From the NCBI GenBank assembly GCA_015063235.1, contig SUSW01000003.1, positions 1 to 62,331 on the forward strand: 62,331 nt of DNA, given 5' to 3'. Position numbers and translations under genes: made by a program. The DNA is from Thermoplasmata archaeon (GTDB lineage Archaea > Thermoplasmatota > Thermoplasmata > Methanomassiliicoccales > Methanomethylophilaceae). Positions 1-62,331 of this stretch are shown piece by piece. Position 1 is the first letter of the stretch. Each line of letters opens with the position of its first letter. The notes beneath the pieces were generated by a model. The model ran no database searches. It had not been told where the DNA came from and was given only the letters and a program-made list of their open reading frames with translations.

Positions 1-339
1 AGGTCAAGAGAATAATCGATGAATGCGTGTCGAAAGGCGTGGAGATATGGCAGGCCAATTTTTCAATCGACAGAGAAAGGGTCAGGCTGGAGAGACATTT
101 CAGATTGGAACTTTGATTTCTCAGCCAGGTCCTGAAAGACGGGAGGTTATCATCCTAACGGTGACCGGCCGCCGGAGGAAGCCCTCGACTACTGCCTCCT
201 GCACGAGATCGCAAACGCAGCGATGAACTTCGGATTGGATTTAGTCGAGAAAAAGAAGGATATCGAGGATATCCTGGCTGCATGTCCCGGAAAGGAGATT
301 GCCAAGAACTGGCTGAATCAGATCATGATGGAAATCTGA
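1..339 (+). pseudogene. 3' remnant of an unrecognised gene
   Basis: A coding-like stretch runs into the window from the left and ends in TGA at 337-339. The last 70 or so codons (about 136-339) read openly and give a helical, acidic C-terminus ending LNQIMMEI. The upstream part is open only in a different frame (about 3-110, including RIIDECVSKGVEIW), and stops at 13-15 and 133-135 break the final frame. This is the look of a frameshifted gene end. No family recognised. It belongs to a run of about 1.9 kb of decayed DNA. Confidence 0.3.
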
Positions 340-352
340 CAAAACAAGGGCA

Positions 353-1588
353 TCATGCCCTTTTATCATGAACAATTAACTCTATGGAAGGGTCCAAGCC
401 CTTCCTGAGTTTCTCATTGAATGCTTCCGGCATCTTGGATTCGATACCGATTATCTGACCCGGGATATTGTGAAGGATGAACGATTTGCCATCCTGATCG
501 GTCAGGATTTCGGATTTTTCTTGAGAAGGAACAATGAATCTCCATTCGGCCTCTTTCTCAAACTACGGTTTTTTAGTGAAGAATGACATGATAGATAGTT
601 CGATGTTCCTTTTGACGAGATCCTCTATATCCGGGAGGAGATCGCGATACTTCTCCTTAGAGATACGAACCATCATGGCAGTGAACTGTTTCCTCAGATT
701 ATCGGCCATATCTAGGAAATCGGCATAGACGACCCTATGGAGGTTGGTGTAATCTGGAACGAACTAAACACAAACACCGTCATCCTATGCGTATTCATGC
801 CACATATGATCCTAGAAACTACCGTCGGTGAAACACCCTATGAAATAGGATTTCTCCATATTGTCCTGTACTTTCTTCCAGACTGAATCGACATCACACT
901 TCTTCTCCTTGAGTACCTCATGGAGTACACGAGCATTGATACGATCGAACTACTGATCCAAATCCATCTCTGGAGCAATAGGCAATTTGCACTCGGATTC
1001 ATCGGTCTTGCGATATAATCCAACACTTCCGAAACTACATCTGGACGAAAGGATGTTGTCTACCGCATGATCCTTTGGCATGAATTTGTAGAGGACAGCT
1101 GGTTTCTCACTGCCTTCATCCAACTGAGACAAGGATCTACTGTATGAATCTATGATAGAATCAAGAGCTTTCAATTGTGATTCAACTAAACGCAGATAGC
1201 TCTTCTTAGAATTCTTCTTCAAAAACTTGACATTTTCAGATACATTTTTCTCGGATTTCCTAAAAGCTTTCCTTTGAAGACTCTTAAGTTTCTTCTAACC
1301 ATAAAACATAGAAACGACCTCAGGATCGCTCATGACACGGTATTTGGCCATCTTCATATCCTTGTGGATTGAATCAGAAGAGGATTTGGACATAACTTGA
1401 TCTGGACATCGATTCAAGGATAATAAGAATTTGACATAGGAACCCATGAGCATTGCGACATGTCTTATATAAGGGGCAGGACTATAGATAATCATCCTGA
1501 TAAGACCTGCATCCAGGTTGCCATGGGTGGCCATCAATGCTTGCAGGCAAAGGATATCTTCTGATACGATGATGAAAAGGGCCTTCAG
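353..1588 (-). pseudogene. DUF2971-like reading frame interrupted only by six TAG codons (pseudogene or amber-decoded gene)
   Basis: On the minus strand one frame stays free of TGA and TAA for about 412 codons, from just inside the TGA at 1589-1591 to a terminal TGA at 353-355. It is broken only by TAG, at 1295-1297, 950-952, 812-814, 785-787, 764-766 and 563-565. The C-terminal two thirds carry DUF2971-like signatures: VLYKFMPKD near the middle, then YFIGCFTD, MWHEYA, DDGVCV and EAEWRFIV in the family's order. DUF2971 proteins are of unknown function and often sit in defence or accessory islands. There is no clear ATG with a promoter, so the N-terminus is uncertain. Because no intact gene in this window ends in TAG, readthrough with pyrrolysine is an alternative to simple decay. 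I cannot decide between them from sequence alone. Confidence 0.5.
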
Positions 1589-1610
1589 TCACCGTTCTCG
1601 CTGAATGGAT

Positions 1611-1939
1611 TTAATCAATTGTCCTATTCTCGAATGCTTTGAGGATCTGTGGGTTGTTCCTCTTGTATTCATCATAGTGATGGCGATAGAGCCGATGTAT
1701 GAGCCCCATCGCAAATCTGAAGAACCTCTCTATGATGAACTACCTGAACGGAGAAGAGCAGCCCTTGTAGTAGCCGACTATTCTGACCTCGCGTTCGTAT
1801 TCCTCCTCTAGGGCCCTCTTCAGCAGCTTGGGGACCGTGTTATGGCCGTCGCCGCACGACACACATGGATTGCAACGCACTTGCCCATGTCGTGAAGGAT
1901 GGCGAACTGTTAGAATATGATAGGGACACTGCTGACCGT
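1611..1939 (-). pseudogene. Decayed HD-domain-like remnant
   Basis: Short coding-like pieces lie in different minus-strand frames between the DUF2971-like frame and the nucleotidase gene. One frame reads QFAILHDMGKC, which resembles an HD phosphohydrolase metal motif. Another then reads PKLLKRALEEEYEREVRIVGYYKG, hits a TAG at 1740-1742, and stays open to a TAA at 1611-1613. At least one frameshift is needed to join them. The HD reading is tentative, and the piece may equally belong to the neighbouring decayed gene. Confidence 0.25.
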
Positions 1940-3436
1940 TCAGGACCTCACGTACCTGTCCCCGCCCAGCATATCCTCTTTTATCGGGGCGCAGGCAATC
2001 AGCATACCTAGGAATAACTCCTTCTGACTCCACAGGTTTTCGACGATCCTGTCCTCGGACAACCCGAACAGTTGTTTCAGGGCATAGATGCTGGTCGTAC
2101 CTATGTATGTCCTCGATCTGTCCAGTTCCTCGCCGTCGATCGTGATACTTCTGACCTCCCTGCCTGCGTCATCAGTGTACACGCGGACGTTGTCGGAGAA
2201 CTCCAGCATGTCCGGTCCGCCTCCTTCCCTGAGATTTCTCACGATGTAGTCCGCAAGCTCCTGCCCGGTGATACGGCACGTCAGTATCTTCCCTGCATTC
2301 GGGAAAGCGGCCAGAGCCTCGAACTCGCTGATGTCGCCCTTCGCGATGCCGGCGCCGAATGTGTCTACACTGAACATCGCCAGGTCGGCGTCTGCCAGGA
2401 GTATCGCGTAGTTCAGACATAATTTGCCTATATCGTTCTCCTTCCCTCCGCCCACATCATAGTAGCCGGTCAAGTCAAGTTCGGTGGATGATATCGTCTC
2501 GTTTCCCCTCTCTATGGCCTTGTCATGGACCTCGTGGACCACCGCATCCACATCCGCATCGTCCAGTTTCTCGCCTCTGTACAGGATACCGTCGCACACG
2601 CCGGAAATGCAGGACGTGATGCCGACATATTTGCTGTAACATCCGACGTCGGCTATGAAGGTGCTGGAGGGAATGATCGGCCAAGAGCCCTCGATGAACC
2701 TTCCATGCTCCATGGGGGCGTGGCTGTGACTGTTTATGCATATGTCAATGCCCTCAACCACGGAACATACGTAGTCGGAGCTCGGTACGTAAGCATCTCC
2801 TATTCCCAGATGAGACAGCAAGACTATGGCGTCGACCCCTTTACCCTTCAGTACCCCGACCATCTCCCTGGCGGATTCGATGGGGTCGCCCACATACAGG
2901 TCACCTCTGATGTCCAGGGTCTTGGTGTTAACGAACGGTGTCAGGAGTCCGAAGAACCCTATCCTGACGCCCTTCTTCTCGAGTATCTCGTACTGCTTGA
3001 GGACGGGTTCACCGTCGGGGTAGAAGAGGTTGGAGCATATCACCGAAGAATCCAGATGGCTGAGCTGCTCGGCCATGACGTCCACGGAATAATCGAACTC
3101 GTGGTTACCTATGGTGATCACGTCATATCCTACCTTGTTCATCGGAAGGATGGCGTATTCCCCCTCGGTAACGTAGAGTAGGTTATTGCCGCCCATGAAG
3201 TCGCCCAAATCGACAGTGAAAACTGCGTATCCCTGCTCCTCGTACCGCTCGGCCAGGACCTTCGCAGTGGAGAATCCGAGGGTGCCGTCATCGTCGCCTA
3301 TACGGCCGTGAGTGTCCCCGGTGTGGATTATGATGAAATCCTTGGATCCACTGTCGTCGGATGTGTGGTACGCTATCGCCAGTGCAGCGATCACGCATAC
3401 CGCCGCAACGATCAGGATCGCAATCTTTCTGCCCAC
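1940..3436 (-). CDS. Membrane-anchored 5'-nucleotidase / metallophosphoesterase (UshA family)
   Basis: 498 residues. A hydrophobic N-terminal segment (about residues 5-23) should export it and probably anchor it outside the membrane. The calcineurin-like metallophosphatase domain follows, with HTGDTHGR (38-45), DLGDF (about 76-80), GNHEFDY, LSHLG and NSHSH in family order, so the two-metal site looks complete. The C-terminal nucleotidase domain is present, but the NGG-x-R nucleotide-binding stretch is replaced by SVDTFGAG. Known members release nucleosides and phosphate from external nucleotides; the altered loop makes the substrate uncertain. A second, more canonical copy lies at 50711-52231. 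It sits alone, flanked by decayed DNA downstream. ATG start, TGA stop. Confidence 0.88.
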   Translation of the reverse strand: MGRKIAILIVAAVCVIAALAIAYHTSDDSGSKDFIIIHTGDTHGRIGDDDGTLGFSTAKVLAERYEEQGYAVFTVDLGDFMGGNNLLYVTEGEYAILPMNKVGYDVITIGNHEFDYSVDVMAEQLSHLDSSVICSNLFYPDGEPVLKQYEILEKKGVRIGFFGLLTPFVNTKTLDIRGDLYVGDPIESAREMVGVLKGKGVDAIVLLSHLGIGDAYVPSSDYVCSVVEGIDICINSHSHAPMEHGRFIEGSWPIIPSSTFIADVGCYSKYVGITSCISGVCDGILYRGEKLDDADVDAVVHEVHDKAIERGNETISSTELDLTGYYDVGGGKENDIGKLCLNYAILLADADLAMFSVDTFGAGIAKGDISEFEALAAFPNAGKILTCRITGQELADYIVRNLREGGGPDMLEFSDNVRVYTDDAGREVRSITIDGEELDRSRTYIGTTSIYALKQLFGLSEDRIVENLWSQKELFLGMLIACAPIKEDMLGGDRYVRS

Positions 3437-3603
3437 AGGTGCGAATAAGCATCATTCTAATTAAACCGAACGAGTATTCTGGGTATCTCACCATCCTCGC
3501 AGCCTCCCTCCCCTGGCGGTCTTCGCTGGATGCACGATCGTACCTGAGAACGGGGCCGACAGCAGCAGGCGAGATCCTATCCTGGACGGTTCCTTGAATA
3601 AGG

Positions 3604-4011
3604 TCAGCATGACCCCCGAGGTACTCGGAACTTACACCCTCGCCTACCGGCCAGCCTCATGCAGTATCTGAACACGTCGGCCCGGGTCAACGACTCCGGC
3701 ATCGCCGGGATAGACGGGTGGTACAAGATCCTGGTGACTTCGTACGTGCGTTCTGCAACGAATAGGGCCCCCATTAGACCTGCGGCCTCAGGACGCCATA
3801 CGAGGCCTTCTTCGAAAACCATTGCAGCCTCTGCTGTTCGTGACGGCTTCCTATCGATCATCGGGGCAGTAAAGTGCCCGAGCGGATAGTTCGGGCTATG
3901 CGCAGAATGGATCCGGGCGCACGAAGAGAACATGTCCTCATCCGATTGTTTCTTTGACTTCCCATCCGTTCGTTCGTAATATGACCCTCCACCTAAAACA
4001 ACCGCTGGCAA
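3604..4011 (-). pseudogene. Possible remnant of an unrecognised gene
   Basis: The 615-bp gap between two exported phosphatases holds one open minus-strand frame of 135 codons, starting only at TTG or an internal ATG. It contains DRKPSRTAEAA and LTRADVFRYCMRLAG, faintly like the start of leucine-carboxyl-methyltransferase-type proteins, but the conserved SAM-binding core is absent. No promoter or ribosome-binding site is convincing. The remaining gap sequence shows nothing I can name. Confidence 0.2.
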
Positions 4012-4051
4012 TAGCCCTTCGTTTTAATACAATCTAATTCCATCCACCAGC

Positions 4052-5200
4052 ATGGATAAGAAACTAAAAATGGCGACAGTCGCCGCAGCCATCGCAATCG
4101 TGGTGGTCCTCGCTTGCACCATGATGTCTGACATCGGTAACGAGCATAGGTCCGCAATAACCGCCCAGGTGGACGGGTTCGATTCCTATGGCGATCTGAC
4201 TCTGACTGTAACAGAGGAGGAACTGCAGAGTATCGGGGTCACTTACGGCGACGACATCCGTTTGGAGTCGGAAACCGATTCGTTCCTCGCCATGTATACC
4301 ATCTCCCTTAAAGGAGTCCCTAGTTATTCTGCATTCATATCGTTCGATGGAGACAAGGCCTGTCTGGGTTTCTTCAACCTAGATGCACGCAACTGCACCG
4401 ACTTGAATGAAGGGGATATTGTGACCCTGTCCCGCGAGGGCAGGAACCCATACTATGACAAAATACCTAACTACCTCAAAGGATACACCGACGATCCCGA
4501 AGACTACGATTCCCCGATAGTGTTCAGCAACTTCCGCGAGGTCCGCGGAGGCGATCTGATCCCGGATTACATGTACCGTTCCGCTTCGCCTTGGAACGCG
4601 GGCAACCGCAGCCCTCTGGCAGACGATTATCTCAAGGAGTACGGGGTCGAGTTCATGATATGCCTCAACCTGAACGAGGACGAAGTGGCCAAGCAGGTGG
4701 AGGAGAACCCGGATGCCTATGCGAGCGGTCTATTCAAAGAAGGCAAGGTGCTGAGCCATCGGCTGCATTCGGCGATCCACTTATATCCGCACGATTGCGA
4801 GTTCGTGATCGAGTCACTCCTTAAAGCAGAGGGGAAGATCGGCATATTCTGTACACAAGGCAAGGACCGCACCGGCCTCCACTGTGCTGTCCTAGAGGGC
4901 CTCGCCGGTGCGACCTACGACGAGATCCTGGATGACTTCATGGAATCCATCTGTAACTACTACCACTTCGAGAAGGGCAGCGAGGAGTACGATATCGTTT
5001 CGAAGATGTACCCGGAGCGCGTTTTCTATCTGTTCGCCCACCCCGAGCTCATACCCCATCCGGAGAAGATAGACTGGAACGACGTGGTATTCGAGGAATT
5101 CAACCCCGAGGAGGTCTTCACCAAGTATCTCGTCGATTACGTCGGCATGGATGCGGACAAGGTCCAAAAGGCCAAGGGAAAGCTCACCGGCAGGATCTGA
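4052..5200 (+). CDS. Exported tyrosine/dual-specificity phosphatase-like protein
   Basis: 382 residues. The N-terminus (MDKKLKMATVAAA to about residue 25) is a signal or anchor segment, so the enzyme should act outside the membrane. The phosphatase domain shows the NFREVRGG entry motif (around residue 165), YRSAS, and the catalytic loop FCTQGKDRTG (around residue 267), which fits the Cys-x5-Arg cysteine phosphatases of the Y_phosphatase3 type. Residues 30-150 form a separate domain I do not recognise. The gene is monocistronic, with an AT-rich promoter-like stretch just upstream. The natural substrate, whether protein, phosphoinositide-like or another phosphoester, cannot be told from sequence. 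Confidence 0.82.
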   Translation: MDKKLKMATVAAAIAIVVVLACTMMSDIGNEHRSAITAQVDGFDSYGDLTLTVTEEELQSIGVTYGDDIRLESETDSFLAMYTISLKGVPSYSAFISFDGDKACLGFFNLDARNCTDLNEGDIVTLSREGRNPYYDKIPNYLKGYTDDPEDYDSPIVFSNFREVRGGDLIPDYMYRSASPWNAGNRSPLADDYLKEYGVEFMICLNLNEDEVAKQVEENPDAYASGLFKEGKVLSHRLHSAIHLYPHDCEFVIESLLKAEGKIGIFCTQGKDRTGLHCAVLEGLAGATYDEILDDFMESICNYYHFEKGSEEYDIVSKMYPERVFYLFAHPELIPHPEKIDWNDVVFEEFNPEEVFTKYLVDYVGMDADKVQKAKGKLTGRI

Positions 5201-5380
5201 GGCACCGGACCGTATGGAGGGCCTGAACGGCATCCTTTCTTCCTGTGCTTACCCCCCGATGACATCGGATTGTCTACCTTCCGGCGAGGAAAGAGGAGCC
5301 CGTCAAAGAGGTTCGAGGAGACTCTGAAAAGCCATCCCTCGTATCTCATCGAGGAGAAGGGAACACTATTCTCCGAGAGA

Positions 5381-6364
5381 TCAGGCCAATCTGTGAGGGA
5401 ACTCCTTTCCTTCGCTGTGCAGCTTCATGCTGCGAAGGCAGTTGAATACCATGTCCCTGACAGCTGTGCGGTAATAGAATGCCATATGCTGCGTGTAGAT
5501 GACATTGGGCATGTTTCTCAGGATGTCGATGTAGTGTCCTTCCAGACCTTTGTCCCTGCAGTCGTTGTAATACAGGCCGAACTCGTTCTCCACGACGTCC
5601 AGTGCGGCACAGGAGACCTGTCCCGAGTCCAAAGCATCGATGAGGGCCTGAGTGTCGACAAGTCCGCCTCTTGCGGTGTTGACGAACACAACACCCTTCT
5701 TCATTTTGGCAAAAGCCTCTGCGTCCAAGATATGGTATGTCTTCTCGTTCAGCTCCATGTGCATCGAGATGACGTCGCAGGTCCTTAGAAGTTCATCCAT
5801 GCTGATGAACTCTGCATACCTATCGGCCTCTTCCTTCCTTCTGCGGTTGCAGTAGTACAGCTTGCATCCGAAGCCTGTCAGGTCCCTCATGACGGCTAGG
5901 CCGATCTTTCCCGCACCGATGATTCCGACATTCATATCTTTGAGCTGCTCGGCCAACAGGCAGTTGAGCCTGAAGTCGTTGCCCATGGTCTTGATCATGA
6001 CCTCCTTCATCCTGCGGACGCCCATCAGGATGTCCATGACGGTGAATTCCGCCACCCCGTCGGAGTCGTAGGTGATGTTGGCCACCACCATACCGATCTC
6101 CTTAGCGTGGGCTATATCGATATGGTCGAACCCTATGCACCTTGTGCCTATCATCTTGACCCCCAGCTCCTTGAACCTGTCCAGCATCGGTGCCGTGACC
6201 GGTGTCGTAATAATAGAGATGCAGTCGTATCCGGCTGCAAGGTCCACGATTTCGGGGACCAGCGTATTCGGGGTGCAGCCCCATTCTATACCGAGTTTAT
6301 CAGTGAATTCACTGAAGAACCCCTATTCATCATATGTTCTGCAGTCGTAGACGAATACCTTCAT
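5381..6364 (-). CDS. D-lactate/2-hydroxyacid dehydrogenase with an in-frame TAG at codon 14
   Basis: NAD-dependent D-2-hydroxyacid dehydrogenase that would interconvert 2-oxoacids such as pyruvate with D-hydroxyacids. Read from ATG at 6362-6364, the frame gives 327 residues, the usual length, and begins MKVFVYDCRTYDE followed by TAG (6323-6325), then GFFSEF. The rest is intact: the Rossmann motif GIIGAGKIG, the catalytic Arg in NTARGGLVD, Glu in VVENEFG and His in TQHMAFYY. A GTG at 6245-6247 would skip the TAG but would delete about 39 residues of the conserved N-terminal substrate domain. A single TAG in an otherwise perfect gene suggests pyrrolysine readthrough in this genome, or a very recent nonsense mutation. 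The site lies where related D-lactate dehydrogenases, from memory, have a charged residue. TGA stop. Confidence 0.75.
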
Positions 6365-6988
6365 GATTGACCAGGCGGATAGTTGTGGACTTGAGATAAA
6401 AAGATTGATGTGAATGATTCCGTGGCACCGGATGGGTAGCCTTATCCAACTTCAGTACAGAAGGGGCGTGGCAGACGATTCAGGCACATGGAATACATCC
6501 GTGCTGGTAATTGGATATAGGATTGGATTAACGCTGCCAAAGGCTTTCGCCCCAATGGCTTTCTTCTTCACCTTGGCTGACATCGGGCCGCATCATCAGG
6601 CTTCCCTATTTCAATAATAAGCATCGTACATCAGCCCTTTCCTTCCGTACGCTCAAGTTTCGAAGAAAGCCTAGGGTTAAGAAATATTCAAAGAGAATGA
6701 ACACGGAAACCGGATAAACTCCTTAAGAAACGGCTTATCAGACAACTTCGGGATTCCGTTGATGTCGACGAAGACCGGGCTAGGGCGACAATATATAGTT
6801 GTACAAGATATGATGGGATCAGCATCATTCGAACTGTGATAGCCAATTTTTAAACACTAGTAAGATAGAGGCTATTTCTAAAAGAAAGGGCAGGAGCCGA
6901 CCGCATCTCAGAATGCTGGACGTGATCCGCATGATCTCCCGTATCAATCTGGGCATTCGTTATAATCTTTGAGAACCATTCATGAGAC
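6365..6988. other. Long intergenic stretch without a supported gene
   Basis: 624 bp. The minus strand has short open stretches around 6450-6580 and 6670-6790 (the latter containing PVFVDINGIPKLSD) without starts or promoters, possibly relics. A TATA-like tract lies near 6790-6800. I see no tRNA, structured RNA or repeat. Confidence 0.4.
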
Positions 6989-7366
6989 ATGGGAAAGATT
7001 GTAATCAAGAAAACATCGAACGACGGCTACCACTTCACCATTGTCGCGAACAACGGACAGGTCGTCGGAGTATCGCAGACATACAAGTCGCTAAAAAGCG
7101 CAAAGAACGGCATCGACTCCGTGAAGAGGAACAGGAACTCCTACATCGAGGACCAGACCGTTCCGGACTTCGAGGTGCTCGGATTCCCGAAATGGCAGAT
7201 ATTCAAGGATAATGCAGGGGATTTCAGGTTCAGGCTGGTGGCCATGAACGGCGAGACCGTACTCGCAGCGTCCGAAGGGTATTCCCGCAAGGAGAGTGCC
7301 ATCAAGGGATTGGAATCTGTCAGGACCAATCTCGAAGAGCTGAACATCGTCGGGCCGGAGGAATGA
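6989..7366 (+). CDS. YegP-like protein with two DUF1508 repeats
   Basis: 125 residues made of two DUF1508 units of about 55 residues: the first begins KIVIKKTSNDGYHFTIV and the second WQIFKDNAGDFRFRLV. Each has the family's short strands and a conserved end (SAKNGIDSVKRN; SAIKGLESVRTN). This family is widespread, small and cytoplasmic, without an agreed function; E. coli YegP is the best-known member. The ATG at 6989 is preferred over an upstream out-of-frame ATG at 6982 because only this frame carries the repeats. The gene ends before a strong bidirectional hairpin at 7514-7545. Confidence 0.85.
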   Translation: MGKIVIKKTSNDGYHFTIVANNGQVVGVSQTYKSLKSAKNGIDSVKRNRNSYIEDQTVPDFEVLGFPKWQIFKDNAGDFRFRLVAMNGETVLAASEGYSRKESAIKGLESVRTNLEELNIVGPEE

Positions 7367-7513
7367 GCCGGCTGTGCCGAAATCAACAGGCATCGATTCT
7401 TAACAGGATAATCTGCCGGGATATGCACTAGCCTGACGGCCGAGGAACTTGCTGTCCGATTCTTCGAACGGCCCCGACATAATCTTCCGTTCGGGCCGCA
7501 ATTAAAAAATTAC

Positions 7514-7545
7514 CATGCCGGCCACCGTTCAAAGGGGTCGGCATG
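7514..7545. terminator. Bidirectional hairpin terminator between convergent genes
   Basis: CATGCCGGCC (7514-7523) pairs with GGTCGGCATG (7536-7545), ten pairs including one G-T wobble, around a 12-nt loop. It is followed by TTTT on the plus strand and, read from the other side, by a run of six T. It lies between the YegP-like gene and the binding-protein gene that converges on it. Confidence 0.6.
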
Positions 7546-7568
7546 TTTTGGGTTTAATGATTGGACGG

Positions 7569-8783
7569 TCACACGATGATGTGCTCGCCGTTGATCATGG
7601 CTTCCATCGGTGGAGGCGCACCGAAGAATCCGATATCAATCTTGCCGTCCATGAGATATTTGACGACGTCGTCACCTGCGGTGTACTCCCCTTTTACATA
7701 CTCGAGCGTGATTCCATACTCCTCGAAAAGACCTAGTTTCTCACCTATCGTGAGCGGCAGGAAGGCCGTACTGAGGTTGATCTCCGGAAGCCTTACCGTC
7801 ACCTGACCCTCTTTGCTAGCCTTTCCTGCGCAGGCGTCCTTCATGCACTTGCTATCAACGAACGCCTTCGCGAAGGCCTTGGGATCCTTGAATTTCTCCG
7901 AGGTTACCATTCCGACTTCCTTCAGGTAATTCCCGAGCCTTGTCACATCCTTCTCAAGGATGCTGAGCGACCCTTTATCGTCATCTGCGTAGAGGAAAGT
8001 CGTGTTATTGAGGGCATTCTTAATCTCCTCTTCCGTAAACCCGGGAGCCTTCTCCAGGATGGACTCGATCATGGCCTCGTATCTGCTTCCCCCCTCCTCG
8101 ATGATCTCATTGACGATTTCGGTCGCTTCACTGTATGCCGCGAGGAATTTCGTCACGACATCGCGGTTCTTCTCAAGCCACTTATGATTAGCACCGATAA
8201 TGCTGCAGATATGCCAATCAAAGATCTTCTTAGTGGGCGAGAGCTCGGCATATCCGGTGTCCTCGCCGTCGCTGATCAGCTTCTGATGCACCGGCTCCCA
8301 GATAATGCCGCCGTCTATTGAGTCGTTTCCGATGATGAGGTCGAACGTATAGAGGTCTGAGATGTAATAGAGAGTGTCGTCTTTTTTCTGGGTGCCGTCC
8401 GTGTACTCCTGGACCTTGAGGCCGATCGCCTTGGCGATACCTACAAGCTGCGCGTGCTGAATCGAATGTATCTCGGGATCGCTAAAGACAAGTCCGCCCC
8501 AGGCCCCTTTGTTCTCTTCGGAGACGGCGTAGCTGCCGTCTTCCAACAATGTGAAGAATGGTATTCCCGTAACGACATTGGTGGGTATGATCTCATCGGG
8601 CGATAGTAGGTCGGAGTCGATGAACATGCCCGAACCGTCGTTGTTCATGCGCCCTATGGCGTTGATGGCCTTATCGTCGTATTTCACACCGGATGTTTTG
8701 TCCTGATTGAACGCGAAGTAAACTGCGATACCGCCGACGACTATGACCGCCGCTACAATGACAGCAATCAGCCTGGTGTTCAT
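7569..8783 (-). CDS. ABC transporter substrate-binding protein (NMT1/SsuA type), truncated and orphan
   Basis: 404 residues from ATG at 8781-8783, chosen because a signal anchor (MNTRLIAVIVAAVIVVGG) follows at once. The mature part looks permuted. Most of the protein (about 30-330) resembles the second part of NMT1/SsuA binding proteins, including GGIIWEPVHQKLI. The last 75 residues (PEINLSTAFLPLTIGEKLGLF to APPPMEAMINGEHIIV) are a textbook N-terminal lobe of a second copy that stops abruptly where the ligand-binding core should continue. No permease or ATPase gene is adjacent. It may be the surviving piece of a tandem two-domain protein. Ligand class (sulfonate, nitrate, thiamine precursor or other) cannot be assigned. 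Confidence 0.7.
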   Translation of the reverse strand: MNTRLIAVIVAAVIVVGGIAVYFAFNQDKTSGVKYDDKAINAIGRMNNDGSGMFIDSDLLSPDEIIPTNVVTGIPFFTLLEDGSYAVSEENKGAWGGLVFSDPEIHSIQHAQLVGIAKAIGLKVQEYTDGTQKKDDTLYYISDLYTFDLIIGNDSIDGGIIWEPVHQKLISDGEDTGYAELSPTKKIFDWHICSIIGANHKWLEKNRDVVTKFLAAYSEATEIVNEIIEEGGSRYEAMIESILEKAPGFTEEEIKNALNNTTFLYADDDKGSLSILEKDVTRLGNYLKEVGMVTSEKFKDPKAFAKAFVDSKCMKDACAGKASKEGQVTVRLPEINLSTAFLPLTIGEKLGLFEEYGITLEYVKGEYTAGDDVVKYLMDGKIDIGFFGAPPPMEAMINGEHIIV

Positions 8784-9242
8784 GATATCACTAACCTCTG
8801 CCGATTCAGTGAACGGTATATAGCAATTATCCAAGAAGATATGCTGGCTCGTCAACGCAGGACATTATGTATATCGGAACACACTTGCACACGTTCCTCC
8901 CCTTCAGCCGTATCCTGACAGAGTATCATCCCCTCAGGCATCTGTCCAAAGAGAAATGCAGTTGGTCTTCCAGATCACGTTTTTTAGCAGCTACATATAT
9001 TTGCCAACAATAGTCAAAAACACCGAACGATTTCTACTTTTACAGACAAATATTTAGCCGAGGTTAAATTTGAAATACGAAAAATGTGCTCTATAGTTCA
9101 ACGACCACTTTTTCAACTTAAGATAAAAATTGAATTCAGCCTGATTAGTAAAAAGTTCAAATATCGAAAGAAATCACAATCATCGCAATAGGATAACTAA
9201 TCAAGCGATAGACTTAGACCATAGATCTGATTGGTTGCAATA
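8784..9242. other. AT-rich intergenic stretch, no gene seen
   Basis: 459 bp between two minus-strand genes. Its second half (about 8990-9230) is much richer in A and T than the surroundings and contains several TATA-like tracts, but no open frame, tRNA or repeat that I can support. It may carry the promoter of the binding-protein gene. Confidence 0.4.
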
Positions 9243-10376
9243 TCATTGGACCTCGGGGTGAAGCGTGATAAGATCCCATCCGCTGTGTGCCTCGGTACGG
9301 AGTAGCGGAGCCCATCCGCTCACCCCGGGCGTCACATACAAACGTGTTCCGGGATAATCATATTCCCCGTATGTAGGGAAACCCAACAGACCGTAAAAGA
9401 ACCCAAGTGGCCAGAGCTGCGCGCCATGCATGTGACCGGAGAGCTGCAATGCGGATTTCTCGATTTCGAGCTGATCCTTGTCAAACGGCTGATGGTCTGC
9501 AACTATCAGCGCTCCGCTGTACGGGTTCACCAGTTCGGACCAGCCCTTCCTGGCATCGCCGACACTGATATCCTCCCTTCCGAGGAGAACAAGATCGCTG
9601 GCAACCTGAACATAGTCATCGGTTAGGAGTATTATCCCCGCACCATCGATAGCACCCATGAGCTGCTCGTCGCTGTATGTGCGGCCTCCAACAATATCTG
9701 CACCAGGTTGCCGGTCATGATTGCCATATACGAAATAAACCGGGATCCTTACCGTTGATAGTATCGAATATGTTTCGATCATCTCCCTATAGGAGGTATT
9801 TTCATCGGTCACATCCCCTCCGAGGATCAGGAACTCAGCTTCCGAATCATTGACCTGCCTGCAGAAATCCCTGAGCGCATCCATCGACATTGATGATCCG
9901 GCATGAAGGTCGGCTGCGAAAGCGAAAGTATGTTCCTGCTGAAGGCCGTCGGCCTGCCATTCATGGGTATCCACCCTTACCGTTTCGGCATTCACTGTGG
10001 CGAATGCTAGCATGGCGATACATGCCACCAGGCCGATCGACACACCGACCCTGTAATCGAACTTATGGCGCAGCTCACCACCGGCATCTATCCAAGCCAT
10101 TGTCCTGCGTACGAAATATTCAATTATGCTTGCGACTACATCGCCTATCAGTGCAATGTATATGGCACACAGGATGTCACCGTGGGTGTAAGTAATCGGC
10201 CATTCGATGGCCACGAAAAGGACCGCTACCGCCGGGATGAGGATGAGTTTCAGCAGAAATACAATCGAACGGACGACCCTGTGTTCCTCTTTCCTCAAAG
10301 GGAACTGAATTGCAGTCAATATGGCCCATACCAATATTGTCTCAGCAATAAGCATCATCATTGTTGCGGCATCCAT
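9243..10376 (-). CDS. Membrane metallophosphoesterase (YkuE-like)
   Basis: 377 residues. Four hydrophobic segments occupy roughly residues 3-23, 37-57, 67-88 and 109-128. A calcineurin-like phosphoesterase domain follows with ADLHAG (155-160), GGDVTD (186-191), GNHD (218-221), the VADHQP motif and SGHMHGAQ. All metal ligands of the family are visible. Bacterial relatives act on membrane or envelope phosphoesters, which fits the architecture, but the substrate here is unknown. It is divergently arranged with the DMT transporter gene across 319 bp containing an inverted repeat. ATG start, TGA stop. Confidence 0.85.
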   Translation of the reverse strand: MDAATMMMLIAETILVWAILTAIQFPLRKEEHRVVRSIVFLLKLILIPAVAVLFVAIEWPITYTHGDILCAIYIALIGDVVASIIEYFVRRTMAWIDAGGELRHKFDYRVGVSIGLVACIAMLAFATVNAETVRVDTHEWQADGLQQEHTFAFAADLHAGSSMSMDALRDFCRQVNDSEAEFLILGGDVTDENTSYREMIETYSILSTVRIPVYFVYGNHDRQPGADIVGGRTYSDEQLMGAIDGAGIILLTDDYVQVASDLVLLGREDISVGDARKGWSELVNPYSGALIVADHQPFDKDQLEIEKSALQLSGHMHGAQLWPLGFFYGLLGFPTYGEYDYPGTRLYVTPGVSGWAPLLRTEAHSGWDLITLHPEVQ

Positions 10377-10695
10377 AGGTCACTCGCCTTCACTACTTAC
10401 TTTAGGTGGTATTGGCTTTATTGTTAATCAAACTGTTCATTACATTTCCAAAAGAATTCCAGGATGTGTCAAGAACGATCCGAGTGCGGACATTGTTTTA
10501 ACAATCCGCTTCTCGCCAGACACTTTCAGCTTCGGCTTGCAATCCTGCCTAGGGCTCGCAGGAATCTATGCCCCTGAGCCCGGCGCATTCTTCACTGTTT
10601 CTGTAACTTCAGCACAGATTGCCTGCTGAACGGACGTTCACAGCATGAATGACGGATGACAACATTATTCAACCGGCCCCTACATCCATTTACTG
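10377..10695. other. Divergent intergenic region
   Basis: 319 bp separating divergent genes, so it should hold both promoters. Apart from the inverted repeat at 10486-10509 I see no gene, RNA or clear TATA box pair. Confidence 0.35.
10486..10509. promoter_or_regulatory. Inverted repeat between divergent genes
   Basis: GCGGA-CA-TTGTT pairs with AACAA-TCCGC around a TT loop: ten base pairs with one two-base bulge. Its place between divergent promoters suggests an operator, though it could be a chance hairpin. Confidence 0.3.
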
Positions 10696-11643
10696 ATGGA
10701 AGAGAAAAGATTAGCCACCCTGCTCCTGCTGGGCTCCATGGTGCTGTTCGGCTCCATGGCCCTATGCACACGCACTCTTTCAGCAGCAGGACTGTCGTCA
10801 GTGGATGTCGCATTCATCAGGCTGAGCGTAGGTGCAGCAGCGTTGCTTATAGTCTTGCTGATTCGTTCACCTAAGAGCCTTATAGTGAGGAAAAGGGATC
10901 TGCCTTTCCTGATACTGTTCGGTATCTTCAAGTTCCTGGCCGACTACACGTATTTCCAAGCGCTTAACACCACAAGCGTCGGTCTTGCCACGGTATTCCA
11001 AAACACAGCACCGTACTTCGTTCTGGTCGTATCCTTCTTCCTGTTCAAAGAGAGAGTGTCCAGCAGAGCCCTCATGGCGATCCTCATCGGTTCATTCGGA
11101 TGCGTCCTTATGATGCAAAATGCCATCTCAGGTTCGACTTTCGATCCCCTCGGAATAACTTTCGCGCTGCTCTCGGGATTTTTCCTCGGTATGTACTACG
11201 TGGGAAGCAGGATCAGCATCGACAAGGAATACACTCCGTCCACCTACCTCTTCTACATGCTGTTCGTCGCCATGATCGTTTCGATACCCTTCGTGGATCT
11301 GGGAAACGTCGTCAGCTCCATGTCCGATCCTAACGTGGTGTTCAATTCCCTAATCCTCGGTATACTCATGACGCTCATACCTTACTACGTAACCTCTTGG
11401 AGCATCAAGTACCTGGGAGAACTGAACGTATCCGTCATATCCGTGTCCGAGGTCGTATTCGCAGAGATCGTGGGAGTGATATTCTTCAACGAGTCGCTCG
11501 GTCTGATAGAGATAGTCGGTACCGTACTCATGATCGGCTCTATAATTCTCATCAATTTTGCGCCGGCCCTTGAACAGAGAGAAGGGAAAAAGCCGTTACT
11601 GCTGAAGAATACCAATCAGGAGAACCGACGGCATCGTGGATGA
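10696..11643 (+). CDS. EamA/DMT-superfamily transporter
   Basis: 315 residues with about ten transmembrane helices arranged as two EamA repeats (roughly residues 8-140 and 150-285), the architecture of drug/metabolite transporters. The second repeat carries LGELNVSVISVSEVVFAEI, a typical conserved region. The C-terminal tail is short and basic. Substrates in this superfamily range from amino acids to nucleotide sugars and cannot be predicted here. The gene stands alone, divergent from the phosphoesterase and convergent with a decayed surface-protein gene. Confidence 0.85.
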   Translation: MEEKRLATLLLLGSMVLFGSMALCTRTLSAAGLSSVDVAFIRLSVGAAALLIVLLIRSPKSLIVRKRDLPFLILFGIFKFLADYTYFQALNTTSVGLATVFQNTAPYFVLVVSFFLFKERVSSRALMAILIGSFGCVLMMQNAISGSTFDPLGITFALLSGFFLGMYYVGSRISIDKEYTPSTYLFYMLFVAMIVSIPFVDLGNVVSSMSDPNVVFNSLILGILMTLIPYYVTSWSIKYLGELNVSVISVSEVVFAEIVGVIFFNESLGLIEIVGTVLMIGSIILINFAPALEQREGKKPLLLKNTNQENRRHRG

Positions 11644-11721
11644 GCTCTCAAATTCTGAACAGAGCAGCCAGGCTGCGAGCGCAAGATTTCACCGCGGTAC
11701 TAGGCCATCCCGAAGGTTACC

Positions 11722-12290
11722 TCACGGTTTCAATTTCCTCTGACCGATTCTCTCGGAGTTTCTGAACCTGCCGGAATACACCACGACATAATCGGTGGCT
11801 TTCTCCCACAGACACTGAAATGAAGAGCTATTGCCTTTTCCTCTGCCCTCGGAATTGCAGTGATGGAGATAAATTGCCAGACCTATGCCTAATGCGATCA
11901 GGATAACGATGATCCACGGCCATATGACCATGCTTGGTTTATCCTTATCGAACGTCACGATGTAATCGTAGAAATGAGTGGTAGAGAACCATATCTTCCC
12001 ATTCTCATAGTAAGCACCCTCCATGAGCTCCAAGTCCGCCTCCGACTTCACGTAATAGATATGCATCCTGGCTGGATCCTCATCGTCCGCCAGCTGGTAA
12101 TCGATGCTCACTCTGACGGGCTCCCAACACAGTCTGCTTCTCAGCCTTATCTACGGCGATTGTCGCCTACAATCCGATGGCATGCTCCAGATTGGGATAC
12201 TTCTCTTTGAAATACACCTTCTTGACCAGGAACTCTACGGATGATTCTTCGTGGTTCGTATCAGAATATGGATGACGCTGGTACACAGAT
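11722..12290 (-). pseudogene. Broken C-terminal part of a surface protein with membrane anchor
   Basis: The intact 129-codon end (11722-12111) has PARMHIYYVKSEADLELM and IWFSTTHFYDYIVTF, which resemble cell-surface proteins whose domains end in a 'FTTDHFS-Y' like strand. A transmembrane helix (WPWIIVILIALGIGLAIYL) and a short basic tail follow. Upstream the coding sense continues in a neighbouring frame (EFLVKKVYFKEKYPNLEHAIGL, then TAG, then ATIAVDKAEKQTV). The two frames join if one G is removed from the GGG run near 12121. The 5' part is missing. It is therefore a truncated, frameshifted relic, also touched by TAG. Confidence 0.55.
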
Positions 12291-12406
12291 TATATGATTG
12301 TCAGAACCAGTCGTAAAGACAGATATTGGCGAATAAGACCCAAGATGGTGGTTACATCCATCCATATACCTTTATGTCTGATGCCCGATATCTTTCCGGA
12401 TAAGGA

Positions 12407-13417
12407 ATGAGCAATACGCTTTTCGTTCTCTTGGATGGTGCCGAAGACCACCCCCATCCTCTTCTGGATGGCAAGAAGCCCTATGAGGCCGCAGAGATGC
12501 CTTTCTTGTACGACAAGGCGAGATTCAGATACACGACGACAGGGAGAGGATACACCCATCTGTTCCTCAACGAATTCTTCACAGGGCATCCTCCGGAGAT
12601 GGCCAGAGCTGCTATCGAGGCCATGGGCGTCGGCCTTCTGGACATTAAAGAACCCGGCAGGACCGCTTACAGGCTCAGCCCGGCGGAGATCGACGGGGAC
12701 ATGGTACGCTGGAGCTACCATGCGGAGGAGTTCAAGGACAGACTCATACCTGTCGTGAACAGAAACCTCTGCATCCTCGAGAAATACGATCCGAAGATCA
12801 AGTACTTCATCGGCGGAAGGGCCATCCTGACGATGGAATCCGACTATGTTCCGGAGCTTCCCGGACCTCCTGTGGACACACCTGTCTCGGACATACCAGG
12901 TGAGCTCGGAGAGTTCATCGAGAGCATCCGCAAGGAGATGGGCGGCATAACCGAATATCCATGGGGATGCGGCAAGTTCGGAAGACAGTATCCTCCTGTT
13001 GAGGGTCTCGACAGTCTCTTCGCCATATCGAACAGCCCCACCGCGCTCGGCATTTGCGCATCGATGGGTTTCGATTTCAAGTTCATAGACTCCGTGGAAG
13101 ACAGATTCCCTGCCGCCAGGGAGCAGCTGGAGAAGACCAATGTGTTCCTGCATATCGACGAGGTCGATGAATACGGGCATCAGAAGGACCCCTTCAAGAA
13201 AAAGGAGATCCTGGAGCTTACGGACAGACTCATGGAGAAGCATTTCTCCGATGTGGACAATATAATTTATTTCGTCGACCACGGTACCTCATGCGTAACA
13301 GGCGAACATATCCTGATGAACGTGCCCCTGTGGAGCACGATAGATATCGGAAAGGGATCGGAAGAGATCGTTCCGCTGAAGGACATCGTATCGATGCTAA
13401 TGAAAAACAAAAGGTGA
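12407..13417 (+). CDS. ApgM-like alkaline-phosphatase-superfamily protein beside CobT
   Basis: 336 residues related to archaeal 2,3-bisphosphoglycerate-independent phosphoglycerate mutase (ApgM). Family landmarks are LLDGAEDHPHPLLDGKKPYEAAEMP at the start (metal-binding Asp), HIDEVDEYGHQKD (Asp and His ligands) and FVDHGTSCVTGEH near the end. The serine-containing PGSD segment that ApgM uses as nucleophile region is replaced by GRGYTHLF, so ordinary glycolytic mutase activity is doubtful. It is five bases upstream of cobT and opposite the rest of the nucleotide-loop pathway. No CobC- or CobZ-type alpha-ribazole phosphatase is visible in the cluster, so a phosphatase role in cobalamin assembly is a reasonable inference. 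It may still be a divergent glycolytic ApgM. ATG start, TGA stop. Confidence 0.75.
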   Translation: MSNTLFVLLDGAEDHPHPLLDGKKPYEAAEMPFLYDKARFRYTTTGRGYTHLFLNEFFTGHPPEMARAAIEAMGVGLLDIKEPGRTAYRLSPAEIDGDMVRWSYHAEEFKDRLIPVVNRNLCILEKYDPKIKYFIGGRAILTMESDYVPELPGPPVDTPVSDIPGELGEFIESIRKEMGGITEYPWGCGKFGRQYPPVEGLDSLFAISNSPTALGICASMGFDFKFIDSVEDRFPAAREQLEKTNVFLHIDEVDEYGHQKDPFKKKEILELTDRLMEKHFSDVDNIIYFVDHGTSCVTGEHILMNVPLWSTIDIGKGSEEIVPLKDIVSMLMKNKR

Positions 13418-13422
13418 ACAAG

Positions 13423-14535
13423 ATGACAGACATTCAGATACCGCCCTCCCTCGGACTCTACGGGGACGAGAAGATAGCGAAAGAAATCCTAGGACGCATT
13501 TGGGGAAAGAGAGGCGTGTTCACCTGCACAGTGGCCAGCACGATGACTTCCAGTATCCCCGGAGTATCAGATGCCGGGGACACGCCGGAATTGACGCTTT
13601 ACACAGGAGCAGCGGATGCAGAGCTGCTGGTCAACGGAAAGACCACCTGCATCAAAGGCGTTCCCATCAATCCCGGAGGAATCCCGACCCCGGCTACACT
13701 CACGAAGGCCGCACTGGATCTTTCAGGGATGCAACTGTTCATAATCAACGGGGGATGCTACATCGAACCGGACATCCCTTACTTCTATCTCGGGGGCAAA
13801 TGCGGTCAGAAGATCACCACCGCCCATGCTGTCGAGAATGTCAGGACCATCTACGAGAAGGGTATCAGGCTGGGAGAGCAGCTGGCGAAGGACAACGGCT
13901 TCGTCATAATCAGCGAGAGCTGCGCCGGCGGTACCACGACCGCATTGGCCGTCATGACCGCCATGGGAGTACTGAAAGAGAATCTGGTCAGCAGCAGCTC
14001 GCCCAAGAACCCGAAGGAGCTGAAGAGCAAACTGGTCAAAGAGGCCCTCGATACAGCGGGACTCTCTCCCGGAGACCTCGCGGACGATCCGCTTAAGGCC
14101 ATCGAGCTCTTCGGAGACCCGATGATGCCAGCGAACGTAGGTATCCTCTGCGGAGCAGCGAAACATGTACCCGTCATAGTAGGGGGAGGCACTCAGCTCG
14201 CCGCTGTTATGGCTGCTGCGGTGAAGCTCCACCCGGAGATCGTGGGCAACTTCATGCAGGGCACCACCAGATGGCTGATGAACGATCCCAACTCGAGCAT
14301 GAAGAAGATCATGGACTGCATCTCGGACCGTATCCCGATCCTATACGTCAACGTCGACTATACCGACAGTCCCTATGAGGGGCTCCAGGCGTACGAATGG
14401 GGATACATCAAGGAAGGAACGGGCTGCGGAGGTTCATCCGTCGGCGCCATAATATCATCCGCCGGGAAGATAACCGCTAAGGATCTTCAGGACAAGGTTC
14501 ACGAGATCTACGAGGACATAATGAAGCTAGACTGA
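13423..14535 (+). CDS. cobT: Nicotinate-nucleotide:dimethylbenzimidazole phosphoribosyltransferase-like protein (archaeal CobT type)
   Basis: 370 residues from ATG at 13423, five bases after the ApgM-like gene. The family makes alpha-ribazole phosphate from nicotinate mononucleotide and a lower-ligand base, the first step of nucleotide-loop assembly. Landmarks of the archaeal TIGR00303 branch are visible: VPINPGGIPTPATLTKAAL, ESCAGGTTTALAVMTAMG, VIVGGGTQLAAVMAAA and KEGTGCGGSSVGAI. The length is typical. An earlier in-frame start at 13291 would lie inside the upstream gene and is rejected. The stop codon abuts the stop of convergent cobY. Confidence 0.88.
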   Translation: MTDIQIPPSLGLYGDEKIAKEILGRIWGKRGVFTCTVASTMTSSIPGVSDAGDTPELTLYTGAADAELLVNGKTTCIKGVPINPGGIPTPATLTKAALDLSGMQLFIINGGCYIEPDIPYFYLGGKCGQKITTAHAVENVRTIYEKGIRLGEQLAKDNGFVIISESCAGGTTTALAVMTAMGVLKENLVSSSSPKNPKELKSKLVKEALDTAGLSPGDLADDPLKAIELFGDPMMPANVGILCGAAKHVPVIVGGGTQLAAVMAAAVKLHPEIVGNFMQGTTRWLMNDPNSSMKKIMDCISDRIPILYVNVDYTDSPYEGLQAYEWGYIKEGTGCGGSSVGAIISSAGKITAKDLQDKVHEIYEDIMKLD

Positions 14536-15141
14536 TCATTCCTTGAAGAAGGAACGCGCCAGCCCCAGCTCGAGCTGCGTATTCACATTGACTGACAGCT
14601 CAGGCCAGTTGGTCTCATAGAGATCCTCTCTGAGATACTCGCCGTCCAGGGTTTTCTTCCTGTCTATGATCGATACACCGGAAAGCACCCAGCTGTTACC
14701 CCTGTATTCACGGGTGTATGAAGGGATTATGCCTATGTTGCGCACAGTCTCCTCATCAATAACGGCAAGAAGCGAGTCCATAGTACCCGGTATGAAATAA
14801 TCGATGATGGAATCGAAGATCTCCGTGGTGATCAGCGGAAGATCGGATGGTGTCGTGAGAACATAATCGCCTTCTAGGCATGAGAGCGCCTGATGAAGGT
14901 CACCCATGAAATCATCTCCGGAGGTACGGACGGTCTCGACCCCTATCTCCTTGAGATACTTCTCAGTCTCCAGAGTGTTGTCGCTGACGGAGACGAGGAT
15001 ACGGTCGATATTCTTCGAACCTCTGAGAGCGTCGATGACCCTCTCCACGGTGCATTTGTCTCCCACCTTCATCATGGGCTTCTCGATACCGCACTTGCCC
15101 ATGCGTGTTCCTTTGCCTCCTGCATGGACCAGGGCTTCCAT
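14536..15141 (-). CDS. cobY: GTP:adenosylcobinamide-phosphate guanylyltransferase (archaeal CobY)
   Basis: 201 residues. The protein begins MEALVHAGGKGTRMGKCGIEKPM, the nucleotidyltransferase signature that binds GTP, and continues with LTTPSDLPLITTEIF, the usual Asp-containing metal region. CobY is the archaeal replacement for CobU and activates adenosylcobinamide phosphate to the GDP derivative before CobS acts. Its ATG overlaps the CobS stop by one base, so the two are translationally coupled. It is the last gene of the cobD-cbiB-cobS-like-cobS-cobY operon. The stop is TGA. Confidence 0.9.
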   Translation of the reverse strand: MEALVHAGGKGTRMGKCGIEKPMMKVGDKCTVERVIDALRGSKNIDRILVSVSDNTLETEKYLKEIGVETVRTSGDDFMGDLHQALSCLEGDYVLTTPSDLPLITTEIFDSIIDYFIPGTMDSLLAVIDEETVRNIGIIPSYTREYRGNSWVLSGVSIIDRKKTLDGEYLREDLYETNWPELSVNVNTQLELGLARSFFKE

Positions 15142-15980
15142 CAGATCACCGCTGTGGCGATAGCCAATGTGATTGCTAAGTTGATGAAGAACACTAGGAA
15201 CGGCCTGGTCACCTCATTGGTTGCTCCGAGAATATCCCCGTTGACCATTCCGAAGACCCTGTTTGCCGTCCTGGCCATGACCACACCCATCAGGGTGGAG
15301 ATGACGAATCCGACTGCCAGGATTATTATTGCAACTCCGATGATGAAATCGTAATCCAATGAGAATATCGAATGGGCCAGCAGAGCACCGATTGCCATCA
15401 GGATGATCAATGCAACCAGAGATACTACGAAAGATAACAGCGCAGACCGTCCTGTCGTGAGTCCGACCTGTCTGGATGCCATTCCGTTACCGGGCTCCCC
15501 GATGGATGCCGCTACCACCATGGCATGCTTGACGAACACTTCGACCGCCGGGATCGCAAGAAGGATGACGGGGTCGTTGCCGAACATCGAGTAGAACGCC
15601 ACCGAGCAGAGAACGGTGATCAGAGCTACACCGATCCCTCCCGCTCCGACAAGAGTATCCTTCAGAGCGCGGATATGATCGCTTTGCTGCCCGGATACTA
15701 TCATCCCGTCCCCGAAATCCGTCAGACCGTCGAAATGAAGGAACTTACTGCCGGCATACACCGTCAGAAGGACGAGCACTGCGGTGACTAGACCGTTGCC
15801 GAATCCGTACTCACGTGAAAGCCAGCAGAGGACCGCGGTCTCAGCAAGAAGCATGAGGCCGAAAACCAACCCTACCAGAGGTGTGAGATAGAACCTGGAT
15901 TCCATTGCATCCATATCCTCCTGTGTGATGTTCATATGGAATATGGTGTAGAATGATATCAGAGACTTCAACGCACCCAT
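15141..15980 (-). CDS. cobS: Adenosylcobinamide-GDP ribazoletransferase (cobalamin synthase)
   Basis: 279-residue integral membrane protein with about seven helices. The CobS signature HFDGLTDFGDG is present around residue 82-92, with its Asp residues for metal binding, and the second conserved loop FGMVNGDILGATNEVTR lies near the C-terminus. The enzyme joins adenosylcobinamide-GDP with alpha-ribazole (or its phosphate) in the membrane. It is directly followed by cobY (one-base overlap) and preceded, after about 80 bp, by a degenerate paralog. ATG start, TGA stop. Confidence 0.92.
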   Translation of the reverse strand: MGALKSLISFYTIFHMNITQEDMDAMESRFYLTPLVGLVFGLMLLAETAVLCWLSREYGFGNGLVTAVLVLLTVYAGSKFLHFDGLTDFGDGMIVSGQQSDHIRALKDTLVGAGGIGVALITVLCSVAFYSMFGNDPVILLAIPAVEVFVKHAMVVAASIGEPGNGMASRQVGLTTGRSALLSFVVSLVALIILMAIGALLAHSIFSLDYDFIIGVAIIILAVGFVISTLMGVVMARTANRVFGMVNGDILGATNEVTRPFLVFFINLAITLAIATAVI

Positions 15981-16062
15981 GTTTTTCCTCCGGTATGGAT
16001 GGATGTACCGTCCCTCCGTACGGCATGGACGGTTATAATAGCTCGGTAGGCTTCCCAGCTAT

Positions 16063-16890
16063 TCACTCCACCAAAGTCAGCAATAGCATGAAGATAATCG
16101 CCAGAATTGGCCTGGATACATCGAATATCGAGAAGAACACATACTCATCCAGACCGTCGAATCTCCTATCGGAGATCTTGGCCATGAGAACACCTATCCC
16201 GATGGCAGCGACCAGCATGCAGACGATTATGGCCATTGTCTGCAGATCCAATGCATCCTCGATGATCATCGCGAGTCCTGAGAATGCCACGGCAGATATG
16301 ACCGAAATGATCAATGCCGTGATCATCTTGGATGAATCAGAACCGCTCGTGAACCTCTCGTCCCTAGACTTGGAGCTGAAATACACCGCAGTCAATACAC
16401 AGAGGGTGACGGCGATCTCCAGTGCAGGCACGAACATGAACATGGCATCGACCCCTGAGAACAGGTATATGCCATATGTGATCAGCGTGAACAGTACGGG
16501 AACCATGAGACCTGCAGCGCCTATACCCTCGGTCTTCTCCGGGGAGAACCTGTCCGACACTTTCATGAGGCCGTTGGTGGTCCTGAATCCGAATATCACC
16601 AAGGGGGTTGCAAGAATCACGACAGCCCCGAAAGGTGTCAAGTCCATTATGTTCTTCGATATGAGCACCAGCACCAGACCGATGACGAACGTCACCGAAG
16701 CGATAAGTATCCCGACAAACGGGAAAAGGCTCATGTTGAAGGCCAATCCGGTGCCGGAACAGCCTTTGAATTTGAAAATCGTAAAGCTTGAAAGTAAAGA
16801 TTTGACCGCAGTCTCGTTAACTTCGGCCGGCTTGGTCTGAATCCCATCATCTTCAGTCAAGATATCCCATCCGGGATAATGATGGAGCAC
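16063..16890 (-). CDS. CobS-like membrane protein with degenerate active-site motif
   Basis: 275 residues, starting at GTG (16888-16890). The order of hydrophobic segments and several landmarks follow CobS next door: LLSSFTIFKFKG matches LISFYTIFHMN. RTTNGLMKVSDRFSPEKTEG sits where CobS has the DGLTDFGDG loop and its downstream helix. FSIFDVSRPILAIIFMLLLTL matches the CobS C-terminal end. The first aspartates of the DGLTDxxDG motif are lost, as is the NGDxxGATNE loop, so catalysis as a cobalamin synthase is unlikely. The 28 N-terminal residues before the first helix have no counterpart in CobS. It lies between cbiB and cobS in the same orientation and is probably co-transcribed. A scaffold or regulatory partner of CobS and CbiB is possible. 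The homology is read by eye. Confidence 0.7.
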   Translation of the reverse strand: MLHHYPGWDILTEDDGIQTKPAEVNETAVKSLLSSFTIFKFKGCSGTGLAFNMSLFPFVGILIASVTFVIGLVLVLISKNIMDLTPFGAVVILATPLVIFGFRTTNGLMKVSDRFSPEKTEGIGAAGLMVPVLFTLITYGIYLFSGVDAMFMFVPALEIAVTLCVLTAVYFSSKSRDERFTSGSDSSKMITALIISVISAVAFSGLAMIIEDALDLQTMAIIVCMLVAAIGIGVLMAKISDRRFDGLDEYVFFSIFDVSRPILAIIFMLLLTLVE

Positions 16891-16913
16891 CCTGCATTAA
16901 TGAGTTACTATCC

Positions 16914-17915
16914 TCAGGGGAAGGATATCAGCCCTTCGACGAAAACCTGTACGTGGATACCGAGCAATGCATACAGTGCGAAGCAGACAGTCATGATGAA
17001 AAGGATGGATGTTAGTTCGACGAGCCTCATACAGCGCTGCACATCCTTCGTGGTGGGAAGCGGTCCGACGCCCATGACATACACGCCCTTCTTCTCCATA
17101 GAGATACCGAGTGCGGCAGCGACTGCGGTCATCGGCCATCCGCTGTTCGGACTGGGTGTTTTGGTGTGCTCCTTTTTCGCCGCGGGAACGGCAGCCTTCC
17201 AGTCCATCCCGAGAAGCAGTGCGGCCAATGCGACGAAATAAGGAGATATGCGCGATGTGAACCACCCCAGAACATCATCGAACTTGGCCGGGAAGAATCC
17301 GAGCCTTCCGTACTCGTCGTTGAGATAGCCCCACATCGCATCCATAAGATTGGAGCATCTGAACATAATGGAGCCGAGAATGCCCAGCAGTCCGAAGTAT
17401 AGGGTGGGGGACAGCACGCTGTCCACCAGATTCTCGGATACAGTCTCACAGCATGACGATGCGATGTGCTCCGGATCCATCCCCTTGGTGTTGCGGCTGA
17501 CAATCATCTGGACCTTCGCCGCCGCATCCTCCACACGGCCTTCATCCAGATCCCTGCATATCGGATCGCAGTGGTGCCTGAATGAGAAGATTGCGAACTG
17601 TATCTTGAAGATGAATGCTGTGACCGCGATCCAAGCGATCTCCCCCCACAGCGGATCGATCCCCCCTACATAATGGTGTACGGCAGCGATGATCAGGATG
17701 GCGATACCGCCGAAGATTACGAACACCAGCAGGTACGATAGGAAACCGAGGACAGATGTCCAGGCTGATGACCTGTTCTTGATCCTGCGGTCGATGGCAT
17801 CCAGAATATTCCCCATCCACCTGAGCGGATGGATGGCATTCGGCACATCGCCGATGAAACGGTCTATGAGCAGAGCAGCTATGACTATCGCCAACGCATC
17901 AAGCCACAGCTCCAC
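16914..17915 (-). CDS. cbiB: Adenosylcobinamide-phosphate synthase
   Basis: 333-residue membrane protein of the CbiB/CobD family that attaches aminopropanol phosphate to adenosylcobyric acid. Landmarks are LIDRFIGDVPNAIHPLRWMG near the N-terminus, KGMDPEHIASSCCETVSENLVDSVLSPTLYF in the middle and NSGWPMTAVAAALGI in the last third. All are typical of the family, as is the length. The start follows the cobD stop by four bases, which indicates an operon. TGA stop. Confidence 0.92.
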   Translation of the reverse strand: MELWLDALAIVIAALLIDRFIGDVPNAIHPLRWMGNILDAIDRRIKNRSSAWTSVLGFLSYLLVFVIFGGIAILIIAAVHHYVGGIDPLWGEIAWIAVTAFIFKIQFAIFSFRHHCDPICRDLDEGRVEDAAAKVQMIVSRNTKGMDPEHIASSCCETVSENLVDSVLSPTLYFGLLGILGSIMFRCSNLMDAMWGYLNDEYGRLGFFPAKFDDVLGWFTSRISPYFVALAALLLGMDWKAAVPAAKKEHTKTPSPNSGWPMTAVAAALGISMEKKGVYVMGVGPLPTTKDVQRCMRLVELTSILFIMTVCFALYALLGIHVQVFVEGLISFP

Positions 17916-17919
17916 CCGA

Positions 17920-19032
17920 TCACCCGTTGATCACAGAATCGGCTGCCGCCAAGAAGCGGCAGTTGCGTTCCCTGTCCTTGACACTGTAACGCACGTAGCT
18001 CTTGAACTCCGGACCGAATGATGCGCAGTCCCTGACCATGATCCCGTGGGAAAGCATCTTCTTCTGGAATTCGGCACAATCCATGCCAAGGCTGCTGAGA
18101 TCATTGAAATAGAAGAACGAATCGGACACCGCACCTACTGGGAATCCTATCTCTCCCAGGGATGAATTGAGAATCTCCGACTCCTCTGCCATGACGGCTG
18201 CAGCGTGATCCACATAATCGAGGTGATCCCTCATCAGGACATTGGCCACTGTCTGCTCTATCTGCCCCACATTCCATGTCATCCTGACCTTTTCCATCTC
18301 GGATATTATATCTGGATTGGAAAGTCCAAATCCTATCCTTATCCCGGGGATTGCGAAGGATTTGGTGAGGGAGGTCGCGACCACGAGATTGGTGAACTTG
18401 TCCACCATCTCTGATAGCGTTATATCAGCATATCCGGGGACCAGCTCCAGCAAGGTCTCGTCGAGGAAGACCATTATGCCTCTGTCCTCGCACTCTCTCA
18501 CGATGCTGATTATCTTGTCCCTTGGTTCCACCCTCCCCGTAGGATTGTTCGGATTGCAGATGTACAGCGCTTTCGAGTTGTTGCCTACGTTGTACATCAG
18601 GGAATCCAGGTCGATTCTGAAATCATCTTCGACCTTGAGATCGTTCCAGACTATGTTCGCCCCTACGATCCTGCACTGCTGTGCATACTCCGCAAAACTC
18701 GGACGGTTCAGGACGATATTGTCGCCGGGACCGAAGAATGTGTTGGGAACGTTCCTGATGATATCTGAAGAACCTGCTCCGACGGTGATGCAGTCCGTAT
18801 CGATGTTGAATACCTTGGACACGGTGTCCTTGAGCTCCGCACAGGAATCATCGGGATAATGGCCGATATCGTTGATGGCCGACTGAATGATCTCATCCAG
18901 ACACTCGGGGGGTCCGAAAGGATTCAGATTGTGACTGAAATCCTCGATTCCAGCAAGTTTCCATGCCTGACCTCCGTGTACGGTCTTAGGCATATCTGAA
19001 AGCTCCTTCCTCGGTAAGATACGGCCTTTCAT
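17920..19032 (-). CDS. cobD: Threonine-phosphate decarboxylase-like PLP enzyme
   Basis: 370 residues, fold-type I aminotransferase relative. It opens with HGGQAWKLAGIEDFSHNLNPFGPP, the pattern that separates CobD (L-threonine-O-3-phosphate decarboxylase) from histidinol-phosphate aminotransferases. Downstream are YICNPNNPTG, FLDETLLELVPGYA and the PLP-binding lysine in TSLTKSFAIPGIRIGFG. Its expected product, (R)-1-aminopropan-2-ol phosphate, is the substrate of CbiB four bases downstream. It is the first gene of the minus-strand cobalamin operon. The ATG at 19030-19032 has a GAGG just upstream; a second ATG near 18993, before PKTVHGG, also has a ribosome-binding site. A histidinol-phosphate aminotransferase role is the main alternative. 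Confidence 0.8.
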   Translation of the reverse strand: MKGRILPRKELSDMPKTVHGGQAWKLAGIEDFSHNLNPFGPPECLDEIIQSAINDIGHYPDDSCAELKDTVSKVFNIDTDCITVGAGSSDIIRNVPNTFFGPGDNIVLNRPSFAEYAQQCRIVGANIVWNDLKVEDDFRIDLDSLMYNVGNNSKALYICNPNNPTGRVEPRDKIISIVRECEDRGIMVFLDETLLELVPGYADITLSEMVDKFTNLVVATSLTKSFAIPGIRIGFGLSNPDIISEMEKVRMTWNVGQIEQTVANVLMRDHLDYVDHAAAVMAEESEILNSSLGEIGFPVGAVSDSFFYFNDLSSLGMDCAEFQKKMLSHGIMVRDCASFGPEFKSYVRYSVKDRERNCRFLAAADSVING

Positions 19033-19174
19033 GCAACCTCGTACTGTATAGCACTATAATAAGAATCCTTCTTTTTCAAATCGGCCGCGACGATCATCTG
19101 GATGCTTACCCATGCATACCGCCTCCGGGTATCGTGGACTGTTTGCCCTTCACACCGTAGGAAAAGAGACCAGC

Positions 19175-20374
19175 TTACCTTGCCCTGTGTGTCCTCATGT
19201 ACTCGGCGATGGAGCGGATGGTGTCCCTGTCGACATCGTGCCTATCCAGAGAATCCATGGCATACCTCTTCCTGATCGATTCCAGCATCCCATCCAGCTC
19301 TGCGGTGCCTCTGTCCGTTCCTAGAAGGGAGTCCAGCGTTGTCTGGCTCGGATCCGACTTCGTCAGATTGTATACGCTGACGCCTATGCGCCTGATCGAA
19401 CGGAACGGAACCTCTTCGAACAGAGATATTGCAGCTTCATACAGTCCGACTGCATCGCCGCACTTCCTCACACTCCTGTTCACGGAGAACGGCGTCCTGT
19501 CCGCATAGGATCCCAACACCAACACACCGTTCCCGAATTTGCCGTACGTTTCCAGATTGTTTGCAATATCCACGCATATGAGGAAGATCACATCTGAAAG
19601 CAGCCAGAAATCATCCACGTTCTTCAGGAACGTCAGGCTCCTGCCGATGGTTCTGGAATCCTCGGGAGCGTGCGGTGTAACAACCCTGTCATCCAACCCT
19701 TCGGCCAGATCCAGGATTCTCTGAGCCTGAGCGCCCATCAGGCTGATCACCTCCGCCCTGTGCTCGCGAACGTCCTTAGGTGTATTCAATCCGATAGAAT
19801 GGAGCTTCTCCGATGTCCTCGGACCAACGGAGTTGATCTCTCCGATGTCGCGGCCGTCCATAAGATCCATGAACTCCTGCGGGCTCAGAATCTCGAAATA
19901 ACCGTCGGGCTTCATCTCTTCGCTTCCAGTCTTCGCGGACACCATGTTGTATCCCAAACCGACTGAACACCCCATGTCGAGTTCGTCCTTAACACGCCTC
20001 TTTATCTCATGCGCGAACCGTCTGGCCTCATCTACATCTCCTGCAGTCTCGGTCACATCCAGGTACGCCTCGTCCAGCATAACGGGCTGCATCACATCGG
20101 TGTACTCCGACCACAGACGGTGAAGTTCCTCCGTTGTCGCACGGTACTTCTTCATGTCCCCGTTTATGAATACGGCATCAGGGCATATACGCTTCGCCTC
20201 GGATACGGACATACCTGAATGCAGACCGATCTCCCTGGCAGGATAGTTGCAAGTCCCCACCACCTGAATCTGGTCAGAAGGAGAGAGCACCACGACCGGC
20301 CTATCCCTTAGAGAGGGGTTACCCCTCATCTCGACGGATGCATAGTAGCAGTCCATGTCCACGTGGATGATCAT
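19175..20374 (-). CDS. dinB: DNA polymerase IV (Y-family translesion polymerase)
   Basis: About 399 residues from the ATG at 20372-20374, which begins the family's canonical N-terminus MIIHVDMDCYYASVE. An in-frame ATG at 20417-20419 would add 15 residues. Catalytic carboxylates appear in HVDMD and in MLDEAYLDVT. The YPAREIGLHSGMS and little-finger regions are also recognisable, and the length fits. The protein copies past damaged bases. The very C-terminus (EYMRTHRAR) shows no clear PCNA-binding box, which is unusual for the family but may simply be divergent. One of the few genes here ending in TAA. Not obviously co-transcribed with the cobalamin operon downstream. Confidence 0.9.
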   Translation of the reverse strand: MIIHVDMDCYYASVEMRGNPSLRDRPVVVLSPSDQIQVVGTCNYPAREIGLHSGMSVSEAKRICPDAVFINGDMKKYRATTEELHRLWSEYTDVMQPVMLDEAYLDVTETAGDVDEARRFAHEIKRRVKDELDMGCSVGLGYNMVSAKTGSEEMKPDGYFEILSPQEFMDLMDGRDIGEINSVGPRTSEKLHSIGLNTPKDVREHRAEVISLMGAQAQRILDLAEGLDDRVVTPHAPEDSRTIGRSLTFLKNVDDFWLLSDVIFLICVDIANNLETYGKFGNGVLVLGSYADRTPFSVNRSVRKCGDAVGLYEAAISLFEEVPFRSIRRIGVSVYNLTKSDPSQTTLDSLLGTDRGTAELDGMLESIRKRYAMDSLDRHDVDRDTIRSIAEYMRTHRAR

Positions 20375-20603
20375 GCGGTCCAGATAATCACTCCTGCCGA
20401 GAGGTAAGTTATCTGCCATGATAATTGTTATCCGACACCTTGCGGCCCGGAACTGAGGGCCGCGAATGACGGTCTCTTCCTCCCATCCTTCCCTGATACT
20501 GCATACCTCTTGATCGAACCAGAATCTGAGTCGTTACGATCGGACCTGGCATGATAGAGTTTTTACATCTTGCTTCCGATAAGACCAATAAGTCCGATAT
20601 CCA

Positions 20604-22903
20604 TGAAGGCCGGAAAAATAATTGCGGTAATTGCTGTAGTTGTTTTGCTCTGTACAGCAGGCGCATATCTGATCCGCGGAGAGGACGATCAAGAGCTCAC
20701 CTGGAGCTATTTAGAGTCATACAATCCTGAGGCGGCCAAAACACTCTCGGGATACACGGATGATCTTACACTCCGTACCGCATCCCATTTCGCAATGTTG
20801 GATGCTGGTGTGACCGAATCCCTTCTCGGAGACTATCCGGCATATTGGGACTGCATGGCAGAAGCCTGTGGTATCGACCTTGACGGCGATCCGGACTCAC
20901 AGGCCACCGTGAATAATCTCAGAACCCTGATTGGTATGGCAGAACCGCTGAAAAACGCGATCAAGGAAGGCAGGCCGCTGATCGCAAACGGAGTGGCGGC
21001 ACCTATATTCGAATTCACGGACGGCAAGACGGAAGGATACACCAACACGGACAGCACCGTAATGCGCTTCTGCGTCTATGTGGAATCCGAGCACGATATG
21101 GATCTTGACGGAAAGAGAGATCTGGTAAAAGTATTCATTCAAGTCCCGAGGTCCGCGATGGAAGGTAAATACAAAGCACCGGTCATTTACGAAGGAAGAG
21201 CGTATTCGGCAGGTACCGGGGAAGAAGTACTCGAATATGAGAGTTCCGAGTTCGATATTGATGCGATGTATAACAGTCCCGTTCCCCGCACGCCTGAAGG
21301 CAAAGCCGACCCGATGGAGCATGCTCTTGCCTCTGAACAGTCCGAATGGTACTATGAAGATACCAGAGGCGGGAAGATGGCCTATGACAGGATAGATTCC
21401 TTCGATGACCTCCTTGTACGCGGATTCGCCTTTGCGATGTCGTCCGGAACAGGAACCTTGGGTTCTGAAGGGATGCAGACCTGTAAATCCGATCTCGAGA
21501 TGGAAGCGCACAAATCCGTGATAGAGTGGTTCGCCGGCAAGGCCGTCGCATACACTGATAGGACAAAGAACATTGCCATCACAGCGGATTGGTGCAACGG
21601 CAATGTGGGCATGCTAGGAAGGTCGTATTCTGGAAACACCTCTATATCATTGGCAGGGATGGGAATAGACAACCTGAAAGCCATCTATGAGTACTCAGGC
21701 ATGGACGGGATGTACAACTATATCAACTCCCAGGGATGCTGCATGCTCACCGATCAAACATATCTGGACTACTTTTCATCGCTCTATACCTCCATCATCA
21801 ATGATGAGAAAGAATGGGATAAGGTATCAAAGATCCATCTGGCGTATTGCGGAAAACTCAAGGAACTCGAAATGGCAAACAAAGGGGATTTCAATTCCGA
21901 GTGGGCTAAGAGAGAAAGTACGAATATCGTCCCCAGCAGCACTGCCGTATTGATCTGCCAGGGCCTCAACGATTACAACGTTGTAGCGGACGGAGCATAT
22001 TCCGCATACCGCAATCTCGTCGACGCAAACATGGATATCAAGGTCATACTGCATCAGGGAGGCCATGACTATCTCTCAGACGGAACAGGACGCTACGATC
22101 TGCTGGTCGATGGGATGAGGAATTCCGTTCTGGTGAACAAATGGTTCTCGCACTTCCTTTTCGGTGCCGATAATGATGTAATGGAAATGCCCAACGTGAT
22201 GGTACAATCGGCCGATTGCGAATCCTGGACGGCCTATGACGGTTGGGGCAACGGTACAATCAGGGATTATGCGTTCCCCTCAGATACAGTCACCCTCGCC
22301 AAATCCGACCTAAATTACGGTGAGTTGGACCATGCAGAGCAGATTGTGCATCTTGATAACGGTACTTACCTCTTGGATATCAACGACACAGGATTGATCG
22401 ATGGCAGAGGCGTTTTCCATCTGCGCATCAGCACGAATGATCTCGGAAGGGACATGCTGCCCGTATCCGTGTATCTGTTCGATGTTTCCGATGAGGAATT
22501 CGATTACGTCGATTACACTTTAGGGGAAGCGGATAAGGTCACCATCGCTGAGAAGGCATCATGGGTGGGAGGAGGCCTCTGTAATTATGATATCCTTGAT
22601 TTCAAGACTATAACTGATAAAGTCAAGATAGTGTCCTACGGATACGCAGACCTCTACAATCCTACTTCCACCAAGGATCCGACAACCTGTGCGGAACGTA
22701 CCGAATTGGATGGCGGCTGGTATGATTACAACATATACCTGAACGCTACCCTCTACAAGGTCCAGGAAGGCCACCATCTGATGGCGGCAATTACTCCTCT
22801 ACCGGTCGCTACCGGCTATTCTTACCAGATGGCGGAGGACATTGATGATTACTCCTTCACATTGGATCTGGAGAACTCGTGGGTTTCCATCCCATTCTCG
22901 TGA
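20604..22903 (+). CDS. Exported Xaa-Pro dipeptidyl-peptidase-like serine peptidase (S15)
   Basis: About 766 residues from ATG at 20604, the start placed directly before a signal anchor (MKAGKIIAVIAVVVLLCTAGAYL). The S15/PepX alpha-beta hydrolase domain shows the nucleophile motif GRSYSG (serine near residue 341), an Asp in CQGLNDYNV and a His in LHQGGHDYLSDG. A beta-rich C-terminal domain typical of PepX and CocE follows from about residue 560. Known PepX enzymes remove X-Pro dipeptides and are best known from lactic acid bacteria. Here the enzyme should face outward, consistent with peptide scavenging in a gut. CocE-type esterase is the alternative. Monocistronic; a bacterial origin is plausible but untested. 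Confidence 0.8.
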
Positions 22904-23171
22904 GAAACTACCGATAAATCCGCCAATAGAATGCTTCATAGTCCTTCATGGAATCAAAGTGCAGTGAATGATCAATACCGTCTAATGTATCTGGACAGAC
23001 TGCACCATTTATACTCGGATCATAAAAGTAGTGTACCTGAGAGCTGGCTGAATTTCAAACGGGCCCTCCGGGGCCAACTTAAAGCGCTAGCCATACGCTT
23101 TGAATGATGGTGCATTATGCCTCTTTATGAGAGATTATGTTGGTACATTACGTTAGTGATTTTCTTGAGCT

Positions 23172-23438
23172 TCAATCATATATTTTTGATCTGTGACCAA
23201 CTTCAATAATGTATATGGTAACGACCTCATCCTGGATTCTTGCCAGGATTCTGTAATCACCAACACGATATCTCCATTCACCAACATGGTTCCCCTGAAG
23301 TGCCTTTCCCGTTCTCCTGGGATTGCTGCACCCATCAAGATTCTTACCTATCCACGAATAGATGCGAGCGGCCATCGGCCGATCCATCCTCTTCAAAGTG
23401 TCAATGACATCCTGAGAGATGATAACGCGATACGTCAT
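23172..23438 (-). CDS. RelE/ParE-family toxin
   Basis: 88 residues. The pattern TYRVIISQDVIDTLKRMD, then GKNLDGCSNPRRTGKALQGN, WRYRVGDYRILARIQD and a final IYIIEVGHRSKIYD is characteristic of RelE-type mRNA interferases: the central Arg-Tyr-Arg strand and the C-terminal HR-x-x-Y. Such toxins cut mRNA on the ribosome under stress. Its start overlaps the antitoxin stop by four bases, the standard arrangement. TGA stop. Confidence 0.9.
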   Translation of the reverse strand: MTYRVIISQDVIDTLKRMDRPMAARIYSWIGKNLDGCSNPRRTGKALQGNHVGEWRYRVGDYRILARIQDEVVTIYIIEVGHRSKIYD

Positions 23439-23659
23439 AGGAATCCAAGTTCCTTCCCGGCCTCTTCGAAGGTGTACATCTTGGAACCTTCCTTAGATAT
23501 GCGTTCCATAGCAGCCTCTAAAATAGCCACATCCATAGAATCCTCAATCATTTCCATAGTGGCCTTACGGATGACATCTGAAACGCTCACATTGTATAGG
23601 GATGCATACTCCTTGAGTAATCCAAGCTCAGAGTCGTTGAATCTGACTGAAACTGCCAT
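23435..23659 (-). CDS. RelB-like antitoxin (ribbon-helix-helix)
   Basis: 74 residues. The N-terminal MAVSVRFNDSELGLLKEYASLYNVSVSDVIRKA is a ribbon-helix-helix DNA-binding motif, and the acidic C-terminal helix (EEAGKELGFL) should wrap the toxin. It lies directly upstream of the RelE-type toxin with a four-base overlap and would autoregulate the pair. An AT-rich promoter with ACATATAAAG lies just upstream (about 23680). Confidence 0.85.
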   Translation of the reverse strand: MAVSVRFNDSELGLLKEYASLYNVSVSDVIRKATMEMIEDSMDVAILEAAMERISKEGSKMYTFEEAGKELGFL

Positions 23660-23779
23660 GTGTAGTAATACATTTGTACTACATATAAAGCTAACGATTG
23701 TTGGTTTATTTATATATCAAATTTAAACCCAACTTTCAAAATATTGAATAATCTTATTGCTATAATATATAAAATTACG

Positions 23780-23853
23780 CGGGCCCGTCGGGATTCGAAC
23801 CCGAGTCCGGAGCTCCGGAGGCCCCTATGCTATCCAAGCTATACTACAGGCCC
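23780..23853 (-). tRNA. tRNA-Arg (CCG)
   Basis: A complete cloverleaf on the minus strand: acceptor GGGCCTG pairs with CGGGCCC with one wobble. The anticodon stem GGGGC/GCTCC encloses loop CTCCGGA, giving anticodon CCG. The T arm TCGGG-TTCGAAT-CCCGA is standard. The discriminator base is G and CCA is not encoded. No intron is visible. It lies directly downstream of the S27ae gene. Confidence 0.9.
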
Positions 23854-23954
23854 TTGATGAGAAAGAAAGAGTGTGTTTGCCGGGGGTTAGATACTCCCCC
23901 GGCGATCCTGTGCCTCCTGTTGAGAGGGAGGAGGCGAATGAAGATTGTTCCTTC

Positions 23955-24143
23955 TCAATCCTTCTTGGTGAACTCGGTGTATCCGCAGCATCCGCATGAT
24001 ACACGGTCAGCGTGGACTGCCATGAATGTTCCGGGTCCGCATTTGGGACAGAACTGTTTGGTCCTTGTGATGGAGTTTCCATCGACTTTGTAAGCGTTAG
24101 ATTTCTTGATTGCTGCTTTGGGTGCCTTTGCTTTTCCTGCCAT
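23955..24143 (-). CDS. rps27ae: Ribosomal protein S27ae (eS31)
   Basis: 62 residues from ATG at 24141-24143. A basic N-terminus ([14 protein letters not shown]) is followed by a zinc ribbon with [12 protein letters not shown] and CGCCGYTEF. The two Cys-x2-Cys pairs and the length match archaeal small-subunit S27ae. It is the last gene of a minus-strand operon with S24e, dephospho-CoA kinase, Spt4 and Rpo7, a gene order common in archaea. TGA stop. Confidence 0.93.
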
Positions 24144-24148
24144 TCGAA

Positions 24149-24472
24149 TCACTCCTGTGCGGGTGCTTCCTCTGCTGTCTCGGGGGCCTTTGCCTCGATT
24201 CCGTTCCTCTTCAGGAGGTGCTCCCTCTCGTACTCGAGAGCCAGTTCCTTGGACTCGTAGACCTTTGCGTATCCCTTGGACATGCCCTTTCCGTAGACGG
24301 ACTCGATTGTGTCGATGACGACACAGTCCCTCTTGGACTTGCATTCCTTAGCGACTGCCTCTGCAACTGCGTTCCTTCCAGGTGTGCTCTCCCCATCGTG
24401 GTTGATGGTGAAGTGCACCTCGATCCTCTTGTACAGGGGATTCTCTTTCTTCTGTGTGATTTCCATCTTCAT
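24149..24472 (-). CDS. rps24e: Ribosomal protein S24e
   Basis: 107 residues: [21 protein letters not shown], then [16 protein letters not shown] and a C-terminal [22 protein letters not shown], the usual S24e pattern. The last 15 residues are Ala/Glu-rich. Its start overlaps the stop of the upstream dephospho-CoA kinase gene by four bases, and S27ae follows after five bases. Component of the small ribosomal subunit. Confidence 0.93.
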
Positions 24473-24972
24473 TCTGCTTCCTCCATTCTCAGCACCATGT
24501 GCTCGAACTTCGTTCTGATGCTCTCATCCGTGGTGATGCGCATCATGCATTTTCCGGGCCATCCGTAGATGATATCGGAACCCAACGGGGCCATCAGGAT
24601 TACCGGCAGCAACGCCAGATCCTCTTCCCCGTCGACTTTTATCAGTCCACCGGACCCTTCGATGCGTCTGCGGATGCAATCTGCCAATTCCTTGGTGATC
24701 TTCCCCGCAGGGTTGACGACCGTATCCTTCTCCTCGTTCTCTACGAGGATCCCGAACTCGGTCATCTCGCGGCGTTCGGTCATCCCGTCGTATACGGACA
24801 GGAACGGCCTTATGCCGTGCTTTCTGAAAGTCAGGGATACCACGTCCCCGACAGTGATTAAGGTTGTTTGAGCGTTATATCCGTCAAGATCGCTGTCGTA
24901 CAATTCTGTACCGATCTGCTCTTTGAACACTTGTCTGTCCTTTACAGGAAGGACAAGGTCCTTCTCGAACAT
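24469..24972 (-). CDS. GTP-dependent dephospho-CoA kinase (DUF359)
   Basis: 167 residues from ATG at 24970-24972. The DUF359 pattern is clear: LITVGDVVSLTF, FLSVYDGMTERRE, VVNPAGKITKEL and VDGEEDLALLPVI with ...IIYGWPGKCMMRI near the end. This archaeal family catalyses the last step of coenzyme A synthesis with GTP, replacing bacterial CoaE. It overlaps both neighbours by a few bases, so it is translated within the Rpo7-Spt4-S24e-S27ae operon. Confidence 0.9.
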   Translation of the reverse strand: MFEKDLVLPVKDRQVFKEQIGTELYDSDLDGYNAQTTLITVGDVVSLTFRKHGIRPFLSVYDGMTERREMTEFGILVENEEKDTVVNPAGKITKELADCIRRRIEGSGGLIKVDGEEDLALLPVILMAPLGSDIIYGWPGKCMMRITTDESIRTKFEHMVLRMEEAE

Positions 24973-25163
24973 CAGCGGACCTTGAGTGCGTATTTTCCGT
25001 TCGCGGAAATACCCATCTTCTTTGCGATCTCGGACTTCTCGAAGTCGAGTACGGCGAGATATCCCTGCCACTCCTTCGAGGTCTGACCGCCGCAGCGGGG
25101 GCACACATCATCCTCGGAGATGAAGCTGCACTGCTTGCAAGCTTTCTGAACGACTGCTGCCAT
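24972..25163 (-). CDS. spt4: Transcription elongation factor Spt4 / RpoE2
   Basis: 63 residues from ATG at 25161-25163. The zinc ribbon is visible as ACKQCSFI and DDVCPRCGG, followed by SKEWQGYLAVLDFEKSEIAKKMGI and YALKVR, the standard Spt4 ending. Archaeal Spt4 pairs with Spt5 to make RNA polymerase processive. Its coding start overlaps the Rpo7 stop and its stop overlaps the kinase start. Confidence 0.93.
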   Translation of the reverse strand: MAAVVQKACKQCSFISEDDVCPRCGGQTSKEWQGYLAVLDFEKSEIAKKMGISANGKYALKVR

Positions 25164-25735
25164 CACTCATCACCATCCGAACCATTGCGTTTCTTGGCAT
25201 CCTCCTCTATCCACGAGAGTTTACCGAGTCCAGGCTGCCTCATGGTGAGACCAATCTTACTGTCCTGGGGATTCTTCTCGTTGAGGTCGATACTGACGAC
25301 CCTTGCCCTTACTATGTCTCCCACTGCAAGGAATCTTCCGCTATCCTTACCTACAAGCCTCTGGTTGCTCTCATCGATGTCCACACGGTCATCCATTACC
25401 TGGCTGATATGCAGAAGACCGTCGAGAGGACCAAACCTGACGAAAGCACCGAACTTGAGGATCTCAACGACCACTCCCTCGACGATTTCGTTCTCCTTCG
25501 GTTTAAAGACGATCTGGTCGAATTTGACCGTCTGGTAGACTGCTCCGTCACCGTGGACGATACGCCCCGGACCCTCAGGCCTGACGTTCTTGATCAGTAC
25601 CGTGAAAGTCTTATCCTCGCTGAATCTGCCCTCATAGGCGTCCCATGTGAGTTTATCGATGACATCTGCGATGTCTTCTTTGAGTTCGACCGGTGGGATA
25701 CGGACGACCTTTTCGACTTCTGTAAGCATGTACAT
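25163..25735 (-). CDS. rpo7: RNA polymerase subunit Rpo7 (RpoE1)
   Basis: 190 residues. The N-terminal Rpo7 domain begins MYMLTEVEKVVRIPP. The S1-like domain starts at about residue 82 with VEGVVVEILKFGAFVRFGPLDGLLHIS and ends before a charged tail. Rpo7 with Rpo4 forms the stalk of archaeal RNA polymerase. It is the first gene of the operon; a TATA-like TTTATATATG lies about 35-45 bp upstream of the start (near 25768-25779). Confidence 0.94.
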   Translation of the reverse strand: MYMLTEVEKVVRIPPVELKEDIADVIDKLTWDAYEGRFSEDKTFTVLIKNVRPEGPGRIVHGDGAVYQTVKFDQIVFKPKENEIVEGVVVEILKFGAFVRFGPLDGLLHISQVMDDRVDIDESNQRLVGKDSGRFLAVGDIVRARVVSIDLNEKNPQDSKIGLTMRQPGLGKLSWIEEDAKKRNGSDGDE

Positions 25736-25853
25736 AGCGTACCCTCTGATATCTCTCGTTATTGAGGACTCATATATAAACTATGTTTTACGCGTAATAA
25801 AAAGAGAGAAACTGGATATGGTTTTGAGGGGGTTTCCCCCCTCGTTAAAGGTT

Positions 25854-28064
25854 TCAAACGAACAGGACTGCAGTGACCAGACAGATGGTCGAGAGCAGTT
25901 TGACCAGAACGTGGATCGAAGGTCCAGCGGTGTCCTTGAAGGGATCTCCGATGGTGTCTCCGACGACTGCGGCTGCGTGTGCAGGAGACTTCTTTCCGCC
26001 GTGGTTACCCTCTTCGATGTACTTCTTGGCGTTATCCCAGGCTCCTCCTCCGTTGTTGAGGAAGTTTGCCATCAGGATACCGACGATGGTACCGACCATG
26101 ATGAGTGCTCCGACTGCCATGTATGCCTCGAAACCATCGAAGTGGTCTGCGAGCACGAACCTGAAGATCAGTCCGAAGACGACAGGTACGAGGATGGGCA
26201 GGAGTGCGGGTACGACCATTGTCTTGAGTGCACCGCGGGTTGCGATGTCGACACACTTTGCGTAATCTGGCTCAGATGTTCCCTCAAGGATTCCCTTGTC
26301 CTCACGGAACTGCCTGCGGACCTCTTCGACCATCTCTCCTGCTGCCTTGGAGACTGCGCGGATTGCCAATGAAGCGAAGAAGAACACGAGTGCTGCACCG
26401 ATGAGTCCTCCGACGAATACGAGAGGATCTCCGAGGTTGACCTGGAAGACATCTGTGAGTGAGACTCCCTTGACCTCTGCGACGATCTCGAAGAATGCTG
26501 CGAAGAGCAGGAATGCTGCGAGAGCCGCGGATGCCATTGCATATCCCTTTGTAAGGGCCTTGGTCGTGTTTCCGGCTGCGTCGAGCTTGTCGGTCCTGTC
26601 CCTGACTTCGTCAGGCTGGCCAGACATCTCCGCGATTCCACCGGCGTTGTCTGTGATGGGTCCGAACGTGTCCTCTGCAAGAATGAATGCTGAGGAAGCA
26701 AGCATCGCGATGGTTCCGACTGCGGTTCCGTAGAATCCGAAGACCATAGGCTCGACCTTGACTCCAAGGATCTCGGGTGCTGCCATGTATCCGAGGACGT
26801 ATGTGGAGACGATTGCGATAACGATGCACACGACGGGGAGGACAGTGGATTCGAGTCCGACTGAGATACCCTCTATGACGTTCGTTGCCGCTCCGGTCTC
26901 GGATGCTGCTGCAATTCCCTTGACAGGCTTGTGGTCACCAGTGTAGTACTGTGTGAGGTAGACGATAGCGAGTCCGAGTGCGATACCGATGATTCCTGCG
27001 ACGAAGAAGTTCACCCAGTATTTCTCACCGAGTAAGAAGTAGGTCGTGACTCCGAGGAACACGATGTTGAGCGCGATGGTGACGTAGTAACCCTTGTTGA
27101 GGGACTTGACGACATCGTCATCCTCCTTCATCCTGACGACCGAGATTCCGACGAGGGAAGCGATGAGTCCGAATGCCATGAGGACGAGGGGGAGGAACAC
27201 CCAGTTGTGGTCCATTCCCATGTAGGCGCCTGCTCCTACGACTGCCGTACCGATGACCATTGCACCGATGATTTCTGCTGCTGTTGATTCGAAGATATCT
27301 GCTCCACGTCCTGCACAGTCTCCGACGTTGTCTCCGACGAGATCTGCAACGACTGCGGGGTTCCTGGGGTCATCCTCAGGGATTCCTGCCTCTACCTTTC
27401 CGACGAGATCGGAACCGACATCTGCTGCTTTGGTGTAGATTCCTCCACCCAGCTGGGCGAAGAGTGCTGCGAAAGAAGCTCCGAACGCATATCCTACGAC
27501 TGCGTGGAGTGTGGGGGTGAGCGATCCGAAGGGTTGGAGGATCGTAACATCACCGTCACCGATGAGTGCGTTGTAAATGAGAACAACAAGGAAAAGTCCG
27601 AAGAGTGAGAGTGTGGACACTGCGATTCCGGAGAGTGCTCCTCCCCTGAATGATGTCTTGAATGCCTCTCCGAGTGACCTCTTTGCGGCTGCTGATGTTC
27701 TAATGTTTGAGTTGACCGAAACCTTCATTCCGATGAATCCTGAGAGGACTGAGAATGCGGCTCCGATGACGAACGCGATCGCGACTTTCCAGTTGAGGTA
27801 GTCCGAAGTGGGCTCACCTGCAAATGTACAGAGCGCGATAACGACTGCGAGAATCGCCACCACGATACCGATTGTCTTGTACTGGCGCTTCAGGTATGCC
27901 ATAGCACCAGTCTCGATCGCATTGGAGACCTTCTGCATCTCCTCAGTACCCTTGTCCTTGGACCAGACGTCCTTGAAGAAGAATGCTGCGAAAGCCAATG
28001 CGACTACAGTTGCAACCGGGACCATGAAAAGAAGATTCTCGGTATCGAAAATATCGACTATCAT
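25854..28064 (-). CDS. hppA: Membrane-bound proton-translocating pyrophosphatase, K+-independent type
   Basis: 736 residues with about 16 transmembrane helices. The active-site signatures are present: DVGSDLVGKVEAGIPEDDPRN, DNVGDCAGRGADIFES, ITDNAGGIAEM and the C-terminal KAAVVGDTIGDPFKDTAGPS-type loop. The residue after GNTT is Lys (GNTTKALTKG), the known marker of K+-independent, proton-pumping enzymes; K+-dependent ones have Ala there. It couples pyrophosphate hydrolysis to ion export and recovers energy from biosynthetic pyrophosphate. It is divergent from dys across 152 bp with a TATA-like GCTTATATAGG at about 28108-28118. TGA stop. Confidence 0.93.
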   Translation of the reverse strand: MIVDIFDTENLLFMVPVATVVALAFAAFFFKDVWSKDKGTEEMQKVSNAIETGAMAYLKRQYKTIGIVVAILAVVIALCTFAGEPTSDYLNWKVAIAFVIGAAFSVLSGFIGMKVSVNSNIRTSAAAKRSLGEAFKTSFRGGALSGIAVSTLSLFGLFLVVLIYNALIGDGDVTILQPFGSLTPTLHAVVGYAFGASFAALFAQLGGGIYTKAADVGSDLVGKVEAGIPEDDPRNPAVVADLVGDNVGDCAGRGADIFESTAAEIIGAMVIGTAVVGAGAYMGMDHNWVFLPLVLMAFGLIASLVGISVVRMKEDDDVVKSLNKGYYVTIALNIVFLGVTTYFLLGEKYWVNFFVAGIIGIALGLAIVYLTQYYTGDHKPVKGIAAASETGAATNVIEGISVGLESTVLPVVCIVIAIVSTYVLGYMAAPEILGVKVEPMVFGFYGTAVGTIAMLASSAFILAEDTFGPITDNAGGIAEMSGQPDEVRDRTDKLDAAGNTTKALTKGYAMASAALAAFLLFAAFFEIVAEVKGVSLTDVFQVNLGDPLVFVGGLIGAALVFFFASLAIRAVSKAAGEMVEEVRRQFREDKGILEGTSEPDYAKCVDIATRGALKTMVVPALLPILVPVVFGLIFRFVLADHFDGFEAYMAVGALIMVGTIVGILMANFLNNGGGAWDNAKKYIEEGNHGGKKSPAHAAAVVGDTIGDPFKDTAGPSIHVLVKLLSTICLVTAVLFV

Positions 28065-28216
28065 TTTTCATAACCCCATTACTTGGTTGGACATCCCTAT
28101 ATCGATGACCTATATAAGCTAAGACGGTCCCTATAAGGGTATATAGAGATATTTGGCAATCGAAAACGATACTATTTTAAGAACTTAGCCACTAGCCCGC
28201 CCCAAGAGATGACATA
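28065..28216. promoter_or_regulatory. Divergent promoter region of hppA and dys
   Basis: 152 bp between divergent genes. Read leftward, GCTTATATAGG (about 28108-28118) lies about 45 bp before hppA. Read rightward, CTATTTTAAG (about 28172-28181) lies about 35-40 bp before dys. A second AT element, GGTATATAGAG, sits near 28138-28148. Confidence 0.45.
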
Positions 28217-29170
28217 ATGTCAAAAGAAGCAGAACTCGAATTGATCGAAGTCGAAGACATCAAAGTGAAGAAGGGTATGACCGTCGACGAGCTCATGAGA
28301 AACATGAGCGGAGCAGGTGGATTCACCGCCCAGAAACTCGCTGATGCCACCGATATCCTCGAGAGGATGGAGAAGGACAAGGACTGCCTGAAGATCCTCT
28401 CGTTCCCCGCATGCATCATGGCCACCGGAACCCGCGGAGTGCTAGTTGACATGGTCAGGAACAAGAGAGTCGATCTGATAATCACCACCTGCGGATGCCT
28501 CGACCACGACATCTCTAGGACTTACGAGCACTACTACCACGGGGACTTCATGATGGATGATGCCAAGCTGAGGGACGAATATGAGATCTCAAGGCTCGGA
28601 AATGTACTTGTGCCAGATGACTGTTACGGAGAGGTCCTCGAAGGAGAGATCCTGCCCATGTTCGACGAGATCTTCGAAGGCAAGGACTCCATGACCACCC
28701 ATGAGATCATCTGGGAGGTCGGAAAGAGGATGAACAATGAGAACTCGCTGATGTACTGGGCATGGAAGAACCAGATTCCCATCGTAGTGCCCGGAATCAC
28801 AGACGGATCCTTCGGATGCCAGCTCTGGATGTACTATCAGACGCACAGAAAGTTCAGGATCGACCTGTTCGGTGACGAGCAGATGCTCTCCGAGATGACC
28901 AATCACGCCACCAACACCGGTGCCCTCATGATCGGAGGAGGGATATCCAAGCACCATGTCATCTGGTGGAACCAGTTCCGCGGAGGACTGGATTACGCAG
29001 TATACCTCACCACTGCCGAGGAATACGACGGTTCTCTCTCCGGAGCCAGGCTCAGAGAGGCAATCTCTTGGGGAAAAGTGAAGGCGAACGCCAAGAAGAT
29101 GACCGTCGAGGGAGATGCAACCATCACCCTCCCGATGATCTATGCCTCGCTAGTCGACAGGCTGGAATGA
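28217..29170 (+). CDS. dys: Deoxyhypusine synthase
   Basis: 317 residues. The enzyme moves the aminobutyl group of spermidine to a lysine of aIF5A, using NAD. Family signatures are IITTCGCLDHDISRTY, GGGISKHHVIWWNQFRGGLDYAVY, the TAEEYDGSLSGARLREA segment, and the active-site lysine in ISWGKVKANA. The length fits archaeal members. Its last codons overlap the next gene (ATGA), implying coupled translation with an isocitrate-dehydrogenase-fold protein. Confidence 0.94.
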   Translation: MSKEAELELIEVEDIKVKKGMTVDELMRNMSGAGGFTAQKLADATDILERMEKDKDCLKILSFPACIMATGTRGVLVDMVRNKRVDLIITTCGCLDHDISRTYEHYYHGDFMMDDAKLRDEYEISRLGNVLVPDDCYGEVLEGEILPMFDEIFEGKDSMTTHEIIWEVGKRMNNENSLMYWAWKNQIPIVVPGITDGSFGCQLWMYYQTHRKFRIDLFGDEQMLSEMTNHATNTGALMIGGGISKHHVIWWNQFRGGLDYAVYLTTAEEYDGSLSGARLREAISWGKVKANAKKMTVEGDATITLPMIYASLVDRLE

Positions 29171-30147
29171 AATTGTCAAAAATACTCGTACTCCCGGGAG
29201 ACGGCGTCGGTCCGACCTGCATCGCATCTGCGAAGAAGATTCTGGGTCTTTTCGATTCCATCGAGATCCTAGAAGGTCAGATCGGGCATTCCGCCTACGA
29301 GAGTACGGGTAACTACCTCCCCCATGAGACGATGGACCTCATAGACGAGACCAACATCATCCTTACAGGTCCCGTCAAGACTCCAAATAACGTTAAGAAC
29401 CCCCTCGATACCCTCAAGATCCATCTGGATATCTTCGCCAGAGGAAGATTCTACAAGACCCTTGCGCCGGACCTCTGTATAAGGAATATAGATGTAACAC
29501 TGTGGAGCAGTTACAACGACATTGCCAGAGAGATCGTCGAGGTCAAGGACTTCGAAGGCGTCACCCTGACGAAATACATCAGGAACGACGCATACGGCAG
29601 GATGATGTCGGTCGCAAAGAAGGATGTGGAGCTTAGAGGACTCAGAAATATAGCCTGCCTGACCAGAACCGACTTCTTCCCTATCAGCAGCGGGATGTTC
29701 AGAGATGCGTTCGAAAGCACATTCTCTGATGAGAAATATAACATAAGGGCGCTGAACGTCAGGGAATGGATGTACAATGTGTTAAAGGACCCCAACCATG
29801 ACGACTGCATCATATGCTTCGACCTATACAACCAGATAGTCGCGGGAGTTATCGCGGGACTGGCGGCTGACAGGAACCTCTTTCCAACTGTCTACAGCGG
29901 CGTCGATTATTCCATCTATGAACCCAACTTCCTCACGGAAATCGAGGGACTCGACCCGGTGGAACCCAACCCCACCGCAGCGATCATAGCTACGTCAATC
30001 ATACTGAAGAATCTCGGTTTGAGCAGGCCTGCGGACGACCTGATGAAGGCGCTGGAGGACTCATACGCTGCGGGAGACAGGACCTCGGATGTGGGAGGCT
30101 CGCTGTCCGCAGAAGAATTCACGGACAAAGTCATATCCCGTCTCTGA
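29167..30147 (+). CDS. Isocitrate/isopropylmalate dehydrogenase-fold protein with altered metal site
   Basis: 326 residues, starting with ATG inside the dys stop (ATGA overlap). The fold is recognisable from ILVLPGDGVGPTCIASAKKIL at the start, LTGPVKTPN, LTKYIRNDAYGRM in the middle, and RTSDVGGSLSAEEFTDKVI at the end. The family's metal-binding GDILSD segment is replaced by DLYNQIVAGV, and the adenine-loop HGSAPD region reads SGVDYSIYEPNF. Standard Mg-dependent oxidative decarboxylation is therefore doubtful. It may be a divergent dehydrogenase with another substrate, or a repurposed NAD-binding protein linked to deoxyhypusine synthesis. Family membership is fairly sure, function is not. Confidence 0.75.
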   Translation: MKLSKILVLPGDGVGPTCIASAKKILGLFDSIEILEGQIGHSAYESTGNYLPHETMDLIDETNIILTGPVKTPNNVKNPLDTLKIHLDIFARGRFYKTLAPDLCIRNIDVTLWSSYNDIAREIVEVKDFEGVTLTKYIRNDAYGRMMSVAKKDVELRGLRNIACLTRTDFFPISSGMFRDAFESTFSDEKYNIRALNVREWMYNVLKDPNHDDCIICFDLYNQIVAGVIAGLAADRNLFPTVYSGVDYSIYEPNFLTEIEGLDPVEPNPTAAIIATSIILKNLGLSRPADDLMKALEDSYAAGDRTSDVGGSLSAEEFTDKVISRL

Positions 30148-30191
30148 ACTGTGGCCATCATCCTTATAAACAGCATTCAGGATTGAGTTTT

Positions 30192-31397
30192 ATGGACCTC
30201 ACACATGTCCGCAAGGATTTCCCGACGGTACGCAAGAACCTCGGCATCTATCTCGACAGTGCGTGTCAATCCCTGAGGCCCGATCAGGTCATCAGGGCGA
30301 TGGACGACTATTACGAGAACTATCCTGCCTGCGGAGGGAGGAGCGTCCATTCGATGGCCACCTTGGTATCTGTAGCGGTAGACGATACAAGGGAGGCCCT
30401 GGCCAGATTCTTCGGCACTTCCGATCCGGAATGCTATATTTTCACGAAGAACGCCACTGAAGGTCTTAACACAGCGGCTTTCGGGCTCGGTCTCAAGAAA
30501 GGGGATGCCGTCGTGACCACTGATGCGGAGCACAACTCCAACCACGTCCCCTGGCAGTTCCTTAAGGAAGGCATCGGGATAGAGAGAAGATTCTCGAAGT
30601 CTGGGAAGACCGGGGAGTTCGATATAGAATCATTCAAATCCTGCATGGACAAGAGGGTGAAGGTAGTTTCCGTACAGCATTCCAACAATGTCACGGGATG
30701 CTCTGTACCTGTCAGGGCAGTTACCGAAATAGCTCATGACTATGGTGCGACTGTTATCATCGACGGCGCTCAGGCCGCCCCTCACATGGCAGTGGATCTG
30801 AAGAAGATTGATGCAGACATATACTGTTTCTCGGCACACAAGATGCTCGGCCCGAGCGGAATGGGCATCATGTACGGTAAAAAGGAGGTCCTGGAGAAAC
30901 TTAGGCCCCTCACGGTGGGAGGCGGCACGGTCGGTCTGGCAACATACGACAGTGTCAGTCTGGCCCCTATCCCCGACCGGTTCGAGGCAGGGCTTCTGAA
31001 CTATTCGGGAATCATAGGCACCAAGGCAGCTATTGAGTACCTTTCCGCGATAGGAATGGATAACGTGGAAAAATGGGATTCGGAACTCATGGCCAGGGCG
31101 ATGAAGGGTCTGGAGGACATCAAGAACCTCCATATAGTCGGTCCTGAACAGCCGGGGAAGAGGTGCGGAGTACTGTCATTCAACATCGACGGGCTCCTGT
31201 CCCATGACATCGCGATGATGCTCGACAGCATGTCCAAGGTCATGATCCGTTCCGGAATGCATTGCACCCACCCGTTCTACGTCTCCAGAGCGATAGACGG
31301 AAGTGCAAGAGCATCCACTTATATCTACAACAGCCCCGAGGAGATGGATATCTTCACAGGTACTGTCAGAAAAATCGCAGAGACGTTCGGTGAGTGA
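30192..31397 (+). CDS. Class V aminotransferase / SufS-like cysteine desulfurase
   Basis: 401 residues from ATG at 30192. The PLP lysine lies in YCFSAHKMLGPSGMGIMYG, preceded by VIIDGAQAAPHMAVDLKKI. Near the end, RSGMHCTHPF holds the cysteine that accepts sulfur in SufS/CsdA-type enzymes. It would release sulfur from cysteine for Fe-S clusters or thio-modifications. No SufBCD or IscU gene is adjacent. The 3' end overlaps the convergent small membrane-protein gene by about 30 bases. An aminotransferase with another substrate remains possible. Confidence 0.85.
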   Translation: MDLTHVRKDFPTVRKNLGIYLDSACQSLRPDQVIRAMDDYYENYPACGGRSVHSMATLVSVAVDDTREALARFFGTSDPECYIFTKNATEGLNTAAFGLGLKKGDAVVTTDAEHNSNHVPWQFLKEGIGIERRFSKSGKTGEFDIESFKSCMDKRVKVVSVQHSNNVTGCSVPVRAVTEIAHDYGATVIIDGAQAAPHMAVDLKKIDADIYCFSAHKMLGPSGMGIMYGKKEVLEKLRPLTVGGGTVGLATYDSVSLAPIPDRFEAGLLNYSGIIGTKAAIEYLSAIGMDNVEKWDSELMARAMKGLEDIKNLHIVGPEQPGKRCGVLSFNIDGLLSHDIAMMLDSMSKVMIRSGMHCTHPFYVSRAIDGSARASTYIYNSPEEMDIFTGTVRKIAETFGE

Positions 31398-31725
31398 TCC
31401 TCAGCACCTCGCCGTAGCTCAGTTCGAATTCAGAAGAATATGATGTCATCGAGATATGCCTGTCGCTCTCGGAATACAGCTCTACGAATCCGCCTCTGAC
31501 CTTCAGACCGTATCCTTCAGGCAATATCGAGGCCCCGTCGAGGAATAGCTCATCGACATCCGATGATTCGAACGCATCGAGCATATACCCTATCCTCAGA
31601 ACCAGACGCTCGTCCTCATCGCTGCGGTCCAGATCGTAGATCCCGTCTAGAACCCCGGTAACGGATATCAGGAGGATGACACCGCATGCGCACATAACTA
31701 CCCTGGATATGGTGAACTCTATCAT
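31366..31725 (-). CDS. Small exported protein, third gene of a pilin-like trio
   Basis: 119 residues with one N-terminal hydrophobic segment (MIEFTISRVVMCACGVILLISVTGVLDGI) and a short extracellular domain of beta character. No catalytic motif. The gene is coupled by four-base overlap to 31722-32129 and ends inside the 3' end of the SufS-like gene. It resembles the small accessory proteins that accompany archaeal pilin-like genes. Not recognised as a named family. Confidence 0.65.
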   Translation of the reverse strand: MIEFTISRVVMCACGVILLISVTGVLDGIYDLDRSDEDERLVLRIGYMLDAFESSDVDELFLDGASILPEGYGLKVRGGFVELYSESDRHISMTSYSSEFELSYGEVLRITHRTSLRFF

Positions 31726-32129
31726 AGCTCCCTCACGATAATACCATACTCGCCGTTGGAGATCTGCAAGAGCATATTCCCATAGAGGATCTTCGGACCC
31801 CCTTCTACGACGAAATCCGTCACCAGGTCTGATATGTGCTGTTCATCCTTATACACGGAGATGGTCCTTCCGCTTCCCTCGCCTATGACCAGGTGCCCGC
31901 TGTCCGGAACATCTAATTCCATCTGGAGAATGAAACCGCTGTTCCGGCTGCTGACCTTTGACATGCTGCTCCTGAGCTGCTCTGCGACATCCATCATCCC
32001 CCTATCATCCATACCGTTCTGAACACTCTCCACCGTAGCCGTTATCACAGGGACCATCAGAGCGATGATCAGGAACGAGACCATCAGCTTGACAGGCATG
32101 CTGATGACCCCCTCCCTTGACCCTTTCAT
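31722..32129 (-). CDS. Pilin-like exported protein
   Basis: 135 residues. The N-terminus KGSREGVISMPVKLMVSFLIIALMV, a charged stretch then a long hydrophobic helix, is like archaeal type IV pilin precursors cut by a PibD/FlaK-type peptidase just before the helix. The exported part (VPDSGHLVIGEGSGRTISVYKD and so on) is beta-rich and has no enzyme motif. It overlaps both neighbours by four bases. A small surface filament or a secretion pseudopilin is the likely context, but no ATPase or membrane platform gene is in the window. Confidence 0.65.
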   Translation of the reverse strand: MKGSREGVISMPVKLMVSFLIIALMVPVITATVESVQNGMDDRGMMDVAEQLRSSMSKVSSRNSGFILQMELDVPDSGHLVIGEGSGRTISVYKDEQHISDLVTDFVVEGGPKILYGNMLLQISNGEYGIIVREL

Positions 32130-32623
32130 ATGATCAGGCCCTCCAGCTGCTCCGTACGCTCGGTATAACCGGACAGATAAGCGGAAATGCTCAGCTTAAT
32201 TGTCGATTTCGGATAATCGGACAGCATCCACCCCTTCAGTGTTGCACGTCCGTTCTCATCCGTGGTCACATAGCTTACCGGTCCTGAGACCTGCTTGTTC
32301 GTAATCAGAACGCTGACGCCCTTCAGGGGTTCGCCGTTCTCATCCAGAACATGAACATGGATATCTCCTATCACGCCGTTCTCTATGGTCACCACATTCT
32401 CTTCAGCACCTATCGTCTTTATGAAATGAGGAGAATCGATCGAACCCATCCAGCCCATGATCACTGCTGTTCCCAAAGTGGCGACTAGGATCACTATCAT
32501 CAGCTGGAGAGGAAGCCCTTCGATCCCTCCTTCCCTGTTGTCTTTCAAATTCCTGAGGATTGTATCACTGAAAGGCTCTTCGCATGGACAGATTAAAGGC
32601 TTGATACTGCAGTTAGACTGCAT
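32126..32623 (-). CDS. Pilin-like exported protein with carboxypeptidase-regulatory-like domain
   Basis: 165 residues, first gene of the trio. A cytoplasmic leader with two cysteine pairs near the start is followed by NREGGIEGLPLQLMIVILVATLG, a good class III (prepilin) signal. The exported domain GDIHVHVLDENGEPLKGVSVLI ... TTDENGRATLKGW is a carboxypeptidase-regulatory/transthyretin-like beta domain used on many surface proteins. The prepilin peptidase and assembly ATPase are not nearby. It begins 15 bp before the ThpR gene end. Confidence 0.65.
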   Translation of the reverse strand: MQSNCSIKPLICPCEEPFSDTILRNLKDNREGGIEGLPLQLMIVILVATLGTAVIMGWMGSIDSPHFIKTIGAEENVVTIENGVIGDIHVHVLDENGEPLKGVSVLITNKQVSGPVSYVTTDENGRATLKGWMLSDYPKSTIKLSISAYLSGYTERTEQLEGLII

Positions 32624-32638
32624 TTCCGTTAACGGAAC

Positions 32639-33187
32639 TTAATTGCCGCCCAAGGGGACTCTTTCAAGAACCGTATGCTTCGCTCCGGACGGCGAGAGTT
32701 CGGATCTCATCACCAGTATCTCATCGCATACGAAGGATGAGAACTCCTTATCGACGTACCTGTCAAGAAAACTTCCGATGTCCGGACGTCCGCTACATCT
32801 TCCGACAGTGATGTGTGTCTTGAACGGCTTTTCATCAAACCTTATGTTGGAAGACTTTAGATTGACTGAGATGCGGTCGGCCATCTTCCTCAATGTATCC
32901 TCCGGGTATGCTCCGATCCATATCACTGACGGATTCTCCCTCTTGGGGAAGCATCCTGCACCCCTGATGGAGATTGTGAAAGGATCGATGTCGCTGACTG
33001 CATCCTGTATGGCCTTGACCACCTTCTTGGTCTTGCTGTCATCTATGTCTCCGATGAATCTGACCGTTATGTGCATCTGCGATATGGGCGATGCCTTCAC
33101 CCCGCTGATCGAACGGACATCTTCCAGGACCGGACGGATGGACTCGGTATCCTTGATGGGTATGGAAAGGAACATCCTGATCTTCAT
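32639..33187 (-). CDS. thpR: RNA 2',3'-cyclic phosphodiesterase (ThpR/LigT)
   Basis: 182 residues from ATG at 33185-33187. Two His-x-Thr motifs define the 2H phosphoesterase superfamily: MHITVRFIGD (near residue 42) and FKTHITVGRC (near residue 126). Spacing and length match archaeal ThpR, which opens 2',3'-cyclic phosphates at RNA ends. The ATG overlaps the stop of the upstream LMW phosphatase by one base. Ends in TAA. Confidence 0.92.
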   Translation of the reverse strand: MKIRMFLSIPIKDTESIRPVLEDVRSISGVKASPISQMHITVRFIGDIDDSKTKKVVKAIQDAVSDIDPFTISIRGAGCFPKRENPSVIWIGAYPEDTLRKMADRISVNLKSSNIRFDEKPFKTHITVGRCSGRPDIGSFLDRYVDKEFSSFVCDEILVMRSELSPSGAKHTVLERVPLGGN

Positions 33188-33648
33188 CAGACCAACTTCC
33201 TCTCGATCTCTGCGAGCAGCCCCTCGCACCCTTTGTAGATGTCGGAATACGCCTTGTCGAAATCCAAGGTGAAATAGGGATCGTCCACTATTCCGCCGCC
33301 GGCATAGTCCATCAGGAGCTTCACGGTACAGTTCCCGGGCTCCGGACACATCCTTTCGATGTTCTCCATGTTCTCATTGTCCATCGCAATGATATAATCG
33401 AAGTCTGTGAAGTCCTTCAGCTGGATCTGCCTGCTCTTCTTGCCTGCACAGGAAATGCCGTGCCTGGCCATGACCTCGGCGGACCTTCTGTCGACGGCTT
33501 CGCCCTGATGGAATCCGCTGGTGCCTGCAGACTCCGCATAGATGTATCTGCTTAGCCCCTTCCTGGAGACCATATCCTTGAAGACGAACTCGGCCAGAGG
33601 GCTACGGCATATGTTGCCGTGGCAGACGAAAAGAACGCTGATGGTCAT
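33187..33648 (-). CDS. Low-molecular-weight protein tyrosine phosphatase
   Basis: 153 residues. The P-loop VLFVCHGNICRSPLAE (Cys-x5-Arg-Ser) is at residues 5-20, and the general acid Asp lies in VDDPYF near residue 122, the classic LMW-PTP arrangement. The length is typical. It can remove phosphate from tyrosine residues; arsenate-reductase relatives share the fold but lack the DPY. It is co-transcribed with ThpR. TGA stop. Confidence 0.92.
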   Translation of the reverse strand: MTISVLFVCHGNICRSPLAEFVFKDMVSRKGLSRYIYAESAGTSGFHQGEAVDRRSAEVMARHGISCAGKKSRQIQLKDFTDFDYIIAMDNENMENIERMCPEPGNCTVKLLMDYAGGGIVDDPYFTLDFDKAYSDIYKGCEGLLAEIERKLV

Positions 33649-33726
33649 ATTAAACGGATGACTGATAGTCTGGACGGATAAGATTGTATCGCATCGGCTT
33701 TATACATGAACACTATTCTCAGTACC

Positions 33727-33831
33727 ATGCAGGGAAAGATCTCTACACAGGACAAAATCGTCAACGCACTTCCTTTCATCGCGTTCCTGACGATCATTGC
33801 CATCGGTGTCGTCTTCGTCTTCACGATGTGA
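33727..33831 (+). CDS. 34-residue single-span membrane protein
   Basis: ATG at 33727 opens MQGKISTQDKIVNALPFIAFLTIIAI and ends VFVFTM with TGA at 33829-33831. One transmembrane helix covers residues 15-33. A TATA-like CTTTATACAT (about 33697-33706) lies the right distance upstream for a leaderless archaeal mRNA. The rest of the 278-bp gap has no competing frame. Function unknown; the promoter fit is the main support. Confidence 0.45.
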   Translation: MQGKISTQDKIVNALPFIAFLTIIAIGVVFVFTM

Positions 33832-33926
33832 ATTCTAACACTTTCATTGTTCCGGGGATAACCGGACTTCATCCCATCAGGTCTAGCCTTGTACGATAAA
33901 GACAATGATAGCCTGGAGTACTGTCC

Positions 33927-35393
33927 TCAGGACTCTTCTGAATTCTTCATCAGCAGCTTATCCCATATCGATTCAAGGACATCCATAATGGTCTTCTCGG
34001 TAGCCGTAAGCACAATGGAATCCACATCGAATTTCTTCCAATAGTGACGTGCACAGACATATGCGACTGCGGATCCGATACAGTTGGAGATCACGCTGAA
34101 CACCATCAGACCCATGTATCCGAAGATAAGGCCTCCGGCATACATGGTCGAAAGCTTGAGAGCGATCTGAAAGAACACTATGAGCACACAGAGGTTGTTC
34201 TTCCTCATGGTCTGGAGGGCACTGTATGAGATATCCCTAACCGTATAGAACGGACCGGCCACCGAGATCATCACCATGAACATCACCATGGTATCGCGGT
34301 ATACGTACAGGGATTCCTGTGTGGCGAGGATGGCGATCAGCGGACCGGAGAAGATCGCCAGACCTGCCGAGATTATGATGGTCGGCGGCAGCGCCTTCTT
34401 CAGCGTGAATTGGAATGCTTCCGTGGCATGATCCTTCATCCTGCGTCCGATATTGTAGGACATCACAGGTATCATGGCGGCTCCGAACGCCATCCCCAGG
34501 CATTCCAGCATATGGACATAGGTCCACGGCAGAGCATAAACGGCGATCGTTGCACTGCCGAATATACCTCCGGCGATAGCGATCACAATCACCTTGTCCA
34601 GGAAGTTGCTGAACCTCCTGACCGTCGTTTGGATGCAGTACGGAACACCCACCTTCATGTGCTCCTTTAGGATACTGGCCTCCAACCTGAAATTCCTCAG
34701 ACTGATCTTTACGACGGTGGAATCGGAGTGGAAGAGGTAGAGCAGGTACCCCGTACTGACCACGGTTCCGGCTATGGTACCCCATGCCGAACCGGCGACT
34801 CCTAGGTCTAAACCGAATATGAACAGCGGATCGAAGATACCTCCGGTAACGCACAGGAGTGTTGCTACCGTGGCCTTTGCCGCCGCCCCCTCCGCACGCA
34901 GTATGCCGCAGAGGGCCCCGTTCAGTAGCAGCACGACGTTACATACCATGAGGGGCGTGATATAATCGAGACAGTAGTCTTTGAGTTCCTCGATACCGAG
35001 TGCCACTATGAAGCTCCCGGTGAAGAAGAACATCAGAAGCCCAAGAACAATCCATAGGATGAAGCACAATATGATGGAATGGGATGCGAGGGAATTTGCC
35101 CTCACCTGATCTCCGGCGCCCAGATGGAATGCGATCGTCACGGCGCTTGCCACACCTATTCCTGCACCAACCGATGCCACTGCCAAGTAGATATCCATCA
35201 TAGCGTTGACGGCACTGGCGGCCTCCGCACCCAGCATAGAGACCCAGAATGCGCCAAGATACCCGTTCACGGCCACCACTATATATGAAAGCAGAAGAGG
35301 CCAGAAGAGGAACATCACTGCGGCCTTCGGATCTCCGGCTATCATCGAGATGTTCTTCTTCCTATCGAATAGTCTTGCCAGTCCGTCAAACAT
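33927..35393 (-). CDS. MATE-family efflux transporter
   Basis: About 488 residues with 12 transmembrane helices in two MatE halves. Typical landmarks are AFWVSMLGAEAASAVNAM in the first half, RAEGAAAKATVATLLCVTGGIFDPLFIF, and MIPVMSYNIGRRMKDHATEAF in the second. It likely exports cationic compounds or lipids using an ion gradient. The ATG at 35391-35393 is chosen because GTTATATACTCC lies 22-30 bases upstream, a good leaderless promoter. An upstream in-frame ATG at 35429 would place the TATA box inside the gene. Monocistronic, TGA stop. Confidence 0.88.
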   Translation of the reverse strand: MFDGLARLFDRKKNISMIAGDPKAAVMFLFWPLLLSYIVVAVNGYLGAFWVSMLGAEAASAVNAMMDIYLAVASVGAGIGVASAVTIAFHLGAGDQVRANSLASHSIILCFILWIVLGLLMFFFTGSFIVALGIEELKDYCLDYITPLMVCNVVLLLNGALCGILRAEGAAAKATVATLLCVTGGIFDPLFIFGLDLGVAGSAWGTIAGTVVSTGYLLYLFHSDSTVVKISLRNFRLEASILKEHMKVGVPYCIQTTVRRFSNFLDKVIVIAIAGGIFGSATIAVYALPWTYVHMLECLGMAFGAAMIPVMSYNIGRRMKDHATEAFQFTLKKALPPTIIISAGLAIFSGPLIAILATQESLYVYRDTMVMFMVMISVAGPFYTVRDISYSALQTMRKNNLCVLIVFFQIALKLSTMYAGGLIFGYMGLMVFSVISNCIGSAVAYVCARHYWKKFDVDSIVLTATEKTIMDVLESIWDKLLMKNSEES

Positions 35394-35543
35394 GCTACGG
35401 ATTGCAAGACTCTTGGAGTATATAACCATGAATCAGTCATAAAATGCTGATATTACTCAAAATGATGATTGCCGGAAGCGATATCCGCCGGAAAAACAAC
35501 CTTTAACAAAAGTAAAAATGAGGGGGTTTGCCCCCTTTGAAGT

Positions 35544-37349
35544 TTAATTGGAGTTCCTGAGCTGGAGAAGAGCCCTCTTGGATGCCAGATTGCCTGCGGC
35601 AGCACCCTTGTTGAACCACTTCTTGGCCTCGGCCGGATCCTTCTCGGTCCCGACTCCGTCGAGATAACAGCGTCCGACGATGAACATGGCATCCGGATCG
35701 CCGTTGTTGGCAGAGTAAAGATACGACTGGAACGGAGATTCGTCTCCCTTGAGCTCGATCTTCTTTCCGGTTGCTCCCTCGACGATCTCCCTTGACACGA
35801 CGTGACCCTGCTCAGCGGCACGGGTGTACCAAATGAGTGCTTTCTTCTCATCCTTCTTGACCGCGATTCCGTTGGCGAGGCAGTATCCGGTGTAGTACTG
35901 GGAAAGAACGTTTCCATTCTCTGCGCCCTTGCAGAACCACTCGTACGCAAGCTTCTCGTTCTTATCGGTTCCGACTCCCTCGAAGTACGCGTATGCCACA
36001 TGGTATTGGGACTTTCCGAATCCGTTCTCGGCCAGCTTCTTATGGAGCTCGAACGCCTTCTCAGGATTTCTCTGCGTACCTCTTCCCTTGGAGTATGCCT
36101 CTGCAACGGAGAACATAGCCTTCATGAAGTTGTCCTCGGCTGCACGGCTGAGCCACTCGAATGCCAGCTCGTTGTTCTTCTCGACTCCGCGTCCGAGAGC
36201 GTATGCGGTTCCGATGTTGTAGCATGCGACTGTATTGCCATGCGCTGCGGACTTCTTGTAATAATCGAGTGCCAGTTTGGCATCCTTCTTGAATCCTGTT
36301 CCCTCTGCGTAATTGTCACCGGTGACCAGCTGAGCGTATCCGTCACCGAGGTCGGCGGCGAGCTTGAACCACTCCGCGGAGAGCTTCGTGTTCTTGGGAA
36401 GCTGCTTGCCTTTAACGTATAGCTGACCGAGCATGATCATCGCATCGGTCTGTCCGAAATTTGCAGCCCTCTCGAGAAGACTTATACCTCTCTCCCTGTT
36501 CTTGTCTTCTCCGACCCCACCGAGGTAGCATCTTGCCAGCCCGTAGAGCCCGTCGCGGCATCCCCTTACGGCAGATGCGTAATACCAAGAACTTGAATAA
36601 TTGCCGTCCTTCTCGACGCCGATCGCGTCCATGTAGCACCTTCCGAGGTTATACATAGCCTCGGCAGAACCCAGGGTGACGGCCTGATCGTAGAGCTCGA
36701 AAACCTTCTTATGGTCGCGCTCAACACCGAATCCGTACTCATAGCACTTGGCAAGTGCGAGATATGCGGGGACGTACTTCTGGTCGACAAGTTCCTGCAG
36801 GAGCCTGGCGCCCTCGGCGCGATCCCTCTTCACTCCGGTACCGTTAAGGGTGCACAGAGCAATACGGAATGAACCTTCGCGGTCTCCCAGAAGCTCGGAC
36901 TTACAGTAGTATCTGTAAGCCTCCTCAGGATCGAACCTGTCGTCGACCCCGAGCTCGTAGAGCCTTCCGACGACGCATGCTGCATCCGCATCGTCCTCCG
37001 ACCTGTCGAGGAAGTATTGGAAAACCGTTCCATCGTTTGGTGTGTCGTGCGCTTCGTAATAGTCGGACAGAGCCTGGTATGCCTCCAGGTCACCTTTGAG
37101 GGAGGCACGGAATAGCCACATGGCGGCCTCATCCGCATCCTGTGCAACAACGATACCGTTGTTGTAACAGATGCCGACGACCAAAGCGGCTAGCGGGTGG
37201 CCCATCTTGGCCGCTTTAACGTACCAATCGAAAGCAGTAGAATCGTTCTGCTCCGACCCCTCTCCAAGTGCAAACATCTGCCCAAGCTTGAAGCAGGACT
37301 GCACGTCCCCTGCTTCAGCCATAGAAGTCAATTGCTCATAGGATTGCAT
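35544..37349 (-). CDS. Sel1-like repeat protein
   Basis: 601 residues from ATG at 37347-37349, composed almost wholly of about 15 Sel1-like repeats of 36 residues with the pattern A-x2-LG-x2-Y-x2-G-x-GV-x-KD-x2-KA-x2-WY-x3-A. Clear units include MYNLGRCYMDAIGVEKD and AMFIVGRCYLDGVGTEKD. No signal peptide or transmembrane segment, so it should be a cytoplasmic protein-protein scaffold. Such long Sel1 proteins are common in bacteria and eukaryotes and patchy in archaea. The partner is unknown. TAA stop. An in-frame TTG nine bases upstream is a less likely start. Confidence 0.9.
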   Translation of the reverse strand: MQSYEQLTSMAEAGDVQSCFKLGQMFALGEGSEQNDSTAFDWYVKAAKMGHPLAALVVGICYNNGIVVAQDADEAAMWLFRASLKGDLEAYQALSDYYEAHDTPNDGTVFQYFLDRSEDDADAACVVGRLYELGVDDRFDPEEAYRYYCKSELLGDREGSFRIALCTLNGTGVKRDRAEGARLLQELVDQKYVPAYLALAKCYEYGFGVERDHKKVFELYDQAVTLGSAEAMYNLGRCYMDAIGVEKDGNYSSSWYYASAVRGCRDGLYGLARCYLGGVGEDKNRERGISLLERAANFGQTDAMIMLGQLYVKGKQLPKNTKLSAEWFKLAADLGDGYAQLVTGDNYAEGTGFKKDAKLALDYYKKSAAHGNTVACYNIGTAYALGRGVEKNNELAFEWLSRAAEDNFMKAMFSVAEAYSKGRGTQRNPEKAFELHKKLAENGFGKSQYHVAYAYFEGVGTDKNEKLAYEWFCKGAENGNVLSQYYTGYCLANGIAVKKDEKKALIWYTRAAEQGHVVSREIVEGATGKKIELKGDESPFQSYLYSANNGDPDAMFIVGRCYLDGVGTEKDPAEAKKWFNKGAAAGNLASKRALLQLRNSN

Positions 37350-37397
37350 CGGCGTCAAGTAGAGACAAAGTGCTATTAAACTTATGGCCCAAGACTG

Positions 37398-37682
37398 TCA
37401 TGGGGTGTGGATTTTGGCAGAATCTATCCTCATATTCCTGAGATAGATCAATACTCCAATTGTCACCAGAAGCAGGTCGAGGATATAGAATGCCAGCACA
37501 TAGTTTATGTCATCGCTTACGAGCTTGTTGATTATCCCGCAGACATATCCGAGTAACACGATTGACATGAAAAGTATACTGGTCCCGACATTGGTCCTGG
37601 CCCTGTAAGCTTTGACGAGGTTGAAAGGCCAGGAAGCGGCGAAACAGATCAACATCGCGGCCTCGAATATTCCTACTATCAT
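37398..37682 (-). CDS. SemiSWEET-like small membrane protein
   Basis: 94 residues from ATG at 37680-37682. Three transmembrane helices (about residues 3-20, 36-52, 62-83). The first helix and following loop, MLICFAASWPFNLVKAYRAR, and the second, GTSILFMSIVLLGYVCGI, resemble SemiSWEET/MtN3-type half-transporters and related PQ-loop proteins of anaerobes. These act as dimers on sugars or other small metabolites; the ligand is unknown here. A longer frame upstream lacks a good start and enters the end of the tRNA-like array, so the shorter start is preferred. Confidence 0.7.
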   Translation of the reverse strand: MIVGIFEAAMLICFAASWPFNLVKAYRARTNVGTSILFMSIVLLGYVCGIINKLVSDDINYVLAFYILDLLLVTIGVLIYLRNMRIDSAKIHTP

Positions 37683-37742
37683 GACCCGCGGATTCGGGAT
37701 GAGGTATTTACATGATTTGACTGCAAATGTTGGATATAATTG

Positions 37743-37749
37743 AAAAAAA
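37743..37749 (-). terminator. T-tract terminator of the tRNA-like array
   Basis: Read on the minus strand, the last array element ends in CCGCC-ATCTC followed directly by seven T. Archaeal RNA polymerase stops on such T runs. It marks the 3' end of a transcript about 1.1 kb long that would contain all the tRNA-like elements. Confidence 0.55.
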
Positions 37750-37808
37750 GAGATGGCGGAGTCGAACCGCCCAGCCTCCGCATACACGGAGGGAACTCAC
37801 CGGAGTCC
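37750..37808 (-). ncRNA. Acceptor-less tRNA-like element (array position 6)
   Basis: The last element before the terminator has a perfect T arm (GGCGG-TTCGACT-CCGCC, 37755-37771), an anticodon-like hairpin with six pairs and a six-base loop (CCTCCG/CGGAGG, 37775-37792) and a D-like hairpin ACTC/GAGT with a four-base loop (37795-37806). No pairing acceptor stem can be found. It may be a decayed tRNA or a structural end cap. Confidence 0.35.
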
Positions 37809-37828
37809 TATACACAACCTATGACCTT

Positions 37829-37898
37829 AGTCTTAGGGGGTAATCGAACCCCCATGTCCCGGCGAATACCGGGTGCACCACAAGTGTGCCACAAGACT
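37829..37898 (-). ncRNA. tRNA-like element with 6-nt anticodon-position loop (array position 5)
   Basis: Minus-strand cloverleaf with a seven-pair acceptor (AGTCTTG/TAAGACT), D stem GCAC/GTGC, anticodon stem CCCGG/CCGGG and T stem GGGGG/CCCCC. Two loops are abnormal: the anticodon loop has six bases (TATTCG) and the T loop eight (TTCGATTA), so decoding is doubtful. It shares the GCAC-GTGC D stem with all complete elements of the array. Confidence 0.45.
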
Positions 37899-37905
37899 GA
37901 TTGCT

Positions 37906-37975
37906 GACCATAGAGGGACTCGAACCCCCGCCCCGACCCCTGCAAGGTCGTGCACTGCCCCTGTGCTATATGGTA
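37906..37975 (-). tRNA. tRNA-Cys(GCA)-like element (array position 4)
   Basis: Minus-strand cloverleaf: acceptor ACCATA/TATGGT (six pairs, with the terminal pair mismatched), D arm GCAC-AGGGGCA-GTGC, anticodon arm CGACC-TTGCAGG-GGTCG with anticodon GCA, variable GGGC, T arm GGGGG-TTCGAGT-CCCTC. The core is nearly identical to the two elements at 38304-38373 and 38377-38446, but the acceptor stem is different and compensated. The expected U discriminator of tRNA-Cys is not present. Whether it is charged with cysteine is open. Confidence 0.5.
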
Positions 37976-37978
37976 ATG

Positions 37979-38047
37979 TACCTAAGGGGTGATCGAACCC
38001 CAGATTCCCGACTGATGCCGGGTGCACTGCTTCTGTGCCACAGGCTA
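37979..38047 (-). ncRNA. tRNA-like element with 6-nt anticodon-position loop (array position 3)
   Basis: Minus-strand element three bases from its neighbour. D arm GCAC-AGAAGCA-GTGC, anticodon-position stem CCCGG/TCGGG with loop CATCAG, T stem GGGG/CCCC with an eight-base loop TTCGATCA. The acceptor is imperfect (core CCT/AGG). It has the same two irregular loops as the element at 37829-37898, so these two form a second sub-type distinct from the Cys-like ones. Confidence 0.4.
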
Positions 38048-38303
38048 TTACTTGATTATGGCGAGGTACAGCCAGCTGAGCTGGCCCACGTGCCCGAAGG
38101 CACGTGACTATGGATCGCTCGCGAGCCAATAGCGAAGCGCTGATACTGTTGTACTGACGCTGAGCTTACTGCTGGTCCAAGTGCCCGAAGGCGCGTGGAT
38201 GACGACAGCAGACCGAACGGGCGATGCCCGATGGTGGCTACGATACCGGCGAACGCTTGACGCGAACACTGATACCCACAACAAGCAGCAATGGTCTATT
38301 ACT
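38048..38303 (-). ncRNA. Structured spacer of the tRNA-like array, with TTCG-loop hairpins
   Basis: 256 bp between the two groups of tRNA-like elements. No open frame is credible. On the minus strand a perfect eight-pair hairpin CACGTGCC-TTCG-GGCACGTG lies at 38087-38106. A related imperfect TTCG hairpin lies at 38177-38198. Palindromic GCTCGCGAGC and CCAGCT...AGCTGG segments occur between them. The stable TTCG tetraloops argue for a folded RNA. Confidence 0.4.
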
Positions 38304-38373
38304 CTCCGTAGAGGGATTCGAACCCCCGCCCCGACCCCTGCAAGGTCGTGCACTGCCTCTGTGCTATACGGAC
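38304..38373 (-). tRNA. tRNA-Cys(GCA)-like element (array position 2)
   Basis: Minus-strand cloverleaf with acceptor TCCGTA/TACGGA (six pairs plus a mismatched terminal pair), D arm GCAC-AGAGGCA-GTGC, anticodon arm CGACC-TTGCAGG-GGTCG (anticodon GCA), variable GGGC and T arm GGGGG-TTCGAAT-CCCTC. It is separated from the next copy by only three bases. Discriminator A rather than the usual U of tRNA-Cys. Confidence 0.5.
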
Positions 38374-38376
38374 TAT

Positions 38377-38446
38377 ATTCCTAGAGGGACTCGAACCCCC
38401 GCCCCGACCCCTGCAAGGTCGTGCACTGCCTCTGTGCTATAGGATT
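38377..38446 (-). tRNA. tRNA-Cys(GCA)-like element (array position 1)
   Basis: First tRNA-like element in transcription order. Acceptor AATCCTA/TAGGAAT pairs at six of seven positions. The body from the D arm to the T arm matches the copy at 38304-38373 except one T-loop base. Anticodon GCA; discriminator A. Upstream lie the 128-bp hairpin repeats. Confidence 0.5.
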
Positions 38447-38454
38447 ATGGCTTA

Positions 38455-38735
38455 CCACGCGACGAGGGTTTGACCCCTCCGGATCACGCGTTAGGGATTG
38501 ACCCCTTACCGGGCGACGGGATGACCCGCCAACTGACGCGACGAGGGTTTGACCCCCCGGATACACGGTATGACCCGTATACCGATGCGACAAAGGAATG
38601 ACCCCTCCGGATCACGCGTTAGGGTTTGACCCCTTACCGGGCGACGGGATGACCCGTCAACGGACGCAACGAGGGTTTGACCCCCCGGATACACGGTATG
38701 ACCCGTATACCGATGCGACAAAGGAATGACCCTTC
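38455..38735 (-). repeat. Tandem 128-bp repeat of small GGTCA-loop hairpins
   Basis: Eleven copies of TGACCC occur on the plus strand at 38471, 38499, 38522, 38550, 38571, 38599, 38627, 38650, 38678, 38699 and 38727. The spacing pattern 28-23-28-21-28 repeats exactly after 128 bases, so a 128-bp unit is present about 2.1 times. Each copy sits in a small inverted repeat such as CGGG-ATGA-CCCG or AGGG-TTTGA-CCCC. On the minus strand these read GGGTCA-x-CCC and look like shortened T arms. No open reading frame of merit. Confidence 0.75.
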
Positions 38736-39004
38736 CCGATTGATACCGCGAACGGATGGCACGCGAGTGCTGACCGTTTGATGACGCTATGATAATGAGC
38801 TAGGTTGTGCCCACCAGGCATGGCGCCTGATGGTCCAAGTCTCCATCGACCCGAACGGGCCGTGGTCGACAAACTACATTCGTAGAGTTGTGTTATTTCT
38901 TGGCAAAGCGCATTATCACGTGCTGATATTAGAACCTTACCGTTAATCGTTCAGTGAATGTACAAACCGCTAATCATTATTATCAATAATGCAGATGCGG
39001 AGGC
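38736..39004. other. Leader region between the hairpin repeats and aconitase X
   Basis: 269 bp. 38736-38880 continues GC-rich and structured, with CCCGAACGGG at 38850-38859, and may be the 5' part of the array transcript. 38881-39000 is AT-rich and should hold the divergent promoters. GGAGG immediately precedes the ATG at 39005 as a ribosome-binding site. Confidence 0.35.
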
Positions 39005-40180
39005 ATGGACCTAACCAGAGAGGAAGAAGCCATCCTTAACGGAGAACAGGGTGCAGGCATACAGAAGGCAATGGAGCTGGTCACAGCCCTTGGGAAGATC
39101 TACGGTGCGGACAGCCTCATCGACATCACTTCGGCACATCTGTCCGGCGCATCCTACAAGACCATCGGCGACGGCGGACTGAAGTACCTGGAAGATCTGG
39201 TAGCAGGAGGGGCGCAGGTGTCTGTGCCTTCCACGCTCAATCCGGTCGGAATGGACAGGACCAGATGGAAAGAGATGCACATCCATCCCGAATTCGCAGA
39301 GAAACAGCTGAGGATAATCGACCTCTACGGTCAGATGGGCATAAAGAAGACCTGTTCGTGTACACCCTATATTGGTCCTAACGTCCCATCGATGGGTGAT
39401 CACGTGGCTTGGGCCGAATCTTCCGCTCTCAGCTTCGTCAACTCTTACATCGGTGCAAGGACCAACAGAGAGGGAGGGCCCGGTGCATTGGCCGCTGCCA
39501 TACTGGGAAAGACAGCAAACTACGGACTCCATCTAGACGATAACAGGAAACCCACTGTTGTCATAGATCCTGAAATCGACGGTTCGGTATTCTCATATTC
39601 CCTTCTCGGGCAGGCCGTCGGAATGGCCATAGGGTCCGGGATACCATATTTCAAGAACATTTCCCCGGAGGTCGAAGAGGCCAAGGCGCTGTCTGCTGCG
39701 ATGGCCGCCTCTGGATCCATGGCCCTGTGGCATGCTGAAGGCATCACTCCGGAGGCAGGGAACTTCGACATCTCAGATCTGGAGGTCATCCATATCGGCA
39801 AGAAGGAGCTGGAGAACGCCTACGACAAACTGAACAGGACAGAGGACGTCCAGCTCATCGCCATAGGGTGCCCCCATCTCACAGAGAAAGAGATGCATCA
39901 GATCGCAGAATTCCTCAAGGACAAGGAGAAGAAAAACAAGGACATCGAGGTTTGGTTCTGCACCTCCGCGGAGATCAGAGAGAGGTGCGCAGAGGATGTG
40001 AAGATAATGGAAAGGTTCGGACCCGTTCTAGCCGACACCTGCATGGTTGTGGCTCCGATCGAGGGAACATTCCAGAGAACCGCTACTAATTCCGCAAAAG
40101 CAGGCAATTATCTCCCCACATTATGCTCGCAGAAGGCCATGTGCAGGGACATCACGGCGCTCATGGAGCTGGTATTATGA
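39005..40180 (+). CDS. Phosphomevalonate dehydratase large subunit (aconitase X family)
   Basis: 391 residues. Aconitase-X (DUF521) signatures include EEEAILNGEQGAGIQKAMELV, AHLSGASYKTIGDGGL, CSCTPYIGPNVPSMGDHVAWAESSA with Fe-S cluster cysteine, NSYIGARTNREGGP and CMVVAPIEG near the end. In archaea this protein with its small subunit converts mevalonate 5-phosphate to trans-anhydromevalonate 5-phosphate in the modified mevalonate pathway for membrane lipids. The stop overlaps the start of the small-subunit gene (ATGA), so the two are made together. A strong GGAGG lies just before the ATG. Confidence 0.9.
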   Translation: MDLTREEEAILNGEQGAGIQKAMELVTALGKIYGADSLIDITSAHLSGASYKTIGDGGLKYLEDLVAGGAQVSVPSTLNPVGMDRTRWKEMHIHPEFAEKQLRIIDLYGQMGIKKTCSCTPYIGPNVPSMGDHVAWAESSALSFVNSYIGARTNREGGPGALAAAILGKTANYGLHLDDNRKPTVVIDPEIDGSVFSYSLLGQAVGMAIGSGIPYFKNISPEVEEAKALSAAMAASGSMALWHAEGITPEAGNFDISDLEVIHIGKKELENAYDKLNRTEDVQLIAIGCPHLTEKEMHQIAEFLKDKEKKNKDIEVWFCTSAEIRERCAEDVKIMERFGPVLADTCMVVAPIEGTFQRTATNSAKAGNYLPTLCSQKAMCRDITALMELVL

Positions 40181-40947
40181 AATTCCAGGGACGCAGCATA
40201 TCCGCAGGAAAGGCCAAGGGCGAGGTCATCAAACTGAATGAACCGCTTAGTTTCCTGGGCGGGGTGGACGGATCCACAGGGGATCTGAGGGTCAGAGATG
40301 GTAATGTGGCCGGGAAGATCCTGGTATTCCCGAAAGGGAAAGGAAGCACCGTGGGGTCCTTCGTCATGTACGACCTCATGGTCCACGGCAAAGCCCCAGC
40401 GGCTGTCATCAATGAATCTGCGGAAACCATCGTGGCGACCGGGGCGGTCATCTCATCCATACCGATGATTGATCAGATAGATTCCGTCAGGATATTCGAA
40501 GACGGGGATGTCGTCACGGTTGACGGCGGCGACGGTACCGTTGAGATAGAAGGTATCGATTTCAAAGAGGTGGTATCATCGGTCGTCTCCAAGAACGGAA
40601 GATGCATCCTGGAGAAACGTTTCGAAACCAGCCGCTCCTTCCCCGGCTGCTGGTCGCTTGTAGCAGGAAAGATAGAGAAAGGCGAGAGCCCTGCAGAGGC
40701 TGCCAGAAGGGAAATCCTGGAAGAGACTGAGATCAAGGTTGGCGAGCCTCTCGGACAAATGGATCCCCTGTACGTCCGCGAAGGCAAGACCCTGTTCAAA
40801 GTATACCCGTTCCACTTCGATGCGGAAGGTCAGGAGCCTGTCCTCAACAGCGAGAACGAGAAGTACATGTGGGCTTCCGTCGAGGATACCGAAGGACTGA
40901 AAACGGTCACCGATACGGCCTTTGTGATGAAGACCTTCCTCGGATGA
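40177..40947 (+). CDS. Phosphomevalonate dehydratase small subunit fused to a Nudix hydrolase
   Basis: 256 residues. Residues 1 to about 130 are the aconitase-X swivel domain: SISAGKAKGEVIKLNEPLSFLGGVD, FPKGKGSTVGSFVMYDL and KAPAAVINESAETI. From about residue 135 a Nudix domain begins; its box GKIEKGESPAEAARREILEETEI fits G-x5-E-x7-REUxEExGU completely. The frame is continuous with a short linker (DFKEVVSSVV), so it is a real fusion, not two overlapping genes. Nudix enzymes hydrolyse diphosphates; in an isoprenoid setting isopentenyl diphosphate or a related compound is a possible substrate, but a nucleotide substrate is equally possible. Co-translated with the large subunit. Confidence 0.88.
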   Translation: MKFQGRSISAGKAKGEVIKLNEPLSFLGGVDGSTGDLRVRDGNVAGKILVFPKGKGSTVGSFVMYDLMVHGKAPAAVINESAETIVATGAVISSIPMIDQIDSVRIFEDGDVVTVDGGDGTVEIEGIDFKEVVSSVVSKNGRCILEKRFETSRSFPGCWSLVAGKIEKGESPAEAARREILEETEIKVGEPLGQMDPLYVREGKTLFKVYPFHFDAEGQEPVLNSENEKYMWASVEDTEGLKTVTDTAFVMKTFLG

Positions 40948-40994
40948 TTGAAAACTGAACTAAAGAAATGAGGGGCCTGGCCCCTCTGTTTTTC

Positions 40995-43943
40995 TCACTC
41001 TTTGGGAGTGATACCGATGGTGATCATCTTTCCGGTCACATCCCACTCCTTGACCTCGGCCCCTTTGGGTTCGGACGTGAATTTCAGGGACTTCGCCCTG
41101 ACCTCTGTGGAGATGTGATCCTTCCAGCTCTCGAAGAGCCCTACGAGACGCTCCTCGGATGCCACTTCGATGTCTACGTACTGCTCGACCTTCAGCTTCA
41201 TGTCCTTACGCATCTGCTGGATCCTCCTGATGAGCTCCCTTGCGTAACCCTCGGCCTCGATCTCGGGCGTGACGTTGAAGTCGATGAACAGCGTCCCCTC
41301 CATGAATTCGACGGGCTCGATATCGTTCTCGACGGACGGGATCTCATCCTTTCCGAGATACTGGACCTTCTTGATGTTGCCCTGAGCTGCCAGGACATCG
41401 TCGAAGAGCTTCACAGCTTTGTTCACATCGGAATCGTTTCCGCGGACGAAGACCTGGAGCAGAGGCCATCTGAGCTTGGAGCCCATCTTAGCCCTCTCGG
41501 CAGCGATGATGTCGACGATGTTCTCCACCAATGCCATGCTGTGCTCGATGTCCTCCTTGATGAGCTTCTCGTCGCACACCGGCCAGTCCTCCATGTGCAC
41601 CGTGAGCTTCTTTCCTCCCATGTGCTGGTAGACCTCCTCGGAGATGTGAGGAGCGATAGGTGCTAAGAGCAGCGCTGTCTTCATGATCGCATAGTACAGT
41701 GTGAAGTACGTAGCATTCTTATCTGCCTGCACGTCGTCCCCTTCGGACCATGACCTGTCCCTGACGAGACAGACGTACCATCTGGAGAGGTCCTCGAGGA
41801 TGTAGTTCTCCAGCTCGCGTGCGAGCAGGTGGAGGTCCCTTGATTCGAGGTATTTCGTCGCGGTCCTGACCATCTTCTCGGTCTTAGAGATCATCCAGCG
41901 GTCCTCGTCCCTGAGGGATGAGTAGATGCTGTCGATGGTGAACTTGTCGGGATCGAAGTTGTCCAGGATCATGTATGTGGAAGCGAAGTTGACGACGTTC
42001 CAATACGTGTTGAGGACCTTCCTCGCGTTCCTGGGGCCGTCCTTCTGGAATGCTGTATCCTCCCAGGGGGCGTTGGACTTGATCATGTAGTATCTGACCG
42101 AATCGGCTCCGACCTGGTCGATGAGCTCCAGGGGCTCGATGACGTTTCCTAAGGATTTCGACATCTTCTGTCCCTTGGGGTCGAGCACCCATCCGTGCAT
42201 CATTACTTCGTCGTAAGGTGCACGGTCGAAGGAGATGACTCCGGCCCCCAGCTGGGAGTAGAACCATCCTCTGGTCTGGTCGTGTGCCTCGACGATGAAA
42301 TCGCCGGGCCACCATTTATCGAACTCCTCCTTGTGGTGAGGGTATCCGAGAGATGCCCATGCTGCGACTCCAGAATCGAACCAGACGTCCAGTACGTCAG
42401 GCACCCTATGCATGGTCTTGCCGCACTTGGGGCATTTGAATGTGACTCCGTCGATCCAAGGCCTGTGGGTGTCCATGCCATCGGTGTATCCCTCTCCGGC
42501 CTTCAGCTCCTCGTACTGTCCGACCACCTTCTTCTCGCCGCACTCGCATTCCCACACGGGCATGGGGATACCCCAGTACCTCTGACGGGAGATGCACCAA
42601 TCCCTTGCGCCTTCGACCCAGTTCTTCTCCCTGGTGCTTCCTGCCCAGTCAGGGACCCATTTGGCGCGGTCGATCTCGGCGAGCATCTCATCTTTGACCT
42701 TGGGAACCTCCACGAACCACTGGCGGGTGTTCCTGTAGATGATGGGCGATTTGCATCTCCAGCAGTGTCCGTACCTGTGCTTGATCTTGCTGGAGTTGTA
42801 CAGCCTGCCGTTCTCGTCCAGATACCTTATGACATCGTCGTGGACGGTCTTGACCTTCTTCCCCACCATAAGGGGGAACTCGTCGGTGTACCTTCCGTTC
42901 TCTGCGACGGGACAGAATGGCGGGATGCCGTATCTCTTTCCAGTCTCGTAATCGTCAGGACCGTGTCCCGGTGCTGTGTGGACCAATCCGGTGTTGTCCT
43001 GCTCGACGTATGTGGCGGTGACTACCTTGTAATTCCATTCCGCCTTAGGGACATCCAACTGGAAGACGGGCTCGTATGCGATGCCCTCCAGATCCTGCCC
43101 CTTCATCCTCTTGAGGATCTCGCACTTGTCGTATCCTCCCTTCTGCATGACGTAATCCGCCTGAGATTCCAGAATGATGAGCTCCTCAGAACCTTTCTCG
43201 CCGGACATCCTGACCCTTGCGTAATCGAATTCGGGGTGGACCGCAACAGCCATGTTGGCCGCAAGTGTCCACGGGGTAGTGGTCCAGATGAGCAGGGAAG
43301 CCATATCTCCCTTGATGGGGAACCTGACCATGATCGAGGGATCGGTCTCGTCCCAATACTCTATCTCCGCCTCTGCCAGAGCTGTCTCGCACCTGGGGCA
43401 CCAGGTGACGACCCTGCTGGAATCCTTGAGAAGACCTTTCTCGTATGCCCTCTGAAGGGTCCACCATGCCGACTCTATGTAATCCAGCTTGATGGTCTGG
43501 TAGGGGTTGTCCCAATCCATCCATACTCCGAGCTGCTTGAACTGCTCGGTCATATCCTCGCGGAGGCCGGTGGCGAATTCCTTACAGGTGTTGACAAACT
43601 TGTCGATTCCAAGCTCCTCGATGTCCTTCTTGGAGTGGACGCCGATGTTCTTCTCGACCTTGACCTCGATAGGGAGTCCGTGCATGTCGAAACCGGGCTG
43701 GTCGCGGATGTTGTATCCGTTCATGCTCCAGTACCTGATCAGGATATCCTTGACGGTCTTGTTCATCGCGGTACCGAGGTGGATCGCTCCTGTCGTGTAC
43801 GGAGGTCCGTCCACGAAGTAGAACTTCTTCCCGTCCTTCCTCGATTCCCTGGTCTTCTCATAAGCTTTCTCGGCCTTCCAGTACTCCTGGATGCCCTTCT
43901 CGATGCTCTTGGCATCATAATTGGCGCGGATCGGCGTTATCAT
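40995..43943 (-). CDS. ileS: Isoleucyl-tRNA synthetase
   Basis: 982 residues, class I synthetase. The HIGH motif appears as AIHLGTAMNKTVKD (near residue 55), the KMSKS motif as KMSKSLGN (near residue 590), and the editing domain has TTTPWTLAANMAVAVHPEFDY. Zinc-finger-like CECGE and CPKCGK pairs lie around residues 465-500. The start region PIRANYDAKSIEKGIQEYW and length fit archaeal/eukaryotic-type IleRS. It stands alone on the minus strand between the dehydratase operon and two envelope genes. TGA stop. Confidence 0.95.
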   Translation of the reverse strand: MITPIRANYDAKSIEKGIQEYWKAEKAYEKTRESRKDGKKFYFVDGPPYTTGAIHLGTAMNKTVKDILIRYWSMNGYNIRDQPGFDMHGLPIEVKVEKNIGVHSKKDIEELGIDKFVNTCKEFATGLREDMTEQFKQLGVWMDWDNPYQTIKLDYIESAWWTLQRAYEKGLLKDSSRVVTWCPRCETALAEAEIEYWDETDPSIMVRFPIKGDMASLLIWTTTPWTLAANMAVAVHPEFDYARVRMSGEKGSEELIILESQADYVMQKGGYDKCEILKRMKGQDLEGIAYEPVFQLDVPKAEWNYKVVTATYVEQDNTGLVHTAPGHGPDDYETGKRYGIPPFCPVAENGRYTDEFPLMVGKKVKTVHDDVIRYLDENGRLYNSSKIKHRYGHCWRCKSPIIYRNTRQWFVEVPKVKDEMLAEIDRAKWVPDWAGSTREKNWVEGARDWCISRQRYWGIPMPVWECECGEKKVVGQYEELKAGEGYTDGMDTHRPWIDGVTFKCPKCGKTMHRVPDVLDVWFDSGVAAWASLGYPHHKEEFDKWWPGDFIVEAHDQTRGWFYSQLGAGVISFDRAPYDEVMMHGWVLDPKGQKMSKSLGNVIEPLELIDQVGADSVRYYMIKSNAPWEDTAFQKDGPRNARKVLNTYWNVVNFASTYMILDNFDPDKFTIDSIYSSLRDEDRWMISKTEKMVRTATKYLESRDLHLLARELENYILEDLSRWYVCLVRDRSWSEGDDVQADKNATYFTLYYAIMKTALLLAPIAPHISEEVYQHMGGKKLTVHMEDWPVCDEKLIKEDIEHSMALVENIVDIIAAERAKMGSKLRWPLLQVFVRGNDSDVNKAVKLFDDVLAAQGNIKKVQYLGKDEIPSVENDIEPVEFMEGTLFIDFNVTPEIEAEGYARELIRRIQQMRKDMKLKVEQYVDIEVASEERLVGLFESWKDHISTEVRAKSLKFTSEPKGAEVKEWDVTGKMITIGITPKE

Positions 43944-44049
43944 TGCTAGTCCTCATTTACGGGATCTATCTTGCCCGTTATGCCATCGCGTATGCGGGAC
44001 TTATTAAAATAGATGAGGGAGGAAGAGCACAGCCCTTCCGCATTCCCCT

Positions 44050-45057
44050 TCACTCATCGGACAGCACCATGGCCTTCGACCAGTTGGAAGCCGGGTCTCC
44101 GACTATGATCAGGAAGATCCTGTCGCTGGCTGAGGACACATCCACTGCTGTTGATGCCGACAGCTTTCCTCTGACAGTGCCTTCGCCGTGGTCCAATCCT
44201 TTGGATTCGTAGGTCAGACCGCAGATGAGCAGATCCGCACAGCAGGTCCTGTCCATCAGGACCTGGAACACAATGTTCGTGGTGGCCACGTTGCCTCCAA
44301 AGACAGTCACGTTACCGCCCAGAACCTTGGCTGCTGAAACGGATGAATATCCTCCGTCGGAGACGTAGCTCAGAGGCAGCGAATCCGCACGGTCTGCCCT
44401 GAGACCGTATTTGCAATCGTCGTAGCGCACCTGGGTGTAACGGAACATGTCGGACTCGATGTGTGCGAACTCATAGTTCTCGTCGGAGATCAGCACATCG
44501 CCGCCGAAGAATCCTGTACCATAGTCCTTAACACCGTCGTGTGTGGACACATACCTTCCGATCTCGGGACCCGTCCAGTATACTGTACCTCCTTCGGACA
44601 GCCATTTAACGAATAGAGAATCGCCGTCAGTCTTCCCGTCGTATACCGTATCAGGCAGAGCACCGCTGACGAAGAACACGGCGTAATCGTTGTGGCCCAT
44701 GATGTCCACCAGATCCTCCGCATCTGCGAACTCCGCAGTCATTCCGCGCCTTTCAAGCAGCTGCTGCAGCACGGTGAAGAACTCCCTCTGAATGTACCTG
44801 TCGTTGAGATCCGATTTGTAGGAATCGTCGCAGTAGAGGAACAGCTTCTCCGGAAGCTTGGTATTGGCGAAGACGGAGTAGGTGAAGACTGAGCCTGGGC
44901 CCGAGAGCGAATACGTCACGGTTCCGCTTTCATTGATCTCGGCAGAAGCCTCGTACGAACCGTCGTCGTTGTTGTACACATAGATCGCTCCGATGACCAT
45001 CATCGCTGCAAAGACCGCTATGATCACATATGCCGGGATCGGTTTCATGCCTTCCAC
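44050..45057 (-). CDS. Membrane-anchored extracellular protein of unknown function
   Basis: 335 residues from GTG at 45055-45057 (an ATG at 45046-45048 is equally placed). A hydrophobic anchor covers about residues 8-26. The outside part contains LFLYCDDSYKSD, a short segment NDYAVFFVSGALPD, then SLFVKWLSEGGTVYWTGPEIGRY. This resembles ThuA/GATase-like domains that bind rather than cleave, without a clear catalytic triad. It overlaps the stop of the upstream GT-C-type membrane protein and is probably co-translated, suggesting a shared role in envelope glycosylation. Confidence 0.6.
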   Translation of the reverse strand: MEGMKPIPAYVIIAVFAAMMVIGAIYVYNNDDGSYEASAEINESGTVTYSLSGPGSVFTYSVFANTKLPEKLFLYCDDSYKSDLNDRYIQREFFTVLQQLLERRGMTAEFADAEDLVDIMGHNDYAVFFVSGALPDTVYDGKTDGDSLFVKWLSEGGTVYWTGPEIGRYVSTHDGVKDYGTGFFGGDVLISDENYEFAHIESDMFRYTQVRYDDCKYGLRADRADSLPLSYVSDGGYSSVSAAKVLGGNVTVFGGNVATTNIVFQVLMDRTCCADLLICGLTYESKGLDHGEGTVRGKLSASTAVDVSSASDRIFLIIVGDPASNWSKAMVLSDE

Positions 45058-46562
45058 CTCTCATAGTATTCACGGTACCATTTGAACGATATGTATAGCA
45101 TCGAAACGTAACCGGGCCAACCCACCAAAAGGGTCAGGATCATCGCTCCGCTGATACCGAGGATCACCGGATCGGCCATCAGCTCATACAGCGGGAGTAT
45201 GACCGATATATCCATGTCGAGGATGTGGATGATCATGGATGTCGGCGACAACAGGAATGAGGAGATCTCCGTCAGCGCGTAAAGTATCGAGAATATGATG
45301 AACGGCTTCACGAACCTGTTGTCGATCATCGCCGCGTAGATGCATATGAAAGGTATCATAACGATGGTGTAAGACGCTGCACAGGTCCACAGGATTATCG
45401 CTATGCCTGACAGGAACATTATGGTGAACACCTTCTCTGTGTCCATCTCCTTCAGCATCAGCAATCTGAATGCGAGATAGATCTCCAGGAATATTGAGAA
45501 CACCGATACGAGGAGAACCAACTCGCTGCCTCCGAATGCCGGGCCCTCAGTCTTGAGCAAGGCCCTGACGACCATCACGGCGGCGACCAGGATTATGGCG
45601 GCGGACGCAGAAATTCCAAGCACTTTGGCGACCTTCAGATTCCTTTGTCTATCATCCATCGCATACATTCTTTCCTTGAACCTATTGCCGTACTTGGCAA
45701 CAACAAATGCTATGATTCCGATTATGACCGCGATTGCTGCGATGATGGCGACCGTGGTCCCAGGGCCTATTGATGCCAAAGTCTCCCTTGTGATACCTAT
45801 CCTTGAAGTTATGAAGAACAGTGACTGCCAGAAATCCCCTCTGATGATATCGGGCAGATAGATGAGCAGGAATGCACCGACCGCTCCAGCTATAGCCTTC
45901 AGGACGCATTTAACTCCCCTGATATCGATGCCTTCTTTCCTCAGTACGTACGCTACAAGGAAAATTATCATGAACATGGGGAAGAATTTCGTAAGAGCTG
46001 CGGCGGAGAATGCCGCTCCAGCCAGAGTATACCTCCTGTCCATCATCAGAACTATCGATGCCAGCAGGAGCATCACCGACATGTTGTCGAATGTACCGTG
46101 GAAAGTTGATTCGGTTATGACGATGGGACAGAAGAACCATAATGCGAAAGCGAGAAGCGCCTTGTTCCTGTTCTCGCTGTATTTTAGGACAAGGTGATAG
46201 ATGAGCCATCCCGTGGCCGCGTCCACCAGGATGAGGGGGAACTTGACAAGGAAGTTGAACTCGATGGATGTGACGAACGAGGATACGCTGAAATCAGAAT
46301 AGACGAACCTCGTCAGTTCGGGAATGAACACACCAAAGTCGGTTATCCCGAAGAACTGCATGAATGAATTGATCGAACCCAGATAGTAACCCCAGATGGG
46401 TGTGTAATAGTATCCGGCAGTGCCGTAGAGACCGAAACCGTTCTGGAACACATCCATGACCTGCGACCAATAGCCCATGTCTATGTTGAAAGTAAAGAGC
46501 AGAGCAATGATCAGACGTATCGCCAGACCGATTATCATGAGCACCGCGAACGGATGCTTCAT
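45045..46562 (-). CDS. Polytopic GT-C-type glycosyltransferase-like membrane protein
   Basis: About 505 residues from ATG at 46560-46562 (MKHPFAVLMIIGLAIRLIIALL); in-frame ATGs at 46601 and 46619 could extend it. Around 12 transmembrane helices. The first outside loop holds NIDMGYWSQVMDVFQNGFGLY, with the Asp typical of GT-C enzymes. GYYYTPIWGYYLGSI and PIVITESTFHGTFDNMSVMLLL resemble PIG-M/DUF2029-type mannosyltransferases that use polyprenyl-phosphate sugars. It would add sugars to lipid or protein on the outer face. The downstream gene overlaps it. Confidence 0.75.
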   Translation of the reverse strand: MKHPFAVLMIIGLAIRLIIALLFTFNIDMGYWSQVMDVFQNGFGLYGTAGYYYTPIWGYYLGSINSFMQFFGITDFGVFIPELTRFVYSDFSVSSFVTSIEFNFLVKFPLILVDAATGWLIYHLVLKYSENRNKALLAFALWFFCPIVITESTFHGTFDNMSVMLLLASIVLMMDRRYTLAGAAFSAAALTKFFPMFMIIFLVAYVLRKEGIDIRGVKCVLKAIAGAVGAFLLIYLPDIIRGDFWQSLFFITSRIGITRETLASIGPGTTVAIIAAIAVIIGIIAFVVAKYGNRFKERMYAMDDRQRNLKVAKVLGISASAAIILVAAVMVVRALLKTEGPAFGGSELVLLVSVFSIFLEIYLAFRLLMLKEMDTEKVFTIMFLSGIAIILWTCAASYTIVMIPFICIYAAMIDNRFVKPFIIFSILYALTEISSFLLSPTSMIIHILDMDISVILPLYELMADPVILGISGAMILTLLVGWPGYVSMLYISFKWYREYYERWKA

Positions 46563-46853
46563 CCTATCGAACTTCACTGCTACGGCGGTGTATTCAAACA
46601 TTCGGTGAACACAATACATCGCAGAGATAAAATACTGACCAGCATGAAGCTTTAGGAAACCATCTGACACGGCCTCCGATTGGGACAATCGTTCTAGTGA
46701 ATTTCACCTATGTGATACATCTCCTTACCTAAAACCAGACGGAATACTTCGAATAGATACATTTTTAATAGATTCGACATTCGCCCGTTCGAAGGGAATC
46801 CACGTAAATCGTAAGCTTCGGCGGAAACAGTGTAACCTTGCCGGAGTGATTTG

Positions 46854-47387
46854 ATGGAAGAATACAGATTGCCATGGAATGCCAGAGAAGGAGTGATTTA
46901 CGGATGCATCATCGCAGCCATATCGTCCCTCCTGATCGGCGGTTTCAACGTCTATACGAATATGGGATACAGCCCCGATACAATACCTGATTTCCTGACA
47001 GATTATCTGGTCATCTGGCCAGTCATGTTCATTGTTGCGTTCTTCTTGGCTAACACGGTCGTGGGAAAGGTCGCCAAGGTGGTTGTCAACAAATTCGTTT
47101 CGCCCGGAGACAGTTCCAATACCTACATCTGCTTCAACCTCATCGTATGCGTCCTACTGATGTCCGTGATCCTGACTTTCCTGGGCGGATTAATCGGACA
47201 GAGTTTGGGCATGCTGATGGGCGGTCCGCCCGTTGACGCCATCGGACTCCTAGAGGATTGGCCAATCATTTGGCCAAGGAACTTCTGCATTGCATTCTGG
47301 ATTGAGATGTTGATAGCCCAGCCCGCTGCACGCAAGGTAATGGTGTGGATGCACAGATCGAGAATGGGAAGAACCATGGCTGACTGA
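46854..47387 (+). CDS. DUF2798-like membrane protein
   Basis: 177 residues, four transmembrane helices arranged as two similar halves. Each half has an NxxxAF-like motif: VIWPVMFIVAFFLANTVVGKVAK in the first and IIWPRNFCIAFWIEMLIAQPAARK in the second, which is the pattern of DUF2798 tandem proteins. Function unknown; some relatives accompany export systems. ATG at 46854 follows an AT-rich promoter-like region (about 46740-46775). TGA stop. Confidence 0.75.
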   Translation: MEEYRLPWNAREGVIYGCIIAAISSLLIGGFNVYTNMGYSPDTIPDFLTDYLVIWPVMFIVAFFLANTVVGKVAKVVVNKFVSPGDSSNTYICFNLIVCVLLMSVILTFLGGLIGQSLGMLMGGPPVDAIGLLEDWPIIWPRNFCIAFWIEMLIAQPAARKVMVWMHRSRMGRTMAD

Positions 47388-47582
47388 TCCGTTAACCAAC
47401 GACCCCATATCGACCGTAACGCGTCTTAGTGAGTTCTTCACAACCCTTTCCTCGTCAGATCGTTGCCCGGATACGATAGATGTGCCTAACATCCGTTGTT
47501 GATTTGTCAATCGAAACAAAAGAATCGCGGCCTCTAAAACAGCGATTGATCGAACTACATCTCGGATCTGATTTGGATAGTA

Positions 47583-48284
47583 TCAAAGACTTTTTTCCAA
47601 CAGAAAACGGATGGCTTCGTTAGCAAGAGTGAATCCGAAAACTGCCGGCACAGCAGGCAGCGATCCGAGAACGCTCTTCCCATGATCGTCCCTCTCGGAA
47701 GGCTTTACGACCGGAGGTTCCTCCGAATAGACCGCTGTTATCATCGAGGTATCACAGTCCCTGAGGGCCTTGCGCAGAGACGCGGCCAAAGGACAGGTCT
47801 TGGTCTTCATCAGAGGCGCCACCCTGACGGCCTGCGTATCCATATGCAGCGCGGCTCCCATCGAGGAGAACGTCCTGATTCCTTTTTCCGAAGCGCATCT
47901 GAGAAGCGCGGTCTTGTTACGGAGAGTATCGATCGCATCGACGAGGACATCGAATTCCCCATCGATTATCTCTGAAACGGTACTCTCATTGACCAGAACA
48001 TCCATTCCTGAGATATCTACATCAGGATTTATCGATCTGGCCCTCTCGCAGGCAACTTCCACCTTCGGCCTGCCCACTGTAAAGGTGGTGGCCAGGATCT
48101 GCCTGTTGAGATTACTCTCCGAGAACACATCATGATCCACGACCCTGATATGCCCGACACCCGAACGGACGAGCCCTTCGAGAGCGTAGCCACCCACTGC
48201 CCCGCAGCCGCACAAAACCACAGATGACCTTCTTAGTTTCTCTATACCCTCGTCGCCGATGAGCAGCGAGGTCCTTTCCGACAT
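47583..48284 (-). CDS. TcdA-like E1 enzyme (tRNA threonylcarbamoyladenosine dehydratase)
   Basis: 233 residues from ATG at 48282-48284; an in-frame GTG at 48291-48293 would overlap the TatD stop. The adenylating ThiF/MoeB fold is clear: CGCGAVGGYALEGLVRSGVG (nucleotide loop), VVDHDVFSESNLNRQI, DAIDTLRNKTALL. Members of the TcdA branch cyclise threonylcarbamoyl-adenosine at tRNA position 37, and this protein has their length and C-terminal TLANEAIRFLL. A ubiquitin-like or molybdopterin-type activating enzyme is the alternative. It is coupled to the TatD-like gene upstream. Confidence 0.85.
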   Translation of the reverse strand: MSERTSLLIGDEGIEKLRRSSVVLCGCGAVGGYALEGLVRSGVGHIRVVDHDVFSESNLNRQILATTFTVGRPKVEVACERARSINPDVDISGMDVLVNESTVSEIIDGEFDVLVDAIDTLRNKTALLRCASEKGIRTFSSMGAALHMDTQAVRVAPLMKTKTCPLAASLRKALRDCDTSMITAVYSEEPPVVKPSERDDHGKSVLGSLPAVPAVFGFTLANEAIRFLLEKSL

Positions 48285-48289
48285 GCCGC

Positions 48290-48979
48290 TCACGGGAAAA
48301 GCCCCCTGAAATTATCCTCGGATGTTGTCAGCAGGAAATCTGCATCTTTTCCAATTACTGCTCCCAATCTGGCAGCGAAATCCCTCATGCCGGTATATCC
48401 CTTCCCTGAGGAAGGATAGTCGGATTCCAGGAGAAGTCTGTCCTCCGGGATCGCATCCAGCAGCCTTTTCACCCTGATATCCGATCTGCTCAGGATCCTG
48501 GGTGAGATGGAGAAGTAGCATTCCATCTCCGAATATGGTTTGATATAACTGTCCGAACCGTAGGAATGAAGGATGACTTTCAGGTTCCTTCCTTTAAGCG
48601 AATCGAGTACCATCTTCTCGCATCCCACGTCATGTATAGTAACCGCCCTTTGAAAGTACTCCGCGAGGTCCAGCTGCTGTATCATGATCATGGTCTGCCC
48701 CAGAATCTGTCCCCTCTTGGAATCCAGACCGATCTCGCCCACCTGGGCCTTGGGATCGTTCTGCAGTATGTCGAACAAGCGCTTCTTGTTCTCCAGAGTC
48801 CACTGTTCAGCGTACCAGGGGTGGACACCGTAGAACCTGACCATCCTGTTATCATCAATAGCGGCCTGCGCATCCCACTCATCGGCCTTCGCCGTGCATG
48901 AAGCGAATCCTGTGAGTTCCCGGAAATCCCCATAGTCCTTGGTATCTGCAGATACTGCATGCATATGGGCATCTATCAT
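48290..48979 (-). CDS. TatD-like metal-dependent hydrolase
   Basis: 229 residues. The TIM-barrel metal ligands are recognisable: MIDAHMHAV at the start, GEIGLDSKRG, TIHDVGCEK, VILHSYGSD and LLESDYPSS. This is the TatD order His-x-His, Glu, His, His, Asp. The family acts on DNA or RNA 3' ends or other phosphoesters. It is four bases downstream of FEN1 and next to TcdA, all in one orientation, so a nucleic-acid role is plausible. Confidence 0.85.
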   Translation of the reverse strand: MIDAHMHAVSADTKDYGDFRELTGFASCTAKADEWDAQAAIDDNRMVRFYGVHPWYAEQWTLENKKRLFDILQNDPKAQVGEIGLDSKRGQILGQTMIMIQQLDLAEYFQRAVTIHDVGCEKMVLDSLKGRNLKVILHSYGSDSYIKPYSEMECYFSISPRILSRSDIRVKRLLDAIPEDRLLLESDYPSSGKGYTGMRDFAARLGAVIGKDADFLLTTSEDNFRGLFP

Positions 48980-48983
48980 CGTA

Positions 48984-50012
48984 TCAGAACCATGCGTCCA
49001 GGGACCTCTGCTTCTTCCTGTTGGACTCGGCCTTCCTGGCAGCCTCTATCTTGTTCATGACTGTCGTGACGCGGTCCTCCGAGAACCCGTACTCCGTCAT
49101 GAGTCCGAGAACCCCATCTCTATCCATCTCCCCGACCTCGACGCTGTAATCGTCGGACTTGGGGCCGTTGAGGAAAATCTCCCTGACCTCCTCGTACTCA
49201 GGGATGTCTATGTCCGTCTCCTCCATGACCTTCTCCAGACTTCCGTATTTCTGAATGAGCTTGAGACCCTTCTTGGGACCGATGCCGTTGATACCTGTGT
49301 TGAAATCGGTACCGATCATCATGCAGACATCCACCAGCTGCTCCCTGGTTACTCCCAGGGATTGGAGCATCTGCTCCGAATCTATCATCTCTGTCTTGAC
49401 GTCCCTGTAAAGCTGCTTGCCCGGAACCTTGCGCCTTCCCGATATGGTCAGATTCCTTACCAGGAGCGGTGCACCGAACAATATGGAATCGAAATCCTGG
49501 GATGCTGCTGCATAGACATCGCCTTTACCGCACATGTACGCCGCCTGCGCCTCTCCGTCGCTGGGTGCCTGGACGACCGGAAGCCCCATCAGACGGATAA
49601 GCTGTTTGGACGTCTCAAGGATCTCAGGGGTCATCCTGGCGGTCTGCTGCGCCTTGGAGAACGCCTTCTTCAAATCGCCTTCGGCCAGCGCCTCCTCGTA
49701 CTCGCGCTTTGCCTTCTCCCTGCGGGCGATCCTCTCCTCGATCGTGCCGGCCTTCAGCTCGTTGGGCTTGCCGTCGAACACGAAGGAAGGCTCAATCCCT
49801 GCCTCGATGAGATTGGCGGTGCGGTACAGGATCCCCGACAGGTGCGATGTCACCCTGCCTTCGGCATCCATGAGCGGCTTACCGTCGGGCTGCCTGATAA
49901 TTGATAGGAATTGGAAGATTGTGTTGTACGCATCTATTGCGATAGTCCTGCCGCGGAGCTCCTCGAGCTCTATCTCCCTGGCCTCTACTATGGGGGATAG
50001 GTTAACTCCCAT
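48984..50012 (-). CDS. fen1: Flap endonuclease 1
   Basis: 342 residues. FEN1/XPG signatures are VNLSPIVEAREIELEELRGRTIAIDAY, DGKPNELKAGTIEERIARREKA, VQAPSDGEAQAAYMCGKGDVYAAASQDFDS and the helix-hairpin-helix MIGTDFNTGINGIGPKKG. The C-terminus ends QRSLDAWF, a canonical PCNA-interacting box. It removes 5' flaps in Okazaki fragment maturation and repair. It is in a run with Rpe upstream and TatD downstream, separated by one to four bases. Confidence 0.95.
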   Translation of the reverse strand: MGVNLSPIVEAREIELEELRGRTIAIDAYNTIFQFLSIIRQPDGKPLMDAEGRVTSHLSGILYRTANLIEAGIEPSFVFDGKPNELKAGTIEERIARREKAKREYEEALAEGDLKKAFSKAQQTARMTPEILETSKQLIRLMGLPVVQAPSDGEAQAAYMCGKGDVYAAASQDFDSILFGAPLLVRNLTISGRRKVPGKQLYRDVKTEMIDSEQMLQSLGVTREQLVDVCMMIGTDFNTGINGIGPKKGLKLIQKYGSLEKVMEETDIDIPEYEEVREIFLNGPKSDDYSVEVGEMDRDGVLGLMTEYGFSEDRVTTVMNKIEAARKAESNRKKQRSLDAWF

Positions 50013-50013
50013 G

Positions 50014-50661
50014 TCAATACCCCTGCCAGATTTTGATTGTCGGCGACATGTCTTCCATCCTGAACAGATATGAGCCTGCGACGAGGATATCCACGCCGGC
50101 CTCTACACATATCTTGGACGTCTCTCCGTTTATACCTCCGTCCACCGACACCAGTATGTCCCTGCCGTTCTTTGCGGCCCATTCCTTCACCCATGAGATC
50201 TTCGGTACGCATTCGGATATGAACGACTGCCCACCGAATCCCGGGTGGACGGTCATAATCAGAACGAGATCCACCTCCGGAAGGTACTCCTCCAGTTCGG
50301 TCGCGTCTGTTTCTGGGTTGACCGATATACCTGCCTTGAGCCCTCTGGCTTTGATCTTCGCTATCGCACCGTGTATGTCTCCGCGAGCCTCGCAGTGGAC
50401 CGTTATCATATCGCATCCCGCATCCGCAAACGAATCTATGTAGCGTATCGGATCCTCTATCATCAGGTGTGCATCGAAAACTATGCCCGAGCACTTCCTG
50501 ATGGCCTTGATAACAGGCGGTCCGAACGTGATGTTGGGGACGAATTCGCCGTCCATGACATCCAGATGGGCCCAGTCTGCGCCTGCTTTCTCTACGCGGA
50601 CCAATTCTTCTCCCAGCTTCGAGAAGTCGGCCGATAGCATCGACGGAGATACGATGGTCAT
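50014..50661 (-). CDS. rpe: Ribulose-phosphate 3-epimerase
   Basis: 215 residues from ATG at 50659-50661 (a GTG nine bases upstream is less likely). The TIM-barrel signatures are complete: SPSMLSADFSKLGEEL, WAHLDVMDGEFVPNITFGP, FDAHLMIEDP, TVHPGFGGQSF and VSVDGGINGET. It interconverts ribulose 5-phosphate and xylulose 5-phosphate. The stop is one base before the FEN1 start, so the two are co-transcribed. Many archaea lack this step, so its presence informs how pentoses are made here. Confidence 0.93.
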   Translation of the reverse strand: MTIVSPSMLSADFSKLGEELVRVEKAGADWAHLDVMDGEFVPNITFGPPVIKAIRKCSGIVFDAHLMIEDPIRYIDSFADAGCDMITVHCEARGDIHGAIAKIKARGLKAGISVNPETDATELEEYLPEVDLVLIMTVHPGFGGQSFISECVPKISWVKEWAAKNGRDILVSVDGGINGETSKICVEAGVDILVAGSYLFRMEDMSPTIKIWQGY

Positions 50662-50710
50662 GACTCTCACATTGTATGACGGGTATAAGATTGATATCGT
50701 CGGAACAGCC

Positions 50711-52231
50711 TCAGACCTGGACCAGCCTGCCTCCTTCGATATCGCCCTCTGTGATGGTGCCCATGGATTCTATGTAGTTGGCGACCATCGGTTCTATCAC
50801 ACCCACCGTCTTAGAGGGATAGGATGACAGAAAGGTGTTGCCGTCCCCGCCTTTGACGATGAAATCTATAGTCACGACCTTGTAGGTCGCCTCCTTGTCT
50901 ATCTCCTTCCCGTCCACTTTGATGGAAACGACCCTATGGGATGCATCCGCTTGGGGATCGTAGGTAACCGTCATGCCGGAGAACTGCAGGTATCCCCCGT
51001 TGCTATGCCCCATCAAGGACAGAGAGAAATCCATCATATCCCATATCGCTGAACCCGGTGCATCCACCGTGCAGACAAAGTTCAGGAATGGGAAAACATC
51101 ATAGACCTCCTTCAGAATTATATCTCCCGGCTCCAGGGAAGTACGGAATAGGCCCCCGTTCAGCACACAGATAGTGGAATCGGTAGACCTGAGTACCGCA
51201 TCGGTCATGAAATCGCCGAGATTGGTCTCCTCGTTCCTGACCGCATCGCGTTCTCCGTTCAGGAAGATCTCGGTCTTACCGACTTGCTTGCTCAGACGTT
51301 CGTCGACATCGGCCTCTACACGCTTTATGGTCTGGTATGTCTCATCCTTGTTATCGGCCTTCTCACGGTAAAGCTTGGCCGAAATGTTCCCGTTATCGTA
51401 TTTAATCACACCTACATTCTTCATATAACAGCCGGTACTGGCTATGACCGTGTCGCTGGGAAGCAGCTCAATGCTTCCATCGCATACCTTGCCGTCTTCC
51501 ATCTCGGTGTGGCTGTGTCCGTCGATGAAGATATCGATACCGGACACTTGGTTGCAGACCTCGTCCGAAGTCATGTAATCTGGATCGTCCACCCCCAGAT
51601 GCCCCACGGCGACGATACAGTCTACACCTTCATCCTTCAGCACCTTCACCATCCTCTCGGCAGCGGCCGCAGGATCTGTCGTCTCTGTGTTCCCCATGCT
51701 GCCTGCTATGGTCGAAGTCTCGACGGATGTTGTGAGAAGTCCAAAGAAGCCTACCTTTACCCCACACTTCTCCAGCACCATATACTCCGGGAACACGCTC
51801 TGTTTGGTATCCTTGTACACTAGATTGGCGCATATCGTGGGGAAGTTCAGCTCGTGGGATCTCGTCATGTATTCGTCCAGACCGTAATCGAACTCATGAT
51901 TCCCTGGAATCGTAAGATCATACCCAACAGTATTCATTACCTCCACAGAAGCCTTCCCTAAGGTCATGATCCCGTATGAGCTCCCCTGCAGAAAATCTCC
52001 TGCATCGATTATAAATAGAGCATCATCGGAGGAGTAAGTGTCCCTGAGGTATGTCAGCGTAGGGAATCCTGCGGCACCATCATCGTCATAGTGGCAGTGG
52101 GAATCGTTAGTGTGCAATATGGTGAAAGAGACGTCGCGCGACGTTTGCCCAAACGGGTTGATTATCACCACTGCGGCCGCCAAAGCTATTCCGGCTACGC
52201 AGAGCACGACAAGGAGCTTTCTGTTGTCCAT
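50711..52231 (-). CDS. Membrane-anchored 5'-nucleotidase (UshA family, canonical)
   Basis: 506 residues. An N-terminal anchor (LLVVLCVAGIALAAAVVIINP, about 5-25) is followed by metallophosphatase motifs ILHTNDSHCHYD, IDAGDFLQGSSYG, PGNHEFDYG, VGHLGV and DGHSHTEME. The C-terminal nucleotidase domain has CVLNGGLFRTSLEPG, the NGG-x-R nucleotide-binding region, and MDFSLSL, with FSGMTVTYDP further on. It should release phosphate and nucleosides outside the membrane. Compared with the copy at 1940-3436 this one keeps the canonical ligand loop. Monocistronic, TGA stop. Confidence 0.9.
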   Translation of the reverse strand: MDNRKLLVVLCVAGIALAAAVVIINPFGQTSRDVSFTILHTNDSHCHYDDDGAAGFPTLTYLRDTYSSDDALFIIDAGDFLQGSSYGIMTLGKASVEVMNTVGYDLTIPGNHEFDYGLDEYMTRSHELNFPTICANLVYKDTKQSVFPEYMVLEKCGVKVGFFGLLTTSVETSTIAGSMGNTETTDPAAAAERMVKVLKDEGVDCIVAVGHLGVDDPDYMTSDEVCNQVSGIDIFIDGHSHTEMEDGKVCDGSIELLPSDTVIASTGCYMKNVGVIKYDNGNISAKLYREKADNKDETYQTIKRVEADVDERLSKQVGKTEIFLNGERDAVRNEETNLGDFMTDAVLRSTDSTICVLNGGLFRTSLEPGDIILKEVYDVFPFLNFVCTVDAPGSAIWDMMDFSLSLMGHSNGGYLQFSGMTVTYDPQADASHRVVSIKVDGKEIDKEATYKVVTIDFIVKGGDGNTFLSSYPSKTVGVIEPMVANYIESMGTITEGDIEGGRLVQV

Positions 52232-52495
52232 GATGCGGTATACAGTTCACCGATGAAAAAACATCCTCCGCGATCATCCCTGATCTCATCACTAGGAGCA
52301 ATCATCCAATCGTTCTAGACAACAGGCAAAGGCAAAAATATTCCAGCCGAATGCAGATGAGTCGACACACACTTTTTACTGAAACTGACCTCCTCTGATA
52401 TAATAGATGAGCGATTTAGTATGAACTGGCCAGGGCTGCCAGCATAATCAATTCATTGGATGATACGTCCATCATAGCACCTAACATCAACCACC

Positions 52496-52520
52496 TAATA
52501 CTTCGGCCTTCAATTCGTGT
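52496..52520 (+). promoter_or_regulatory. Possible promoter of the frameshifted small exported gene
   Basis: CCTAATACTTCGG just before ATG 52523 is weakly TATA-like. Support is slight and mentioned only because the gene downstream begins with a signal peptide. Confidence 0.15.
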
Positions 52521-52522
52521 TC

Positions 52523-52761
52523 ATGGACAAGAAGCTACTTGCAGTTGTCGCTTCGTCGCAATAATCGCCATCCTCGGAGGCTTAACCTACGCTATGCTGA
52601 AGGAAGGCAGTAAATGCGACTACACGCTCCTCGACTCCGCCGAACCTCCTGACATCGACCGATATGAACGATGTGCAAAAGTCGGAATTGCCAGTGCTGA
52701 AGCGCTGTCAGCAGCATCCGAAAACGCTGACTATATAGCGGAGTCTGACGATACAGTAACT
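52523..52761 (+). pseudogene. Frameshifted small exported protein
   Basis: ATG at 52523 starts MDKKLLAVVA, a signal-peptide beginning identical in style to other exported proteins here, and then hits TAA. The adjoining frame continues the hydrophobic core (VAIIAILGGLTYAML) and runs on as KEGSKCDYTLLDSAEPPDIDRYERCAKVG. Joining the two frames near 52555-52565 restores a plausible anchored protein. It then runs in frame into the zinc-binding gene downstream. Probably a relic. Confidence 0.4.
52730..52741 (+). promoter_or_regulatory. TATA box of the small zinc-binding protein gene
   Basis: GACTATATAGCG lies with its centre about 26 bases before the ATG at 52762, the standard spacing for a leaderless archaeal transcript. 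It supports the internal start rather than a longer fused frame. Confidence 0.5.
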
Positions 52762-52977
52762 ATGTCATTAGCAAAACACAACACCGTCGCTGCCAAATGC
52801 GACGTAGCCGGATGCGAGAATGACGCAGAGAGATCATTCAACATCAAACAGGTCTCGAAGTCGCAGCTCATCCTCAAGAGCGACGACCTCCGCCAGGTGC
52901 ATCTCTGCAAAGAGCACTACAAGGAGTACAAGAAGCAGACGAAGACCGAAAGAGAGATCGGATCGATCTACGATTGA
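52762..52977 (+). CDS. Small Cys-rich, probably zinc-binding protein
   Basis: 71 residues from ATG at 52762. The pairs AKCDVAGCEND and VHLCKEHYKEYKK look like a treble-clef-type zinc site (two Cys, then Cys and His). The tail is very basic. A TATA box at proper leaderless spacing supports the start. RNase Z begins 15 bp downstream on the same strand, so the pair may be co-transcribed, which would fit RNA-related work, but no named family is recognised. Confidence 0.65.
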   Translation: MSLAKHNTVAAKCDVAGCENDAERSFNIKQVSKSQLILKSDDLRQVHLCKEHYKEYKKQTKTEREIGSIYD

Positions 52978-52992
52978 TTTCTTAAAGGTAAC

Positions 52993-53976
52993 ATGTTGGA
53001 GCTGCTCTTCCTCGGCACCGGGGCCAGCGTCCCCTCTAGGAACAAGGCGACCTCCTGCATAGCGGTGAGGAACGGCTCCGACATAATACTCATGGACTGC
53101 GGGGAGGGATCCCAGAGACAGATCATGGTCTCGCCCTTCTCCTTCATGAAGATTAGAGTCATCCTTATCACCCATCTCCACGGGGATCATGTTTTCGGTC
53201 TGCCCGGACTCCTTCAGACGATGAGCCTCTCAGGCAGGAAGGACCCCATCACAGTATACGGCCCTCCCGGCATCAGGGACTGCATCGATGCCTTCATGAC
53301 GGTCACCCAAGGGGAAACCATCTATCCTATGGAGGTCATCGAGGTCTCCGGAGGGGAATCCTTCGCAGTCGGGGAGATGACCGTATCAGTCTACAGGACG
53401 GAGCATAACATAGCATCCGTCGGATATCGTATCGACGAAAAGGACCGCCCCGGTAAAATGGACAAAGATAAAGCACTGAGCCTGGGCATCAAAAACGGTC
53501 CTGACCTGTCCCGCCTGAAGAACGGCGAAACTGTCAACGGAGTGAAACCGGAACAGGTCCTAGGCCCTACCATCAAAGGGTCATCAATCTCGTACACAGG
53601 AGATACAGTTAAGACTGGATCTGTCGCGGAAGCTTCGGAAGGTGTATCCGTCCTGATCCACGAGAGCACCTACATGTCATCGGATTCCGAACTGGCCAAG
53701 GAGCACTTCCATTCGACCGCCCTGCAGGCAGCGGAGACCGCAAAGGAATGCGGGGCATCATGGCTCATACTCACCCATGTAAGCCAGCGCTACCGCAATC
53801 TGGACGCTGTGGTTGCTGAGGCGAAAAGCATTTTCGACAATACCGTCGCAGCGCAGGATATGCAGCTCTTCGAGATAAAAGGGGAGAATATATCGCTCCG
53901 CAGACGATGGCAGTTGTCAGATCAGCTTCAACATATCTGCATTTGTTATCATGCCGATTATCTTGCCGTTCTGTGA
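52993..53976 (+). CDS. rnz: Ribonuclease Z (tRNA 3' endonuclease)
   Basis: 327 residues. The metallo-beta-lactamase core is clear: LFLGTGASVPSRNKATSCIAV, then MDCGEGSQRQI, the metal motif THLHGDHVFGLPGLL, RTEHNIASVGYRI, SYTGDT and HESTY, with HFHSTALQAAETA and ILTHVSQRY later. All match tRNase Z. It removes tRNA 3' trailers. The usual C-terminus lies near IFDNTVAAQDMQLFEIK; the last 30 residues extend antisense through the 3' end of the HTH-CBS gene by 60 bp, an odd convergent overlap. Confidence 0.93.
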   Translation: MLELLFLGTGASVPSRNKATSCIAVRNGSDIILMDCGEGSQRQIMVSPFSFMKIRVILITHLHGDHVFGLPGLLQTMSLSGRKDPITVYGPPGIRDCIDAFMTVTQGETIYPMEVIEVSGGESFAVGEMTVSVYRTEHNIASVGYRIDEKDRPGKMDKDKALSLGIKNGPDLSRLKNGETVNGVKPEQVLGPTIKGSSISYTGDTVKTGSVAEASEGVSVLIHESTYMSSDSELAKEHFHSTALQAAETAKECGASWLILTHVSQRYRNLDAVVAEAKSIFDNTVAAQDMQLFEIKGENISLRRRWQLSDQLQHICICYHADYLAVL

Positions 53977-54480
53977 GACGAGGATGGCATTGCAGCTGTT
54001 CATCATCATGGCGACCGTCGCAACGGGAGTGGTATCGGCTACTACCGGGAAGGACTCGCCCATCACCTTGGAGACGGGCAGCTTGTTGACCTCCTCCAAA
54101 GGCAATCCGCTGCTGATGGTTCCGAAAATATCCCTCTCCGAGATGCTCCCCACGGGGAATCCCCCTGAGAACACCGGCAGCTGGGAGTAGCCTTCCTCCC
54201 TCATCAGACACGAAGCGACGCTTATCTTGGCATCGCTGTTTACATACACGACTTCCTTCGAGCAGACATCCTCGGCGGTCATGCCTTTCCCGATCTCGTT
54301 CTTCATGGCGTCCAGTGTCTCGAAAAGCGTCACCACGGTCTCATAGCTGGCCGATATCTTGCCGCGCTCTATCTTTGCGATGGTGCTCTGACTGATGCCT
54401 GAACTTGCAGCCAGCTGAGACTGCGTCACATCCATGCTCAGCCTTATTTTGCGTATGTCGGAAGCCGGAGGGAACTGCAT
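53917..54480 (-). CDS. HTH-CBS transcription regulator divergent from metK
   Basis: 187 residues. The N-terminal Xre-type helix-turn-helix (IRKIRLSMDVTQSQLAASSGISQSTIAKIERGK) is followed from about residue 65 by a pair of CBS domains (MTAEDVCSKEVVYVNSDAKISVASCLM and KVMGESFPVVADTTPVATVAMMM). CBS pairs bind adenosyl ligands, including S-adenosylmethionine in some families. The gene is divergent from metK with only 77 bp between them. That gap contains a 20-bp palindrome with AATATTC arms and a further half-site. Regulation of metK in response to SAM or an adenine nucleotide is inferred from this arrangement. TGA stop. Confidence 0.85.
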   Translation of the reverse strand: MQFPPASDIRKIRLSMDVTQSQLAASSGISQSTIAKIERGKISASYETVVTLFETLDAMKNEIGKGMTAEDVCSKEVVYVNSDAKISVASCLMREEGYSQLPVFSGGFPVGSISERDIFGTISSGLPLEEVNKLPVSKVMGESFPVVADTTPVATVAMMMNSCNAILVSQNGKIIGMITNADMLKLI

Positions 54481-54495
54481 GTATCAAACGAAATT

Positions 54496-54515
54496 AATAT
54501 TCTTATATGAATATT
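54496..54515. promoter_or_regulatory. AATATTC palindrome, candidate operator for the HTH-CBS regulator
   Basis: AATATTC-TTATAT-GAATATT is a perfect inverted repeat with seven-base arms, lying between the start codons of the HTH-CBS gene and metK. A further AATATTC half-site is at 54543-54549, between the metK TATA box and its ATG. Confidence 0.5.
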
Positions 54516-54525
54516 TTGATGAATA

Positions 54526-54540
54526 ACATATATAAATATG
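54526..54540 (+). promoter_or_regulatory. TATA box of metK
   Basis: ACATATATAAATATG has its centre about 25 bases upstream of the metK ATG (54558), consistent with a leaderless or nearly leaderless mRNA. The putative operator half-site follows directly. Confidence 0.5.
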
Positions 54541-54557
54541 GAAATATTCGGTAATTC

Positions 54558-55793
54558 ATGGCATCAAAGTCCAAAAAGAACATTTATGTAGAGGGTCTCA
54601 ACGAGATCCCCGCCCCCCTCAAGAAAGTAGAGATCGTCGAGAGAAAAGGAATCGGACACCCCGACTCCGTCGCGGATGCTCTCGGAGAGGAAGTTTCCAG
54701 GGCCCTCTGTAAGATGTACATCAAAGAGGTCGGCCACGTTCTCCACCACAACACCGACGAGACTCAGCTCGCAGCAGGAACTGCGAAACCTGCCTTCGGC
54801 GGCGGACACGTCATCGACCCCGTTTACATGCTCCTTGTAGGACGCGCTACAACTTTCATTAACGACGGCAAGCTCATCAAAGACCTCCCCTGCAAGCCTA
54901 CGGCACTCGCGGCGGCCAGGAAATACCTCGAAAAGACTTTCCCCAACTTGGATGTCGACTCGGAGGTCATCCTCGATGCGAAGATCGGTATGGGATCCGA
55001 CGACCTCACCGGAGTATACAAAACATCCGGAGTCCTTGCCAACGACACGTCGTTCGGAGTAGGATACGCACCGTACTCCATCACCGACCAGCTCACACTC
55101 AAGACCGAACAGTACATCAACGGGGCAATGAAGAAGAAGCTCCCCGAGACAGGACAGGACGTCAAGGTCATGTGCTCCAGGATCGACGATACGGTCACCA
55201 TGACCATCGCATGCGCTATGGTCGACAAGTACATCCCCGACCCCGACCACTACAAGTCCGCCATCGAGGAAATGCACAACCTCGTTACCGACAACGCTCT
55301 GAAGATCATCGGAAATGAAGATGTCAAATTCAAACTCGACATCAACACCGGTGACAACTACAAGAAAGGGATCTACTACCTCACATGTACCGGACTCTCG
55401 CAGGAGATGGGAGACGACGGTTCAGTCGGAAGGGGTAACAGGTGCAACGGACTCATCACGCCCTACAGGCCCATGTCCATGGAAGCGACATCCGGAAAGA
55501 ACCCCATCACCCACATCGGAAAGATCTACAACGTCATGTCCAAGCTCATTGCAGAGGATGTTGCTAAGAAGGTCACCGATGAGGCCGAGATCAGGGTCAG
55601 GATCCTCTCGCAGATCGGTAAGCCTGTGTCACAGCCCCTGAACTGCTCAGTGCAGATCGTCCTCCCCGAGCCCGAGAAACACAAGAAGTTTAAGACCTGG
55701 CAGTCCGAGGCTGAATCCATCGCATTCGAATGGCTCGATAACGTCGACAAGGTCTCCAACATGATTATAGAGGGCAAAGTCAAGACCTTCTGA
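54558..55793 (+). CDS. metK: S-adenosylmethionine synthetase (archaeal type)
   Basis: 411 residues of the archaeal MAT family. Signatures include VERKGIGHPDSVADALGEEVS, HHNTDETQLAAGTAKPAFGGG, KIGMGSDDLTGVYK and the GDDGSVGRGNRCNGLITPYRPMSMEATSGKNP block late in the protein. It makes SAM from methionine and ATP. It is transcribed alone from a TATA box just upstream, divergent from a HTH-CBS regulator. TGA stop followed by a short inverted repeat of CGGGC/GCCCG near 55813-55827 that may end transcription. Confidence 0.95.
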   Translation: MASKSKKNIYVEGLNEIPAPLKKVEIVERKGIGHPDSVADALGEEVSRALCKMYIKEVGHVLHHNTDETQLAAGTAKPAFGGGHVIDPVYMLLVGRATTFINDGKLIKDLPCKPTALAAARKYLEKTFPNLDVDSEVILDAKIGMGSDDLTGVYKTSGVLANDTSFGVGYAPYSITDQLTLKTEQYINGAMKKKLPETGQDVKVMCSRIDDTVTMTIACAMVDKYIPDPDHYKSAIEEMHNLVTDNALKIIGNEDVKFKLDINTGDNYKKGIYYLTCTGLSQEMGDDGSVGRGNRCNGLITPYRPMSMEATSGKNPITHIGKIYNVMSKLIAEDVAKKVTDEAEIRVRILSQIGKPVSQPLNCSVQIVLPEPEKHKKFKTWQSEAESIAFEWLDNVDKVSNMIIEGKVKTF

Positions 55794-56058
55794 CCCTCGC
55801 AAAATCATTTACCGGGCAAACGCCCGGCCCACTTTTTCTCTGAAAAATTACACCGAACCCCCGTAGGGTATAATCCCGTAACGGATGTTGTAGATATAGT
55901 TTTCTTTACCAAACGTCAAGTAGGATGGGTTTGAGAGATGGATGTATAATCAAAATGGCACCTACCCAGACGTAATGTACAAATTTAAACGGTGTAGGTA
56001 ATAGTTTCCAACATTGTTTAAATAGTGAATAACCCATCCAACGGAATGGTGAAAACTC

Positions 56059-56643
56059 TTGAAGATTATCGATGCTCCTCAATTCGGACCGATGTTCAGA
56101 TTTAACGATGCCAATGTCTACTGGACGATGTACCTTTTATCGGACGGTAAACGTATCGGGCGCAAAAGACTCGCTGACGAGGTCGGAATCGGAGAAGGGA
56201 GCATGCGCAGGATTCTAGATACTCTGCAGGAATGGGGATACATTTCCATCAAGCAGACCGGCATCATAATCACCAAAGCTGGTCAGACTTTCCTGGAACA
56301 GATTCCCATCCAGCCCGTGGACATCTATCTGGAGGGCTCGGTCATCGGAAGCCAGCAACAGGGAGTGATCGTCAAGGGTGTCGCCGATAAGATCAACAAC
56401 GGTATGGAGCAAAGGGACGCCGGGATCAAAGTAGGTGCCGAAGGGTGTACCACCATTGTCTACAGGGACGGGAAGCTCTTCATCCCTCCGGACTGGAACC
56501 TGGATACCGAAAGACCGGAAACCGCTAAGAAAATCCGCGAAGAATACGGTATGAAAGAGGATGATGCTTTGATTATAGGCGGGGGAACCACCAAACAATC
56601 AGCCATCATCGCAGCGGTCTCGGCTGCATTGGACCTGTTCTGA
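56059..56643 (+). CDS. DUF4443-type HTH regulator
   Basis: 194 residues starting at TTG (56059), with GGTGA seven bases upstream as ribosome-binding site. The first 80 residues form a winged helix (KRLADEVGIGEGSMRRILDTLQEWGYI). The rest (GVIVKGVADKINNGMEQRDAGIKVGAEG, DALIIGGG) is the DUF4443 domain, found in archaeal regulators and likely a ligand sensor. Its stop shares a base with the start of the downstream TIM-barrel gene, so it may control that gene or its substrate. About 265 bp upstream are AT-rich and without a gene. Confidence 0.8.
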   Translation: MKIIDAPQFGPMFRFNDANVYWTMYLLSDGKRIGRKRLADEVGIGEGSMRRILDTLQEWGYISIKQTGIIITKAGQTFLEQIPIQPVDIYLEGSVIGSQQQGVIVKGVADKINNGMEQRDAGIKVGAEGCTTIVYRDGKLFIPPDWNLDTERPETAKKIREEYGMKEDDALIIGGGTTKQSAIIAAVSAALDLF

Positions 56644-57584
56644 TGAACCATCTGTTCAGCTATTCGGTTTACCAGAAGACTGAGGATCTCGCGGCGGATC
56701 TGCCGTCCCTGTTCAGGGAGATCAAGTGCGACGGCCTGGAGCTTCTCACGTCCCATGAACCGATAGACCCTTCCCTCAAGGGTATCACAAAAACCGTTCA
56801 CCTCCCTTACACCACCGACTGGCTCGCCCCTTGGGAAGGAAGGGCCTACGAGATGTCGGATTATTATGCTAAATACTATATGTACGGTCGCGACCGGGAC
56901 GAAGTCGTGTCGACGATCCGCTCCATGATCGGATATGCGGCGGCCATCGAACCACTCCATGGGGTGATCCATGCCAGCAACGTCAACCTGACGGAACTGC
57001 ATCTCAGGAAATACACGGGCGACTGCAGAGATATCCTGTGCAAGTTTGCTGAGGTGATGAACACCGCCATAGCCGGCATGAAAGGAGGCGAGCCGCCATT
57101 CAGACTCGTATTCGAAAACCTGTGGTGGCCGGGACTCAGGATGCTGGACAACTCGGACTTCCATCTCTTGGAGAAGAAGATCGAGTTCGAGAACTGGGGC
57201 ATATGCCTGGACACAGGCCACCTGATGAACACGCTGCCCGGCATATACTCGGAACAGGACGGGATCAATGCAGTGCTGAGAATCATCGATGGCTACAGCC
57301 AGGACACCAAAGACGCAATCTCTGCCATGCACTTCCACTACAGCGCATCCTCCGAATATAGGACGACATTCGAAGAAAAGCGCTACGAAGGCGGTCCGAT
57401 AGGAGATTTCATCAGCGGATGCTACAAGCACATAACCACTCTGGACCAGCATCTGCCCTATACAGACCCCCGCTGCAGAGAGATTGTTGAGGCTATTAAA
57501 CCTGAGAACCTCATCCATGAGCTCCCGGGGCACGGCCACGACCCATTGCTGGACTACAGACAACAGCGTGCGCTTTTAGACTGA
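56643..57584 (+). CDS. Sugar-phosphate isomerase/epimerase-like TIM-barrel protein
   Basis: 313 residues of the AP-endonuclease-2/xylose-isomerase-like superfamily. Visible features are [39 protein letters not shown] with a metal-binding Glu, and [13 protein letters not shown] with Asp and His, near the family's metal-site order. FHYSAS and HELPGHGHD follow. The substrate is unknown; relatives include sugar isomerases and endonuclease IV. It is coupled by one-base overlap to the DUF4443 regulator upstream. Confidence 0.75.
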
Positions 57585-57605
57585 ACTACGATATCCAGTC
57601 CGCAT

Positions 57606-57620
57606 TCCTTTTATATAACA
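57606..57620 (+). promoter_or_regulatory. TATA box of the L40e gene
   Basis: CCTTTTATATAACAT lies about 30-44 bases before the L40e ATG (57650), consistent with a short leader that contains GAGG at 57638-57641. Confidence 0.5.
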
Positions 57621-57649
57621 TGCTTAATTGGGAACTCAGAGGAATTCGA

Positions 57650-57799
57650 ATGGCACGTTTCAAAGAGGCTGAGCACAGGCTCCTTGACAAGACTGTATGC
57701 ATGAACTGCTACGCCACCAACCCTGTTAAGGCGATTAAATGCAGGAAATGCGGATACAGCAACCTCAGGCCCAAAGCCAAAGAGAGCAGGAAACAGTGA
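57650..57799 (+). CDS. rpl40e: Ribosomal protein L40e
   Basis: 49 residues. [22 protein letters not shown], then [16 protein letters not shown]: two Cys-x2-Cys pairs in the spacing of the L40e zinc finger, with the usual basic tail KESRKQ. The small size is normal for archaeal L40e (no ubiquitin fusion). It has its own TATA box. TGA stop. Confidence 0.95.
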
Positions 57800-57936
57800 T
57801 TACTGTTTCATATTGATTTTTACGGCCACATGGCCGGATATCCATCGTTTCAGCCTTGGCTATCGAGATATCCTCGCCTGCTACCTATCGTGAATCTGAT
57901 ATACCCCGAATCCGTACCCATGACGGAGCTGTGAGG

Positions 57937-58884
57937 ATGAAAGTCCTAGTCGTCGACGACAATGTTGCAATACAGGAGATCCTGAAGGATATCCTCATCG
58001 AGAACGGTCATATCGTCAAGATCGCCGGATCCATAGGCGATGCCGTCAAAGAGATTCTAGAATTCAAGCCTGACGCCATATTGCTGGATGCCTTGGTGAA
58101 CGATGAGGACGGCCTTCAGATACTAACCCGCGCGCATGAGATAGACAGCAACCTCGACATAAGCGCCGTACTGGTCAAAGGAGTGAATGACGAGGTCCCT
58201 CAGGACAATGCCCACATCAAGGCAACCGTAAACAAACCGTTCAAGTCATCTGACATCACAGCGGCCCTCAACCAGCTGATGGCCAAGAAGGAAGAGGAGA
58301 GACTGGAAAAGGAAGGCAACAAAAAGAGCCTCTTCGGAGGACTGTTCGGTAAGAAAAAGAAGGTCAAAGAAGAGCATATCGCGGTAGACGATGCCGCTAT
58401 CGTAGCGGAATATATCGCAGGCGACAGCCCCCTGTTCGGCAGATCGTATGTATTCTTCGAGAAAGAGCCGAAGAAGATCTATGAGTTCATTCAGATTTTC
58501 AACTCCAAAGACTACTCATTCATGATAATCTCGTCCGAGAACGCCAAAGCTTTAAAGCAGACATCGGGTATCGAAACAGCTGAGATCATCACTCTGTCCG
58601 GAAGCGGAAGAGGTAAAACCAACGACATCAAAGCAATGGGGACACTCATGGTGACCATCAAGGAATTCGTAAACCAGCACGACAACCCCATTGTACTGAT
58701 AGATAATTTCACAGACATTATAGACAGCAACGGGCTGAACAACAGCCTACTGTTCATACACCAGCTAATCAAGAACAGAGATTCGGATAGGCCGGTGTCT
58801 TTCCTGGTATCGGTGGATCAATCGATACTCACAATGAAGGATCGCAACATTTTGCTCGGGGATATGTCCGAGTACAGCAATTGA
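57937..58884 (+). CDS. Response-regulator receiver protein with DUF835 domain
   Basis: 315 residues from ATG at 57937 (GAGG just upstream); an upstream TTG frame is less likely. Residues 1-120 are a REC domain: VLVVDDNVA with the acidic pair, phospho-acceptor Asp in AILLDALVND and the Lys in TVNKPFKS. A charged linker with a Lys-rich stretch (GLFGKKKKVKEE) leads to a DUF835 domain from about residue 165 (GRSYVFFEKEPKKIYEFI ... VLIDNFTDII). DUF835 is an archaeal signalling domain of unknown output. No sensor kinase gene is adjacent. It is followed by enolase after nine bases. Confidence 0.85.
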   Translation: MKVLVVDDNVAIQEILKDILIENGHIVKIAGSIGDAVKEILEFKPDAILLDALVNDEDGLQILTRAHEIDSNLDISAVLVKGVNDEVPQDNAHIKATVNKPFKSSDITAALNQLMAKKEEERLEKEGNKKSLFGGLFGKKKKVKEEHIAVDDAAIVAEYIAGDSPLFGRSYVFFEKEPKKIYEFIQIFNSKDYSFMIISSENAKALKQTSGIETAEIITLSGSGRGKTNDIKAMGTLMVTIKEFVNQHDNPIVLIDNFTDIIDSNGLNNSLLFIHQLIKNRDSDRPVSFLVSVDQSILTMKDRNILLGDMSEYSN

Positions 58885-58893
58885 GGAGATAAT

Positions 58894-60159
58894 ATGCAGA
58901 TTGAGAAAGTTTGGGCAAGAGAGGTTCTGGATTCCAGGGGAAACCCCACGGTAGAAGCCGAGGTTACCGTCGGCGGACACAGAATCAGTGCAATCGCACC
59001 TTCAGGCGCATCCACCGGTTCGTGGGAAGCTCATGAGCTCCGCGACGGAGGCAGCAGATACGGAGGCAAAGGAGTATTGAAAGCGGTCGAGAACGTCCGG
59101 GGACCCATCGCCAAGAGAATAACAGGGATGAACCCTACCGACCAGGAGGGCATCGACAGAGCAATGATTGAACTGGACGGAACCGAGAACAAGACCAAGC
59201 TCGGAGGAAACGCCACAGTCGCAGTATCCCTGGCTGTCGCAAGGGCAGGTGCTATGTGCAACAACATCCCTGTCTACGAGCACATCGGAAAGGATCATGT
59301 GACGCTTCCTGTACCCATGCTCAACATCATCAACGGAGGAAAGCACGCAGGAGGGAATCTGAAAATCCAGGAATGCATGATTATCCCGGCAGGCGCCAAA
59401 TCTTTCTCCGACTGCCTGCAGATGTCATCCGAAGTGTACATGCACCTGAAATCCATCCTCAAAAAGAAGTATGGTGCTGAGGCAATTAACATCGGTGACG
59501 AGGGAGGATTCGCTCCCCCGCTCGATACCGTCGATGAGGCCCTTTCCACGATAGTCTCCGCAGTATCCGACGCGGGATACTCGCCCGGAAAGGACGTGTT
59601 CCTCGCCATCGATGCCGCATCATCGGAATTCTATTCCGACGGTGTCTACGATGTCGACGGCATGAAGCTCTCCGCGGGAGAGCTTGCTGATCACTATGTT
59701 CAGCTCACCAAGGACCACCCGCTCATCAGTATCGAGGACCCTTTCTTCGAGGACGATTTCGAGACCACAGCAGAGCTCACCAAAAAGGTCGGCAAACACG
59801 TTCAGATTGTCGGCGATGACCTGTTCGTCACCAACTCCAAGCGTCTTGCCAGAGGAATCGATGCGGGTGCAGCGAACGCACTGCTCCTGAAGGTCAACCA
59901 GATAGGGACCATCACAGAATCCGGAGAAGCAGCACAGATGAGCTTCGATCACGGATACAACGTCGTCGTGTCCCACAGATCCGGAGAATCCGAGGATACC
60001 ACCATAGCTGACCTGTCCGTTGGATGGGGATCCGGCGAGATAAAGACCGGAGCACCTGCCAGGGGAGAGAGGACCGCCAAGTACAACCGCCTTCTCAGGA
60101 TCGAAGAGGACCTCGGTTCCAAAGCGGTGTTCCCCGGAATTAAGAAGTTCCACCTCTGA
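58894..60159 (+). CDS. eno: Enolase
   Basis: 421 residues. Conserved blocks are REVLDSRGNPTVEAEV, PSGASTGSWEAHELRDGG, NIGDEGGFAPP, SIEDPFFEDDF with the metal Glu and Asp, DDLFVTNSKRL and VVSHRSGESEDTTIADL, with the catalytic Lys in LLLKVNQIGT. It converts 2-phosphoglycerate to phosphoenolpyruvate. The tail ends KKFHL. The gene is nine bases after the REC-DUF835 gene and eight before nicotinate phosphoribosyltransferase, so all three may share a transcript. Confidence 0.95.
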   Translation: MQIEKVWAREVLDSRGNPTVEAEVTVGGHRISAIAPSGASTGSWEAHELRDGGSRYGGKGVLKAVENVRGPIAKRITGMNPTDQEGIDRAMIELDGTENKTKLGGNATVAVSLAVARAGAMCNNIPVYEHIGKDHVTLPVPMLNIINGGKHAGGNLKIQECMIIPAGAKSFSDCLQMSSEVYMHLKSILKKKYGAEAINIGDEGGFAPPLDTVDEALSTIVSAVSDAGYSPGKDVFLAIDAASSEFYSDGVYDVDGMKLSAGELADHYVQLTKDHPLISIEDPFFEDDFETTAELTKKVGKHVQIVGDDLFVTNSKRLARGIDAGAANALLLKVNQIGTITESGEAAQMSFDHGYNVVVSHRSGESEDTTIADLSVGWGSGEIKTGAPARGERTAKYNRLLRIEEDLGSKAVFPGIKKFHL

Positions 60160-60167
60160 GGATTAAC

Positions 60168-61607
60168 ATGGAATACTCCAGGAACATCCCGCTGCTATGC
60201 GACTACTACGAGTACACGATGTGCAACGGGTACGTCGAGAAAGGTATAGAGGACAATGTGGTCTATTTCGATATATTCTTCAGGACCATACCCGACCACG
60301 GGGGATTCGCGGTGGTCGCGGGCCTGGAGCAGCTCGTGGACTACATAATCAACTTGCGCTTCACCGACAGCGACATAGAATTCCTGCATTCCAAGAACAC
60401 CTTCGGAGAGAAGTTCCTGAACTATCTGAGGGACTTCAGATTCTCGGGCGATGTATGGGCCATCCCGGAAGGGACACCCGTATTCCCCGGCGAACCTCTC
60501 GTGACCATCAGGGCTCCTGTAGCAGAGGCTCAGATCCTCGAAACCTTTTCACTGCTGACACTCAATCATCAGACCCTTATCGCCACCAAGGCGAGCCGTA
60601 TAGTGAGAGCTGCCATGGGCAGGACGGTCATGGAGTTCGGCTCCAGAAGGGCCCAAGGAACGGATGCGGCGATATTGGGCGCGAGAGCGGCATATATCGC
60701 AGGATGCGGAGGAACCGCCTGTACCGTCAGCGACAAATGGTACGGTGTACCGGCGAGCGGTACGATGGCCCACTCATGGGTCATGATGTTCGATTCCGAA
60801 TACGAGGCATTCAAGGCCTACTGCGAAACATATCCCAACAATGCCTCGCTGCTGGTGGATACCTACGATACGCTCAACAGCGGTATCCCGAACGCCATCA
60901 GAGCATTTAAGGAGGTCCTCCTGCCCAGAGGTATCACCAAATGCGCCATACGCCTCGATTCGGGAGATCTATCCTTCCTCACCAAGAAAGCAAGGCAGAT
61001 GCTGGACGAAGCTGGACTGAAAGATTGTAAGATCGTCGTCTCCAACGCGCTTGACGAGTGGCTGATCAGAGATTTACTGGACCAGGGAGCGGTCATCGAC
61101 GCTTTCGGTGTGGGGGACAATCTTATCACTTCCCACAGCGACCCCGTGTTCAACGGGGTATTCAAGCTAGCTGCCATCGAAAAGGATGGGGAGATCATCC
61201 CAAAGATCAAGATATCCGAGAACGTGGAGAAGATCACCACGCCGGGATTCAAGAAGATTTACAGGATATACGACCGTAACGGTAAGGCCGTTGCCGACCA
61301 AATCTGCGTATATGATGAGACCATCGATGAATCCGAGCCCTTGGAGCTATTCGACCCTCAAGCCACATGGAAGAGGAAAACGCTCAAAGGATTCAAGGCC
61401 AAAGAGCTCATGGTGAAGGTCATAGAGAACGGAGCACTCATCTATGACATGCCATCATTGGATGAGATCCGCAAGCACTGTGCCGAGGAGATGGACACAC
61501 TTTGGGATGAAGTGAAGCGTTTCTCAAACCCTCACCACTATTATGTAGATCTCTCAAAGAAATTATGGGATGTCCGCAACGAACTCCTCAATCAGACCAG
61601 GCGCTAA
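60168..61607 (+). CDS. pncB: Nicotinate phosphoribosyltransferase
   Basis: 479 residues. Family marks are LLCDYYEYTMCNGYVEKG at the start, EFGSRRAQGTDAAILGARAAYIAGCGGT in the centre, TMAHSWVMMFDSEYEAF with the phosphoribosyl-handling His, LLVDTYDTLNSGIPNAI and AIRLDSGDLSFLTKKARQML. It converts nicotinate and PRPP to nicotinate mononucleotide for NAD salvage. The same nucleotide is the phosphoribosyl donor for CobT in the cobalamin cluster. Start ATG at 60168, eight bases after eno. TAA stop. Confidence 0.93.
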   Translation: MEYSRNIPLLCDYYEYTMCNGYVEKGIEDNVVYFDIFFRTIPDHGGFAVVAGLEQLVDYIINLRFTDSDIEFLHSKNTFGEKFLNYLRDFRFSGDVWAIPEGTPVFPGEPLVTIRAPVAEAQILETFSLLTLNHQTLIATKASRIVRAAMGRTVMEFGSRRAQGTDAAILGARAAYIAGCGGTACTVSDKWYGVPASGTMAHSWVMMFDSEYEAFKAYCETYPNNASLLVDTYDTLNSGIPNAIRAFKEVLLPRGITKCAIRLDSGDLSFLTKKARQMLDEAGLKDCKIVVSNALDEWLIRDLLDQGAVIDAFGVGDNLITSHSDPVFNGVFKLAAIEKDGEIIPKIKISENVEKITTPGFKKIYRIYDRNGKAVADQICVYDETIDESEPLELFDPQATWKRKTLKGFKAKELMVKVIENGALIYDMPSLDEIRKHCAEEMDTLWDEVKRFSNPHHYYVDLSKKLWDVRNELLNQTRR

Positions 61608-61872
61608 GAAAAACGTGGCGGAAATTCGAATTTCGTTGACTGGAAAGCAGTTTTTTATAGTACTGTTTTCCATTAAATTCCGATTTTTCTAATATAAAAA
61701 TTTAATCATGTAATCTGTGTTCAATCCGTTCAATGTTTTTGACCAAAAAATGACAGTTCTAAGATAGTTAGTGTAGGGTTTATATTGAACATCGCTGATG
61801 ACCATCACGCAGGAATAGAAGGAATCCCGCTTGTGGATTCCGGCTAATCGCTGCAGGTCGGGGGACTGAAAT

Positions 61873-62139
61873 ATGATCGAAAATAACGTTACAGATAGCG
61901 TAAGCTATGTGCCACGTACAAGTTTCAGCAGAACGCTGGACAACCTCTCGCTGGTAGGAGAGATGTGCGTCTACTGCAAGTGTGGCCGTATCGTTAAACT
62001 CGATCGTTCTGAGATGCAGCTCAAACTTGCACTGGGGAAAGAGCTTCAATGCTCCTCATGCCGCAACGCCAGGATATCTGATGAGATCGAATATCTCAAC
62101 AACCTCTACAATGGCCTTGTGGATGAAGAAAACTTGTAA
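61873..62139 (+). CDS. Small zinc-ribbon protein of unknown function
   Basis: 88 residues. CVYCKCGRIVKLDRS and ELQCSSCRNARIS supply the cysteines of a zinc ribbon. The flanking parts are polar, and the C-terminus is an acidic helix. The ATG follows GGGGGACTGAAAT. It stands alone after 265 bp of AT-rich DNA. Such proteins often bind nucleic acid or other proteins. No family name can be given. TAA stop. Confidence 0.6.
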   Translation: MIENNVTDSVSYVPRTSFSRTLDNLSLVGEMCVYCKCGRIVKLDRSEMQLKLALGKELQCSSCRNARISDEIEYLNNLYNGLVDEENL

Positions 62140-62331
62140 TTCTAAGAAAGTTAGAGAGTAACACGAATTTTGATAAAGTGTTACTGTATTTGTTACTATT
62201 CAGAACCCCCGAGTAAACCATTTCTTTCTTTGATCCATTATTTTCAAGACACGGTGCAGACAGCCTAGGTTTTGTCCATTCTCTTCGTATAATATCGAAG
62301 CCGCTCGGACGAAGTTCTTTATATCCGTTAT
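62140..62331. other. Non-coding end of window
   Basis: 192 AT-rich bases with no gene. TTTATATCC at the far right looks like a TATA box for a gene beyond the window. Confidence 0.3.

Follow-up and report, generated by a model that had tools for sequence, protein, structure and literature searches.

Gene context of the locus

The window, that is, the whole 62,331-nt stretch of DNA analysed here, corresponds to contig C21 of an archaeal genome of 1.78 Mb that is 87% complete. A run of tRNA-like units lies on its minus strand between the gene for aconitase X (Pfam AcnX) and a small gene of 96 codons, which has no Pfam match and is presumably of the SemiSWEET/PQ-loop type. Start to start, the gap between the two genes spans 1,317 nt, compared with 82-124 nt in seven relatives that have the same gene pair and lack the RNA locus altogether. 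Judged from the sequences, the locus is an apparent insertion between the two genes. AcnX is found in 28 of the 31 genomes of the genus, including that of the window; among the 28 other AcnX loci compared (L045-L072, with L073 left out), the 96-codon gene adjoins AcnX within the flank at seven, and ARAGORN detected no tRNA gene at any of the 28. One of the seven relatives with an empty site, G012, carries two members of the RNA family described below elsewhere in its genome.

The tRNA-like units do not form a free-standing array; they appear to be the central portion of a single long gene for a structured RNA. The predicted gene extends on the minus strand from approx. 38904 to 37743 (approx. 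1.16 kb) and holds the tRNA-like cassettes, 11 hairpins with a constant GGGTCA (38740-38450) and a 5' domain. The hairpins, the 5' domain and a TATA-like box upstream, which together extend the locus to 38933, go beyond what had been recognized originally. The TATA-like box (TCTAATATCA, 38924..38933, minus strand) lies about 28 nt ahead of the conserved 5' end, CC(A/U)A, and a T tract (TTTTTTT, 37743..37749, minus strand) is the likely terminator. Folded as a whole from approx. 38904, the predicted transcript has a z-score of -5.3, and none of 40 shuffles folds as well. Automatic annotation of the locus would show only three odd tRNA-Cys genes.

tRNA-like cassettes of the window

According to the original prediction, six tRNA-like units are arranged in two groups on the minus strand, in a run that ends in the T tract (37749-37743), and this arrangement was confirmed. 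It had been proposed to examine the units with covariance models; in this check, three of the six, which carry GCA at the anticodon position, passed the gathering cut-off of 29 bits of the Rfam tRNA model (RF00005), and the other three fell below it. The three GCA units, all on the minus strand, are W1 (38376..38446; 51.3 bits), W2 (38303..38373; 53.5 bits) and W4 (37905..37975; 51.0 bits). Each is called tRNA-Cys(gca) by ARAGORN, and W1 and W2 are separated by only 2 nt. Their folding energies are not clearly better than those of shuffled sequences (z -1.46, -1.88 and -0.96 for W1, W2 and W4; 16, 7 and 32 of 200 shuffles as good).

Two further cassettes, W3 (37979..38047, minus strand) and W5 (37829..37898, minus strand; perfect 7-bp acceptor stem), are degenerate. 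Their description as tRNA-like holds insofar as both fold as cloverleaves (z -2.02 with 4 of 200 shuffles as good for W3, and z -3.63 with 0 of 200 for W5), but neither exceeds any tRNA cut-off. Both are missing from the Rfam scan up to E 5; in the scan up to E 10, W5 is listed only as tRNA-Sec (17.3 bits vs. a cut-off of 47), and W3 is unlisted. The sixth unit (37808-37755), which had likewise been taken for tRNA-like, consists of three adjacent hairpins without an acceptor and does not form a cloverleaf.

The bodies of the GCA units are nearly the same, as had been observed: only 2 of 57 body columns differ, compared with 8 of 14 acceptor columns (Fisher p 1e-5). The statement that the acceptor stems differ completely was exaggerated. 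Pairs 4, 6 and 7 are identical across all three units; pairs 2, 3 and 5 are changed, but 8 of their 9 cells retain Watson-Crick pairing; and pair 1 (position 1-72: A-U, G-G, U-C) is mismatched in two of the three. Each stem does pair with itself, forming six of seven pairs, but cross-combinations reach 3-6 pairs (mean 4.7, G-U allowed), so that the acceptor stems are only partly specific. The acceptor changes support selection on pairing, albeit less strongly than was first claimed.

The GCA units resemble tRNA-Cys(GCA) in their cloverleaf, their GCA loop and a T stem, GGGGG/CCCTC, that matches the genome's own tRNA-Cys, a canonical one located on contig C12. The identity elements of tRNA-Cys are U73 and a paired G1-C72. 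Neither is present in the GCA units: as noted from the outset, the U discriminator is lacking, and all three have A instead in the position after the acceptor (A73). Moreover, unlike tRNA-Cys, the units lie inside a longer predicted RNA. With regard to a possible recent origin from a host tRNA, W2 finds its best match among the 37 tRNAs of the same genome in tRNA-Cys (19.5), which is itself closer to tRNA-Phe (27.5); W1 and W4 match tRNA-Thr or tRNA-Lys better than tRNA-Cys.

Other parts of the predicted RNA

The 5' domain (38811..38904, minus strand) was fitted by hand. Stem P0, formed by CCAAG (38903-38899) and CUUGG (38839-38835), encloses hairpin P1 (38890-38870), a UGUCGA linker (38871-38866) and hairpin P2 (38865-38843), and is followed by hairpin P3 (38833-38811), all on the minus strand. 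The array of 11 hairpins (38450..38740, minus strand) combines the constant GGGTCA with differing stems and is organized as a 128-nt super-unit repeated 2.1 times; the GGGTCA triple pattern has nine matches in the window vs. a mean of 0.00 in 100 shuffles of the window. Between the two groups of cassettes lies a central region (38048..38302, minus strand) containing two related 27-nt hairpins, at 38197-38171 (a copy that can also be bounded as 38169-38197) and 38106-38080. A 14-mer (ACTTGGACCA) is common, at 93%, to the central region and the 5' domain (38827-38840). The gene ends in a conserved 3' module (37755..37808, minus strand), which comprises a D-like hairpin (loop CGGT), an anticodon-like hairpin and a T arm, GGCGGUUCGACUCCGCC, without an acceptor stem.

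Related RNAs in other genomes

A BLAST search with 37740-38500 in 60 genomes, its own included, yielded one outside match of 22 nt, in G012. By eye, the RNA at this site, member B, ends at its 3' side like the window RNA, W, and contains a reduced tRNA-like element as well as five hairpins with a motif in common. The hairpins of B (L043:3960-4620, minus strand) are long and share AGCGTG(T/A)A...CTCGTG, most of them with an apical TTCATC or GGTCA; by eye, they resemble the GGGTCA hairpins of the window in plan. BLAST with B led to member A, on contig C16 of the window's own genome (E 3.8e-6), and a T-arm pattern with up to two mismatches, run over 147 genomes of the order, recovered W, A and B and only one further member, C. 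Member C belongs to another genus and has two cassettes, one of which exceeds the Rfam tRNA cut-off (31.2 vs. 29 bits). A covariance model of the 3' module (R1) added members D and E, RNAs of approx. 210 and 180 nt. In all, six members are present in 4 of the 147 genomes of the order; apart from W, its own genome contains one, and three other genomes together contain four. The number of cassettes ranges from five in W to two in C and a single reduced one in B, and none was seen in A, D and E by eye, with ARAGORN or in Rfam scans.

The core of the T arm, a 16-mer (GGCGGTTCGACTCCGC), is identical in all six members; it also occurs in four non-members, namely two tRNA-Val loci, a viral tRNA-Ser-like stretch and a coding-looking bacterial stretch. 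R1 scores overlap accordingly, with 30.9 bits for E vs. 31.4 for the viral and 30.6 for the bacterial stretch. As the 3' model alone does not separate members from non-members, the membership of D and E rests on both ends together: although found by the 3' model only, they also carry the 5' motif of W, UGUCGACC...GGAGA(C)UUGG. Across the order, R1 returned eight rows, i.e., the six members and two loci within long open frames. In 400 genomes of the class, a sample that may not include G012, G069 and G123, it returned 13 rows, of which two are W and A; the other 11 are two tRNA-Val genes and nine loci lying in open frames that run for 180 codons or more from stop to stop, the two non-member rows from the order being among these nine. 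Because the R1 runs scored 14 and 38 candidates per genome under strict filters, family members may have been missed.

Other searches, as far as their hits were screened, added no member. The pattern GATGGAGACTTGG has matches in 9 of the 147 genomes, one in each, vs. three for its reversed control; two of the matches are family members (in the window and in G123), and the other seven, read as 740-base stretches, are not member-like. A contig scan gave six stretches: member B, a tRNA-Cys, a coding-looking one (L134), an element of Natronococcus, and L131 and L135, which were screened by ARAGORN and R1 and score 18.7 and 19.3 bits with the latter. In viral sequences, the GGGTCA triple pattern gave 11 stretches, of which R1 lists only L166 (16.4 bits); the 5' pattern gave 49, none with the exact 16-nt T-arm core; three further viral scans found nothing; and one returned a single stretch, judged to be a tRNA-Ser-like element beside a TROVE gene and not a member. 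BLAST searches of phages and plasmids gave six and two weak matches with W and none with E. None of the three viral loci encoding relatives of the methyltransferase beside A contains the 3' module.

Two of the elements encountered are described here in their own right. In Natronococcus amylolyticus (NZ_AOIB01000013.1), a short intergenic element occurs in two copies (L133:1030-1160 and 1960-2040), each just before a gene, and consists of GCGTTGGGAC, a T-arm-like hairpin (GGCGGTTCGATTCCGC) and the end GGGTTTCCC. It has no Rfam match up to E 1, and the nearby genes (325-1038 and 1160-1939) show weak Peptidase_M73 matches below cut-off; it appears to be a haloarchaeal intergenic element resembling tRNA. 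The viral stretch (L136:2750-3180, on the 125-kb contig IMGVR_UViG_3300044667_000075) is tRNA-Ser(gct)-like and possibly Y-RNA-like, with a YrlA score of 17.6, far below the cut-off of 69, and immediately precedes a gene with a TROVE domain (Pfam PF05731, E 2e-18).

The genes neighbouring the RNAs differ among members, except that A and B (L076:186-2984 and L151:494-3953) both lie beside a gene for a C5-cytosine DNA methyltransferase and an LRR_5 gene; methyltransferases of this type occur in only 2 of the 31 genomes of the genus at E 1e-50. Separate tRNA genes are found near B (tRNA-Lys) and on the contig of C (one or more). Just downstream of E lies a sequence resembling a C/D-box guide RNA (L156:1388-1441, minus strand; sR1 34.0 bits, cut-off 45).

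Conserved structure of the proposed family

Stem P0 is CCAAG/CUUGG in W, C and E, CCAA/UUGG in D and, by compensatory change, CCUA/UAGG in A and B. In the alignment of the 5' domains of all six members, 101 of 101 cells are paired and 14 of 19 pairs are changed on both sides; in that of the 3' modules of W, A, B and C, the figures are 63 of 63 and 9 of 18, although these counts lean towards structure because both alignments (A4 and A6) were fitted to it by hand and A6 omits inserted letters. When the partners were slid by 1-3 columns as a control, 28-60% of cells paired. In some members (C, E), P1 and P2 form only weak or interrupted helices. As whole transcripts, A (z -6.7) and B (z -4.2) fold better than each of 100 shuffles, whereas C, D and E do not stand out from theirs (z -1.05, -1.6 and -0.5; 12, 8 and 32 of 100 as good), nor do the isolated 3' modules of W, A, B and C (z -1.6 to -0.1). 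Read by eye, an A/T-rich TATA-like box also precedes the 5' end of the other five members, by a roughly similar distance of 27-30 nt.

As far as the hand-fitted structures go, the members combine a 5' P0-P1-P2 domain with a 3' module of three hairpins. By eye, the T arm is the only feature that all 3' modules and all cassettes have in common, and a D arm or D-like hairpin usually lies beside it; the acceptors and anticodon arms are not constant and may be absent. The original view of the units as tRNA mimics kept by selection on their fold, as opposed to decayed tRNAs, is supported by the contrast between bodies and acceptors and by the compensatory changes in the (hand-fitted) relatives. The cassettes themselves, however, do not appear to be the unit of selection, as had been assumed: what is conserved is a longer RNA with 5' and 3' domains, and A, D and E have no visible cassette. 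The window RNA is very probably a member of a non-coding RNA family. These archaeal RNAs, with their conserved ends and a middle that can grow, appear to be uncatalogued.

Comparison with known RNAs

tRNA is the only Rfam family to exceed its cut-off inside the members, and it does so only in W and C. In layout, the closest known RNA is GOLLD, a large structured RNA of phages and prophages; it is described as having a conserved 3' region and a variable remainder, with phage tRNAs sometimes located in a linker region (PMC12286853). The window RNA differs from GOLLD in that it lies on an archaeal chromosome, has other ends and contains cassettes that are mostly unlike normal tRNAs; the Rfam scans of the window list no match to the GOLLD or ROOL models.

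YrlA-type bacterial Y RNAs are non-coding RNAs with a tRNA-like module. A weak YrlA match extends across W1-W2 (23.6 bits, below the cut-off of 69). Together with the viral T-arm match upstream of a TROVE gene, it had suggested a Y RNA bound to Ro60, an idea that was rejected because TROVE/Ro60 was found in none of the 147 genomes of the order at E 0.001 (the window's own genome being 87% complete). The 3' module of W weakly resembles the tRNA-like 3' element of tymoviruses (RF00233; 24.6 bits, E 0.012, below the cut-off of 40), but this match turned up in the smallest search alone and in none of the other members, and no acceptor pseudoknot was seen by eye. These two weak matches say only that the 3' module and W1-W2 resemble tRNA mimics. 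A tmRNA-like closure of the 5' and 3' ends was also considered and rejected, as self pairs were no better than cross pairs in the six members. No recognisable description of this RNA was found in the literature searched, which leaves out most papers in subscription journals. A prediction of non-coding RNAs based on Rfam in three Methanomassiliicoccales genomes names SRP RNA, RNase P RNA and a group II intron (PMC4153887).

Possible roles of the array

Our preferred reading, with a probability of roughly 0.55 for the whole of it, mechanism included, is that the array forms an internal, expandable part of one non-coding RNA gene that belongs to a Methanomethylophilaceae family and acts as a scaffold or sponge. 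As comparison of the members shows, the family core comprises a 5' three-way junction (P0-P1-P2) and a 3' module resembling a tRNA elbow, with a D-like hairpin (CCGG-type loop), an anticodon-like hairpin and a T arm but no acceptor. The members differ in what lies between these ends: nothing but other hairpins in A, D and E, a single reduced cassette in B, two cassettes in C, and five cassettes and 11 GGGUCA hairpins in W. One or several tRNA-binding proteins could recognise a tRNA-shaped surface formed by the 3' module and the cassettes, and repetition would raise the number of sites. Since the T arm is universal and acceptors and anticodon arms are variable or missing, a partner recognising the tRNA elbow seems more likely than a role in charging or decoding. 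Selection for paired, partly distinct acceptor stems would be expected because each cassette must close on itself within a single transcript, while the recognised body stays constant. The repetition of both cassettes and constant-loop hairpins in W fits an RNA that multiplies sites in this way. Taken by itself, a function as a tRNA-mimicking scaffold or sponge is a tentative proposal. It is equally doubtful, if conceivable, that the RNAs represent a new class of archaeal scaffold RNA in which cassettes and constant-loop hairpins are added between fixed domains, each stem being re-drawn to close on itself. If the family holds, a small archaeal RNA with a defined core of about 180-215 nt would exist alongside a naturally occurring version that tRNA mimics and repeated hairpins have enlarged more than fivefold, and the binding partner of the tRNA-shaped scaffold would be a directly testable question. 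Were the scaffold reading true, W would be a natural modular RNA built of repeated tRNA mimics. Additional tRNA-Cys annotations in genomes of this kind might represent something other than tRNAs.

Two alternatives assign the cassettes to tRNA processing. The array might be a polycistronic precursor from which RNase P and RNase Z release CCA-bearing, charged tRNA-Cys(GCA)-type RNAs of approx. 72 nt that serve decoding or non-ribosomal use of Cys-tRNA. That three units pass tRNA models, that W1 and W2 are only 2 nt apart and that acceptor pairing is kept would all agree with such a precursor. We nevertheless consider it rather unlikely, given the missing U73, the 1-72 mismatches in two of three units, the canonical tRNA-Cys on C12 and the fact that W3, W5 and the 3' module depart from normal tRNAs; moreover, related RNAs have other cassettes or none, and none of the seven relatives that share the gene pair contains the array. 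Alternatively, the cassettes could be processing signals at which host RNase P and RNase Z cut free the 5' domain, the hairpin array and the 3' module. Acceptor pairing is a feature that both enzymes need, and it is present in cloverleaf elements that sit between other domains; however, A, D and E share the end domains without a visible cassette and the 3' module has no acceptor, which makes this explanation less probable still.

A decaying, functionless remnant of a mobile or viral tRNA array would account for the sporadic presence of the family (4 of 147 genomes), for an insert seen in one genome only, for the weak matches to phage tRNA clusters and for the position of B near an integrase gene and a tRNA-Lys gene. 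It is nonetheless improbable, because acceptors show compensatory change, as do members compared with one another, and the ends are conserved; as for a viral source, three viral scans were empty, one gave a non-member, and the hits of two others were screened in part. In a further alternative, a leader RNA would control the gene downstream, such as the LRR gene after A and B, whose LRR_5-frame ATG follows the T arm by 52 nt in A and 24 nt in B. We regard this as the least probable of the alternatives: C and D have no close co-directional gene downstream, W ends in a T tract, and the 180 nt between E and the next gene contain the C/D-box-like RNA. Compared with these explanations, an expandable scaffold or sponge RNA remains our preferred reading. 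Quite apart from this question, the LRR_5 frame after A is interrupted by a TAG (L076:183-185, minus strand) behind which the repeat continues in frame; judging by this continuity, the TAG is possibly a pyrrolysine codon.
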